Source: Hydnum rufescens UP504
Lineage: Eukaryota; Basidiomycota; Agaricomycetes; Cantharellales; Hydnaceae
Assembly: GCA_014904985.1 (NCBI GenBank)
Contig: MU128985.1
Location: 180,232-244,231 of the forward strand
Length of the DNA stretch: 64,000 bases
Reading direction: 5' to 3'
Shown here: one piece after another, positions 1 to 64,000 of the stretch
Layout of the letters: every line of letters begins with the position of its first letter
Numbering within the stretch: position 1 is the first letter of the stretch
The notes under the pieces: model-generated
Told to the model about the DNA's origin: nothing
Database searches by the model: none
The model's input: the letters and a program-made list of their open reading frames with translations, nothing else
Position numbers and translations under genes: made by a program

Positions 1-582
1 CGTTGCAATGGAACTTGAGAAGAATTCTCTTCTCGAGGAACGTAATCAGGTTGGACGAGAGGTGAGTATGGTGATCCTTGGTCCTCGGAACGAGCAGGGA
101 GACCGAATGATACAGGTCTGACCCTCGATGATGGTCGGCCGATGGAAGGAGACGATGGGGACTCCAGAGCTAATGGAGAGGTCGGAGTATAGCCTGTAGC
201 GACAGACATCGGTGGGGAGGTGGGAGGGAAGGACACTGGTCCTCCAGATCCTAACCCGTATGGTGGTGTGTACGGTACATTGTTTGGATCATAGGATGGG
301 ATCAGAGGCCTTGTAGGACTGGTGTTAGCTGGTGGCAATGGCGGAGATGCATTTGCAATTGCAGGAGGTGCGCTGCTAGCACCCACTGGCGAACGTGCAG
401 GGCCTGCAGACCGAGAGAGACCATAAAGATATATGCAAGAACGAAGAATGAACCTACTCACCTGCTACAGCTGACTGGGGAACAAAATCAATAGATGATG
501 TCCGAGTCCTCGATCGCAAGTATCGTCGTGGCGAGCTGATCGAGTTGAACGGGGAGCTGGAGGGCGGGGGAGGCACAGACAT
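1..582 (-). CDS. Pro/Ser-rich protein, N-terminal part (runs off left edge)
   Basis: A two-exon 5' end reads on the minus strand. Exon 1 (582-462) starts with ATG and encodes a Pro/Ser-rich leader beginning MSVPPPPSSSPF. A GTGAGT...CTGCAG intron (461-404, 58 bases) follows, and exon 2 (403 to the window edge) stays fully open in the spliced frame for about 134 codons. The peptide is low-complexity, rich in P, S, T and R, with no visible domain or membrane segment; it looks like the disordered cytoplasmic tail of a larger protein whose folded part lies outside the window. Open frame through the splice and good splice signals support a real gene. The product cannot be named from this part. Confidence 0.6.
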
Positions 583-1226
583 GTGTGGCCAACAACGCGA
601 GCAGGTGAAAAGTATGAGAAGTAGCGATAATTATATAAATCTGATTCTCGCCAGACTTGCTCCTCCCCCGTGGTTAGTGCAAGCCACTTCGAATACGGCA
701 GTTGTCAAAAACTGAATAGCACACGTGGCTGAGATACGATTGTCGACAAGACTTGCAGGGCGCTGATGTGAAAATCGAGGCGCCTGAGATGGGGAGAGCG
801 CTTGAGATATGGAGGGCGCTTGGGAAAAGCTCACCATTGCGCCTCTGGGGCCCTGGCTGGTGGACAACATCCGCCGTCCGGAAGCAACTAACATGGCTTC
901 GGTGAAGCTCGCCCTAAATTTTCTTCGAAGGTATTGCATCCAATTGCCCTATCCGAGTTGACTGAGGCCGAGTGCAATGGACCTGTCCGTCTTTAGCCGA
1001 CTGACAACGGCACGTCAGGACTGGACATTGTGCTCCACAAAAGAGCACTGCCTCTAGTTTCTTCTGTACAAAAGTCCAAGCTTGAGCTACTGGGAACAAC
1101 ATCACAATGGTACACAAACCCTGTTCAATCAGGGGAAGTGATGCCTACCCCAAAGCATGCGTGAATTATAGTACATCTAATTCAAACCCCCCCGCCACTA
1201 CCACTATCCCCACCCACGCGCCATCG
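583..1226. other. intergenic spacer between two minus-strand genes
   Basis: About 640 bases between the start of the Pro/Ser-rich gene and the end of the elongase gene. Short open frames on both strands show no domain and no homologous pattern, so I annotate none. The part next to base 582 should hold the promoter of the leftmost gene, but I see no clear TATA box. Confidence 0.4.
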
Positions 1227-2513
1227 TCAGTGCCTCTTCTTAGAGTGCCCGTTCCCGTTGGCATGCACTCTTCCACCGCTCGCTGGGGCCTTATACGTAC
1301 GCAAGTAAAAGTCGATGAAAAGGAAGAGGTACGATGTAAGGATCAGAGCCCGAATACTTGCGACCCAGGTGTTCCTGCGCATTCGGTAACATAGGGAAGG
1401 TTGAGGTACCCGGCATGGCTTGCTCCATTCCATACTGCGGAGGTCTAAGGTGAATAATCTCCTCTCGGACACCGCGGGAACCATGACCGCACCAACGAAA
1501 TAGACCGCACAAAGATCAATCACGAATTGAGTAATTTGCATTGAAGTCAGATACTTCTTCCACTGTGGATCGCTCGTCGTCAACGATGGGGCGGAAACAA
1601 TGACAATCGGGAAATGCTGAGCCGCACCCATATCTTGGCACCTCCAGCAGTTGCAAAGTAGTAATAATCTGATGAGTAAGATGATCAGTTTCAGGCCAGT
1701 GTCTCCCAGTTTCTGACTTACACATGAGAACGTGAACGATGAGATTCAGTACAATGGGGACCCAAGACTACACAGAAGGGAATTCAATACGAAAGGTAGG
1801 GAAGACCACATGGAACTGCTCGTACCACACTGGTCTTGCCGTCCAACTGTGTATAACACAGAAGCGCAGTTGCCGAATGATGAAAAACATGCAAGAAGGC
1901 TAAAATATTCCGATTCAGATGGCGTTTACAACAAACATCGATAAACACTTGCGCACCCAGCGGCTTCTTTTTGAGAGCAAGGAACACCGTATCGATCAAC
2001 TCGACATACTGGGAATGACAGGGAAATTTGTCATGGGGCGCTCTTGGAAGCATAAATGGGAAGGGATGGATTCACCTTGATGTAGTAATTGATCATGTAG
2101 TAGAACTCAAGCCGCTAATACGCGTGAAAAGCATGATCCGTGAGCAGAACCTCACGGAGCACGAGAGCCTATCATCTTACTGGGGTCCACGATTGAGTAT
2201 CACAAATGGCATTGAGCAGCCCATCCTTGAAAATGATAGGGGCTGCTTCCTCGATGATCAGCGCCAGCAAGAGACCACTCCCCACGGTAAGCAAAATGTT
2301 ATGGGCTTGGAATAACAAGGTGGCCTTGAATGGTGGCCGGCCCTTCATGAACTGCTTGATGGAGAAGATAGTCGCCAAGTAGACAGCGATGACAGAGAAG
2401 ACCACGGGAGTCGTGGAGAGCGGTGTAACACCCTTTTCATAATGAGTAAGGTAACTCGGAAGGGGTTGAGACCGGTTGGACGCAACAGAAACGAGAATGT
2501 CAGCGATCGCCAT
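1227..2513 (-). CDS. ELO-family fatty acid elongase (GNS1/SUR4-like), frameshifted near its end
   Basis: Membrane-bound condensing enzyme of the ER fatty-acid elongation cycle, adding two carbons from malonyl-CoA to long-chain acyl-CoA. Exon 1 (2513-2181) starts [10 protein letters not shown] and carries the first membrane segments, ending before a GTAAGA donor. Exon 2 (about 2114-2076) encodes [12 protein letters not shown]. The next exons give [17 protein letters not shown] and the histidine box HVFHH (near 1890), which is the ELO HxxHH motif. Further exons give [13 protein letters not shown], then [17 protein letters not shown] (about 1515-1565), and the last gives [11 protein letters not shown] and a Lys/Arg-rich tail (GHSKKRH) typical of ER retrieval. 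The reading frame breaks near 1353-1358: [13 protein letters not shown] is one frame off the terminal ILTSYLFLF block, as if one G of a G-run were missing. This is a base-calling error or an inactivating change. Family assignment is firm; intron ends are approximate. Confidence 0.88.
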
Positions 2514-4373
2514 TAGATGTGCATGGGCAACAAACAGGACATTGAGAGATGTTTGGATTTAAGGGGGACCTCAAACACCGTGGGAGCCCCATGAGTCCGG
2601 AACTCATCCCACCTTGCCGCAAGTTGCGATCTCTCTGGGGACAGTTGGTTGGGGAAGCTTAACCAGGAATTCGCACCGAGAAAGAATCGACACTGCCACC
2701 GGCAATTGTCTTGGGGTAGGCTTAATCTCGTCCCGAGCTCATTACAAGGCGGTAACAGGCTAGCAGAAAACCTTTAACTCCAAGAGTGGGTCCTACCGCC
2801 CCATGTTGATCAGTATCCATCCCACCCAACTCCCTTATCCAATTTGGGGGATACCAGAGCATTCTGTCCTCTTGAACGAACCTCTTTGGTAAACAAAATT
2901 TTCTCGTTCATGATCCGCTCCCATCCGCACCGGCTGAACAATGAGGCTTTGTACGCCCGAGAGTACTTTCCGGATGGATGTTTATAGGCTCGTGCCCTGC
3001 CTCTCGTCGCATATGGCGGATTATTTCGGTGACCACACCGCGGAATAGGGGGTAATTCTGACAGCATCTCACAGGGACTAGACTGCTCATCCGTTCACGA
3101 CGTTGCGCAGGACCAATCTGATACAGGAGCCTCACGGCTACGTAGATGCACTTCCACCAGCATTCCTGCATGACACGCACGCCTGGATCAACCAGGCATT
3201 GCCTGATGTAGCGCAGAAGGGGTCCTACGATCGCGAGCGCACTGCAACTCAAATCGTTTGATCCGATCCGTCTGAGGCGAATATTCGAGCAAGCGCCGAA
3301 ACGAGATATCCCTTTATCGTCAAATCCTCTTGGTCCAAGGCTCAGTGTCAGTGAATAGGCCTATCAACGGGTGATACCTCCTGGGTCCCCTGATCACGCG
3401 GAATACATTGGAGCCACTCACGACGCTCCGATAGCCCAGTTTAATTTTCTGAAAGGGAGCTGAACGCAAAGCACCTTTTGAGAGCTCGCTTTTTGGAATG
3501 GTTTGTGTGTGTTATGAAACTCCGTATTGTCCAATGGCGCTGTCAATGCTTGTGTCTGGGAGCAGTAGCGTCACACAGCAGAAACAGCCAATAACCTACG
3601 GAATAACGGGAGATATTGAGGAATGCAGCTACGTAGCTACCGCCTGATGATGAAGGCATTTGAGTAACAACAGAATATGGTGTTCCTCATCGAGCACTCG
3701 GACCGACGCAGGTTTCCACTGATCGCTGAAGAATTATTATCATCTGAATCGATACCTACCTCTCACAGAGGAATTTTTTGTCGAGGGGGGGAATTGTCAT
3801 TCTATTTAAGGCTTGTGCGATGATAAGAATTGATTCCCCAAAGGAGTTGCTTCTATTGGGGTGGGGACTCATTTGTGGAATTCGAGGTGTCAAAGTCACT
3901 TTGGGGATATCTTTGGCAGCGGGGACACCCAAACAGCTGATCGAGATCGGAATTGAATCAAACAGCACTTTTCATACCTTGAGGCAAAAGACTCTGTGAT
4001 CGTCTGTTCGCTTGGGGGAGAGGATGATGATCCCTCACGCTTGTTGTCCTTCTAGCCTGTCCGTCATCTGTTAACGTCACTGGAAAGCAAACAGACTTTG
4101 AACCGTAACAAGCATTCCGGTAATGAACATCCGCTCAATAAATAGCATCCGGTCGCAGGAGAACGGTCACTCTGATTTCAACACTTCACTTGCACTGACG
4201 CGGCGACAAGGCGAACGAGGCTCTTGCTCAGTGCAATTTGGGCCGCTCTGGTTTCTTCGCTCTCCTATTTTATAGCCTCTTTTACTCCTTTACCTGTAGG
4301 TGTGGTTCCAGTGCGTCGTGCCGTGCCACACGTTCTGCGTGTTCTCATATACTCTCGTAGGCTTGAGAACGTC
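2514..4373. other. intergenic, no supported gene
   Basis: About 1.86 kb between the divergent elongase (minus) and thioesterase-like (plus) genes. Overlapping open frames at 2810-3252 and 3756-3999 lie on both strands, lack recognisable domains and look like chance frames. The segment probably contains both promoters. I see no RNA gene or repeat in it. Confidence 0.4.
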
Positions 4374-5794
4374 ATGGCAAGGCTAAATCGCCCCGCTTTA
4401 TATAGTGCACTTGCCAAAGCTGCACTGGTGACAGGCCTCTCGTTCACCCAATCGCGCTACATCCCTCGCATCCCCCGCGTTTTTAAATGGGTCGTCGTGT
4501 TCTTCTACGTGCTTAACATTCGGGCCGCCCCTCTTAGCTGGCATTGTATGTTCTCCGCTCTCTCTGACAACGCCGAAGTGGAGAAAACTGACGGGTTCCT
4601 TGGACAATCTCATAGTCCGCATTTTATATCCATGGTTCTCCGCTCGATGGGGGAATCAACTAGCCGGGAAAACTGGGGGACTGCGCGGGAAATTAGCCCA
4701 CCTCCATAAGCACTCTCTCTTGAATCAGAATCCTCTAGACTATATCGAGGTCTGGCGATATAAAGCACATATTTCCGACTGCGACTATAATCTTCATCTT
4801 AGCAATTCTGCGTATGCCAAGGTGCGCCTTCACCCTACAGTTCACGGTGTATGTTGTCTTGTTGCTAATGTGATACCCGCACAGAATCTCGACTTCGTTC
4901 GTATGAATGCGGCTGTGCGACTTTTCCCAGGCTTCCACGGAGCGGGAGGAACACTGGCGCTGGCGGGTGCCCATTTCTATTGGATCAAGGAAATTCCTAT
5001 GTTTGCAGATTACGAGGTCCGACTTCATTTTGGGGGCTGGGAAGAAAGCAAGGTACGATTATCATGCACAGCTAGGCTGTGAATACGACTAACGTACCGG
5101 CGGCTGTGCAGTGGGTATATCTTTTCGGCCAGTACGTTACTTACCCCAAATCAAAACGGGGCTCGAAGCCTGCGAAAGCTATCGAAAAAGCGAGTGAAAA
5201 CGCGGCGCCTACGGCAGAAGATGCTGCAAAGAACCTTCTTAGGGGTATCAAGCCCAATAGCCTCGGAGTTTCTAGTAATTCCTTGGTGATAGGAGATTCC
5301 ATGGTCATTGTCCCAGAGGGTTCCACAGACTCGTCCGCACTCCCCTCGGGTCTAGCCACTCCAGCACTACCTGGGACCGTGTCTCCGGGCCCCTCTCATC
5401 CCCTTCTCTCTATGTTTCTACCTCCAGAAGGCGCGACTGTACATGCCGTGGCGATTTCGCAGTACTGTTTCAAATTCGGGCGGATTACCGTCCCCCCACG
5501 CGTCGCATTGATCGCATCGGGCTTCGGCGCCGCCGGTCTCATTCCAAATCTCCCTCCGTCTGCTCCTGGACATGGCAAGACGCGGTGGGATAGGCTGCAG
5601 GATGTGAGGGCGGGGAAGGAAGGGAAGGGAAAGCTGAAGAACTATTGACCGGGGGGTGGAAGGATGAAAGTGAGGGCGATTTCTGGTCCTTTGAGGAGTT
5701 CGAGTCGGAAGCAAGGAGGAGAGGGGAGGTGTTTGCGCGAGTGAGGACTATGATGGAAGGGTTGGGACTCGAAGCTTCTGCACCTAAGGCATGA
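4374..5794 (+). CDS. membrane-anchored thioesterase-superfamily protein, copy 1 (THEM6/4HBT_2-like)
   Basis: Four exons can be traced: 4374-4545, about 4615-4821, 4885-5052 and 5112-5794. I chose the ATG at 4374 (MARLNRPALYSA). Exon 1 encodes a hydrophobic anchor ending LNIRAAPLSWHC. Exon 2 ends with the hot-dog signature DCDYNLHLSNSAYAK, spliced to NLDFVRMNAAV and then AGAHFYWIKEIPMF and FGQYVTYPK. The C-terminal half has a Ser/Pro-rich insert and a conserved block YCFKFGRITVPPRVALIASG. The arrangement matches the THEM6-type thioesterase family; substrate unknown. The frame changes by one base in a G/A-rich tract near 5615-5635, after which GWKDESEGDFWSFEEF continues to the stop at 5794, aligning with the end of copy 2. 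Together with copy 2 it forms a tandem pair on the same strand. Confidence 0.62.
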
Positions 5795-6617
5795 GGTGCG
5801 TATTGCGGTTACAGTAATGCTATTTTTTCCCCTGCTTTGTGTCTCTGCCTTGTGTGGTGCAAAATTCCTTGCACTGGTCGTTTTTATTTGCACTTTTCTT
5901 GCACTTACTTAGATCTTCGATTGCGTATCTTCAGAATTAATGATGAGTCTTATTACTACAGTGTGTGAAGTGAATATGGCCAAAATATGCTGGCGAGCAA
6001 TACGCGTGGTTAGGCGACTGGTATTAACGGGATGAGTGCAATGTATGACACGGGCGCTTATAGATATGACAAGAGCCTGGTAGTAAGAGATAACAACCCT
6101 GGAAGTGGCTGTCAAGCGAGAGCGCTTCACTGGGGGTCAGGCACGAACAATATCGCTAAGGCGACGCGTCGAATACCCTGCGTAGAGCCGACATATTGAC
6201 GACCCCGGATAAGCGTGTCGGTGACGTAATCAAACGGTTGAATTACTGTATGGCTTCTGATTCATTCCGCTCACTTGTTTCAATCGGGAGAACTACGCGC
6301 ATGTGCGAATGCGAGAACGTGCGAAGGACAATTGGGTGCATAGTCCGCACGCCAATCGACTGTCGGGCGGGACGGCCATTCTGTGACATAAGGGGGAGGA
6401 GAGCCTTCCTTCGTGCTTCTTGGCCCGTCATTCCTAGTAATTTCCAAGAAAAAAACTCAGGAATCATTGATAAGACCCCGGCCCACTCTAGCAGTTCACA
6501 CCATGCCTGTATAATTGCTAAGACATCTTACAAGAAATTCAAAAGGCCATTGGGCGTGAAGCAATAGGTGGAGCGGCTCATCAGAATCGATGCGGTGAAG
6601 GGAATGACACGTCGAGT
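5795..6617. other. intergenic, no supported gene
   Basis: About 820 bases after copy 1 of the thioesterase-like gene. Open frames on both strands at 6196-6567 overlap one another and show no domain. I see no repeat or RNA gene. Confidence 0.4.
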
Positions 6618-6951
6618 TACTGTAGCCGTCTTAAGTCTAACAAACCTGTCACGTCACACCCAGGCTCCGAGTGTTACCAAGGCTAACAATAACGTCACAT
6701 TCGGGGGGGTTATTGTTAACAATATTGGGGTGTCACATGATGACCAGGGGGTGGGGCGGAGCGAGGGGGGGGGGGGGAGGGAATTTCCACCAGATTCAGC
6801 ATAGAAATGACCCGTCCTTTCCGACCCACGGGGTCACATATTGTTACTTTTCTAGGTGTCACACCCAATCCGACCCCCCATTGTTGTGTTAACTTGCTTG
6901 AGTGTCACGTCACACAGCCGCAGGTTTGTTAGACTTAAGACGGCTACAGTA
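6618..6951. mobile_element. MITE with about 30-bp terminal inverted repeats
   Basis: The left end (6618-6648) and the right end (6921-6951) are exact inverted copies starting TACTGTAGCCGTC. The element is 334 bp, has no coding capacity, and holds a second internal inverted repeat (AACAATAAC/GTTATTGTT at about 6687-6722) and a run of 13 G. The outermost TA could be either the end of the repeat or a TA target duplication, which would suggest Tc1/mariner-type mobilisation. It sits between the two thioesterase-like paralogues. Confidence 0.7.
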
Positions 6952-7732
6952 TTCACGCGAGCCCGGGACCCGACTACTGTCTTGTGTGGCGTGGTGGTAG
7001 TGGTGGGAGTCACTTTTGCGTCGGACTGGCTCTGGGTAATGGCCAGGCGCCTAAGACGGTCCATTTACAAGGGATATGAAGTATGTGATTCACCTTGTCC
7101 CGGGTTTTGATTCCTCTTTATTAGACCTTCATGCCTAATCGGCCTTCCCTTCCTATTCTGAGGGTCTCCCCTGCCGGGGCCCTGCGGCGGTCCCGCCGCG
7201 GCAGGTTCCTCTTTGTTTTGGGGCATGGTCCAAATACCCACAGAATAAAATTGTGAGGCCATGGACTGAGTCCAAATGCTATAGTGCACTCGGCTTTGTG
7301 AACACACGCATCTGAGTATGGGGTCACTCCTGTCACTCAATCAATCTCCAAAATAGGCAATCGGAGGACGCCGATAAATCGTTGGGGTTTAAATGATGCA
7401 CGTGCACCTACATGGCGAGGGCGAAAACTCGTCTTTCCAGTGTGTAGTTCACCCTACTTCGCGCAGATTTCCGTTGCTAGAGTGAGCTTCTGGTTGTGCA
7501 ATCATATCCGCAGAGACAGGCGGAGGTGTGAATTGGTCTCAGTCGACCGGTTCTCATTTAACATGAACCCCAATGGATCGAGGAGGAGGCTACGTCAAGG
7601 CTTACTCCGTACTACGCCATAATCTTCCATCCTACCCCAGTTCTCCTTGCCACCATTGCCTTGGTTCACTACACCGGACCGTTCTGGAGAGTGTGTACAG
7701 CCTGAAGGGACGAAGATTCTTCCCCAACCATA
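6952..7732. other. intergenic, upstream of thioesterase-like copy 2
   Basis: About 780 bases without a supported gene. A GC-rich stretch at 7165-7205 (CCTGCGGCGG / CCGCCGCGGC) can fold. The rest presumably holds the promoter of the gene starting at 7733. Confidence 0.4.
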
Positions 7733-9301
7733 ATGATAGACTTGGTCTCGAGGCGGTCGTTTCTCCATCGCGCTCGTTCCATTACTGCTCTGCTTGTCAC
7801 AAGCGGTGACCGAACGCGCTCCATCCTTCCATTTCTGCCTCGCTCTGTGCGATGGACACTACTCATTGTGCTGCTATTGAATTACCGTGCCCTTCCGATG
7901 ATATGGCACTGTAAGCTTAAATCATGTCATGACGCTCAAATGGCTTTGCCTGATGACCCTGCATCAGTGCGTGTTTTCGCCAGCGTGGTCTCGGTGCGAC
8001 TACGGGGGTTGTTTAAATGGTTTAACCACATGAAGCGCAGGGCGTTCATCAAGGAAATATCGCCTATCGGAGAGAATCCATTTGAGCTCACCGTCACATA
8101 TCGGACAACGTGCGGTTTGAGTGACTCGGATTACAATGGCCACCTATCCAACTCTGCGTATGCCAAGGTATTAAACTCTTTGACGGCGTTGCTCTGTCAC
8201 CGACTCTAATCTTAATGCCATTCCATAGAACTTGGACTATGCGCGTATGCGAGCTGCAGTCACATGCTTTCCCTTCCGTGTTGGAGGCTAAAGGATGGCT
8301 CGGACTCGGTACGGCTCACTTCCACTACATCAAAGAAATCCCACTGTGGTCCGAATATGAAATCCGTATCAGTATTGCTGGATGGGGTGACAAGTGGCTC
8401 TACCTCGTTGTCCAGTTTGTCACGTATCCGAACCGCAGGAGCGCGAGCGGCACGCCACCCTTTCGCCGTAGGGCACGCGAAGGCGAAGGCACCTACTGCC
8501 GAGCTGTCTCCCGAGTCTCCTGTGCCTGAAGGAGGCCACGGTGAGCGAGTTGCTATCGCCATGGCGTCCGAGCTTCCCTCTCCCACCACATCAAAATGTC
8601 ATAATACCCGACGATGATGAACCTTTACGCGGACGTTCCCCGACACCTCGCTCACGTCCACCCTCCGCTTCCATGTCCTCCTATGTCGTTGACGCTCTTC
8701 TTATATCACTTCCCTAGACGAGGCCGCAGATGACAGTAGCTCAGAGACCTCATCACGCTCTCCAGCGAGCACACCACCATCGTCGATACCCCCCGATACC
8801 CCACCCTCATATCTCCATCCAAGGTCTCAACTCCTACTCCCCACCTCCCCTTCCGATACCGGGCGCACACCACCACCACCACCACCGAGCCTCGGGCAAA
8901 CACAAAGCTTGGGCGAGATGCCTGATAGGCTAATCTCAGCCATGCCCGCCTTGCCAGAAGGCGCCGTCCTGCACTGTGTGCATGTTTCCTCGTACTGTTT
9001 CAAGATCGGGCGCATTACTATCCCCCCTCGAGTGGCGATCGTCGCCAGCGGGTTTGGAGATAAGAGTAAAGGCCGATGGGAACGTGTGCAGGAAATTCGC
9101 AATACGCGTGGGGCACGAGGGGACTTTTCGAAGAAGGAGAAGGGGCGGGGACGGGGTGAAGTTGGTGGGTTGCGCGGTATATTGGGTGGAGGATGGAGAA
9201 AATACGAGGCGGAGGGTCTCTGGGACCTTCCCGAGTACGAAGAAGCGAGAGACAGGGTGTCAAGGCGTTTGATACACTTCGAACGCAGATGGATGCCCTG
9301 A
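7733..9301 (+). pseudogene. thioesterase-superfamily protein, copy 2 (THEM6-like), frame-broken
   Basis: Same architecture as the gene 2 kb upstream: an N-terminal hydrophobic anchor (LLNYRALPMIWHCK), the hot-dog block LSDSDYNGHLSNSAYAK ending at a GTATTA donor (8168), then after acceptor CCATAG the block NLDYARMRAAVTCFP, TAHFHYIKEIPLWSEY and VVQFVTYPN. The tail has VSSYCFKIGRITIPPRVAIV, WRKYEAEGLWDLPEYEEA and a stop at 9301. Relative to copy 1 the frame shifts by one base near 8270-8280 and again after about 8455, with a further break before the 8909 block. Copy 2 is therefore a decayed paralogue, a gene with unrecognised small introns, or a sequence with consensus errors. CpG content is high, unlike the transposon region, so CpG decay does not explain the breaks. 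Confidence 0.55.
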
Positions 9302-10090
9302 GGGTGTAGACCTGGACGTTGTGTATTTCGAGACGGGGGTGTGGGCCATTAATTGTGTATTGTGTAGGCTGTACATGTGCTGTAGCACTGGCACTTCACG
9401 CTGTATTATCACGTATGGATCAAAGGAATAATGGGCTCCCTGGCCACAATACTGTACATGCCAGAGTTTGAAGCTCAATTGGGAATAGAGAAGTGGGCCT
9501 TGCGATCGGCCTGAGGGCCAACTCGCAACAGGGGGTTTCAGGCTAGAAGAATTTGCCTGGAATTGATATGGAATTGAGTGCCTTGGTCCAAGGTAAAAAC
9601 GTCGATGAGTCTTATTCCCACGTCCGTTTTCGGCACTTTCTGTAAATTCTAATCTTACCAGAACTCTGGATTCTTTTGGTCACTGCCGTCGTCTGATGTA
9701 ATGAGGATCACGTTATAGCTGGCCAAGACACTAACTGTAATGGGTGCTAGTTCGGCACATTCTGACACACAATCCATGTTGCTTCCCTGAGCGCTTCTGG
9801 AAGTGATCCAAAAATATCCGCACCTCTGACAGCACCTTGTACAATTCAACATAAATCGCCGTTGCACCAGACCCTCTTTTATGAAGAGGGTCTGGTTGCG
9901 ACAGTACCGACCCCTTGGGATTCAGGGCAAGAGTTGTTGCAACATTTCGCACAAGATTTGAACACGATTCACCCAAATCTTCATTCGAAAGCGTCCCTGA
10001 ACTGTCGCCATCAAGTGTCCCCTTTCTCCGCACTCTTATGTTGCATCTGCAGCTATGTGTACAAAGATACGGGTATTCCTCTTCATTATC
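9302..10090. other. intergenic with a perfect hairpin
   Basis: About 790 bases between thioesterase-like copy 2 and the MFS gene. At 9867-9895 there is a perfect 12-bp stem with a 5-base loop (CCAGACCCTCTT / AAGAGGGTCTGG). It lies 195 bases upstream of the MFS start codon and may be a terminator-like or regulatory structure, though eukaryotic terminators do not need one. No gene seen. Confidence 0.4.
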
Positions 10091-12281
10091 ATGTCTTCGC
10101 ACATGGCCCCCGCCGACGAAAAAAACGCAAATGCATCCACCGGTTCTGAGCTGGGGACTCTGGATTCGTTGGACATGACTCCCGACCAAGAAAGGGCGAT
10201 GAAGCACAAGGTTGACATCGCGATCATTCCTTACTTTCTCTCTTCTCTATCTACTCAGTACGTCAGCTTCTACCACGTCCATTATTCCCCGCTGAAAGGT
10301 GGTTCTTTCCCTCTTCAGATTTCCTCGATCGTGTATGAAGGTTGCTTGACCCTGTGTATCCCGAGGGTCTAATACTTTCTGTTCCAGGTCAATATCGGCC
10401 AAGCACGGCTGGCCAATCTTGAAAAAGATCTGCACCTCAAGGGGAACCAGTATGATATTGCTCTCACCGTGTTCTTCGTTTCCTATGTTTTCTTCGAGGT
10501 CCCCTCTAATCTCGCGATTCGATGGCTCAAGCCTCATCGGTATGATTACTTTGGTCCATACGCTTTCTATATTTTCTCTCACACTATTTTCAGGTGGATA
10601 TGTTTCATTATGGTATCCTGGAGTATCGCGATGAGTACGCCTCATGTTTTCGGAAGCCAAGGCCTTCGCAGTTTATCAGTTCACTTATCTTTGACCCATT
10701 GCAGTCCTGATGGGCGTGGTTAACAATTTTGGTGGCCTCGTCGCAACAAGATTCATCCTTGGCCTGGCCGAAAGTATCTCTATTCCCTTTCTTCAATCAT
10801 TCCAGAGCCTCACCGCATGTTTTTAGGCGGAGTATTTCCGGGTATTACTTTACTCCTTACAACATGGTACAATCGAAACGAGCAGAATTTTGTCATTTCC
10901 TTGTTCTATGCCGGTGCTACTCTGGCAGGTTAGCATTCATTCATTTCGTCTCTGAACCTCCTGCGACCCGTTTTCTACAAAAGGTGCCTTTGGAGGAATT
11001 TTGGCCTTCGGTATCCGACACATGGACGGTGTCGGTGGGAAGGGCGGTTGGGCCTGGATGTGCGTAGCTCTTTCCAAAGACGACTTCTTTCTTGACCACC
11101 TCACATGGCGAGATCTCTTTTTACATCAATTAGATTCATTCTCGAAGGCCTTTTAACCTTCCTCTGCGCGATCCCTGCGTGGTGGTTGATTCCGGATTTT
11201 CCTGAGGACCACAGAGTCCTGAAGGGCATCGACCGCGAGCGATGGCTCCACCGACTCACCAGGAATCAGGGTGTGACGAGTGCACCTCTGCCATTTTCAT
11301 GGCGCCAGGTTTGGAGGGCCTTTGGAGACTGGAGAACATATGTCTATGCTCTGGGGTGTGGCACACTTTCATACTCTCTCGTTCCAAGTTGGGGCACATC
11401 CTGATTCACGATATTCTCTCCCTCAGGTTCATCGGTATTGCTGAGCCCGTTTACTCCCTTTCCCTCTTCATGCCGACGATCATCAAGGAGCTGGGGTACA
11501 CGAATGCAAACGCAAATTTGCTCAGCGTACCACCCTATGTTTTTGGGTTCATCACCACGATATTGGTTGCCATTGCATCCGATAGGCTCGTCCAACGAGG
11601 CATCTTTATCATTGGGGGGATGCTCGCCGTCATTGTAGGATACACCATCCTCATCGCCAATGTATCAACTGGGGTCAAGTACTGTATGTCGCATGTTCAG
11701 GTCGTTCCATTCCCGGACTCATGTTTATTGGCATTTCAGTTGCACTTTTCCTTTGCGTCGGAGGCGTCAGTCCCTGCGTCGCAACGTCGACCACGCTCAT
11801 AGGAAACAAGTTCGTGCATTTGCCTTCTTCAGAGTCTCATTCAAATTTTACCTCGTTTATCCATGTAGCTACGGACCGGTGTATACACGTGCAGCAGCGA
11901 TGGGATTCTTTTTCTCGGTTGGGAATTGCGCTGGCATCATCAGCTCTAACGTGTATCCGAATAGTACTGCACCTCGTTTCATCAGAGGTACAGCCCCGAT
12001 CCCGTTATTCTCTTCGTTCTCTGAAGGGCATCTCATATGTCTCAGGACACAGTATTGCCATCGCATTTTCCTTCATGACCATCATCTGCATTTCAATTTT
12101 GATGGCCTCCAATTGGCGCGAGAACGTGCGACGCGACAAAGTATACGGAGCTGTTGCACCTGACGGAAGCGATGCCCATCCGCGTAAGGTGTTGACTCCC
12201 GAACAGAAGGCGACTTGGGGACTGGAGGGGCTGTCCGAGTTGGAGATCATTGAGCTTGGAGATCGACACCCAGGCAAGTGA
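10091..12281 (+). CDS. MFS transporter, anion:cation symporter family (Dal5/TNA1-like)
   Basis: Plasma-membrane permease of the family that takes up allantoate, nicotinate, pantothenate and similar organic anions with protons. Start at 10091 (MSSHMAPADEKNA), giving a hydrophilic N-terminus. Exons read FLDR / VNIGQARLANLEKDLHLKG, then FVSYVFFEVPSNLAIRWLKP (ends 10539), WICFIMVSW (from 10594), VVNNFGGLVATRFILGLAE, FPGITLLLTTWYNRNEQ, GILAFGIRHMDGVGGKGGWA, ILEGLLTFLCAIPAWWLIPD, FMPTIIKELGYTNANANLLS, then GPVYTRAAAMGFFFSVGN, and finally a cytoplasmic tail ending GDRHPGK. At least nine introns of about 50-70 bases with GT...AG ends restore the frame, except that the junction before the FLDR mini-exon (about 10320) is uncertain. 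The pattern of loops and the RWLKP and ARDRG-like positions match fungal ACS-family carriers. The exact substrate cannot be read from sequence. Confidence 0.87.
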
Positions 12282-14555
12282 TGCGTTCCTTCTTCCTTCA
12301 TGAGGGAATGAATTTTACATCGACTTGTGCGCTCATCGTTCCCTTCTCGTAGGGTTCCGCTATATCCTGTGACCCCTTTTTAGTGTAGTTTTTTTTTTTT
12401 TTTGGGAATGGTGGAGCTCGAGACTTGTGAGGAAGACACGCGCTTGGAGGGTGCATGAGGCATCACCCAAATGGCAATATATATGCGATTTTGAAATGTA
12501 TACCCAACTCTAGAAGGGGTGCTGTGCGTTGGAGCAATTATGCTGATTTTCAATCCGGATTCTCTGGACATGTTGGCCTCGCTACGACTTCAAACGACGC
12601 ACTTGAGGTAGGCAGGGCGCCGGCATTTCGCCTGGGTGCATGGGGCGCTCTCCATGTCATGTGGTATATCCACCAGCAGAAATCCGCCAGTCCGAGTCCA
12701 GTCCGCACCACGATTATCTCTCTGCCAGCAATCAGATACCTAATGATCCACAAGTCCTCTGAACAGGTAAAAGTCCCGGAATCAGTTCCGGTCGGCTCTG
12801 GGGATTTTTGTGAATTTGTCCAGAGCTTTTCCTCATCTCTTGAGTGAGTCAGGACCCATCAAGCCCTAGGTGAATCAGTTCCTGGTCGATTAGGAAAACC
12901 TACAACAGAACTTGTGGGTTAGTTGACAACTCGAAATATTGCAGATGTTTTGATAATATTTCCTCCAATTTTGACAAAGCTTCACTTTTCACAAGAATGC
13001 TTGTATACTGTGGGGTGTCATCTGTCTACAACCAGAAAGGTCCACGGTCTAATATATCGATGAAGTTTCTCGGGGATATACAAAGAGGGAAATTTCGAGC
13101 TGCCGAATTTACCCTGAAGTTGTGGCCTCAATTGGTTCGAAGTGTAGATTTGGCCTCGAAGCCCCCAAGATCCCTCCCAGACTTGAAAATGAGACCCTGA
13201 AGCTCCTTTGCCGAGTTTTAGCTATCTAAAAATCAGGGGCATCTGAAATGGATGGGATATGGAGTATCCCTGTGAGAGCCACGTGCCCCCGGTAAGTGTT
13301 CAAATTAAGCGCCCATCCACTACTCGCGCACGGAACAAGCGAGATGTTGGGAAAACTGCACTTTGGCTTCCCCAAATCATATTTCCACCTCCCCACCCTG
13401 CTTCTATATGGACCACACCCGGACACACAAGAAGTCAGGAATATCCCTTTTGGAAATCCTCATAATCTTCTTCAAATCAAGGCAAATGGCTTGTAAAACA
13501 TATAACTTGTTGGTTTTCTGCATACAAATGTTGTATGTAGAAACTTATGCCCCCCTCCTGTGCTGGTGTTGAGTCACATTTGCTGTTGCACTGGGACTTG
13601 AGCCGACTTCGTCAGCAAACTCGACCAAGAGCTTTGGCTGGTTTTAGCTGGTTTTTTGAGCTCTGGATGCTCTGGACCTCAAAAAACCACCAAAAACCTG
13701 CCAAACCTCTGGTCAAGTTTCCTGATGTAGTGTCGAAATCAGATTGGTTAATATGCGTACGATTTGGTGCCTGCGACTTCCCTTGAGCATGCGCTGAGGA
13801 TTCGGAGCGTCACAGGCCGTCAAAGGATTTGAATTCGTGCTCAATGGGTGGATGATGATTCATCCTCTCTCTCAAGTATATACACCCCAGAAGACTCCTG
13901 CCGCTTTGACGGTGTCAAATCGGCGACTGGACACGCACTAGATTTGCGGGCATCGGAAGGACCCTAAAGACCAGCCGCAGTATACCCTATCTGAGGCAAG
14001 ACGAGGTCGAGCATAAGACCCTACGATACGGACCCTGCAGCTAGTCAGCGTGCAGTGCAGAAATATTGGACAGATCCACAGCCGCGGTGAATTCCCGGCT
14101 TCGGGTGGGGAAACGTGGCTAGGATCCCAGAAGTAGGAATTATCAAATGGCCCAAGGGGCATCGATATCGTAGCTAGGTGTGTTCTGGAAAGAAGATGTA
14201 GAACACCACACAGGCCACAGTTGAGTACGCCCGGTGATCGGTTAGCCACCACACCCTTCGTGACGAACTGGACATGATTGAGCAGACAGATGATTTATAT
14301 CTGATTACTGCATGCTTCTTATGAATACGGTACCGTGAGCCCATATCATTCGATGTCTGCTGCAATCTCTTTTAGTAGATCCAAATAGTGCGATACGACA
14401 ACAGATCGATTGAATCTCGTATAAAGGCCCAAGACTCGAAGAACGTCGTTTGCTCCCGAATTGAATGGCACGGACAATCACATCTCTGTTTTTGACTTCT
14501 GTAGATCCCAGTGTGATACACACTGATTGGGGACTTCGTCTCTCCAGCCTCTAAA
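12282..14555. other. intergenic, no supported gene
   Basis: About 2.3 kb. It holds a 15-base T run at 12389-12403, and a hairpin at 13650-13688 (GGTTTTTTGAG / CTCAAAAAACC). An open frame at 12455-12847 on the plus strand has no recognisable domain and several overlapping frames, so I leave it out. The last few hundred bases should contain the promoter of the NACHT gene. Confidence 0.4.
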
Positions 14556-17500
14556 ATGGGGGGCGAATCTTCGGGGCCGATCTTGCCAGGGGCGTCTCAC
14601 ACTCTCCTGAGGACGCAAAATCCTGGCTCTATCGGTCAGTTCCCTTTCAATCACTGCTCTTAGCCCTCATCCTCATCCACCGTTTCCCTCAGTTACTGGT
14701 CGTGGGGGTGATGGTGTAGATGGTGGTAGGGGTGGTCGTGGAGGGGATGTCCATGTTCATTACGGTACTCAGTCCCTCCGCCAACTACGTCGATTCCATG
14801 TCCCTAATCAATGATCCTCCAGACTCGCCGGGGTCTCCTGATACCTTCCTTTTAACGGCTCTCCCTTGCGTCCCGCATGCCGTTCATAATTCTGGCCGCG
14901 AGGATGCACCATCGCCATGTCTAGAGGGCACTCGTGTTGCTATATTGGAAGAGATTACATCATGGTCGGAGAGTGCGAACGGGGAAAGGCCACCTGTATA
15001 CTGGCTCAGCGGGCTCGCTGGCATTGGTAAATCGACAATCGCCAAAACCGTTGCGGAGCGAGCGGAAGAGAAAGGGATGCTCGGTGCCAGTTTCTTCTTT
15101 TCTCGGAGCGACGAACGTTTACGGGATCCGGGTCTCGTGCTACCGACGCTCGCTTTCCAATTCGCGCATTCAGACAGTGCATTCAGGGAGGCGTTCAAGG
15201 ATCTCGTCGTGAAAGCCCTGAGGCGAGATCCGATAGTTGGGCAAAAGGACCTATGGTCTCAGCTTAAGGAATTGATCTTGAACCCTCTTCTCAATGTCAA
15301 ACCCCCTGCGTACCCAGTACTTGTCATCCTTGATGCCCTCGACGAGTGCAAGGAAGAGGGTGCTGCAAGAATTTTGTCACTCGTGTTTAAGCACCTCACC
15401 GGAATACCTTTCCTAAGGATTTTGATCACAAGTCGTCCCGAACCTCACCTGTCGTCAGTGTTCAACGAGGCTCCAAACCTGGTGAAGACTGTTCTTCACG
15501 ATATCGAGGCATCGGTCATTCAACAAGACATCCGTCTTTACATCGCCAATGAATTGGCCAGAATTTCGCGGAAATTTAATCTTGCGGTGCCTGCGAATTG
15601 GCCGACGGATGCGGAGAGGAACTCGCTGGTAGAGAAGTGCGGGAAGCTATTCGTTTACGCAGCCACGGCGATTCGCTTCATCGGGCACGATCGTGCACGG
15701 GATCCCCGCCGATATCTGAGGCTTATACTTGATGCCGAGTCCCTCCGAAAATCCCGTGTGGCGCCCTATTCTCACCTGGACAACCTCTACATGGAGGTAC
15801 TCCACAACTCCTTTCCCCCGTATAATGATGAAGAAATTCTGGCGAGGTTTCAAATCATCGTCGGGAGCATTGTGCTATTACGCGAGCCCCTCCCGCTACA
15901 TTCGCTCGCTAACTTTGTTCAGTATGAAAGCCACGTCGTTGAGGCTTGCTTAAGTCATCTTCACTCAGTCATTGTGGCCCCGTCCAATGTTCATGAAGCC
16001 CCTCGTATCTACCACCCTTCGTTTCTCGAATTTATTACGGATCCTTCCCGATGTTCCATATCGGAGTTCGTGATTGTTCCCAAGCCAGAGCAGGAACCAC
16101 GACATGCCATCCGATGCTTCGAACTTATGGGGACACATTTAAAGCGGGATGTAGTTGGGATTTCGGATCCGTCACTACTGAACGAGGAGGTTGATGGATT
16201 TGCGCAGAAAGTGAGGGAGGCACTGTTGCCGGAAGTTCAGTATGCATGCCGCTACTGGGCGTCGCATCTATTGTGTGTGGAGTTCGGGGAGAGGAGATCG
16301 GTGGAGGCACTGGAGAGATTTTCGAAGCGGTCGATCTTATGGTGGTTCGAAGCAATGAGTCTGCTTGGGAGTGTTTCGAATGCTGTAAGGTCGATTGAAG
16401 AGGCGCATCACTGGGCGGTATGCGTATTTCCTATTGATGATTGATCTGGTGACTGAATGGGGAATGATTCTGGTGACAGAAAAGTTCGAGATGCGAGCTG
16501 AGTGTGATGAGAATCCTGTCTGATTCCCGTCGATTCCTTCTCGCCCATGGGGAGGTGATAAGAGCAAGTGCACTGCATGTGTATCATTCTGCCTTGCCTT
16601 TCACACCACCTGGCACTGCACTGTACCAGGCATATTGGGAGGATGGGAAGGATTCTATCAAGGTGCTCCAAGGCATAGAGTCTGAATGGCCACAGCACTT
16701 GAGTACTTTGCGCGGCCATTGGCGCTCAGTTTGGACAATTGCATTCTCACTAGATGGGTCCCGCCTTGCCTCAGGCTCGGATGATCGCACTGTATGCTTG
16801 TGGCATGGTATATCTGGTGTTTCCATTGCAAAATTAGAGGGCCACTCTAATTCAGTTAGGACAGTGGCTTTTCACCTGATGGATTGCGCCTGGCCTCAGG
16901 CTCTGAGGACTGCACTGTCCGCTTATGGGATGGCATATCTGGTGCAGCAATTGCAAACCTCAAAGGCCATTCTCAATCAGTTTGGATTGTTGCCTTTTCA
17001 CCTGATGGATTGTGTCTGGCCTCAGGGTCTGAGGATCACACTGTGTGCTTGTGGGATGGTATATCTGGTGCATCCATTGCAAAATTAGAGGGTCATTCTC
17101 ATCCAGTTCAGACAGTTGCATTTTCACCTGATGGATCACACCTGGCTTCAGGCTCAAAGGATTGCACTGTATCCTTGTGGGATGGTACATCTGGTGCATC
17201 CATTTCAAAATTAGAGGGCCATTCTCATTGGGTTAGGATGGTTGCATTTTCACCTGATGGATCCCGCTTGGCCTCAGGCTCAGAGGATTGTACTGTATGC
17301 TTATGGGATGCCATATCTGGCATGTCCATTGCAAAATTAGAGGGCCATTTTCATTCAGTTGGGACAGTTGCATTTTCACCTGATGGATTGCACCTGGCCT
17401 CAGGGTCCAATGATCATACAGTACACTTGTGGGATGGCCTATCTGGTGCCTTCATTGCAAAGCTGGAGGGCCATTCTGATTGGATTAGGATGGTTGCATT

Positions 17501-18356
17501 TTCACCTGATGGATTGCACCTGGCCTCAGCTTCCAATGATCATACTGTGTGCTTGTGGGATGGCATGTCTGGTGCTGCCATTGCAAAACTAGAGGGCCAC
17601 TCTAACTCAGTTCACACTGTAGCATTTTCACCTGATGGATTGCATCTGGCCTCAGGCTCCTCTGATCATACTATACACTTGTGGGATGGTATATCCAGTG
17701 TGTCCACCACAGAATTGGAGGGCCATTCTAACTCAGTTCGGACTGTTGCTTTTTCACCTGATGGATTGTGCCTGGCCTCAGGCTCTCTTGATGGCACTGT
17801 ATGCTTGTGGGATGGCATGTCTGGTGCACCCATTGCAAAATTAGAAGGCCATTCTGATGCAGTTCGGACAGTTGCATTCTCACCTGATGGGTTGTGCCTG
17901 GCCTCAGGTTCTGATGATTGCACTGTATGGTTGTGGGATGCCATATCTGGTGCATCCATTGCCAAAATAGAGGGTCATTTTGATTGTGTTGAAGAGGTCT
18001 CATTTTCCTTTGATGGTCATACTCTGATCTCATGCACATCATGGAACACCTTTACTTGGGATTTGACCTCTCAACCTCCTCATTGCCTCTTCTCTGGGTC
18101 ACATCTAGCAACTTCTGGGCCCTCTGTAGCCTTGACCCTGCCTCTTTGGTCTCTTCACAACCAGTGGGTACAAGTGGTCAAGCAGGAAGATGGTCAAGTC
18201 CACCATATCTGTTACATCCCTCCACACTATACACCTGACACTCACCTCATTTCATTCAGCCAGCAGACCCACACTCAGCTTGCATTTGGATGCAAGGATG
18301 GTCATGTGATAATTCTCACTGTTCCACACAATGTGACCCATTTAGTTGGTATTTAA
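14556..18356 (+). CDS. NACHT-WD40 protein (NLR-like, HET-E type), one-base frameshift in the WD40 part
   Basis: STAND-class regulator of the type involved in fungal non-self recognition. Exon 1 14556-14634, exon 2 14693-14764 (Gly-rich, GRGGDGVDGGRGG), exon 3 14823-16417, exon 4 from 16480. Splicing keeps one frame: intron 1 GTCAGT...CTCAG, intron 2 GTACTC...TCCAG, intron 3 GTATGC...GACAG. Exon 3 has the NACHT P-loop GLAGIGKSTIAK, the FFFSR block, Walker B VLVILDALDEC and sensor ILITSRPEPHL. The linker has YHSALPFTPPGTALYQAYW. Exon 4 encodes 11 WD40 units of 42 residues and a non-repetitive tail ending HNVTHLVGI. In the second WD40 unit the sequence GTGGCTTTTCACC lacks one T compared with the other units (16869-16875), which shifts the frame. 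Variable residues lie at fixed places in each unit, as in HET-E/HET-D. The N-terminus lacks a recognisable effector domain. Confidence 0.9.
16690..18030 (+). repeat. eleven 126-bp WD40-coding tandem repeats
   Basis: In-frame units with consensus EGHS..VRTVAFSPDG, then LASGS.D.TV.LWD and .ISGASIAKL. Units are highly similar in DNA as well as protein, so unequal exchange or conversion between them is likely. The DNA is CpG-poor: I count three CG dinucleotides between 16921 and 17940, whereas one 60-base line of the NACHT exon (15061-15120) has six. Confidence 0.9.
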
Positions 18357-18501
18357 TTTAAGCCACCCTGGATCAACCTTTGAGCCACACCATGGCAGGG
18401 GATTCCATACAGTCATACTGTATGTGTCAGGATCAAATTGACTTTTGCTTCCACCTGAGGACTTACCTGTCAGAGTATCATTCTTCATCAACTCATATCA
18501 T

Positions 18502-18930
18502 ATGGCACCTCCTTCAAATGCTCTCATCTCCTCTCTCCCTCCATTCAGTAAGGGGGTTATTGTCATCCTTGCCATTATTGGCATTTCTCTTATTATTATT
18601 GCCCTCATTCTATTGGGCCTCAACCAGTGGGCTATGGGCTGGGTAGTCAACCAGTGGCAGCATTGGCACCCTTGTCAGCACCTGTTGTTCCCTTGCTCCC
18701 CATGTGAGTCCATGGAGTTGCCAATCCAGACTCCCCCTCCTCCTCTGCCCCCAGTCCCTGAATCCACACCACCTGTCCCAATCCTACTCCATCAGCATCA
18801 TTACAGTCCTTTGACACTTTGGACACCTTTGGAGTACCCAGACATGCACTACCTTGGAAGTATATACACTAAGGGGGATGCATATGGAAGTTGGGGCATA
18901 GCCATGTGGAGGTGTGCACAGGATTCATAA
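18502..18930 (+). CDS. hypothetical small membrane protein
   Basis: Open frame of 142 codons from ATG 18502 (MAPPSNALISS), about 145 bases after the WD40 stop. It has one strong membrane segment (VIVILAIIGISLIIIALILL, about residues 18-38), followed by a Pro/His-rich tail with PPPPLPPVPESTPP. No family recognised. It sits in CpG-depleted DNA beside the Harbinger element. It could be a remnant or a chance frame, but the clean hydrophobic segment makes it worth recording. Confidence 0.3.
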   Translation: MAPPSNALISSLPPFSKGVIVILAIIGISLIIIALILLGLNQWAMGWVVNQWQHWHPCQHLLFPCSPCESMELPIQTPPPPLPPVPESTPPVPILLHQHHYSPLTLWTPLEYPDMHYLGSIYTKGDAYGSWGIAMWRCAQDS

Positions 18931-19105
18931 CATGGCTGTGCCAGCTTAGTGATGGCTTAGTGATGGTGGCTGTGGAGGAGCTGACTGATGGGCTGTGGTG
19001 GCTGTGTGCAGGAAGTAGTACTTATAGCCCTTCACAGTTGGGGGATCACCAGTTTTGATCTCTCAGGATTCCCACTGTGATAGGTGTGTCATGTGGTTAA
19101 TTAAT

Positions 19106-19263
19106 AGGGGGTTTCATGACCCTCAAATTGTTCTCAAATTGTACTCAAAAGGCTCTCAAATAGTGTATCCAAATGTGATTTGAGAGTCCCACAAATTATC
19201 AATTTGAGAGTGATTTGAAAATGGATTTGGAGCTACCCAAGCCCCAAATCCCTTTTCAAAAGT
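19106..19263 (+). repeat. left terminal inverted repeat of Harbinger element
   Basis: About 158 bases, pairing with 25982-26139 at a few mismatches only. It contains repeated TCAAAT / CTCAAATTG motifs that are natural binding sites for the Myb-like ORF1 or transposase. Confidence 0.88.
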
Positions 19264-19293
19264 CCTCAAATCCTCTCTCAGCCAAATGTGTGC

Positions 19294-21313
19294 ATGCCAG
19301 AGGTACTTTCTATCTCCATTGGCCTGACTTTTCCATTAGTCCTTTACAACCATATGCTGGTCATCCCATATCGACTCCGTCTCCTGCAGTGTGTCCTTGA
19401 ACATGTGCAAACTGTTCGGCAGCACTTCTGGGACCCTGAGGATGTTGCAACATCATGGTCCTCATCGTCCTCAACTTCCAGTGCTTCATCTTTGGGTTCC
19501 AGTGCTTCATCATTGGGTTCCAGCTCTTCATCTTCAGCTTCTGGCTCTTCAGCTTCAGCTTCCAGCTCTTCATCTTCAACTTCCAATTCATCTTCCACTG
19601 ATAACTCCAGCATGTCAATTGCATCCTCGACAAATGGTTCTCTAGATGGGCACCTTTCTGTCCTACAGCAGCTGCGTCAGTTTCTCACAGCTCTATTGGA
19701 GACTCATGTCTTATTTTCAAATGGCCCATCCCCAAAGTCAGTCAACCTGATTTGGTCTTAACGTGGTATCGCGAGACTGGTGACAAACAATTTCAACATA
19801 ACCTCCAAGTCAAACCCTCTACCTTCGACTCTATCCTTTGGTTCATTGAAGGAGACCCTGTGTTCATGTCAGGTGGCAGTCCCAGTCAGTTCCCTGTTGA
19901 GCACCAGCTTGCAATTGCGCTCTTTCGCTTTGGCCATTTCAGAAATGTGGCATCTGTTGAGTCAGTTTCCCAGTGGGCTGGCTGCAGTGCTGGCGCAGTG
20001 GTCACATGTACCCAACATGTCATGCAGGCCCTCACAGCATGTCATGACCTTGCTATATGTCCACCCAATGCATCTGAGAAGGAATATGCAAAGCAGTGGG
20101 TGGAGGCAGTATCATGTCCCGCCTGGCAGGATGGGTTTTGCATGGTGGATGGAACACTCGTGCCGCTCTCAGATAAGCCAAGTCTATGTGGTGAGGGATA
20201 CTATGACTGGAAGTGCAACTACTCCCTTAGTGTGACAGTGAGTCCTTGGGTTTCTGGCAATAGGACTCACTAATCTGTGTCTTAGATTGTTAATACCCCA
20301 GACTGCTGTATTGTGGACTACATTGCTGGACACTGTGGCAGCGCACATGACTCGACAGTTTTTGCGGAGTCATCTCTTGCCTTAAAACCAGAAGTGTGGC
20401 TCGCACCTAATGAATTTGTATGGGCTGACTCAGCATACTCCCTCCAAAACTGGTGTATAATGCCATACCATAGGCCTGAACATAACATCCCAGTAAACTG
20501 AAAATTCAACTATCACATGGCATGTGTGTGTTATGTGGTTATTGAAAATTCTATTTGTGTTTACTGAAAGAAATACCCAAGGTTCGTATTAAGGCTGAAC
20601 ACACTATAGGATTTCTAAAAGGGCGCTTTTCATCTCTCCAAGTAGGCTATTGCATGGGGGTGGCACCCCCCTTCAGGGGTTGGCCAATCCTGCCACTTTT
20701 TTTGAAGCTAGCTCTTCAAGGTTTGAGGAGGGGGTGGCAGGGAACCCCCCCTACCCCCATCTCAAGCCTTGAAGAGCTAGCTTCAAAAAAAGTGGCAGGA
20801 TTGGCCAGATTACTCCATGGGGTTGGCATATTTGCCAACCCCACAGAGTAATCTGGCCAATCCTGCCACTTTTTTTGAAGCTAGTTCTTCAAGGCTTGAG
20901 ATGGGGGTAGGGGGGTTCCCTGCCACCCCCTCCTCAAACCTTGAAGAGCTAGCTTCAAAAAAAGTGGCAGGATTGGCCAACCCCCTGAAGGGGGGTGCCA
21001 CCCCCATGCAATAGCCTATCTCCAAGGCCTCCATCAGCAAATCAAAGATGAGCGTGACCATGAATTGGCAGTATATTGGGTGATTTCATGCCTAATCCTC
21101 CACAACCTTGTCCTTGGGATAGAAGGTCACCTCGATAGCACTGACCCTTTTAACCATGAGTTACTGGAAGAAGGACTTGAGGGAGAATGGCATGGGTCAC
21201 ATGACAATGATGGATTTGACTCATATGTGTCAAATGAGAGGTTTCTGGATGTGGGGGGGGTGGCAAAGTGCCACCAGCTTCACCAATCACTCTTCCAGTA
21301 CTTAAACTCATAA
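19294..21313 (+). pseudogene. Harbinger (HARBI1-like) DDE transposase, interrupted
   Basis: A Ser-rich leader (19450-19610) precedes LTWYRETGDKQFQHNL and LAIALFRFGHFRNVASV. First catalytic Asp is in CMVDGTLVPL (about 20150). A short intron at about 20238-20285 joins to IVDYIAGHCGSAHDSTVF, the second Asp region, then FVWADSAYSLQNWCIMPYHR, and the catalytic Glu in IKAEHTIGFLKGRFSSLQ (about 20590-20640). There the 376-bp MITE interrupts the gene; removing it and one 8-bp duplication restores the frame into GLHQQIKDERDHELAVYW and CLILHNLVLG. The leader (GPSPK) and the SQPDLVL block are one frame apart near 19700-19740. Acts on the terminal repeats of its own element. Broken in this copy. Confidence 0.85.
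20643..21018. mobile_element. hAT-type foldback MITE inside the Harbinger transposase
   Basis: The two halves are almost perfect inverted copies, with ends TAGGCTATTGCATGGGGG and its complement. An 8-bp target duplication TCTCCAAG flanks it (20635-20642 and 21019-21026), the size expected for hAT. Each half also contains its own smaller inverted repeat (CTTGAAGAGCTAGC and complement), so the element folds at two levels. The open frames in it simply mirror the palindrome and are not genes. Confidence 0.9.
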
Positions 21314-22232
21314 TCACATCATTCTATTTAACCTCTACTACATGTCACTGAATCCATTCTCAAAAGAGGGAATGGTGTCCAGGGTGTCTGGAACAGAATA
21401 TGGTGAGTTGAGTGAAGGACCCTCAGAGGATGGTGAGCCTGGGAATGAAAAACTGGAAGAAGAACCACCAAAGGTGTCGGGGCCAAAAGGTGAAGTGCCT
21501 GATCCAGGGCTGAACATCTGCCAGCCCCCTTTAGACATCTGCATCTGCATACGCATCATCTCCAACTGCATCTTCATCTTCAGCTTCTCACGCTCCACCT
21601 CTAGCTTATGAAGGTCACAACACTCCTTCTGCTCCCTAACCTCCTGATGATCCTTAGCCTTTGCAGCAATCTTGACTAATTTTACTTCAGTCGCTGCATC
21701 AATTTGAACCTTTGCTGTGACCTCATCATGGCATGATACCTCATCCCAGCAGTCAATGATATCACTCTGGCACTTGGCACACTTGGGTGATGGGAGGCTT
21801 TCCACTTTGATGCCGGATATTTTATGTTTCTTCATAATAGTAGTGGGGTTGGGAGAAATAGGAGGTGGAGGAATAATGGGGACAGTAGGAGGTGGAGATA
21901 GAGGTTGAGGTATATATGCTGTCAATGGGTCTTCATTTGCAACCTGAGGGACAACTGGTATAATGGATATTTACACTGGGGTGTAATAGTGGTAGTCACT
22001 CACCTTGATATCAGTGCCACCTGGCATCTGATCCCAACTGGTATCATCATCATTGCAATAACCCCCAAGACCAGCCTGGGTCTCAAGGGTGGGGCCATCG
22101 TCATCATCACAGTTGTCTTCATCATCGTCACATGTGGGAGAGATGGATTTTTGACTGTCTGTACCCTGTAGAATTGCCACTAATTCATCAACTCGCTCTG
22201 TGCTGCTCTTGGTTTTGACATTTGTGACTGCT

Positions 22233-25215
22233 ATAGAAGAAGGGTTAGGAGCTCCGATGACTGTCAAATCAAACTCTGGTTCAGCCAGTGTGTAGATGGG
22301 AGACTGTATTTCTGTTTTTATTCAATGGGCTGGTTCGCTCTGATGGTTGATCACTCTCTAACAAGTTGTGTATGGTATTCAGTGGAGGATAAGATTGTGG
22401 TATGGACTAGCTATAGTCAATGATATATTGAGGGATGCTTGTGGAAGGCTTATATGTGTTGTATTGAACTGTTTACTGCTATTTGTGTGTACCTATTTGT
22501 GTCCTCCTGGTCAAAATGCGGATTCTAAAGAGGGCTCTAGACTAGTTTAAGCTTGATTTAGTATGTCAATGTATTTCTTTCTTCTTTTAACTTTGTTATC
22601 ACTCACCTTTCCTTGGATGTCCAGCAACTCTAACCTTAGGTCCTGCAACTATCCTTGGCTCAGTATTTCGCGTAGAGGGCTTCCAGTGACTTAGTCTTAA
22701 CAACCTTGTATATGACTTAGCTCCAGATGGCTTTTAGATCAGTACTCTCTTCAGATGCAAGCAGATTTGTAGACAGTAGTATATTCCAGTAGAGAGAAGA
22801 TGATGGGGGGATACAGGAAAATCTACCAGCTTTTATACCTTTCTGAAGGTGGCTGTGTTTAAAGAATATGACTCACTCCTAGGTGAGTCATATGTGAGAA
22901 CAATAGGGTTGTCAAGGAGGGTGAGTCATTCATAAGGTGGTTGCATGATAGGTGAGTCATTCATAAAGTGGTTGCAAGATAGGTGAGTCATTCATAAACA
23001 GAACAAAAGGGTTGCTAAGAAGGTGTTATCTTTCATAAAGTGGTTGCAAGGAAGGTGAGTCATTCATAAACAGAACAAAAGGGTAGTCAAGGGGGTGTTA
23101 TCTTTCTTATCTGTGAGGTTCTAGAAGTTATTTGTGGCAATGGGAGATGAAATCAAAGGATATTTCCGAGTTCTTGGAGATTAATTTGTTTGTAGTCCAG
23201 TGGTTAAGATGTTTTTGTTGCTGGTTGATAATGGGGACAAGTGCATGGGATGGGATTCGATGCAGAAACAACAGTTTGCATCCGTAATAGACGTTCTTGG
23301 TATCATTCGATGCGGATTTTTAACAGCTTTCTGGGCGCAGTGGTTCCGAGCAGATCTGGTGTAAACTGACAGAGAAATTCGTTTTTTACTGATGGGTGTT
23401 GATTCTGATAGTAATATCATTCTGCAGAGTTCAGTTTTGATCTGTTCTTCGTGCACTCAGTACTGTTGGATGCATATTTTTTATATCCTTCCAGGCACGG
23501 TTGTTCCAAGAGGATTGAACGCGAACTGATGGAGGAATTTGTTTTTTACTGAAAATTCCGGATTTTGACAGTAAAATTGGCCTGGAGAGTGCATTTTTGG
23601 TCCATTGTAAGCAGGATGGTTATTAAACCAATCCAACTACTGTCCACGATGTTGAGCCGGGGACGAAAGAGGGGATCACAGATCTAATCCGGATGTTCAG
23701 GTTCGAGTGGGGGAAGGTCTTTTGAACAGGGGAAATTGCAGTGAGCCAACAAAGCCCAAGCAATTAAGTGAGAATGTGTCTTTCAGTCAAATTACCACAC
23801 CCTAAGAATCTCTTCTTGAGACCTTAGTCAAAGTGTAGTTAGAATTCGCTTTTTGTAGTGAGAAATCACCCAGGGACCAGCAGCTGTTCAAGGAGCTTCA
23901 AACTGGAGGGAGGGGGAGAACTACTGAATTTGTGTGCTAGCTGCACCTAATATACAATCCAGACTTCGACTCAATAGAAAGTGAAAAAGTCGGACTTAAG
24001 GGACACACAGAGAAAAAGAAATCAAGTTAAAATCTTCAAAACTGATGGAGATATTCCAATTTCAAGATAAAAGGGGAGATTGACACATTACATGCTATTC
24101 CTCCTTCAAACCTGGACAAGTTCCCTTAAGAAAAAGTGGAATAGGTCGCCCTGAGGGTCTTCTCCATTGGACATAAGAGGGCCGGAAGTAATTCGCTATT
24201 TTGAATGGTGGAGCAAAGGGGGAGTCATGGGGAGGGAGTTGTCTTGTGAAAAATGGAGTTCGCGTCCGCTCGTTTTGCCCTTGGTACCGTTCGATGCGCA
24301 TTTTCAACAGCTTTCAGGGCATGGTCGTTTCGAGTCGATCCGATCAAAACTGACAGAGAAATTCGAAAAATACTCCTTCAGAGTATGAATCATGGCAAGA
24401 TATTGTTACAGGGACCGCATTTTTGATCCGTTCGTTTCGTGTTTGGTACCGTTCGATAGGTACGATTCGTATCTTTCTGGGCGCGGTCGTTTCGAGTCGA
24501 TCCGATCAAAAATGACGGAGAAATTCGAAAAATACTCCTTCAGAGTAGTGCAGCCCCTATCTGGATCATGTGATGGATCCGTGAGTCCAGAATTGGAACT
24601 AGGCCCGGTCCGCGTTGTTACATAATCACAATTCATCGCCCTTAAGGCAATAGGATGGCTTGGAAGAGCAGGCAAGTCATCCAGACTTGAAGAAAGATGG
24701 CAAGTTGAATTGCCTTGTCCAAAGAAAATGGACTTGAAGTAGGGCATAAACTGCCCCTTTTTGATGAGGACTGTTTAAGTCCGACGGATAGTCAATAAAT
24801 TGACTGGTAGACATGGTAAAGGAATGAGGTGATATTATGGGTTGGAAAGGGGTAGGAATCCAATTGATTTCTTGAATAAACGAATGGCAATAAAATTAAA
24901 TGAGCGCGGTGACATATAATTGATTCGTTCGTAGGGAAAATGGCCTCGGATGAGGATTTCTATGGTGTAGGGATTTATCCCTCCAACACCGTTCGACTTG
25001 TGTTTGGTACCATTCGAAAGGTGTGAATTGTAGCTTTCTAAGTGTTATATGGGCGCACCTCTTTGATCAAAACTGACGGAGTTATAGAACAAATTTGATT
25101 TCTGCGCATAGCCATAATTAATTTCGTAATAGGTCACATGATCATTCCAATGGCTGGGATCAATGGATATTCGCATTTTCTGATACTGGATGTTTTTATC
25201 TTCCACACTGCCACT
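22233..25215 (+). repeat. repeat D, copy 1, inside Harbinger ORF1 intron (split by element E1)
   Basis: Matches 27507-29127 along most of its length, in the same orientation. Shared landmarks are TCCTTGGATGTCCAGCAACT (22612 / 27952), blocks of AACAAAAG with GTGAGTCAT (22840-23140), GTCCAGTGGTTAAG (23195 / 28493) and CTGATACTGGATGTTTTTAT (25178 / 29083). Copy 1 is interrupted between about 23605 and 24985 by element E1. No coding potential seen. Confidence 0.7.
23605..24985 (+). mobile_element. non-autonomous element E, copy 1
   Basis: About 1.4 kb present in repeat D copy 1 but missing from copy 2. It is related to the reverse-strand insertion at about 32490-33990: both share TTACATAATC, GCCCTTAAGGCA, GGCAAGTTGAATTGC and TAGGGCATA in the same order. 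It retains more CpG than its surroundings, so it may be younger. Exact ends and target duplications are unclear. Confidence 0.55.
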
Positions 25216-25981
25216 AGATTATATGCCAGGTGATCCCTCCACATTGCATGGAGATCGTTGTACCATGGGAATTCCTTATTTATCACAGCTAGGTGGGACT
25301 ATATTCAAGGGGAGGCAATACGACATGGGATACAGTATTTAGCACTTACCAATTCGGTTAACCACACTAGGGTCATCCTCCTGCTGTTCTGCCGTAATCC
25401 CGGCACCTGTCCCATTGAGCTTGGTTTGATACTTCTGGTAGTCACACTTGAGGCTAGGGATATGAAGGTTAGACAGAAAATCAAAATTTCTATGTGTGAC
25501 TTACACATCCATGTGACCATTCACTGATGTGCCCAGGTGATTTGGGTTTGTAAGCCATTCTGGGCCAAATACCTTGTCATCTTTAAAGATCAGCTTGGCT
25601 AGTGCTAGGTGGTGATCACTCTTAGGGACTCCCGAGATCCTAAAACCACCAGACTTCTTCTTCTTAAGTGTAGAGCTGAAGAGGTCATGCTGAAGTTTGT
25701 CATCATTTTTTAGAGCATTAATGATGGTGTCAGTCCACTCAGGATTCTTTGCCCATGGAATACTCTTTGGAGCAGGACTAGCAGCAGTTCCCTTGGCAGA
25801 GGGGATGATAGAGTGCCTGGACTTGGACTTAGTAGTAGTAGGCAGAATGGCAGGGCCAGTAGGAATGGGATCAGGTTTTTTTCATCCCATCATGGTGGCA
25901 AAGTGAGAGTGGCAGTTGCCAACTTACAGACATAGTGGGCTTGTGGAGAAGTACATGAGGATTTGAGCAGGAAAATTTGGA

Positions 25982-26139
25982 GATTTTTGAAAAGGGATTT
26001 GGGGCTTGGGTAGCTCCAAATCCATTTTCAAATCACTCTCAAATGATAATTTGTGGGACTCTCAAATCATATTTGGATACACTATTTGAGAGCCTTTTGA
26101 GTACAATTTGAGAACAATTTGAGGGTTGTGAAACCCCCT
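25982..26139 (-). repeat. right terminal inverted repeat of Harbinger element
   Basis: Inverted partner of 19106-19263, ending in GAAACCCCCT before the AAT target duplication. Confidence 0.88.
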
Positions 26140-26142
26140 AAT

Positions 26143-26669
26143 CTCTTTCCTCTTTCTGTTTGTGGCTTTGATGGCAGTGTTGCCCTGACAGTATGCCATG
26201 TCTTTTCATTATCCAGCATGAATCAATCCATCTCTGTATATCCTCATACAGCAGTCACCTCAACTGAGATGGTAGCCAATGCACTGTTGGAAGTACATGA
26301 TACTGAAATTCAGCACTCCACAGTCAGGAATATTCAGTTACAGTAGTTGGTATCAAACTGGGTGGGGGTCTAGGGAATGAAATCCAGTTCTCTTTCCCAC
26401 CATTCTCAGTGACATTTGGCACTGAGGTTCAGATCCATGTGGGGTAAGGCAAATACACTTGGATTGGATCCTGAATTTCACTACACTAATTGCACCCAGC
26501 AATCAGTAGAGCATTTAGTCAGAATCTAAGGCAAGCTGTACATATGGTTGTTGTTATGAGTTGTACTCATAACCTCATACATGAGCACATCACATGACCT
26601 TGTGGCCTTGCTACATAAGCACCACACATCCACCTCCACTGTCCTTAATAATCCCCTTATCAATCCTCC
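26143..26669. other. spacer between Harbinger element and solo LTR
   Basis: About 530 bases, CpG-poor, with no supported gene. The sequence flanking the following solo LTR would be continuous without it (…CAATCCTCC + CTTGATCTTAG…). Confidence 0.5.
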
Positions 26670-27272
26670 TGTCAGGGTTCGCCCCCAACTCCGGTCTACT
26701 CCGGTCTACTCCGGTCCTCGTCCGCCCACCTCCAGTCCAGTTCTCCACTTATTTCCCTCGCCCAAGTCCACTTTGCTTCCGGCTTGATTCCGGTTTGACT
26801 CCGGTCCAACCCTATCTTGGTTTCATTTCCTTTTCATTTCCCTTTCATTTCCCATTGCTTCCGGTTCACCCCCTGGCTGAGTTCCTGTTCCAGTTCCTGT
26901 TCCTGTTCCTGTTCCTGTCCCCCCTTGTAACCACCTCCAGTTTAGCGATCACTCCCCCATAGTATAGTCATCATGTATAAGTAGTCCGAGAGCGAAGTCC
27001 AGAGACCCCAGCTTTGGTCTCTCAGGATTTCCGCTGTTACTCCGGACTACAGGTCTGAGTATTATCCAGTTGACTCCGCAAGCTTAAGGACCGCTGTGCT
27101 CGTTTCCGCCTAGTCCCTTCCGGGCTGCTGGATTGCCTCTCCGTCCCCTCCTATCTTCGTTATCTCACTCCTGCCCGGATTCTCTCGGACTTAGCCGGAC
27201 TTACACCGGACTTAGCCGGAATTATCTGTGTTTATATTTGTTTGGTGCTCTCGTCGCAGTGTGGCCCTGACA
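26670..27272. mobile_element. solo LTR, 603 bp
   Basis: Starts TGTCAGGG and ends CCCTGACA, so it has TG...CA ends inside an 8-bp inverted repeat. A 5-bp target duplication CCTCC flanks it (26665-26669 and 27273-27277). It has (TTCCTG)n and TACTCCGGTC repeats and a TATA-like GTATAAGTAG near 26975. CpG-rich compared with its surroundings, so it is either young or not methylated. No internal retrotransposon sequence remains. Confidence 0.88.
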
Positions 27273-27506
27273 CCTCCCTTGATCTTAGTATATAAGTAGC
27301 TACTGTTCATACTCTAGCTCCTTAGAAGATCAAGAATATATGTATCTGTGATTGTCTCTTCTCACCAATCCTCCCTTCATCTCAAGTCTCCCTGAGAATT
27401 CAGTTCTGCCACTTCATTCCTCCACATTCTTGTCTTCTGCAACATTACATAATCCTTGCTTTGCAAGCCTCCTTGTCAATCATATTAAGGGACTCCTGTT
27501 CATTAT

Positions 27507-29127
27507 AGAAGAAGGGTTGGGAGCTCTGATGACTATCAAATCAAAATATGGTTCAGCCAGTGTGTAGATGGGAGACTGTGTTTCTGTTTATTCAAAATGG
27601 GTTGGTTTGCTTCAATGGTTGATCACTCTCTGCAAGATGTGTATGTGTATATTGGAGAATGGAATGTGATATGGACTAGCTATAGTCAATGATATATTGT
27701 AGATGCTTATAGAAAGGCTTATACATTGTATGGAATGCTAACAGGAAGGCTTATATGTGGGGGATGCTTGTAGAAAGGCTTATATGTGTTCATGTTGTGT
27801 TCATTCATTTACTGATATTTGTGTATCCTTGTTTACATCCTTCTGGTCAAAATGCGGATATCTGTGGGTTATAGAATGGTCAGTGCTTGGTTAGTTTTGT
27901 TAGTATGCTTCAATCTTCTTTCCTGACTTGTATTTCATTATGCTTACTTTTTCCTTGGATGTCCAGCAACTCTAACCTTAGGTTCTGCAACTATCCTTGG
28001 CTTTAGTATTTTGTGTGGATGGCCTCCAGTAGCTTGGTCTCAACAACCTTGAAGATGACTTAGCTCCAGATGGCTTTAGATAGACTGTTCTTTTAGATTA
28101 TAAGCAGAATAGTAGACAGTGGTTGATTTCCAGAGTGAGGAGATGGGGGGTACAAGAAAATCTGCTAGCTTATATACCTATCTGAAGGTGGCTGTGCATG
28201 GAGCAAGAACAAAAGAGTAATAAAGCTATGAGATCATAGTGGAGTAGAACAAAAGAGAAATAAAGAAATGATGTCATAATGCAGTCATAGCTGAGTCATC
28301 CATAGAGTGTGATGTCATAGTGATGTCATTCATAAAGAGAACAAAAGGATTCATAAAGGAAATGATGTCACTAATTTGCTGAGCTTGTGGAGTAGTTGGA
28401 GCATGATGTCACTGGTCTTGTGATGTGTCTTGGAGCTCATGGGAAGTGAAATTAAGGGACATCTCTGGGTTTTGGAGATTAATCTGAGCCTAGTCCAGTG
28501 GTTAAGGTGTTTTTGTTACTGGTTAATAAAAGGAACAAGTGCATGGTGTGGGATTCAATGAAGAGACAGCAGTTTGTATCCATAATAGGTGTGCTTGGTA
28601 CCATTCGATGCAGATTTTTAATAGCTTTCTGGGCATGGTGGTTCCAAGCAGATCGGATGCGAACTGACAGAAATTCATTTTTTACTGATGGGTATTGATT
28701 CTGGTAGTAATATCATTCTGTAGAGTGCATTTTTGATCTGTTCTTTGTGTGATTGATACAATTCGATGCAGAATTTTAATGTCTTTCTAGGCGTGGTGGT
28801 TCCAAGAGGATTGGATGTGAACTGAGGAAGAAATTTGTTTTTTACTGGAAATTCTGGATTTTGGTAGTAAAATTGGCCTGGAGAGTGCAGTTTTGGTCTG
28901 TTCAACTTGTGTTTGGTACATTTTGAAAGGTGTGAATCATAGCTTTCTGAAAATTATATGGGAGTATGTTTCTGATCAAAACTGACGGAGTTACAGAACA
29001 AATTCAGTTTCTGCACATAGCCATAATTAATTTTGTAATTGGTCATGTGATCATTCAATGGTTGGAAGTGGTGTAATTTCGCATTTTCTGATACTGGATG
29101 TTTTTATCTTCCACATTGTCCTCAGCC
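27507..29127 (+). repeat. repeat D, copy 2 (fragment of a second Harbinger-like copy)
   Basis: Begins within the same sequence that encodes the VIGAPNPSS part of Harbinger ORF1, and runs colinear with copy 1 but without E1. So it is probably a piece of another Harbinger-family element. No complete gene. Confidence 0.65.
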
Positions 29128-29179
29128 TGATTACATAATCACCTCCCCAAGCCATGAACAACCCTTAACAGTTGTGGAA

Positions 29180-29885
29180 GTTAGGTTACAAACCCTGGAA
29201 ACCTGAGTTCAAACCTGAACCTGACCTGTGGCCAGGTTCAGGTTTTTCCTTCAAGGGTGAAGTCAGGTTCTGGTTAAGTTCAGGTTTTGGGCCCCCAGGT
29301 TTTCAGGTTCAGGTTAGGTTCAGGTTTAACCCAGTTCAAACCTGAAATCATGAGACCTTCAGACATGAGAAATGTGAATACTGATTTTAACCATAATTCA
29401 GAATGAGTCATCAATTCTGGAAAATCCTGGCAAGTTCCAGAATTATGTAAGCAGGTTCCTTGGTGGAGAAATATGTTACATTGAAGTGAAGTTAGACATA
29501 AAACCTCATGCAAAGTTTATATTGACTATACATAGTCTATGTATAGTCAATATAAACTTTGCATGAGGTTTATGTTTGACTTCACTTCAACATAACATAT
29601 TTCTCCATCAAGGAATCTGCTTACATAGTTCTGTAACTTGCCAGAATTGATGACTCATTCTGGATTATGGTTAAAATCAGTGTTCAGCTCAGATATTTCT
29701 CATGTCTGAAGGGGCTCATGATTTCAGGTTGAACCTGGGTTAAACTTGAACCTAACCTGAACCTAACATAGGTTTTCTTCAGGTTAGGTTCAGGTTTTGC
29801 CAATTGAAGAGATTCAGGTTTTGGTTGAGTTCAGGTTTCCCAAATGGGGCAAAACCTGACCTGAACCTGACCTTGGCAACCATAT
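29180..29885. repeat. 0.7 kb foldback with CAGGTT-rich ends
   Basis: A long inverted repeat is centred near 29532 (GACTATACATAG / CTATGTATAGTC). The arms match over about 330 bases with mismatches and small gaps. The outer 130 bases of each arm are built from repeated AGGTTCAGGTT and its complement. The layout is that of a foldback or MITE-like element; ends and target duplication are not clear. Confidence 0.7.
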
Positions 29886-31290
29886 ATATGAGCCTTGGCA
29901 GACTTCAATTCTGATTGAAAGAGGCTCCAGATGTGAGCATATTCTGGTGCACATATCAGGTGAATGCAAATGAGGATAGAAAAAAAAGATGCTCCAAAAT
30001 GTGGGATCCTCAATAATCTTAATGATTTCTTTTGCCTTTGAGACAGCAGATGCCATTGTACCTGTGGCTTTGACAATATCCTCCCTACACTTCAAGACAG
30101 CCAACTTCATTGCTACAGACAGTCTAAGCAGTCAATTAAATGGTATGATATGTGTGAGCCATCATGTAATTACTGCCTGGATGAGAGTTAGGCTCTCATT
30201 ATTAAATTTGGGCATTGATCACTGTTTGGAAAAGAGGACATGAAGTACAAATGAATGGTAATTAACCATGTAATGAGCTTGGAAGCCTCTGCCATTTGGA
30301 GTGATAGGTGAGGATTTTTTTGATGTAGTTACTGAGAACTAGCTCCATCTGATGAAGAGATCAATGCAGTATTTATATACTATGTACCTGATGTGAAAAA
30401 CAGTCCATTATGAGGAGCCAAGGGTGGGTGTTGTCATTGTAGGCAGATGAAAACAGTGCATGATTCCCCCCCTGCATCCAAGACCCATCCAATGAGGGTA
30501 CACCTGAGAACCTCTTCAATGAATGTTTCTGTGCCTCTATCAACACAAGGTGATTATTGGCTGTTTTGCACTCCCCTGAGGTATCATGAACATGTGTAAC
30601 TCATATCTGGAACCCCAAGGATGTAATTCCCCATGCAAAGGAGAGGAAAAATTAAAATGATCCCTTTCCTTTTGCCAACACCAAGAATGCAACAAGATGA
30701 TTCCTGGATACATCCTTCCACCATCACATTGCCCAGTTGCATATTCCCCCTTCATGATATTAATTAGTCCATCCTGGATTTGGTCATGCTGACCTTGTAG
30801 AAGTGGACCTAATAGCTTGGCTTGCCCAGGGGGATTAAATCCAGGCTGCATCATATTGAGCAGCTCAAGGAATTCACAATTCTCCACCAAGTTAAATGAC
30901 CAACCAGCAGAGACAGATGCACTTTAGGTGATGGTTGAATTATTTTATCTGTCTGGGCATCTGACCTAATATTTAAAGGTGATGTGGAATGAAAACTGAG
31001 GGGAAAGACACTACAGCTTTGGGGGAGAGATGGTGGCAGAAAAAGTGTTGGAGAAGGAGTGAATTCTTCTGGTTCCTGGGGTGTGGGTGTCAGGATTACA
31101 AGCAGTCCAACAGACCAATGGTGGTCTTCATTCCATTTGAAACCCACAGCCTGAGCTTGTTCACTGATGTGTCCACAAGTGATAAGATGTCATACAAGTT
31201 TTTGATGGAACCCTGAATAGGTTGACCAGCTGCTATTGCTGCACACACCATGAACCCCATAGACTTGGAATTAGAGTATGGAATAGTACC
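29886..31290. other. unassigned CpG-poor region
   Basis: About 1.4 kb. Minus-strand open frames at 29814-30110, 30540-30890 and 30851-31147, and the frame crossing the LTR boundary at about 31250-31110 (GSIKNLYDILSLVDTSVNKL), hint at a decayed gene cut by the copia LTR. I recognise no domain and cannot join them with confidence. Confidence 0.3.
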
Positions 31291-31605
31291 TGTTATGGCA
31301 AAATGCTCTGACACTGCCACTACTGTAATGTCCACTGCCACCTCTTCCTCATTGCACACCACTTCTGTGGCAAAACACACCTCATCTACATGCACACCAA
31401 AGCATGCATTGTTTCTCTTTGTGTGTACATGCATTGTTTCTCTTTGTCTATATAATGTCATGCAGGCCTTGCAACTTGGTAACCAATTGATTACAGTTCC
31501 CACATTGCAGGCAAGCATTCTGGTCCTCCTTTAACTCCATGTATATACACTTACCTTAAACCAATTGATTACAGTTCCCACATCACAGGTCTTTCAGTTT
31601 CTACA
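31291..31605 (+). repeat. copia-1 5' LTR
   Basis: Starts TGTTATGGCAAAA and ends TTTCTACA, 315 bp. The first 124 bases recur at 37990-38114. TATA-like TCTATATAATG at 31447 may start transcription. Confidence 0.8.
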
Positions 31606-31618
31606 GGTTATGGGCCCA
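31606..31618 (+). promoter_or_regulatory. primer-binding site for half of initiator-Met tRNA
   Basis: GGTTATGGGCCCA follows the LTR directly. It is complementary to the anticodon-arm region of initiator-methionine tRNA, the half-tRNA priming known for Drosophila copia. Confidence 0.7.
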
Positions 31619-31691
31619 TTGCCCTACTGAAAACACCACCAGCTATAACCTCTTGTTGAAACCTTGCACTCCATTTTGAAGACCACTTGCT

Positions 31692-32490
31692 ATGTCTGAA
31701 TCTGCCAAATTATCAGTCACAAAGCTTCATGGCCATGAGAACTATGCTGCATGGGCTGCTGATCTCCACCTGATCATTCGCCATGCTGGACAATGGTCCT
31801 GGATCCAAGGGAAGAATGTCACCCTGCCAACTGCCAAAATCACCAATGTGAATAATGCTCTAATCAATGATCCATCATATGAATTGAAAATTGAAATCTG
31901 GGAGAAGGGTGCTGTCAATGTCATGTACAACATTGTTCTCACCTGTGAACCTGCTGTGAAGTCCCACATCACTCATGATGAAATTCCCTCTGTGGCATGG
32001 AACAAATTGTGCACATGTATGAACCAAAGGGTCTGTCTGCCCAATTCTATGCTGCCCAAAAGATATTCTCCTCCTCACTCTCCAATTTCACATCTGTTGC
32101 CAAGTTTTCTGCTGCCCTTGAGACTGCTGCTGCCAACTACACTTCATCCAGCCCCATCAACAGTCCTCCCATCCCCAACACTCTCCTTGCCCTTGCCCTC
32201 CTCCATGGGCTGCCTGCCTCTTACAACATCATCTGCACCACATTGCTCACCAGTATCACATCTGTAACCTTGGATGATGTCAAAGGGGCACTAATGGATG
32301 AAGAGACATGCATACAACAGTCCATCACTGACTCCTCATTGAAAGGCACATCAGCTGCTCTGCAGGTTAATACTGGGCACTGGTGAGGCCCACCAAAAAC
32401 CCCTGAGGAGAAGGTGAAGTATGACGAATGGCTGAAGACAGCCACCTGCCACACCTGCAAAAAACCTGGCCACATTGTTGGAGGGAAAAA
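31692..32490 (+). pseudogene. copia-1 gag remnant
   Basis: Starts at ATG 31692 (MSESAKLSVTKLHGHENYAA), with the copia gag pattern YAAWAADLHLIIRHAG. A frame change at about 32000 leads into FYAAQKIFSSSLSNF and LLHGLPASYN, and then the zinc knuckle CHTCKKPGHIVG, whose last Cys is lost or displaced where element E2 begins. It packages the element RNA in the intact family; here it is broken. Confidence 0.8.
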
Positions 32491-33990
32491 TCCCTACCAC
32501 ATAGAGTCCCCTTTCAGTGTCAAATTTTCTAGATGAATGAATTAAAAATGTACCAATATGTCATCTGAATAACAATTCTTTCATTTGTTCAAGAATGAGC
32601 CTGAATTCCATATGCTTGAAGACATGTAAATGGAATGCTCATTCCCCTTGTACATGAGTCAATCTCCCAGGGTCTTCAACAGGCACAGGGACTGTATTCA
32701 TCTATGCCCTACCATAAGCCATGATATGGTGGACCCAGCAATTCAACTTGCCCTTCTGTATATTGTCTTGAATTCTCCTTCAATCCCTTCAAATCAATCC
32801 TGCTGCCTTAAGGGCGACTCTAACAAATTAGGATTATGTAATATGATGGATTACACACCCGGGCCTTCATTCCTACTTGCAGATACATTACATAATCAAA
32901 TAGGGGCAAATGCGGCACTCTTAAGGAGTATTCATCTAATTTCTCCATCAGTTTTGATCGTATCGGCTCGGAAAAGTAGCTTTGCAGAAAGATATGATTT
33001 ACACCTATCTAACGATACTGAAGCACGAGTCAATCCGATTAAAATTGCATGTTCTAGAATGATTTTACTATGGAATCCATGCTCTTAAGGAGTATTTTCC
33101 GCTTTTCACAGTCAATTCGTATCCAATCGACTCGCAAATATGGCTCCCTGAAAGCTGTGATTAATACCTATCAGATGATATTAATTATGTGCTTATCAGA
33201 TTAAAACTGAAGCTTCTGGAATGATTCCACCTGCTCATTCATAATCAGAAGGTGTATTTTTCAAATTTCTGTCAGTTTTGATCAGATTTTCATGAAACAA
33301 CTGCGCCTAGAAAGGTATTAAAAATGCCCATCCAATGGTATAAAGGGTGTCATGAAGGAAGAAAAACTCGGTGTCCTGCATATGAATTTCCCCCTTGTCT
33401 CAGGAGAACATCATTCCTCCTTCCAATTTTCAAATATTGAATATTGTCTGGCAGCCTTATATCCAAAGGATAGGATGTCCAGGGCAACTTATTCCACCAT
33501 TCCTCAAGTGGATCTGTCCAAAAGGGAAGGAGAAATAGTCATTTTATGCTTTATCCTATCCCCAGCCTTGTAAATTGAATATCTCTGTCAGTTTTGAAGC
33601 TTTTGACTTGATTCCTTTTGCTACATATTTCCCCTATCCCCCTGCTTCTGTCGGATATTTTATCTCATAGCCAGGTTGTATATTAAGTGAATTGTGTTGA
33701 AAATTCCATTGTCTTCCCCCTCCCCAGTCTGAAGCACTGAAGTATTGCTGCTGGATTTCCAGGCGAATTCCATCTGAGGACACTGCTACTACTACACTTT
33801 GTCTAAGGCCACAAGACTAGGACCTTGGAGTGTGGTATTTGTGGCATAATTTCCCCTTTATTCATCTGCTTGGGCAACTACTGCTGACAGTGGATTATCT
33901 TCTATCCTAAAGACCCTCCTACACTTGGACCTGAATATTTGGATTATTTTGGTGGCCCCCATTCTTCATTCTTGATTCCATATCATGGAC
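32490..33990 (-). mobile_element. non-autonomous element E, copy 2, inside copia-1 gag
   Basis: Reverse-strand relative of 23605-24985, about 1.5 kb, splitting gag from protease. It carries several copies of the module that contains GATCAAAACTGACAGAG-like cores (seen here as the complement, near 32950, 33280 and 33585). No coding capacity. Both boundaries are approximate. Confidence 0.55.
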
Positions 33991-34019
33991 TGTAGCTGAG
34001 ATTCCCCCTTTTTCTCCTG

Positions 34020-36642
34020 CTTACAATGTAAAAGCCAAATGCCCTGAGAAAACCTCTGTGAGTGGGAAGGAGGGACAGGAAAACCTTGTCACTGTTCATG
34101 CCATTGATGGTGAGGTGGATGTGATGATGGCCACTGCCACAGCCAGTCCTCCCTCCGAACCAGTGGAAATGTATGCAGCTACTGCCAAAGCCAATCTTGC
34201 ACCTCCTTTGTGATCAATGTGGGTTATCAATTCTGGATGCTCTGACCATATGGCTCTGACCATGACTGACTTCACCTTGATACAAGACTTACCCAATCCC
34301 TTCAAGAGGTGCACCTTGCCAATGGCTCACACATTCTTGCTTATGGGGAGGGCCTGGTATCTCTGCCTGGAATTGTCAGTGGCCATGACACCACCCTGCA
34401 ACTTTCCTGGGTCCTGCATGTCCCAGAACTGACGAATGCCCTGCTGTCAATATGCACCCTTATGCATCAAGGTCATGAGGCCATATTCACAGGCAACCAA
34501 TGCCTTATTCATGCAAAATCTGGAAAAATCATTGCAGAATCCTGTGAACATGGAACACTACTCCAGCTGCACCTTCAGCCCACTCACCCAGCCCTGTCTC
34601 TCCCTTCCTCACCACCTGCCATATCACCCCAGGCCCTGCAGACCACCCACCCCACCCCCTCCCTAGACCTTCTTCACAAGCATCTTGGCCATCTGAGTAT
34701 CCACACCCTACAGGATATGCTGCACCACAAACTTGTCGATGGAGTTGATGGAATTGCCCTTGACAAAGTCAGTGACACTCCCTGTGAATCCTGCATTATG
34801 GCCAAAATGACTTGCCTCCCCTTTGACATCAGTCACACTCATGCACCTGACATCCTTGGCCACATCCACTCAGACATTTGCAGTGAAATGGACATCCCAT
34901 CCCTTGGAGGCAACCTTTACTTTGCCACACTTGTTGATGACAAATCTGGAATGGTTTGGACTCATTCCCTAAAACATAAAAGGGAGTTCACACCTTGGTT
35001 CATCAAAATGGACAAAATCTTCCTGAACTTGATTGGACATCACATTGGCATCCTATGCACCAATAATGGAGGTGAATACATCAATATTGAGCTGGAGACT
35101 TACTGCACTGAACACGGAATCCAAGTTGAGCACACTGTTGTTGGTACTCCTGAGAAAAATGGTGCTGCAGAGTGGATGAATCACACTCTCATGAATAAGG
35201 TTCAGGCCATGCTCAAGGACATGGGTTGTCATCAAGGACTTTGGGCCAAAGCCTTGGCCACTGCCACTTACTGTCATCAGTGCACCATGATATCCTCAAA
35301 TGGTGGAATCACTCCCTTCAAGTCCTTCTACAACCACAAACCTGACATCTTGCACCTTTGAGTCTTCTATTGTGATGCTTACATCCACATTCCCAAAGGT
35401 GATGGAGCAAAAAATTGGGTGATAGAGCTTGGAAGGTAAAGTTCCTGGGGTACCCAGAAGGTGTCAGTGGATACTGGTTCTGGGACCCAGCTATGCACTG
35501 CACATACACTAGCTGCTCCCCCTTGTTCATTGAAACCACTCTCCCACACACTGAAGTCGAATTTACCACCCCTGAGGGCCCACCCAGTGAGGATGCCAAC
35601 CGACCACCTGCCAACCAAGCCAGTGAGCCTTCCCTACACAATCCTCACCCTGACCTTCTGGATGCCCTTCCTCCTGCTGCACCCCTACCAGGCTATGTGA
35701 TCATTGCTCTATTAAAGCCCTGAAGCACCTTGAGCCTGATGACTATGGTCATTATGGCATTTTACGAGACACCATTCGCAAGGACACACCTGAGGGTTCC
35801 CTACAGGCCAATATCACCCAGGAGCTCATCAGCCTTCTAAGCACTGCCCACATCAAGGGGGCAGATGATACCTTGGATATTGGTACTGAACTTCCTGACC
35901 TACCCCACACTGATGATGCACTTTCTGGACCAGAATCCCATCTCTGGGATGCTGCTATTTGTGCTGAACTTGATTCTATCCAAAAGGCTGATGTCTATGA
36001 CCTCATAAACCCCAACACTATCAGCATCCCAAACCTCATTGGGAATAAAATGGTACTCCACCAGAAGCATGATGAACATGGACAGATTACCTGCTACAAA
36101 GCTTGCTTGATGGCTCATGGTGACTGACAATGGGAAAACATCAACTACATTGAAAGTTTTGCTCTGGTTGTCAAGTCTGCTGCTATCCAAGTCTTCCTTG
36201 CCCTTTGCATTCAGCACCACCTGAAAATCCATCACATGGATATCAAGTGCACCTTCCTTCATGGCATCCTCAAGGAACATATCTTTATGCACCAGCCCAA
36301 GGGCTATGAGGAATGAGGGAAGGAGATCTGGGTTTGGAAGCTCAAGAAAGCTTTATATGGTCTGAAGCAAGGGCAATGTGAATGGTATGCAACTATCAAC
36401 ACCTTCTTTCTCACCTTGGGGTTCAACCACACACAAGCTGATCACTGCATCTACCTGCTACACTGAAATGACAACTATGTTGTCATATCCCTGTATGTTG
36501 ATGACCTTCTTATTGGCTACAATAATATGGCTCTGATGCAACATATTGTTACTGAATTGGAGTCCCACTTTGAAATGGTTGACCTTGGACTTGTATGCTG
36601 GATCCTCAGGATGCACATTCACTACAACCTCAAAACCTCAAC
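34020..36642 (+). pseudogene. copia-1 pol: protease, integrase and start of reverse transcriptase
   Basis: Protease motif reads WVINSGCSDHM (34217), with Asn where the family has catalytic Asp. The GAG-pre-integrase part has HLGHLSIHTLQDML and CESCIMAKM. Integrase reads LVDDKSGMVW, then CTNNGGEY (normally RTDNGGEY) and TPEKNGAAEWMN. After a frameshift near 35361-35450, the reverse transcriptase starts: MAHGD, stop, QWENINYIESFALVVK; HHMDIKCTFLHGIL; KKALYGLKQG; and SLYVDDLLIG, whose YVDD is intact. In-frame TGA codons at about 36124, 36316 and 36465 sit where family members have Arg or similar. The solo LTR splits it at 36643. Confidence 0.88.
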
Positions 36643-37129
36643 TGTTAGTGGTGTCTGGAGTCCCTTAGGCCACTTGGCAAACTCATAGGTAGAGTCATAG
36701 CTCTTGACTCCCCTTTTCTCTTTCTTTTCTCCTTCATCCTTATTCAAACCCAGTGGAAAGCTTCTCCACTGGAGTTTGGTGCTGCCCTGGCTTATAGTTA
36801 GATTCGTCTCTTATTACATAATCAGTCTAGTGATAGCCAGCCATGGCAGAGCCCGAAATGCATCTTTTCTACCATCATCAACTGTCTGACTCACAGAGTC
36901 GCGGACCTGTTGATTACGCACTACACATTGTGCGACTCCCAGCTTTATGACTAAACCTTCTTACTTTGCCCTAGTGGGCATAGAAACCCTAACCCTCCAG
37001 GGACTGTTAGCCTGTCGGGCTAGATGGAATGGTCTCCGTCCCACAGACTGGACTAATCCATTGGAACTGGAACCTCCTCCATCCTCCGGTCCCTCCCCAC
37101 TCCTTAATTCAGATACTACCGAATTAACA
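36643..37129 (+). mobile_element. 487-bp solo LTR inside copia-1 reverse transcriptase
   Basis: Starts TGTTAGTGGTGTC and ends GAATTAACA, flanked by the 5-bp duplication TCAAC (36638-36642 and 37130-37134). A second copy of identical length lies at 60136-60622 in the opposite orientation. The copies differ at 11 places by my count; 9 are CpG against TpG or CpA. Confidence 0.92.
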
Positions 37130-37960
37130 TCAACCCTCACTGTTGACCAGTCACAGTATCTGAAAACAGGACTCACCCAATTTGGAATGGCTGACTGCAA
37201 ACCGACTTCAACCCCCCTTCCAGAAAAAATCATACTGGGGCCTGCAACTGATGCTGAGGTTGATGCCACTTGCAATTTTCTGTACCTTGAAGTGATTGGA
37301 TCCATGATGTACACAATGACTGGAACCCGCCCTGATATCACCTATGCTGTTGCTGCACTGTCTAGATTCTCCTCTTGTCCAGGCACTAAACATGTCACCG
37401 CTCTCAAGCACCTCCTCTGATACCTTGCTGGCATTATCCACTATAGCATTACCTTCCAATCTGATGGTGGAAACCTCCTCAGTTACACTGACTCTGACTA
37501 TGCTATGGACCCAACAACTCACAAATCCATCTCTGGCTATGTGTTCACCCTGTCAGGTGGGCTGGTCTCATGGAGCTCCAAAGGCCAAGCCATGGTTGCT
37601 CAATCCTCCACTGAAGCAGAGTATATTGCTGCTGTGGAAGCCACCAAAGAGCTTATCTGGCTCTGCCACTTGCTGCTGGATTTGGATCAGGACATTACCT
37701 CCCCCACCACACTCTTCATTGATAATCACAGTGCCCAAATCCTTGCCAAAAATCCCATTAATCATGCCCATACCAAACATATTGACATCTGCCACCATTA
37801 CATCTGCCAGTGCATTACTGATGGTTCCATCAACCTTAAATTCATCTCCACTGCTGACAATCCTGTGGACCTCTTCACCAAGCCCCTCAGCCAGCACAAA
37901 GTCTGCCTCTTCCAATCCTTGGTGGGGCTGACACACCTCCCCCCAAATTGTGACACCTAG
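37130..37960 (+). pseudogene. copia-1 pol C-terminal part: RT thumb/connection and RNase H
   Basis: Continues the reverse transcriptase after the solo LTR: GMADCKPTSTPLPE, SMMYTMTGTRPDITYAVAAL, then a TGA before YLAG where the family has Arg. RNase H reads YAMDPTTHKSISGYVFTLSG, SWSSKGQAMVAQSSTEAEYI and DIRHH-like ICHHYICQCI. It ends before the PPT and 3' LTR. Confidence 0.85.
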
Positions 37961-37989
37961 TACCTGTCAGTAGTTAGAGCAAGGGGGTG

Positions 37990-38114
37990 TGTTATGGCAA
38001 AACACTCTGACACTGCCACTACTGCAATGTCCACCACCACCTCTTCCTCATTGCACACCACTTCTGTAGCAAAACACACCTCATCTAGATGTGCACCAAA
38101 GCACACATTGTTTT
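37990..38114 (+). repeat. copia-1 3' LTR, truncated
   Basis: Repeats the first 124 bases of the 5' LTR with a few transitions, then stops at ACATTGTTTT, where unrelated sequence starts. Confidence 0.8.
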
Positions 38115-39170
38115 AATGAGGTACAGACTCAGTGTCACCCAAATTAGGGAAGACAGCTATGTGTATATTACCTAATGAGGTACGGACTATACATTAGGTG
38201 AGTTATAAGTAATGAGGTGCTATGTAGGTAGTGATGGACAGGGGGCTTACCTCAGTGTCACCTGAATTAGGGAAGACAGCTAAGGGAAGCCCTGCAGCCT
38301 TGTCCAGCATGTACTGGATTGGAAGTGTGGCTGTGGTTCACATCTCAACACCCCCCCAACAATCTAGGGACCATGCCCAGGAGTTTTACAAAGTGTTCAT
38401 GCTTTATGTGGTGTGGAAGGAATAACTGTCTAGTATCTGAAAATGCAAGTTTGGAAGTGCTCTGACCTTAGACCTTGATCAATGTTCTGTTGGAGTGTTT
38501 AGGACACTACTGCCCAAAGATATCAAGGAAACTCAGCTGAAATGACTCCATTTGACAAACAAAATAAAAAGTTTTCTACATGTCAAAAAATATGCTTATG
38601 TAACCAAGATTTGTAATCAAAAACCCGGACTCAAAAGTATGACAAAGCAATTTGTATGACAAAGCAAAAGATATGACTCAGCCTGATTTAGTCATCTGAA
38701 TGTCCCACAACTGTGCCATTCCAAACATCACACAGACTTTGGTGCAGAAAAGTACACAGACATCCAAAAATACATATAAGGAATTGAATTTTGTAGTTTT
38801 AGGTAGCTTTTAGATAAGACTCCCCTTGAAATGAAGTAGTTACAGACAAGAAATTCAAGTGGCCAAGTAACTGAAAGGTGTACTCAGAGCAACAATGAGA
38901 AGTTGTAGATAGTTGTGGGACCCTCAGTGTAGGTGTGCTAGACATCTAAGCCCTGAATCATATGATAATAGGTTCAAGCCCATAAAAGTTTTAAAATCAG
39001 AAATAGCTTCTATGTTTCAATTTGACAATTGTGATACAAGTAGTCCAGCTAGAGTCAGAAACATTATGTCATATCAGAGTCATCCATATCATTTCTATAC
39101 CTAGTAAGCCAATCCACCCATTGAGACTAACCTGAGCCCCTCCCATACCTTTTCATTCCCAATCCCTATA
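38115..39170. other. unassigned region between two copia elements
   Basis: About 1.05 kb. The sequence CAGTGTCACC.AATTAGGGAA with GACAGCTA occurs twice (38131-38160 and 38253-38283) as a direct repeat. TAATGAGGTACGGACT also recurs. No gene recognised. The right part may include the 3' LTR of the minus-strand copia element, but I could not find its partner. Confidence 0.4.
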
Positions 39171-39173
39171 ACC

Positions 39174-39590
39174 TTAGCCAACATCTGGTGGTGTTAGTAA
39201 TTTCTGCAGAGCTATAAAGCATCTTCTACAGCAGGGTAGTGGTTTCATAAGTATGTCCACTGCTTGGTCATCAGTTGGACACCACTCTATTTTCATGAGT
39301 TTGTTGGTGAGGGCTTTGCAGATAAAGTGGTGTCGTACATCAATGTGTTTCATGCATGAGCTGACATCCATGGTGTTTGTAGCCAGTGCTATGGCACTTT
39401 GGTTGTCACACCAGATGGTGGTGGGTAGGTTGGGTTTTGAGCCAAGGTCTGTGAGTATATTCCATAACCAGATGGATTCTTGTGCCATGTGTGTGGAACT
39501 CATGTATTCAGCCTCGGTAGATGACAGGGTGGGGGTGGTTTGGGCTTTGCTACTCCATGTGAGAGCAGCTCCTGCCATCATAAACATGTA
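39174..39590 (-). pseudogene. copia-2 RNase H
   Basis: ALTWSSKAQTTPTLSSTEAE, DNQSAIALATN and HIDVRHHFICKAL are the RNase H and terminal blocks of copia polyproteins. It ends TPPDVG before a stop at 39174. Confidence 0.88.
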
Positions 39591-39812
39591 TCCACTGGTG
39601 GATTTTCATGAGTCTATGTTGCCTGCCCAGTCTGCATCACTGAATCTATGTGCAATTGCAGATATTTCACTGCCCAACTTTCCATTGTATGTCAAGGAGA
39701 GGTCCTGTGTACCCTTTAGGTAGCATATGACCCATTTGGTGGTGATCCAATGCATGTGGCTGTAATTGGAGTTGAATTGACATAGTGAGCCAACTGTGAA
39801 AGCAATGTCTGG

Positions 39813-40760
39813 TCATGTGGCCATTGCTGCATATAGTAAGGACCCAGTGAGGTTTTGATATGGGATAGATCTCATTTCAGCTCGTTCTGTGTCAGTTTGT
39901 GGGGATTGCACAACAGATAGGGGGTTGTTTGGGTCCAGTGGGGTGTGTACAGTATTTGCATCTAGCATGCCATACCGCTCACTGATGTCCTGGATATAGT
40001 GCCATTGGGATAGAGTGATTGTCCAGTTTGGGCAGTCACATATGATTTCCATTCCTAGGAGGAAGTGTGTGTCTCCCATTTCAGTAATCTTGAATTGTCC
40101 CTTCAGCTGCAACTTTACTTTGGCCCATGATGTGGCTGAGTTTGTGGCCACCAGCATATTGTCAACATAGAGCACAATGATGATGAGGACTCCATTGTGA
40201 TTGTGTACATATAGGCATTTATCCCCAGAGCATGTGACAAACCTGAGTTTTATGAGGGTGTTATTGATGAGGTCATTCCAGACCTGGCCAGATTGTTTTA
40301 GGCCATATATGGTGCATAGTAGTAGCCAAATGTCATCTGGGTCTGCCTCAATGCCATCTGGTGGTTTCATATATATCTCCTCTTTTAGGTAGCTGTTCAG
40401 GTAAGCAGTTTTGATATCGAGCTGTTCAAGGTCGAGGTCATACATTGTGGCAAGGGCACAGATGAGTCTGATGGATGCGATTTTGGTTATGGGTGTGTAT
40501 GTTTCGAGGTAGTCAATCCCAGGGACTTGGCTAAAGCCTTGTGCAATGAGTCTGGCCTTGTGGTGGATGACTTTTCCTGTAGCATCTTGTTTTAGTTTGA
40601 AGATGAGTTTACTGCCAATGAGTTTTCAGCCTTCAGGGACGTCCTTGCATTTAATGACTTTGAAAGTGTTGTTTTCTATAATTGATTGTATTTCTTCATC
40701 AATCCCTTGTTTCCAGTTGTTGGCATCAAGGCTTCACATTGCTTCTTTGTAGCTGTGGGG
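39813..40760 (-). pseudogene. copia-2 reverse transcriptase
   Basis: Reads LEQLDIKTAYLNSYLKEEIY, MKPPDG, TIYGLKQSGQVWN, then the active-site box as VLYVDNMLV, where Asn replaces the second Asp, and FKITEMGDTHFLLGMEI. The GAC-GAT to GAC-AAT change is a CpG transition on the coding complement. Upstream (40760-40445) the region is stop-rich. Confidence 0.88.
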
Positions 40761-40903
40761 TTTGTCCATGCTTTGGAGTGTGGTCACAGCTGTGAGTGCA
40801 AATGTATTGTGCTCATGTGTGGTGATTGTTGCCACTGTTGCAGTGCTGGCCTCAATGGGATATTCAGCGGCTTGCTGGAAATCACTCTCACTGGAGGCAT
40901 TAT

Positions 40904-42400
40904 TTAGATCTTCTTGGCACCATATTGGGGGCGATGGTTCCACTGTGGGTGTACTGGGGTTTCATCCACAGTGGGGTTTGCTTCTATAGCAGGAGTTTTG
41001 TCTATGGTGGAAGGTTCTTCTTCTTGGGGCAGGATGTCAATTGCCTGGTCATTTTTGGGCTCTTCATCAGGCCAGATGTCTGGTTCTTGTGGTGCATCTT
41101 GAAGGTAGGATCCCTCATTGAATATGACATTGCGGGATATGATGATGCGACGGTCACTGATGCACCGGAGGTGGTAGGCCTTGCTCCCAGTGGCATATCC
41201 TAGTAGTATGCACTTATCTGATTTGTTGTCTAGTTTTTTTTGGAGTGCCTTAGGGACATATGCATATGCAATGGTTCCGAATTCTCGGATGCCAAGGATG
41301 TGGGGGCACTTCTTAGACCAAGCTTCCATGGGTGTTTTATTTTCTAGTGTGGCATGAGGGGATATATTTCCAAGGTATGTAGCAGTGAGAGTGGCTTCTG
41401 CCCAGAATCCATTACATTCCTGCTGCCTTAAGCATAGGCCTGACTTTTTTGATGATTGTCCAGTTCCCCTGCTCTGACATTCCATTCTGCTCCGGGGTGT
41501 ATGGAGTGGATGTCTGGGAGGCAATCCCTTCAGTTGTCAAATAGTGTTGGAAGTCAGATGAAGTATATTCACCTCCATTATCACTTCGGATAGTCTTGAT
41601 TTGCCGCCCGGTTTCCTTCTTGACAGATGCTTTAAATTCCAAGAAGGATGCCAGGACCTCGCTTTTGCTGATAAGATGTATAGGAATTTTTGTTGGGAAT
41701 GGTCATCTGTGAATGTGACAAAGTAATGCTTGCTGCTAATTGATGGTGGGAGGGGACCACAGACATCGGAGTGGATGAGGTCAAGGATGCCACTTGAATT
41801 TGTTTTGTTGTTGGGGAATGGGAGTCAGTGTGCCTTTCCAAGGGCACAGGGTTCACAAAATTCCTGACTTCCAGTGAGTTTATTTATGTCATCTACCATG
41901 CCCTGGTTGACTAGTCATTGAATGTTGTTGAATCCAAGGTGGCCTAGTCATTGGTGTAGAGTGTTTATATTGATCAAGTGAGGTGTGGCAGTGTTGGCAG
42001 TTACATGGTGGTGTGTGACATGGGCAAGGAGTTGATAGAGATCACTTGGCCCCTGTCAGGAGGCCACACCAACAATTGTGCCAGAGTTCTTTGACTTTAT
42101 GTTGCAATGATTACCATCAAATATGAGGGTGTGATTGCGCTTGGTGAGGTCTGCCACTGAAAGGAGAGTGGTGGCCATGCACTTGGCATATAGGACATTG
42201 GCTATATATCTGTACATTGTGCCCCCATTGACATCAAGCTTTAGGTGGATTGTTCCAACTCCAGTGGCTGATATGGAGGATGCATCACCCAGGTCAATGC
42301 TGATTGGATTATCTAATTGGTGGAATGTGGTTTCATCAAACCAGTTGTGTCAGGGGGAGATGTGGCATGAGCACCCTGAGTCAATTAGGATGTCATCAAG
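40904..42400 (-). pseudogene. copia-2 protease and integrase
   Basis: Protease DDILIDSGCSCHISP keeps the catalytic Asp (about 42390). Then GAG-pre-integrase with LGHLGFNNIQ and ALGKAH; integrase with DLIHSDVCGPLPP, FTDDHSQ, TIRSDNGGEYTS and YTPEQNGMSEQ. In-frame TGA codons interrupt at Arg positions, for example after GKAH (41828), after FNNIQ (41918) and after LHQ (41946). Frameshifts lie near 41640 and 41500. The C-terminal part reads MPLEAWSKK-like TPMEAWSKKCPHILGIREFG. Confidence 0.85.
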
Positions 42401-43125
42401 GGCTGTGTATGTGGCCAGATTCGAGGTGAGGAATGCATGTGGTGACCTGCTGTAAGTGTGTGGATGGGCATATGCTGCAGTTGGCATTGTTGGTTTGGGC
42501 TGATTTTCAAATGGGACCCCAAATTTCCCACCACCTTCACCTCAACAATCCTCTGCCTTGTGTGGTCCCTTTTTGCAGTTGGTGCAGAGTGGGTGAGGGG
42601 TTTTGGTTTTGGCAGGAGGGGCTAAGCCTTGTCATGTGGCAACTGCAAGGGCAGACTGTCCATGGGCTGGATCGTCTTGTGATAGTGATTCTGCACAGAG
42701 TAGGTGAGATTTGACATGTGCAACAGTGAGGGGATTGGTGTCAGAAGTTGATTCAACTGTGTTTGAGATGAACCTTGTCCAAGCCTCAGTTTTGGGTAGG
42801 GAGTGGAGGAGGAGAAGGGCTAGGAATTTGTCATCCAGGTTCTTCTTCATTCCCTGGAGTTGCTGGTTCTCTGTGCATATCCAACCAATGTGGTTGGCTA
42901 TCAGTGTACCATCAATGTACCAGTGTTTGATGATCCTAATTTTGATGTAGAAGGCTGTGATTCCTGAGTGGGTGTCATGATTCACAGATAGGTCAATTTT
43001 CCATATTTTGGCAGATGTACCTTTGTCACCAAACTGTGTGATCATGTTGTTGTCTACATTTTCCACAATGATATTGAATGCATCAGCATCTCGTTTTGTC
43101 CATGATACAATGGCAGTTTGCCTCT
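42400..43125 (-). pseudogene. copia-2 gag remnant
   Basis: Contains MKKNLDDKFLALLLLHSLPK and the intact zinc knuckle CTNCKKGPHKAEDC (about 42580-42540), followed directly by an in-frame stop. Confidence 0.8.
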
Positions 43126-43561
43126 TGGCTGCTGCACAATCATGGCAGGCTGGTCAGCCAATTATCAGTATCTAATTAGATACTTTGAGGGTTGCATTTA
43201 TATGCTCTAACTAGATATACAGCCCATGGGGCCCCTGGTGGCCCCTGTGGGCTAACTTGGATGGGCTCAGGGGGGCTCAAGTACTGATCCAGGGGCCCCA
43301 GGGGCCCCTCAGCACTGCCTCCAAAGGCCTCATTTCAAACCCGAGTATTTTCTAAGTTCAGCTAGGGGCCCCCCACAATTAACTTAATGGTTTCAGTTTC
43401 TGTGTTATTTTTGCTAAGTACATATGTAGATAACATGGACTTATTCTTCATCACTACTAGTCCAGGCTGGTCAGTCACTTTTCCACATCATATTAGATAT
43501 CATGAGCATTGCATTTATCACATCTAACTAGGTCTTTACATGTGGGGGCCCCCAGGGGCCC

Positions 43562-45440
43562 CTGCCAGATTATGCATTATTAATTTATTGTTATTATTAT
43601 TATATTAGTATATACATCCATAGGCTCACCCTGTGCCCAAGAAGAGCAGCCAGAGGCTGCTCTTCTTGTGCAAGTGTAGCTAAAGAAAAAGCACTTACCT
43701 GGAATTCACCCCAGTCCAGGTGTGGGGTCCATTTGGGGAATCCCTCAAGGGGGTGTCGCTCACAGTTTTCATTTGTGTGGGCCTTCACGGCTTCATTCCC
43801 GGTTTTTGTTTGTGCGGTTGTGTGTGGTTTTGTTCCCAGTTTTTGTTTGGGGCATGTCATTTGGCAGGTCTGTGGCCAGGGGTTCATGCAGGTTCTGGTC
43901 CAATATCTAGAGAAGTAGTTAATGAGTTAGTTAAACATGAATGCAGCACAAAAAGAGCAGCTCATGCTGCTCTTTTTGTGCCACAAGAATAAGGAATAAA
44001 AATAAAAAATAAAACATACCTTGTAGTACCCCACACCCACTGCGGGGGTGTGGGGTACTTGGGCCATGGACTCCAGGTCATCTGTACGACTGTTTGTATG
44101 GGTCTTCTCTGTGCCCTGTCATTCAGGCATCGATAAGTGGGGTGGCAGGGGGTTTTGTGTCAGTATTCATTTGCAGGAAGACTTGAGACCTAGATGAGAC
44201 AACATTTAAATTAGTTAAAAATTAAACATCATGCAAAAAGAGCAGCTTTTGCTGCTCTTTTTGCATGGCTGTAGGTACTGGGGGGGGCAGGAACTCACCT
44301 AGTATAGAACCACACACCCACTGTGGCGGGTGTGTGATTCCTGGGGTGTTATTTGACACAGTTGTGCCCTCGTTTGGCACAGTGCCATATGTTGCGTCAT
44401 TGGCACATTGGGGTTTGGTGCGATGCAGTGGCATGTTGCCGTGTGTCGCATTGCCATATATCACATTGCCGTGTTGCGTTTCCATGCATCGCATTGGTGT
44501 TTGGGCTCTCATTGTTGGATGAGGCCTCAATCTGAAATAAATAAAGATATTAGTAAAATATTCCAAAGCAGTGCAAAAAGAGCAGCTTACGCTGCTCTTT
44601 TTGCACCACAAGAATAAAAAAGAAAAAAAGAAGTCTTACTTTGTAGTACCCCACACCCACTGCAGCGGGTGTGGGGTACTGGGGCCATACTCCAGCCCAT
44701 GGGCCTGTTGTTTGGGTGTCGATGGGCAGGGTTACGGGGGTTCTCACGCATCATGTTGTGGGCAGGGTGCCATATGTCATGTTGTTGGCACAGTGCCGTA
44801 TGTCATGTCATTGGCATGGTGCCACACGTCGTGTTGTTGGCACGGTGCCATGTGTCGCGTTGTTGGCATGGTGCCATACGTCGCATTGTTGGTGTGGTGC
44901 CATGTGTTGCATTGTTGGCATGGTGCCATACATCGCATTGTTGGCGTGGTGCCATATGTCACATTGTTGGCGTGGTGCTATATGTCGCGTCATTTGGCAC
45001 GTCTTTGTTTGGGGCATTGCTGTTTGGGCCCTCGTTTCACAGGTTTTTGTTGTGCCTTGGACCCCAGGCCTCAATCTAGAAGAATACATGATATGTTAGT
45101 AAAAGATTCAAAGAAGCACAAAAAGAGCAGCTTATGCTGCTCTTTTTGTGCCATTGTATCTACAAGCAAAAAAACACACCTTATGACCACACACCCACAG
45201 TGATGGGTGTGTGGTCGCATGCTTGCCTTTCTGGGTGATAACCTGTTGTGGTGGCGGAGAGGAGAAGGAAGATGAGAAATTCAATGCTGGCAATTGCCAA
45301 TACTCAAGAAGTGCCCAAGCACAGGCGCTACAAGCACAGCACACATCCATAGCAAGTATGTAGATATGGAATAAATAGTATATAATAAATATTTGTCCAA
45401 TAAAATGTGAAGAAAAAGAAGATAATGGGTCAGAGCTCAA
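43562..45440 (-). ncRNA. left array: five introns and six exons, minus strand
   Basis: Predicted introns, on the plus-strand scale: 45179-45076 (104 bases), 44639-44532 (108), 44298-44190 (109), 44019-43907 (113), 43698-43562 (137). Donors are GTGTGT, GTAAGA, GTGAGT, GTATGT, GTAAGT; acceptors end CTAG, TCAG, CTAG, CTAG, GCAG. Exons between them are 436, 233, 170 and 208 bases. Exon 2 (45075-44640) holds nine 26-bp tandem repeats. Exons begin ATTGAGGCCT twice, showing common origin. A frame beginning MDVCCACSACAWALLEY runs through exon 1 to the first donor, but I could not follow one frame through all exons; I therefore class the array as a probable spliced non-coding or decayed transcript. 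Confidence 0.45.
44769..45002 (-). repeat. nine 26-bp tandem repeats in left-array exon 2
   Basis: Units read TGCCATATGTCACATTGTTG plus GCGTGG on the plus strand. Twenty-six is not a multiple of three, so each frame cycles through the three phases; on the minus strand this gives alternating ATYGTTPT, MAPCQQ and TWHHTNN blocks without stops over most of the tract. It keeps more CpG than neighbouring exons. Confidence 0.9.
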
Positions 45441-46018
45441 TAAGGCATGATATGGTTAATTGCAAAGTGGATTGGGCCAGTTCTATGCATCAGAATTAGC
45501 CCAAATTTAAATATAGTGATGGTATATATACACCCTACATGGAGGATTAATTATCTCGGACAATTCTTGCATTTTCCAAGTTTTCACACCTTCAATTCCC
45601 TATTTAGGGAATTGAAGGCATGAAAACTTGGAAAATGTGAGAATCGTCCAAGATAATTAATCCCCCATGTAGGGTGTATATATACCATCAAATAGGAATT
45701 GAAGGTGTGAAAACTTGGAAAATGCGAGAATTGTCTGAGATAATTAATCCTCCATGTAGGGTGTATATATACCATCACTATATTTAAATTTGGGCTAATT
45801 CTGATGCATAGAACTGGCCCAATCCACTTTGCAATTAACCATATCATGCCTTATTGAGCTCTGACCCATTATCTTCTTTTTCTTCACATTTTATTGGACA
45901 AATATTTATTATATACTATTTATTCCATATCTACATGCTTGCTATGGATGTGTGCCATGCTTGTAGCACCAGCACTTGGGCACTTCTTGAGTATCAGCAA
46001 TTGCTGGCATTGAATTTT
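45275..46018. repeat. central inverted duplication with three promoter-like units
   Basis: Left arm about 45275-45602, right arm about 45697-46018, over 90% alike by eye. The innermost unit of about 80-90 bases, holding GTATATATAC, occurs three times: reversed at 45524-45602, forward at 45606-45692 and forward again at 45697-45776. Each has a TATATATA box placed to drive transcription outward into the arrays. Confidence 0.88.
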
Positions 46019-46077
46019 GCAACTATGCAGCCACACCCTGCAACAGAAAGGCGACCACACAACCACGACACAACAGC

Positions 46078-46097
46078 CACAGCAACAACAGCAACAG

Positions 46098-46125
<28 letters not shown>
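46078..46125 (+). repeat. CAG/GCA trinucleotide repeat
   Basis: AACAGCAACAGCAGCAGCAG-type tract in right-array exon 1; it reads as poly-Ala with Thr in the open frame. The left array lacks it, so it arose after the inverted duplication. Confidence 0.9.
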
Positions 46126-46128
<3 letters not shown>

Positions 46129-46398
46129 CCCAGTGCATGACCATGGCCACACGACCACATACCCGCTGATGCGGGTGTGTGGTCATAAGGTAAGTTTTGT
46201 CTCAGTACCTACAATAGCACAAAAAGAGTAGTGCAAGCTACTCTTTTTGCGCCGCTGTGAATCTTTATACTAATGTAGCCTTTATTATTCCAGATCAAAA
46301 CCAAAACAAACAACAGGCTGCCCAATGAGTGGCCCCAGGAACCACACCTGCTGCAGCGGGTGTGGTACTATTTAAGGTGAGTCCCCCCCCCCCAATAG

Positions 46399-47212
46399 AT
46401 AAGACACTGCGCATTCATACTCATCCACTATCCCGGTACTTCCTGGTATTTTCTTAAGTGCCTGCAACTCAACACTGAGAGGAATTTGGTGACTGAGGAT
46501 AGCTTAGAAATGACTGTCTGAAGAACTTCTCAGTTTCAGAATTGTAAAATATAGCCCCAGTCAGGAGCTTTACAACTTGCAAAACTATTCTAATGAAAGA
46601 TGCTTGTTTTGCAATTTTACAGAGATTCAGGTCTGAGCCACCCAAGTTTTGGTTTATCCAAATAAGGAAATTTCCTTATTTGGATGTTCCTTTTAAGGAG
46701 AGTTTCCTTATTGGGATGGCCAAATTTGGCAGGCTTTCCCTAGATGCCCAAGCCTGTCAGGAGCTGCTGACCCAGGAGTAAACACTTCAGGCCTATACTT
46801 GGGAGAATATGCACAAAAAGGCATGGAAAATCTCAAAGAAGCATAGGTATACTGACTTGTGGAAATGCAACAGAGGCTTCATGTCTGAATTTCTATAATA
46901 TTAAATTCTACATTTCAGGTTTTCAAATCTCTTCAGTTCATGAATGGATATTGACATGCCTTAATGGCTCAAAAGCAGTATGGGCAGCCAAAAAGTATCA
47001 TGGCCACCAGTGCCTCCCACCTGAAATGGAACATGACATAGATTTTGATATGGAGGCTTTCAGGTGTGATTTACTTAGTAACTTTACCTCATGGGGTGTA
47101 TAGCTGGTGGTGCCAACTTGATGGGTGATAAATTTGGCATCACATGACACCTTACATAATGAGTCTGGAGCTTACCGGATAGTGGATGAGTATGAATGCG
47201 CTGTATCTTACA
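46399..47212. mobile_element. 0.8 kb TIR element inside right-array intron 2
   Basis: About 37-bp inverted ends (GCGCATTCATACTCATCCAC at left, complement at 47179-47198). TA on each side may be the target duplication. No transposase. Its removal leaves an intron of about 100 bases like its neighbours. Confidence 0.75.
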
Positions 47213-47710
47213 GCTGCACAAAAAGAGTAGCGAAAGCTGCTCTTTTTGTGTTGCTTTACATTTTTTAACTAATAATATTTTATTCTAGGTATTGCCACAA
47301 ATGAAGACCTGTGAAGCAACCCCAACATGCCTGCAAAGGGGATCCGCAAATGGCGCACCACATGAAGAGATGAACCACATACCTGCAGTAGCGGGTGTGT
47401 GGTTCTATACTTGGTATGTACCCCTAATGATGCAAGAAGAGCAGCTTTTGCTGCTCTTTTTGTGTTGCTTTTAATTTTTTAACTAATTATTTTTTATTCT
47501 AGGTATTGTCACAAATGAACACCCATGAAGTAAGCCCCCCCAGGACAACAACACCCCTGTGAACAACGACATGCCATGAAGAGAAGAGCCACACACCTGC
47601 AGTAGCGGGTGTGTGGTTCTATACAAGGTGTGTAGTGTACCCCCAACACAATGCAAAAAGAGCAGCAAAAGCTGCTCTTTTTGTGTCACTTTTAATTTCT
47701 TAACTCATTA

Positions 47711-50682
47711 CAGTCTTTGACCAGCCACTGAATCAAATATTTCAATTTGCCATTTTCTACTTTTGTATTCATTCTTTTCCTTCATAAACTGTACTGGAGG
47801 GTGGTGTGGTGTCTCAATTTGTACAATGTGACTTTAATACTGTGTTGGATTAGATTTGAGGTTATACGAAGGTTTATGGTCTGGGGGTTATGATTTTTCC
47901 CATTACCACTCACTGAATCATTTTCCCAGCTTTATCCGAGCCCTTCACTCCCCCCCTGAATCATTCTCGGAACTGCTGCTACCATCACTGTTGGCCTCTG
48001 GAGGATCACCCAAGGCATTATCCAACCCTTCCCTATCATGTGCTCTATCAAATGCAGCCCACACATCCTTCTGCATTGCCATAATTGGGCGAGGTGGCAG
48101 ACCAATACCTTCTGCCCAACACCTTGCACACTCCTCCTTCCATGCCTTATCTGTAGTTTCATTGGCAGCCTTTGTCTTCTCCCACACTGCAGCCTGTTCC
48201 TTTTTGAATGTACGATTTTCCATCTTCTTGTGCTTTGCTTGGGATCTCCGTTGAGCCCGCACCTCCTTTGCATCCCGCACAGCTTCACGGTCATCATGTG
48301 CCTGTCGGAAGGCATTGTGCAGTTGGGCATCAGTTAGGACCCATGCCTTGCCATCCCCATGGAGACGAATCCCACTCTTCTCCTTCTTGTTCTCCTTATG
48401 CGCCAATTGTTCTTGTGCCTGATCTAGATACATTCCTGACAAAGCCAGTTGTGCATTTGCGACATCCGCAGCATCCTGGTAAGCATCTAGGGATTGTTTG
48501 GCAGTGTGGAGGTTGTCTCACAAATATTTGTTTGCTTCCAGAAGCTTGCGTACAGTACATTCGGATCTTGATCTTGGTGGGCTCATAATACAGCTCCGGT
48601 CAATAGAGGGGATTGGGCCATGCTTTTGATATATCCTTGGTGGTAAGCAGGATGATGATTTGAGTGGAGATGAGCTGAAAAGGAAATTTGCCAAGGATGA
48701 GGTGAATACGTCATGCAAATGGGTAGGTGTGCTTGGAGTTTGTAGCTGAGGGTCAATGATGAGTTGGCCAGTGCTTGTCTCAGTTTCAGCAAACTGGACA
48801 GGTGTATTGGTGGGCTGAGGAGAGGGATTGGCTTGATCGGTGGTAGTTTCTCCAGGTATGACCGTCACTTGTGAAGTGCTGGCCTGAGCCTCATGGAATG
48901 TCCCCAACAAGCGCTTGACAGGTGATGGGGGGTCAACCAGCAATGACCCTGTTGCAGCCAGCTCGAGACTTGGGGCAATCTGCTCCAGCGTAATGACAGT
49001 AGGGTCGAATGGATGGACACTGGTCTTTTGAAAGGATGCAAGTATATTTTCTTGGGTGAATGCCTTCAAGTGAGCCTTTCTGTAAACCTTGAGGAACACT
49101 CCTTTTGTGATTTTATAGCCAGTCTCTTGCTGGTACTCTTGAACAGTGGTGTTCCATGCATGCTTTGCCACAGAAAAGACCACAACATCAAGTCCTTGGA
49201 GGGCATGGGTCGCATGTGATGGATAGCAAATAATGACAATGTTCTGACTGTTGGTGAAGTCAATGAAATCAATAGATTCATGGGAAACATGGCCATCCAG
49301 AAGCAGGAACCAATATTCCCCAGAGTGAAGTAACTTTTCGTGTGTCTTTTCCTCGAAGTACTTGAGCCAGTCAAGGGCAATTTCATTTGCAGTCCACCCT
49401 TTTGTGGAGCAACAATACCTGTAGAGGGAGGTTTGATGTCACTAAATCATCAGGTATGAGGGACCATACACATGAAGCATCAAGGGGATTTTCTTGTAAC
49501 CAATCTTTCATAAAGTTTTTGCCCTTGAATATGACGGTGGGAGGAACAGAGGTACCATCAGCACAGATGGTTGCAAGTACAGTCACATTTTCCTTGTCAC
49601 CATCACGCCGTTGCTTCTGGCGCTTTGTACCCTTATGACCAATCACACATTCCCGCTCACTCCCCCCCATTGGATAGCCACTCTCATCCATGCCATAAAT
49701 GTTTGGGGTGCAGGGTTTGTATTTGTTGTAGGCACCACCTAATATATCCCAATAGTGCTTGAGATTTTCTGGATTGATTGCAGCTGCCTGGACAGTGTCA
49801 AGTCCAGAGCTCCAAAGAGAAGCCAGGCGGTCAGAGTGTTTGGTCACGAAGCGGTGAGCCCAATTCACACCAAGCTTTGCAATGTCTGGGTGGTTCTTAT
49901 GCACAATTTGGAGTGCATAGTCCGCAATCTTTGGCACCGTTAATGGGAAGCCTCGATCAGCCATTTTCAGGATGAATGAGATGAGCACTTCGCTTTCTGC
50001 CTGGCTGAGATGGCTCCTTGCCTCGTTTGATTCACCAATGGTCTTCCCACCATCCACATGGCACCGAAGAGTCCCTGGGTCAACACCATGCTTTATTGCT
50101 ATGGAGTGAAGGCTTGGACATTTCCCCCCCTCAAGATGTGCCTTGTTCAGGGCATCCCTATATGCATCTACCGCCCATTGGTGTCTTGCATTTCATTCTC
50201 ATGTGATAATATGGGCCTTCCGTTCTTGAGATAGAGCAGATTTTGTCATTTATAGTAGGTACCTCGAGGATAATTAGGGTTGGCAGGGAAGGCAATGATG
50301 AGGAAGAAGCAGGTTTTATCCGAGATTAAAATTTTCCCATTTCCACCCTTTCCCACATCAAAACAATACTTGCACCCATAGGGAGATTTATAGTAGGACA
50401 TGTGGTCTACAGTGTAGACAACTGATTTGGGACCAATTGGGCAAGGGCAGACATGGGGGGGAGGTGATTTAAAGTTGGTGGATGCTGAAATCATCATTTT
50501 GAAGCCTTAAGCGCTGCCATTCTCAAAAACCACACATTGGATCTCCTTCAAATTTTGAACATCAAGTACTAGAGAATACCTCTACATGATGTAAAAGGAA
50601 CAGAACAATTTTATTTGATACTCATAGAGATATGATGATTTGATTCAGTGACCGGTAGAGTTCAGTGGCCAGTCAAAGACTG
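47711..50682. mobile_element. pogo/Fot1-type transposon inside right-array intron 4
   Basis: Ends CAGTCTTTGACC and complement, flanked by TA (47709-47710 and 50683-50684), the Tc1/mariner-superfamily signature. The terminal inverted repeat is about 25 bases with mismatches. 2,972 bp. It encodes one transposase on the minus strand. Removing it leaves a 99-base array intron. Confidence 0.92.
47945..50205 (-). CDS. pogo/Fot1-type transposase (HTH psq, CENP-B HTH, DDE_1)
   Basis: Cut-and-paste transposase of the element's own ends. N-terminal HTH part: LNKAHLEGGKCPSLHSIAIK (about 50160-50080). CENP-B-like HTH: PKIADYALQIVHK and WAHRFVTKHSDRLASL. Catalytic domain: IYGMDESGYPMGG (first Asp), then, after an intron or frame change near 49385-49430, YWFLLLDGHVSHESI (second Asp, about 49290) and LQGLDVVVFSVAKHAWN (third Asp, about 49170). 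C-terminal part: FQKTSVHPFDPTVI, and after another break a Lys/Glu-rich coiled region ending SENDSGGE (47945). A TGA just upstream of the N-terminal block leaves the true start open. CpG is low but the catalytic residues are present, so it may have been active recently. Confidence 0.82.
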
Positions 50683-52147
50683 TATTTTTTTATTCTAGGG
50701 ATCATCACAAATGAAAACCCGATGAAGCAAGCCCCCCCCCAGAACAACAACATGCGAATGGCAATGTGCCACATGATGAGAAGAGCCACATGCCCACAGT
50801 AGTGGGTGTGTGGTTCTATACAAGGTGTTGTACCCCCAACGACACAAAAAGAGCAGCAAAAGCTGCTCTTTTTGTGTCGCTTTTAATTTTTTAACTAATA
50901 ATTGCTTATTCTAGGTATTGCCACAAATGAAGCCCCACGAAACAAGTCCCCCCAGAACTATAACACCTGCAAAGGGGATCTGTGAACAACAACATGCCAC
51001 ACAAAGAGATGAACCACACACCCACTACTGTGGGTGTGTGGTTCTATACTCAGTATGTAATGCACCCCCAACGGCACAAAAAGAGCGGCGAAAGCTGCTC
51101 TTTTTGTGTTCATTTTAATTTTTTAACTAACACATGATTTATTTATTCTAGGTTATCACCTCACCACCCACCACACGAACCCCCTCCCCCCTGGAAATGA
51201 CAATGTGACCTGCCAAGCTGCCAAAACCAATGCCGAACAAAGCCTGCCAACGACGACTGGCCAAGGGACACCCACCAGACGAATCCCGCAAATGGTAACA
51301 CACAACACAAGACCATGGAACCCCAAGATGAACCACACCTGCTTCAGCAGGTGTGGTAATTTTAAGGTAAATAAATATGATCATGCCAAAGGAGCAGCAT
51401 ATGCTGCTCCTTTGGCATAGCTTTTCTTGTTGTTTTTTTACTAACATAGTATTCCTTATCTTAGGTTTTGATCTACCCCCACCCCCCAAACAAGACCCGC
51501 AAATGACAGAACATGCGAGGCCACAGGAGCCCCGGATGAAGCCCACACCCACTTTGGTGGGTGTGATAATAATTTTTAATGTAAGTATTTACCATTTAAG
51601 TACGACCGCACAAAAGGAGCAGCATGTGCTGCTCCTTTTGCATGGTTTTTCCTTTTTTACTAACTTATTACTTATTATCATAGGTATTCTTCTAAACCCT
51701 CAATCAAGACTCGCGACCCTGCCGAATAAATATGCAACAACGGCAACCCATCCCCCAAATGAAACCCACAAATGACAGAACACGACACAAGGCCACAGAA
51801 GCCCTGGATGAACCCCACACCCACTTCGGCAGGTGTGATAATTTTTAAAGTAAGTATTCGCCCTCTATAAGTACAACCATGCCAAAGGAGCAGCGCAAGC
51901 TGCTCCTTTTTCATTACTTCAAATTTTTTACTAATATACACTATGATTCTAGGATCCAAAACAACAACCCACCCCAATGGCAACCTGCAACCCACACCCA
52001 TCTGTGAAGTGCCAAGCCACACCCCTGGTACCACACACCCACCCAAGCGGGTGTGTGGTGCTACTAGATAGTTTTTATTTTAATTTTTGTGTTCTTTTAT
52101 TTCTATGGACAGTACCACACACCCGCTAGAGTGGGTGTGTGGTGCTA

Positions 52148-53070
52148 CTAAGTAGTTTTTTTCTTTGGATTTCTACTGAGTACCACATCAGATACAGTAT
52201 TTAAATAAATGAATAATAAGAATAATGGGACTGCTGAATGAAACCCTGCTGACCCAGGGTAGCATAAGTATAATATAGTGATAATAAATAAATAATTATA
52301 AATGGAACATACTATCCCCAATAAGCCCGTATGGCCCACTGTCCTGCAAGTCTGAGAATCTCTAAGTCAGACTGAAAGACTGTGACTTCTTGCCATTGTC
52401 TGAGAATCTCTAAGTCCCAGTCTAAGGTGAGAGGGGCCCCTTGTCTCATGCTGTGAAATCACCCAGTGGGCCCCAGGGGCCCCCACCTAAAAACCCGCTC
52501 TTAGATTGAATAAAAGCAAGGCAAAAGGGCCTAACTAGATATACAATTATGGCTGACTGGTTTGGGTAACCCACCCTTGTCAATCAATGGCAGATGGCAT
52601 GGGTTTTCTTTACATGCAGGTCCAGAGGAAGGTACTTCTTTTTCTTGTAATATTCTTGCAGATTCTGGTGTGCTTTTTGGTTCATGACAGTCAGAACATG
52701 GGCGATAGATTTGCGAATGGTGGAGCTAAAGGTGTAGGAGAAACAGGTGCATTCATTTGTTAGTGGAGAAAATCACTATGTGCAACACACATTTGGGAGA
52801 GCTTGGATGCCAACAGAGAGGCAATCTTTTGCACACACAGGCTCAGGCTAAGAAGCTCTGTCTTGAGCTCTTGCAGTTGTTTTGTCAAGTCAGACTTTGA
52901 CCAATATATTTTTGAATATTCGCACCACAGTCAATACGCCTGTCCACATAGATCCAAGAGGTGTACCCAATACAGACTTGGACTGCAACTCATATAGCCC
53001 CTAAGTTGAATTGTGTGACATGATGCTCGATTATTGTGACTATTTTGACATGAGTCATAATGCTGTGGCT
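52148..53070. other. outer flank of right array and unassigned sequence
   Basis: GGGCCCCAGGGGCCCCC at about 52470 mirrors the GGGGCCCC-rich flank near 43240-43560. CTGAGAATCTCTAAGTC occurs twice (52347, 52398). No gene recognised from 52570 to 53070. Confidence 0.45.
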
Positions 53071-53074
53071 GTTT

Positions 53075-53345
53075 CCGGTTAACAACAATGGCATTGTCTG
53101 GGGACGTGCCCAGTGTCTTCGAAATCAGAACACCTTTACAAGCATCACTTCATAGAGAACTATGTCTCAGAAAATGGAACCAATCCAATGACTGGGGAAA
53201 GGCCCATGGAAGAGGATTTAATCCCAATCAAAACCAGTAAGCCTTCAGTGGACTGATCTCCTCAAACTGGCCAGGCTCATATTGCTGTGCAGATAGATTC
53301 TCAGACTGTGCCCCAATGCCCAGCCACTCTCACCTCAATCCTGGT
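53075..53345 (+). pseudogene. Prp19 N-terminal fragment, copy 1
   Basis: Reads MALSGDVP, then after a one-base shift VSSKSEHLYKHHFIENYVSE and NPMTGERPMEEDLIPIK, ending in a stop, and further PATLTSILVIL. This is the U-box N-terminus and linker of the splicing ubiquitin ligase Prp19. Broken and lacking the coiled-coil and WD40 parts. Confidence 0.75.
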
Positions 53346-53690
53346 TATCCTCCCCAAATCCCCATTGTATCTTCAAAATTAGGACACCTTTACAAGCATC
53401 ACCTGATAGAGAAATATATCTTGGAAAATGGAACCAATCCAATCACTGGGGAAGACTCACAGAAGAGGATTTAATCCAAATAAAAACCAGTAAGCCTTCA
53501 GTGGATTCATCTCTTCAAACTGGTCAGGCTTATATTGCTGGATGGATAGATTCTCAGACTGCGTCCCCATGTCCAGCAACTCTGACCTCAATCCCAGTTG
53601 TCCTTCACACACTCCAAAATGAATGGGATGCCCTTGTCCTGGAGCAATATTCGCTAAGAACTCAGGAACTCATTATATCAGTATGATGCC
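53346..53690 (+). pseudogene. Prp19 N-terminal fragment, copy 2 (tandem)
   Basis: Reads VSSKLGHLYKHHLIEKYI and NGTNPITGED, then a frame change, then PATLTSIPVVLHTLQNEWDA and LVLEQYSLRTQ. It extends further into Prp19 than copy 1 and is about 85-90% like it in DNA by eye. No introns are apparent in the fragment, so it could come from a cDNA or a transposon capture. Confidence 0.75.
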
Positions 53691-54211
53691 ACATCCCGAG
53701 TCACTGCTCACTTGTTATTTTAAGGAATTTTGGACACAGTGTTCAAATCATGTCATGGAGTCATGTGAACATATATATATATGGAAATGGACATACAGAG
53801 TTTGAATCACATCACGGATTCATGTGGGACTGGCACATGTATATGATTTAAATGGAATACTGAAACACATATTATCTAGTCTGCCATAAGTACACTATAT
53901 TGCCTGAAGAGCCACATTAGTTTTCAGAAGTGGCTCAAGTGAGTTCAATCAACTCCAGCTGTAGACTCATAGATAATGCCTTAGGAATAATATTACAATG
54001 TATCCTTTTTAATGTGGCTAATAGTATCAAGTCCCATAACATTTGGCACAAATATTCGGCATCCTCAAGAAGATGAATCGAATGTGCAGATGCAAATCTT
54101 CTCAACTTTAACTCTCCTTCTGACCTCTCAGAGTCTCAGTTATCCCTCAAACTTATCTTTGTGCTTTGGAGTGGTTAGTCCGCTCTGGGGTTGTATGGGT
54201 CTGTTAGAGAG
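53691..54211. other. spacer, no supported gene
   Basis: About 520 bases, CpG-poor, with a short (AT)n at 53772. CATGTCATGGAGTCATGTG and CATCACGGATTCATGTG recur at about 53748 and 53808. Confidence 0.4.
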
Positions 54212-57200
54212 ATGGTGAGAACTACATCAAAAAGACCGACCTCAAGCAAGAAACTGAGTCAAACAACTGAACGTTCTTTGATGCTGGCGTCTCCTACCCC
54301 TGCAGCATCACCGTCTGGCAGCTCACAAAAGGTGTTCCCCAAGTTCCAAAAGAAAGTTAACAGTTCAACACCTGCCTCTACCACCAGCTCTACAGTCGAA
54401 CCCGAGAAGTCTTTACCCGTGGACACCTTGGACAATTCCAGGCCATTGCAATGGTGGTTGGGCAAACCTCTCACCCCCATGAAGCCCATTGTCATTTCAA
54501 TTCTCAAGTCATACAGAGAGGTCTGTGAGCAGTACTTCTGTCACTTCAAGCAGAAGTGACATGGTGCATTTATATAAATTTCATATCAGGAGTTCCCAAA
54601 GACTAACTTGGTCTTCAAAGATGCCATCAGTGAATGGCCTATCTCTGATGACTGTTTTGTCAGTATCCAAGGCTGGGTGCTCAAATACACCAATACCCTT
54701 TGGGAGAAGGATATGTCTGAGGAACTATTGGGACTGTTGGAGAACCCTGGTGCTGTTCCAGCATGTCCCCCTTTCAACCTGTTGTTTTCTGGCCTTAACT
54801 CTATGCTACCTGGAGAAACCCTGCATAGACATTGGCCTGAGTCTCCCTGCAATGTTCAATCCTGGCAGCAACCACATTCAGCCTGGTCATTCATTGAAAA
54901 GCTGTGTGTGAGGCACATTTACAATTGCAATGCCCCACATTGTCCCTATCTCCTCCAGCACCGAACCATGCTGTTCTTACCATTCAGCAAAGTTCACCTC
55001 ACACATGATTGGTACCTCAATAACTGCTGGATCAGTGTAATGCAAGGGAAGCTTATATTCACATTTGACTGTTACTGCTGGTGGTTGGAGGCTGCATGGT
55101 TTTTCCTTTTGGACCTCAATGATGTGCCACTCTTCCGACCCAACCACCACTCCAACTTGGTGATGCTTCTGGTCAAGAGTAGGGATCAAGAACTACCGGA
55201 AGCTGCCCAGGCATCCTACTCTAAGCATGCAATTACTAAGGAGGTTGTGGCCATTGAGGACACTGAAGCGGAGATGCTTGCAACTGCATGACTTCTCATG
55301 CATCACACCCTCAATCATATAGCCTTTGTCTGTGGTTTGGAGCCACCTCGTTTTGGAGTCAATCACTCATTGATCAGTTGTTTCTTTGTCATGGATAATG
55401 TGGATGTCCCAGTCGCTGAGTTGGAGTGCCATGGTGTTCCCTTGCACAGGATTCAGGTTTTGGAGGAGAGGGAGGTCTGTCCTCTAGATTCCTTCAGTTC
55501 CATTTCTGAGCTGGAGACCCAGGAGGCCACTCAATGTGTTGCTGAACATACTGAGCTGCATGGGGATTTTGTGGAAATTTGGAAGATGTCTTGAGCAGCG
55601 GAGGTCAAGCATCCATCACCTTGGTACATCCAGTATCTGATCTTTGTATCCAATAATAATCAGTCTATATGGTCCATCTTCAATGGTTTGTTTGGCACCA
55701 GCCTTCACAAAGTGGACAGTGCTATGGCTGCAACACTCACTAATCTCCTTGGTCCTTCATCAGTCACCCTTTTCCATGTGGTGCCACTGCCATCTCATAG
55801 GACCTCACCACCAGAAGGAAAAGGTGAACTCGTTGCTATTGATGCTGAGATTGATCTTGACAAAGAGCCTACCCCCCCCCAATCTAGACCACAAGGATCT
55901 AACCCCTCAGGTCAATGCCATGACCAATCTTCCAGAGTGGAACAATTTGAATTCTGATCTGTCTGTTGAAGATGATGAGGAGCTGCATTTGAATGACATG
56001 GAGATCACTGCAAAGGCACACATTGTGGCCCAGATTGAGAAGGCCCAGAATGAAGATCCCCTGTGGGCACAGGTCACTGTGGACCTGGGTCTGGCATTGG
56101 CAGGAAATTCAGATGCCCATGAGTGCATCCTTCCAATGGTCCTGGCCACTCAGAGCAAGCATAAGGTGTACCGCACCACCCTGGAGACTTATGTGCTTCA
56201 GAGATGGTCCCAGCCATGCTCGAATCCAAGGCCAGCATGCCCGTGAAAGAAGAATTGACCTCGAGTTACCAGCCATTGCTTACCCAGTGGTGAGTGTGGT
56301 TCACAATGATATTCTCAGGGTGATTACTGCCATGCTTCATGTTACTCCCCCCATCATTCAGCATCTCCTCATCACCCTTCCTGTCAGTCTCATTCTCGTT
56401 CCCCCTCGCATCACTTGCCTCCTTCCTACTTCTGTTCTCCTCATCACTTCCATTCCCCTTCTTGTGGTTCCCCTTCCCACAGTTCCCCTTCCCACCATTC
56501 CCTTCTCGCAGTTCCCCTTCTTGCTGTTCCCCTCACCATTCCCCTCCTTGCCATTCCCCTTGCCGATCCCCTCCTCACCATTCCCCTTGCCGATCCCCTC
56601 CTCACTGTTCCCCTTGCCATTCCCCTCCTCATCCCCCCCCCAATCAGCAACATGGGCCAGAGATGGAAATCAACCATCAAGAGCAGGAGACACCTGTGTG
56701 TCCTGTGGTGTCTCCCCCTGACCCTGACAATTCCAAAATGCAGGATGTGCAGCAAGCTGTACCCCCTCCTCAGGACCATATGCCAGTGGATCCCCCTTTT
56801 CAAGCAGCATTGCCAATCACTCTGCCACTTTTGCCTTGTGACAAGCAAGGGGGTACAAATGAAGTTGGTTTTGAGCCTTCTGGGGAAATGGTGGAAGGCC
56901 TCAATCCACTTGTTGTTGTCGGCAATTTGTATTGCATTGAATTCTTCAGTGTCACTGCCAATGTAGACATCAAGGCAATTTTCCAATTGCTGATGCATGA
57001 TGGCCTTCTCGGGGTTTGTGTTTGTAAGAACAAAACAGCAAAAGGCCTGGCACACAAGAAGCAAAAGGTGTTGCTGGCCTTTAAATCCCAGCAGAGGTGG
57101 GACCTCATTCTCGAGCGATTTGTCTCAGGTCATTATTTGCTGTGGGAATTTGAACAGGCTGTTTCGGTGCCTGTCAGTCAGCATGAAGCCATTTTTTCAT

Positions 57201-57810
57201 TTCGATACGTGCTGGATCCCAATTACATCAAGATGTCCTTTTCATACCAGACATCCCTGAGTGATCTTGCCACCCTACTGGAGCATGTGCCTCCCCATCG
57301 AGAGATTGGCAACCTGTGGGAGTTACACCCCTTTCCTCCACCTCCTTACAGCATTACATTCGCTATCACTTCCTGGACTTTTATTGCTATCCTCCAGTTG
57401 TATGTGATTGCGATTATCCTCCACCACAGGTTATGGATTGAGTGGATTTCAGCACAAAGTGGCTGTTGGAAGCTCTGGACGAGGTTGATCATGCAGTATG
57501 GTGACATTTAGCAATGATTGTGAATTCCCACATGGATCGGTTTAACCACAACATCATGCCATTCTGGGTCCCTCTCTATGTTACTGGAGGACTGTACAAT
57601 ATTTTGGTTCATGAGCTTGCCCAGAAGGCCAAAGATTCAGCTGCTCTGGGAGATGCATCCATCAGGTATTCTCACCCCTCATGCAAATGCCATATGGAAG
57701 CCATTGGGTCCATGGAGTCCCAAGAATGGTTCATCCAGTGGGATTCTTCATGTTCAGTGCCAACCCTCTTTCTGAAGCCCAATGAGGTCATTTGTAGCAG
57801 AGGGCGATGA
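54212..57810 (+). pseudogene. unrecognised degenerate multi-exon gene
   Basis: Colinear open segments on the plus strand: from ATG 54212 (MVRTTSKRPTSSKKLSQTTE) to about 54555; after a possible intron ending TATCAG, FPKTNLVFKDAISEWPISDD to 55291; MHHTLNHIAFVCGLEPPRFG to 55594; a stretch with GLFGTSLHKVDSAMAATLTN; an acidic part DLSVEDDEELHLNDMEITAK (55950); then after a C/T-rich tract, LNPLVVVGNLYCIEFFSVTA to 57511 and MDRFNHNIMPFWVPLYVTGG to 57810. The order and lack of rival frames suggest one protein of more than 900 residues. No domain is recognised; it is Trp/Cys-bearing and not simple sequence. It may be a host gene in decay or part of an unknown transposon. Confidence 0.4.
56340..56640 (+). 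repeat. pyrimidine-rich low-complexity tract
   Basis: Repeated CCATTCCCCTTGCCGATCCC-like units, almost free of A and G on the plus strand, within the degenerate gene. Confidence 0.85.
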
Positions 57811-59259
57811 TTAATATTTTTGCTATTCTCTCATTGTTCCTCTACCCCATCCCATCACTTCCATTTTTTTTAATCCTGCATGTATGTATGGATGTATGTA
57901 TATCTACCTATGGGAATGACATTTATTGGTATTCTGTTGAGGCATTGAATAGATTGGCAAATACCGAGTGAGACATTCTCACTATGCACCAAAAATGTGC
58001 CAAACCACTCTGCTTGAGAGGCTCCTGAGTTATCTCTTGAGCATCTCAGCTGGAGAGGTGGATCATTTGTGTATCATCCACTCTCCTTTGGGACCATCAT
58101 ATTAAATTTGTTGCACCTCCAAACTGCAAGCCAGCACATTCCAGACAGCTCGGTCTTGGGAAATTCCTGAATATTTTCTTGAATCTCCCAGATAGAGTAG
58201 TGGGAACTGTTACTGCAGGTGGCATTCACTTCACCATCATTTTTCTCTGACTCAAGACCAAGACATTGCTCACTCTCTTTACAATTCTATTACACTCTCC
58301 TTGTCCCCATCTCACCATACACTGGGTCTCTGACTGGAGGTGTTGCCCAATATCACCCTGAAACGTTATTTTCGAGCTTGGGGAGTTTTGGAACTATTTC
58401 TTCAACAACCCAGCCAGAAAATTTGTGAAGGGTGTTTTCACAATGCACCAAGTCATCACATACCAAAAATCACAACTGCAAGTCCCCAAACACAAAGCCT
58501 TTGATGACCTGTCTGAGGAACCATCATCCTCAGGTGCACAAGAATCATCCAAAATTGTATGTCTCCTGATTTCTTGTCTTGCAAGTTCAAGCTCACCTAT
58601 TATTCGCAACAGAATGTGATGTCTCAGGAACCATTGTATCCTCAGATCAATATTGGCAGGTGCAAGGTAGATGATGAAACTAACAATGAAGTCAATGACG
58701 AAACTGCCAATATGGTATGTACACCTCTACTTAGAATCCCTGCTCCTGTTCTTACATGATGTCTATGGCAGGAAAAATCAGGTCCACCTGGAGGCAACTG
58801 GAGGAACAAAAAGTTTTGTGTCATCACATCAACCCCCTTGCAACCCCCTAAGAATTGGGCATATATCCAACTCAAATCTCACCCTGAAATCCCTGAAGTC
58901 AAATATCAGCATGAGTCTTGGAGATCGGCATCACTTCTGAATGGAACTCCTACTTCCAGTCAGGTAGACTACCCCAGTGATCCTCCTCTCCTACCCATCC
59001 AAAGCTCTGAACCCGAATGTGCATCTTCAACATTTGGGTACAATGAAGAACCCACAGTGCTTCTATCTGGCAGTTGTGTCAGACTGTCCTCAGTTGTGGA
59101 CATTTCCTCTGATGATGGAGGGTCTATGCCAGAATCTGATATGCCCAACCAGCTGTTGGACAAAGCACAACAAATTGGCAACCCTTGCAAATTGCACCTA
59201 ACGCACCCTCAAAAAGGTACCTCTGAGGTGGGTTCTGGTTGCATTGGCCTTTGACCTAA
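57811..59259 (+). other. region with short open segments, no recognised gene
   Basis: The segment 58838-59254 is open for 138 codons (NWAYIQLKSHPEIPEVKYQ; Ser/acidic tail VVDISSDDGGSMPES) and may belong with 58425-58619. It could be the 3' part of the degenerate gene upstream or a separate remnant. No motif known to me. Confidence 0.3.
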
Positions 59260-59410
59260 GAGGTGGTTTTTATATAGGCACATCTAGGCAGCATCTAAAG
59301 GTGTTCAAAAGATGAAAAATTTCTAAGTCCCTATAATAGGCATGCCTATCTGTGCCCACCACAGGTGCCACTCCCAGGCTTTTTAACTATTTGATAGGCA
59401 TTCTGGGGTT

Positions 59411-59862
59411 GATTTAGGCATGCCTAAATCAGTTGTGTCTAATGATGTCTAGAGCTTAATTATTGACTTTGACTTGAAGAGGCCTATCCAGGGTTGATTT
59501 AGACATGCCTAAATCAGTGATGTCTAGTGATGTGTAGAGTCAGGTGCTGCTCCAGGGGTTTTACAATGACTTGATGGACACCCTGCAGTTGATTTAGGCA
59601 TGCCTAAATCAGCTGTGTCTAGTCATGTCTAGAGCTGGCTATATCTCATTAGAGTTTCCTGGTGTGTCCATGAGGGCTTTAGTATGCAGTGTGTCTACTA
59701 GTGGATAAATTAGAACAGGTTGACCATCACCAGGAGGTGTCTAATTGTGTGCCTAAGCAAGTCTAAGCATGTCTAGGGGTGTCTAAGCTTGTCTGGGCAT
59801 GTCTAGGTGTCTAGGCATGTCTAAGCATGTCTAGGCATGTCTAGGCAGGTCTAGGCAGGTGA
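59411..59862. repeat. repeated palindromes TTTAGGCATGCCTAAA and GTCTAGGCAT tract
   Basis: Three 20-bp palindromes at 59411-59430, 59495-59514 (one mismatch) and 59591-59610, each followed by a similar TGTCTAGTGATGTCTAGAG stretch. From 59752 to 59862 a tract of about ten CATGTCTAGG-like units follows. Confidence 0.85.
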
Positions 59863-59880
59863 CTTGGGACTGAGTTTAGT

Positions 59881-60135
59881 ACAAATATTATGTAATTATT
59901 CCTAAATGGTATCCAGTTACATAATACATGTATCCTATTTTAAAAAAATGCCAAAATGTGGAAATTAAATGAAGTACATCCAAAGAATATTTAGGCATCC
60001 AGCCCAATGGGGGCCCAGGACCAGGGGGAGGTGCCTGGGATGGATGGATGGACCCCTGGGGACCCTGATAAAGTGAAAAAATTAGGCCCAGGGCCAATGG
60101 TTAATCCCTGAAACAATGAGGGCAGGAAGAACAGC
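59881..60135. other. short spacer before solo LTR
   Basis: About 255 bases, no gene seen; TTATGTAAT and ATTACATAA lie 25 bases apart in inverted orientation (59888 and 59925). Confidence 0.4.
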
Positions 60136-60622
60136 TGTTAATTCGGTAGTATCCGAATTAAGGAGTGGGGAGGGACCAGAGGATGGAGGAGGTTCCGGTT
60201 CCAATGGATTAGTCCAGTCCGTGGGATGGAGACCATTCCGTCTAGCCCGACAGGCTAACAGTTCCTGGAGGGTTAGGGTTTCTATGCCCACTAGGGCAAA
60301 GTAAGAAGGTTTAGTCATAAAGCTGGGAGTCGCACAATGTGTAGTGCATAATCAACAGGTCCGCGACTCTGTGAGTCAGACAGTTGATGATGGTAGAAAA
60401 GATGCATTTTGGGCTCTGCCATGGCTGGCTATCACTAGACTGATTATGTAATAAGAGACGAATCTAACTATAAGCCAGGGCAGCACCAAACTCCAGTGGA
60501 GAAGCTTTCCACTGGGTTTGAATAAGGATGAAGGAGCAAAGAAAGAGAAAAGGGGAGTCAAGAGCTATGACTCTACCTATGAGTTTGCCAAGTGGCCTAA
60601 GGGACTCCGGACACCACTAACA
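60136..60622 (-). mobile_element. 487-bp solo LTR, second copy
   Basis: Reverse-orientation copy of 36643-37129, same length. A 4-bp match CAGC flanks it (60132-60135 and 60623-60626); a fifth base does not match. CpG sites lost in one copy are often kept in the other. Confidence 0.9.
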
Positions 60623-63600
60623 CAGCCCCCCAGTCCCTTCGGCCATGAAGGGTGTTCCCTAGTATCCTGGTCTCCTGGTTCTACAACGTATAACACATCA
60701 TAATCCGTATGTGTGGCGATGCATGCTTTGATGGCATTGTTTTAACCTCCATAGTAGAGTCTTGTCGTGACTCCGGTAACCAGGGACCAGTCAAAGTTTG
60801 CTTGTTTGGGCGGGTCTGGTTCTGGTCATGGCTTCCACAAGCTGTAGACGATTTAAACTTGCAGTGATGTTCACGACCACAGTTCTCCATACACCCGACG
60901 TGTTGACAGATCTCGCCTGCATCCGGTGCGGTGCCTCGGGTGGAGTCGAACCTCTATATGCTCGTAAAAGTGCGACACCATCATGATCAAGCCAATTGTC
61001 ACTCAGCATGGTTCTGTTACATTCGACTATGGGTCCTGATGATTTATGCAGGACACCAGTCCCTTCGTTCCAATCCGGTGGGGTGGATATCAGTAAGTGA
61101 GTACTGTGCGACACTGGTTTGTTTGAATGTGAGGTACATCTCCCGTCGCCATTCCTGTGCGTCCTGAATGGCTTGAACGAGTTCCCCCCTTTGGGTATGT
61201 GGAACCCCTTGACAGGACTAAGGATGGATCTCAGGGGATTCTGCTGGAGATGTAGACGAGTTCGGGGATCCAGAAGGCAGTATGTTTGTAGGTCGTTATG
61301 CTTGGCTTGGTGTGGTATGCTAACATGACCGTCCTTTTCATTTATGGATGGATGGGATGCAACGTAGTCACCCAGGCTAGGTGACCAATTGATCACGAGG
61401 GGTACGATATTGCGTGACACCCATGTGTCCCAACATCTGTAGGTGGAGGGGCCTATCGATGAATCCGGCCATGTCGGTGTCCTTTGCTCACGTTCCTTTG
61501 GGTTCATGCTTCTGCGTAGAACAAGCAGGCCGACTATTTCGTTAGGTGAGTTTTTCCCTGTAAACACAGCCCCTTTGGTTGTAGGTTCTAACACTGAATC
61601 TTGTCCCGATTTGGGTCCAGATGTTCCAACATTTTTTGGGGACAAGTTCAAAATCCGAAGCACATCCCTTTGGAGTAGGCCCACCCGTGGGTTGGCTGCA
61701 CCATGTCGTCACTTTGTTCCCTTCGTGAACAATGGCTTCGTGGCGAGTACTCGTTCCTTTCCATTATAAGGAAACCCGCATTTGTGGTGGGGTCCCTAAC
61801 TCGTGCGGACGTCGCAGTTGACTTGGGTTTCTGTGTACTGTTGCTCCATTTCTTGGGTGAGTTCGAAACTTCGGTCCAGGCCCACTGGCTAGACATTTTT
61901 GGTTCACCCCCGTGTCTTCATGAGATCCTGAGACTATCGAGATCGGGCTGGCGATAACCCTGTGACGTCGTCTCACAGTTGCCAGCACTAACTTCATTGC
62001 TGTGGTCTATGAGACTACATTTGTTTACGGGCAGTCGTAGGAGAGACCGGGAGTCGAAGGTATGACACATCCCTAGTCTACTAAGTACGACTAAAGACTT
62101 CATACTGAGACATGTAGATCCTGATCGGGCAATGGGGGCCATTACCATGGGGGTCGGGCAAGAGTTCAAGGTGACCCTTCATGTAGCTACTGATTCCGTG
62201 ATAATGACTATGATCATCTGGGAATACTGTTCGGCTCCTGTCTGCGGTTCTTTAACCTGACAATGGAGAACTTCAAGTCCCGAATCTGTCGTAGTCCCGT
62301 GGGGCAGACTGTAGCCCCTATGCCTAATCATGAGTGCGCAGTGCAAGATGGCAATTGAATCTGTACTAGGGGGAATTACGAAGCCTTGTGGGACGCGTTG
62401 GAATCCCCTTCTTATATCGAGTTCCACCACAGCAAATCGATCAGATAGTTGGCCTTGTTCGGCCCCTTGCACATTCCTGTGGTACGGAAACCTTTGGTAC
62501 TCGACCTCTTTGCTATAGCAGGCAAACCACGCAAAACTACAAACTCTCGTCCTTTGGTTGTTTGCTGGCTCTTGACGCAATTTTGTCAGAGACACCATGG
62601 CTTCATTCAACTGCAGCAGTCGCGCATTGTTGTAGTACCGTGATGGGTACTCGTCCCCCCCGACTGTGGTGATACTCGACTGGGTTTTGTGCAACCGTGA
62701 GAGCCTGGTATCATTGGTATTGGATCGAAGGTAGCACCACTGCATTATTTCATAGTTCAGAGGGAATTGGCCACAGTGAGCTTTGGATCAGAGCATCATT
62801 ATATCCTTTCCTTCTAATCGGAGCTGTCCAATAGAGGTATGATGGAATTTCCATTTGAATCCTTTGATAGAGCTCTGACAATCCTTTAACACAGATCTGA
62901 TTGTACATCAGCAACCGAAGACTTCGCAATGCCTCTGTGGCAGGTTGCCACCATTTAGACTCATACTTGGCAGGCCAGTTTCGAACCACCCGCCAAGACC
63001 ACATCAATACAGAGTTCAAGCTTGTGTTTGTCAAAGACATCAATGGGCTACGGTGTGAGATATGGTACTCAATGCTGGTCTCAATGATGAGATTGCCAGT
63101 GCTGTTTTCTAAGATCTGGTTTCATGTCATGGAAGGGGTCCATATCAATATTCTCAAGGTTGGAGGGTGTAATCTTTCTCTTCAGGATCATCTTGTAGGG
63201 ACTGACAACACAGTAGACATCCAAGGATTGTCGACTGAAGGTAGCCAGACCGAGACGTCGGTTTCGTTGGACCCTGTTCATTTGTGGGAGTGACAGTGTC
63301 GCCTCGTCGTTCCATCCTACTTGCGGATAATAGCTCCGTAATGGGTACTCGTCTTTCCCAGTACCAACGGTCTCGTTAGTTCAACGGTCCCATACCAGGA
63401 CCCCTTGAGATCTTCGAATTGCGCTCTCCTGGTTATCGCGAGTGAGTAACTTGGGGTCGCGAACCCTTTTACGCATTCCTGGCTTAGACATTGGGCTTCT
63501 GCTTGTTACATCGTACGGAGCACCGGGACTCAATTGGTTGCGGAGTCGGCTGTGCAGCGAGACCCATAGGCAATATTTCTTGAAAACCCGTCCTTATCCC

Positions 63601-64000
63601 AGTTCCGGGCTATGACGAAGCTTGAACGACTATCTCGAATCAGGTTGCCAAACTTGGAATCTTGCTTAGGTTTGACCTCGTACATCCTCGTGAGGTCATC
63701 TCCTGCCGTATCTTGACTATCTGTATGAATTGGGACCTGATGTTTGCGACTAGACGGGAGGACTGTGGTTGTTCTTAGGAGGGATCCGTAGTTCCATTCC
63801 TCTTCCTTGTTCAGGATGGAGCTTGAGTTCGGGGTACCGTCTTGCGATATATAACCCGTCCTTCTGCTATGACAGTACTTGTAGTCACCACGGAATGTTC
63901 AGGTCACAAGAATTCCTCTATGTCCACTCTATGAGTCATAGGAGCTCTGATCAGCTCGGTCACATCACGTCGAGGCTCTGTGAGTTCGCTACCATTCGTG
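60623..64000. other. CpG-rich terminal segment, no recognised gene
   Basis: Base composition changes from the CpG-poor block to DNA like the left third. Minus-strand frames are open at 60791-61684 (297 codons) and 62179-62745 (188 codons), but the peptides show no domain, membrane segment or usual composition, and short frames cover the other strand. GGAGTCGAACCTCT at 60940 resembles a tRNA T-arm complement, but no cloverleaf forms. It may be an unknown transposon or a decayed gene. Confidence 0.35.

What the first reader, a model, noticed from the sequence alone, without database searches (positions are those of the whole stretch)
43140..52570. Two diverging arrays of exon-intron modules, each intron and each exon marked by its own hairpin
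Fourteen introns of 89-137 bases each carry one A-type hairpin between donor and branch-like motif, and each exon ends with a B-type hairpin next to the donor. Splice signals stay while exon bodies differ. Host genes in this window have introns of about 50-60 bases and no such hairpins. I know no fungal gene family or satellite of this form. Options: a structured spliced RNA, an introner-like element that amplifies with its intron, or an intron-bearing satellite.
Basis: partly seen in the sequence, partly recalled or inferred. Interest (0 to 1): 0.93.

Follow-up and report, generated by a model that had tools for sequence, protein, structure and literature searches.

The report
Jumping gene built from spliced hairpin modules
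In a hedgehog mushroom genome, a repeated mobile DNA element appears to carry two back-to-back strings of small exon-intron units, each marked by its own RNA hairpins and probably spliced into an RNA that codes for no protein; I found no earlier description of such a design, but splicing itself has not been shown.

Summary
In detail: 14 intron-like units (5 on the minus strand, 9 on the plus strand) diverge from a central palindrome, each intron with hairpin A, nearly every exon ending in hairpin B beside the donor. It is not a local oddity or a satellite. It is one copy (43463-52564; about 5.3 kb without two later insertions) of a dispersed transposon in Hydnum rufescens UP504: perfect 8-bp target duplications in 8 of 9 testable copies, thousands of A and B hairpins genome-wide, and a left end shared with elements that carry a KDZ transposase gene. 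Most likely it is a non-autonomous KDZ-type transposon whose body is a pair of divergent, multi-intron, non-coding transcription units. Branch sites and acceptors are nearly invariant between diverged subfamilies, signals lie on one strand only, exons show no coding constraint, and stems tolerate G.U more than A.C on the sense strand. Hairpin A resembles yeast 'zipper stems' that bring donor and branch point together. Not shown: transcription, actual splicing, mobilisation by KDZ, and why selection keeps splicing. The right end of the KDZ element was not found. I found no description in the papers searched.

The parts
43463..52564 (.). whole element copy (about 5.3 kb when the two nested insertions are discounted)
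   Evidence: ends shared by the copies read; clean copy L021 1760-7091 is 5332 bp
43463..43563 (.). left terminal sequence CAGGCTGGTCAGTCA..., shared with a KDZ-gene element
   Evidence: about 78% identical over about 100 bp to the left end of L042
52515..52564 (.). right terminal sequence ...GGCTGACTGGTTTG, imperfect inverted counterpart of the left end
45277..46017 (.). central palindrome, taken as a two-way promoter plus start of both first exons (function inferred)
   Evidence: 89% identical to its own reverse complement over 753 columns; a palindrome of 390 or more columns is found in 9 of 9 copies tested
43562..45179 (-). left array: 5 introns and the exons between them
   Evidence: A and B polarity
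46190..51952 (+). right array: 9 introns and the exons between them
   Evidence: conservation
45076..45179 (-). left intron 1 (104 nt), A hairpin at about 45120-45147
44532..44639 (-). left intron 2 (108 nt)
44190..44298 (-). left intron 3 (109 nt)
43907..44019 (-). left intron 4 (113 nt)
43562..43698 (-). left intron 5 (137 nt), preceded by a degenerate B hairpin
46190..46293 (+). right intron 1 (104 nt)
46377..47288 (+). right intron 2, enlarged by a nested insertion (103 nt in L021)
47414..47502 (+). right intron 3 (89 nt)
47628..50698 (+). right intron 4, enlarged by a nested pogo/Tc5-like transposon (97 nt in L021)
50825..50914 (+). right intron 5 (90 nt); the stretch 50823-50914 folds at z = -6.9
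51053..51151 (+). right intron 6 (99 nt)
51367..51464 (+). right intron 7 (98 nt)
51581..51683 (+). right intron 8 (103 nt)
51850..51952 (+). right intron 9 (103 nt); its donor is altered in the diverged subfamily
47588..47617 (+). example of a B hairpin at an exon end, 10 nt before the donor
   Evidence: z = -5.7
46402..47208 (.). nested insertion with terminal inverted repeats and TA duplication (not part of the element)
   Evidence: read; absent in L021
47711..50684 (-). nested pogo/Tc5-like transposon with TA duplication (not part of the element)
   Evidence: terminal repeats read; HTH_Tnp_Tc5 match; absent in L021

Best explanation
A non-autonomous DNA transposon of the KDZ (Kyakuja-Dileera-Zisupton) kind in Hydnum rufescens UP504. 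Its body is two divergent transcription units that start in a central palindrome. Each unit is a string of exon-intron modules duplicated in tandem. Shown here: element ends, target duplications, copy number, strand-specific splice signals and their conservation (right array), stem covariation, lack of coding constraint (right array), and a shared left end with KDZ-gene elements. Inferred: RNA polymerase II transcribes outward from the palindrome. The spliceosome removes the introns because hairpin A folds out about 40 nt and brings donor and branch point to a short distance, as yeast zipper stems do. Hairpin B lies in the exon beside the donor, so it stays in the spliced RNA; it hides GTGTG repeats that could serve as false donors and makes the product a chain of stems. 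KDZ transposase supplied in trans moves the element. Least certain: what selects for splicing. I favour that efficient splicing keeps the transcripts from being treated as faulty, since stalled spliceosomes on transposon RNA feed silencing in Cryptococcus (recalled; papers on it seen as a search listing), and so keeps the element active.
For: Target duplications: 8 of 9 copies with both ends read have perfect 8-bp duplications, the ninth 7 of 8. Copies: besides the window, the 19 best-scoring places are 73-93% identical to the right array (40 of 1,541 candidates scored); about 5,760 A and 3,200 B hairpins per strand at up to one mismatch, reversed-pattern control 0. Polarity: 206 of 245 A hairpins have donor, branch and acceptor motifs in order on at least one strand, 1 of 245 on both. 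Conservation, L021 against 5 diverged copies, sites never CpG: branch 0.996, AG 0.987, acceptor -3 1.000, GT 0.918, A stem 0.933, B stem 0.944, against exon body 0.833, branch-to-acceptor 0.832, donor-to-A 0.775. Covariation above shuffles at several A and B pairs. G.U against A.C on the sense strand: 45 to 18 flank-cluster events, with no matching strand bias of mutation. Non-coding: 27 of 110 exon indels are multiples of three, and no open frame exceeds the shuffle maximum in 11 of 11 copies. Geometry: 148 introns, median 47 nt of linker around the stem; 80 of 148 meet all published yeast zipper-stem limits (limits from PMC12350175, passages). KDZ link: 6 of 26 KDZ hits listed on contigs C1-C34 lie 1.8-3.0 kb inside a listed left end, all transcribed toward it; hAT 0 of 22. 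L042 shares the terminal 100 bp; left junction seen in 6 of 6 copies. Gene models BS47DRAFT_1365174 and 1369242 agree with an array acceptor at one junction, judged from the homologous stretch of L041.
Against: No RNA evidence of any kind. No intron-less copies found, so splicing is not proven by retrocopies. Donor positions 3-6 are only 0.800 conserved between subfamilies, no better than exon bodies, and the bases between B and the donor only 0.667. Among stem changes, other mismatches (87 cluster events) outnumber both G.U and A.C, and related copies are not independent. The right end and target duplications of the KDZ-gene elements were not found, so mobilisation by KDZ rests on one shared end, and the six KDZ loci may be copies of one element. 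The window's own copy has no matching flanks. 68 of 148 introns miss at least one zipper limit, mostly by a stem ending 15-19 nt from the branch point. In the close group splice signals decay only mildly less than other sites, as expected of dead copies. Diverged copies lack the GT of right intron 9. The two gene models place donors inside hairpin B, not after it. The reason for selection is not tested at all.
Confidence: 0.62

Rival explanations
1. The hairpins are DNA palindromes that bind transposase or host proteins, and the intron-like signals are incidental to the repeat unit.
For: A and B are near-perfect palindromes in DNA, tandem, and lie inside both ends; covariation alone does not separate DNA from RNA.
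Against: Splice motifs are on one strand only, branch and acceptor are conserved more than neighbouring AT-rich sequence, and G.U pairs outnumber A.C on the sense strand. The KDZ-gene stretch L042 (left end to beyond the gene start, right end not included) shows neither hairpin in 4.6 kb.
Confidence: 0.15
2. The arrays are the decayed remains of a protein-coding gene family with repeats, as the public gene models suggest.
For: Two gene models overlap array sequence; some exons are open in one frame; in 5 of 11 copies the longest open stretch is above the shuffle mean.
Against: No open frame beyond the shuffle maximum in 11 of 11 copies, indels not in threes (27 of 110), exon lengths vary modulo 3; the B hairpin is read in different frames in different exons.
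Confidence: 0.06
3. An introner-like element: the A-bearing intron is the mobile unit and the arrays are places where it inserted repeatedly.
For: Thousands of similar hairpins in one genome, most of them in intron-like settings where examined.
Against: Colinear copies such as L021, L022 and L024 carry the same ordered modules in an element with its own ends and target duplications. Intron 4 is absent from all 5 diverged copies and from L024 as one exon-intron unit, leaving a hybrid exon in 5 of these 6, as unequal exchange would give.
Confidence: 0.07
4. The element is mobilised by a hAT-type or other 8-bp transposase, not KDZ.
For: 8-bp duplications also fit hAT (PMC12730594, passages); the genome has 90 hAT-dimerisation matches; the KDZ right end is unknown.
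Against: 0 of 22 hAT hits but 6 of 26 KDZ hits lie inside a matching left end; about 100 bp of terminal similarity with a KDZ-gene element.
Confidence: 0.1

Closest known systems
Zisupton/KDZ DNA transposons
   Same: 8-bp target duplications (stated for Zisupton in PMC12730594, passages); left terminal 100 bp similar to that of KDZ-gene elements of the same genome
   Different: no transposase; body made of exon-intron hairpin modules, not seen in the KDZ-gene copy read
Introners (PMC9860276, passages)
   Same: many related spliceosomal-type introns spread through a genome, probably by DNA transposition
   Different: introners are single introns inserted in genes; here a whole multi-intron unit moves and no host gene is needed
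Zipper-stem introns of yeast (PMC12350175 and PMC12311795, passages)
   Same: a stem between donor and branch point that shortens their distance
   Different: yeast zipper stems differ from intron to intron and between species; here one sequence family is repeated in thousands of units and is paired with an exon hairpin
Intron-containing centromeric dg/dh RNA of fission yeast (PMC5322907, abstract and outline)
   Same: introns in non-coding repeat transcripts
   Different: there splicing is inefficient and the introns help form heterochromatin; here splicing is inferred only, with signals repeated in every module
Stwintrons of Hypoxylaceae (search listings with abstracts only)
   Same: symmetric or amplified fungal introns
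   Different: nested introns; no exon hairpins or multi-intron mobile unit mentioned in what I saw

Membership tests
KDZ (Zisupton-like) transposon, non-autonomous | 8-bp target site duplication | tested here: met
   8 of 9 copies perfect, 1 with one mismatch; window copy itself none
KDZ (Zisupton-like) transposon, non-autonomous | terminal sequences shared with elements that encode KDZ transposase | tested here: inconclusive
   left end met; right end of KDZ-gene elements not found
KDZ (Zisupton-like) transposon, non-autonomous | KDZ transposase domain within the element (autonomous members) | tested here: not met
   clean copy L021 is 5.3 kb, mostly arrays and palindrome; its spliced right array has no long frame. 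I did not scan L021 with Pfam. Hence non-autonomous at most
KDZ (Zisupton-like) transposon, non-autonomous | movement by KDZ transposase in trans | not testable with these tools
   needs an excision assay
Introner | intron itself is the inserted unit, with duplications or junctions at intron borders | tested here: not met
   duplications lie at the ends of the 5-kb element; modules are ordered alike among colinear copies
Introner | found in many host genes | not tested
   no gene annotation was available; the 100 rows listed, on contigs C1 and C2, mostly cluster
Spliceosomal intron | donor, branch and acceptor motifs in order | tested here: met
   GT and AG borders in 14 of 14 window units, picked by eye; all three motifs at 206 of 245 hairpin places in 23 sequences
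Spliceosomal intron | removed from RNA | not testable with these tools
   no RNA reads; no intron-less copies
Known structured RNA family (snoRNA and others) | match to an Rfam model | tested here: not met
   0 matches in the window at gathering scores
Satellite DNA | head-to-tail array without element ends | tested here: not met
   fixed ends and target duplications
Protein-coding gene | frame conservation | tested here: not met
   right array only

The most novel reading that the evidence does not exclude
A splicing-dependent selfish element: a DNA transposon that carries no protein and depends on host splicing. Its body is a self-amplifying string of standard modules (exon stem B, donor, intron stem A, branch, acceptor) read both ways from a palindromic promoter. 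The spliced, stem-studded RNA, or the act of splicing itself, protects or promotes the element, and it has spread modules of this design through the genome by the thousand.
Probability: 0.35. Interest if true: 0.92.

Novelty: new variant of a known kind. Interest (0 to 1): 0.78.

Why it matters
If the introns are used, this is a transposon selected for splicing rather than for coding. That gives a natural test of how introns affect silencing of mobile DNA: thousands of matched units that differ in splice-site strength, stem strength and intron number in one genome. It would also be a large natural series for testing how a stem between donor and branch point affects splicing in a fungus other than yeast, and a possible source of ready-made introns for host genes.

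Tried and rejected
Satellite, introner, coding gene and DNA-binding-site readings were weighed and ranked lower (see rivals). Rfam gave nothing. Scans for the A core elsewhere gave 106 prokaryotic stretches (80 listed, 79 of them with one hairpin and one with two) and 4 viral contigs with one each; I take these for chance or intrinsic terminators, without having read any of them. A crude search for host intron lengths failed. A first count of G.U against A.C (stem pairs 1-15: 141 to 93, mostly at pair 1 and at CpG pairs) and a second used searches that were not symmetric or included CpG pairs; they were replaced by a symmetric one without those pairs. I first took position 845 of L153 as the right end of the KDZ element; flanks of 5 other copies showed that only copy C13 breaks there. 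A search for a right end followed by the C98 duplication gave 19 matches against 6 in the reversed control, none on contig C98. Searches for spliced junctions found none: 0 for one junction, and for the other 2 places at 3 mismatches that read as intron acceptors, not junctions. Protein searches for further species with such arrays found only Hydnum rufescens (few candidates, low sensitivity). Literature; six papers were opened, as passages or outline.

Rows dropped: the conservation alignment holds the window and 10 of the 20 long loci L021-L040 (L021-L024, L026-L030, L039); the others were interrupted or not contiguous, and some rows used still hold insertions or gaps. Only the right array was tested for conservation and coding, with simple letter shuffles. 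One search used 15 of 20 loci; 9 had both ends. Searches used 148 of the 191 hairpins with full signals on the chosen strand, those with a B-type arm before the donor. One search dropped 17 B and 13 A places that looked sense on both strands, and left out A pair 1 and B pairs 2 and 3. One search used the 100 left ends listed (of about 1,084) and the listed KDZ and hAT hits on contigs C1-C34; 2 KDZ and 1 hAT hits lay just outside a left end. One search scored 150 of 584 KDZ candidates; one search scored 40 of 1,541.
Full report
What is there. The window shows two series of exon-intron units running outward from a central palindrome (45277-46017). I located 14 intron-like units, 5 on the minus strand and 9 on the plus strand. 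Each holds hairpin A (A/G-rich arm, GAGCAGC, 4-nt loop in nearly all, GCTGCTC, T-rich arm). Exons end in hairpin B (CCACACACCCGC, loop, GCGGGTGTGTGG) a few bases before the donor. In 64 kb the A core occurs 12 times at up to 3 mismatches, always here, and never in 100 shuffles. Two right introns hold later insertions: a pogo/Tc5-like transposon (HTH_Tnp_Tc5) and a smaller element, both with TA duplications; copy L021 has both empty sites.

It is a transposon. The 40 best of 1,541 candidate places were scored against the right array; the 19 best besides the window are 73-93% identical. Twenty stretches of about 10 kb around such places were fetched. Copies share one left end (CAGGCTGGTCAG...) and one right end (...CTGACTGGTTTG, with a variant in L035 and L036). 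Of the 9 copies where both ends were read, 8 have a perfect 8-bp target duplication and one has 7 of 8. The window copy has none and has a second left-end sequence 317 bp upstream, so it is rearranged. Left-end 15-mers occur about 1,084 times and right-end ones about 531 times at up to one mismatch, against 3 and 19 for the reversed patterns; A and B cores about 5,760 and 3,200 times per strand, with no match for the reversed patterns.

Organism. Proteins BS47DRAFT_1365174 and 1369242 of Hydnum rufescens UP504 match array sequence. Contig lengths of other proteins of that strain (618,593 and 101,506) equal those of contigs C4 and C210 here. The genome is therefore taken to be that of this hedgehog mushroom (Cantharellales).

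The splice signals look used. In 23 sequences, 206 of 245 A hairpins have donor, branch and acceptor motifs in order on at least one strand, and only 1 on both, although the hairpin is nearly the same on both strands. Between L021 and 5 diverged copies, at sites never CpG, the branch site is 0.996 identical, AG 0.987 and the base before it 1.000, against 0.832 for the stretch between branch and acceptor, 0.775 between donor and A, and 0.833 for exon bodies (right array only, alignment). The donor is weaker: GT 0.918, lowered by right intron 9, whose donor is changed in the diverged copies, and positions 3-6 only 0.800. Intron 4 is absent from all 5 diverged copies and from L024, and intron 3 also from L029; where intron 4 is absent the two exons have become one hybrid in 5 of those 6 copies. 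So modules seem to come and go without breaking the pattern.

The exons do not look coding. In 11 of 11 copies no open frame of the spliced right array exceeds the maximum of 100 shuffles, though 5 of 11 lie above the shuffle mean; 27 of 110 exon indels are multiples of three.

The stems look kept as RNA. Several pairs of A and B covary beyond shuffles. With a symmetric search, sense-strand G.U pairs outnumber A.C pairs 45 to 18 in events counted once per flank cluster; other mismatches make up 87 events. Changes in unpaired stretches show no bias that would cause this: outside CpG, C to T 29 (357 C sites in all), G to A 17 (181), A to G 43 (422), T to C 45 (291); at CpG 76 and 82. Relatedness of copies weakens this test.

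Geometry. In 148 introns the median distance is 27 nt from donor to stem and 20 nt from stem to branch point, 47 nt in all, with 16 bp of unbroken stem. [quoted passage not shown] All three limits are met by 80 of 148, the total by 108. An intron averages 103 nt; with the stem folded out, 59 nt. I infer that A brings donor and branch point together.

Link to KDZ. KDZ transposase genes are abundant (154 matches, with 150 of 584 candidates scored). On contigs C1-C34, 6 of 26 listed KDZ hits lie 1.8-3.0 kb inside a listed left end, all transcribed toward it; 0 of 22 hAT hits do. The C13 copy (L042) has KDZ and CxC1 domains, a left end about 77% similar over 100 bp, and no A or B hairpin in the 4.6 kb read. 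Its first 1.3 kb recur whole at 16 places, its own included (40 of 400 candidates scored). The left junction is clean in 6 of 6 copies. Their right end was not found. I therefore call the element KDZ-type with reserve.

How it may work. Shown: structure, ends, dispersal, constraint. Inferred: outward transcription from the palindrome, which is present in 9 of 9 copies tested, splicing helped by A, and a spliced RNA studded with B stems. Speculative: selection for splicing because poorly spliced transposon RNA feeds silencing, as in Cryptococcus (recalled; search listing). Against all this stands the lack of any RNA evidence and of intron-less copies.

Novelty. The parts are known: non-autonomous transposons, zipper stems, introns in non-coding repeats (PMC5322907, abstract and outline), introners (PMC9860276, passages). 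I found no report of a transposon whose body is a string of hairpin-marked exon-intron modules in the searches, which cover open-licence papers only and were read mainly as listings.

Noticed in passing
window 44729-45014: 26-bp tandem repeat, 8 or more copies, filling much of one exon of the left array; a long low-complexity exon also occurs in L041 36-389
   Followed up: no
window 43146-43246: a second left-end sequence, closer in its first bases to the KDZ-gene element's end than to the copy's own left end at 43463; the window copy lacks a target duplication
   Followed up: partly
right array in 6 close copies: CpG sites carry most C-to-T and G-to-A changes (158 against 46 at other sites in unpaired stretches), a sign of DNA methylation of inserted copies
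   Followed up: partly
P0001, P0002 (BS47DRAFT_1365174, BS47DRAFT_1369242): public Hydnum rufescens gene models span array modules as if they were coding, with donors placed inside hairpin B
   Followed up: yes
L041 344-1487: an array of a different subfamily that runs toward a left-type end, next to a KDZ gene and to an array of the window's family
   Followed up: partly
window 31692-37960 and 39813-41524: open frames that look like pieces of copia-type retrotransposons (judged by eye)
   Followed up: no
window 43220-43340, 43540-43570, 52450-52490; L042 160-480: runs of GGGGCCCC-type palindromes just inside the left and right ends, also present inside the left end of the KDZ-gene element (read)
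   Followed up: no
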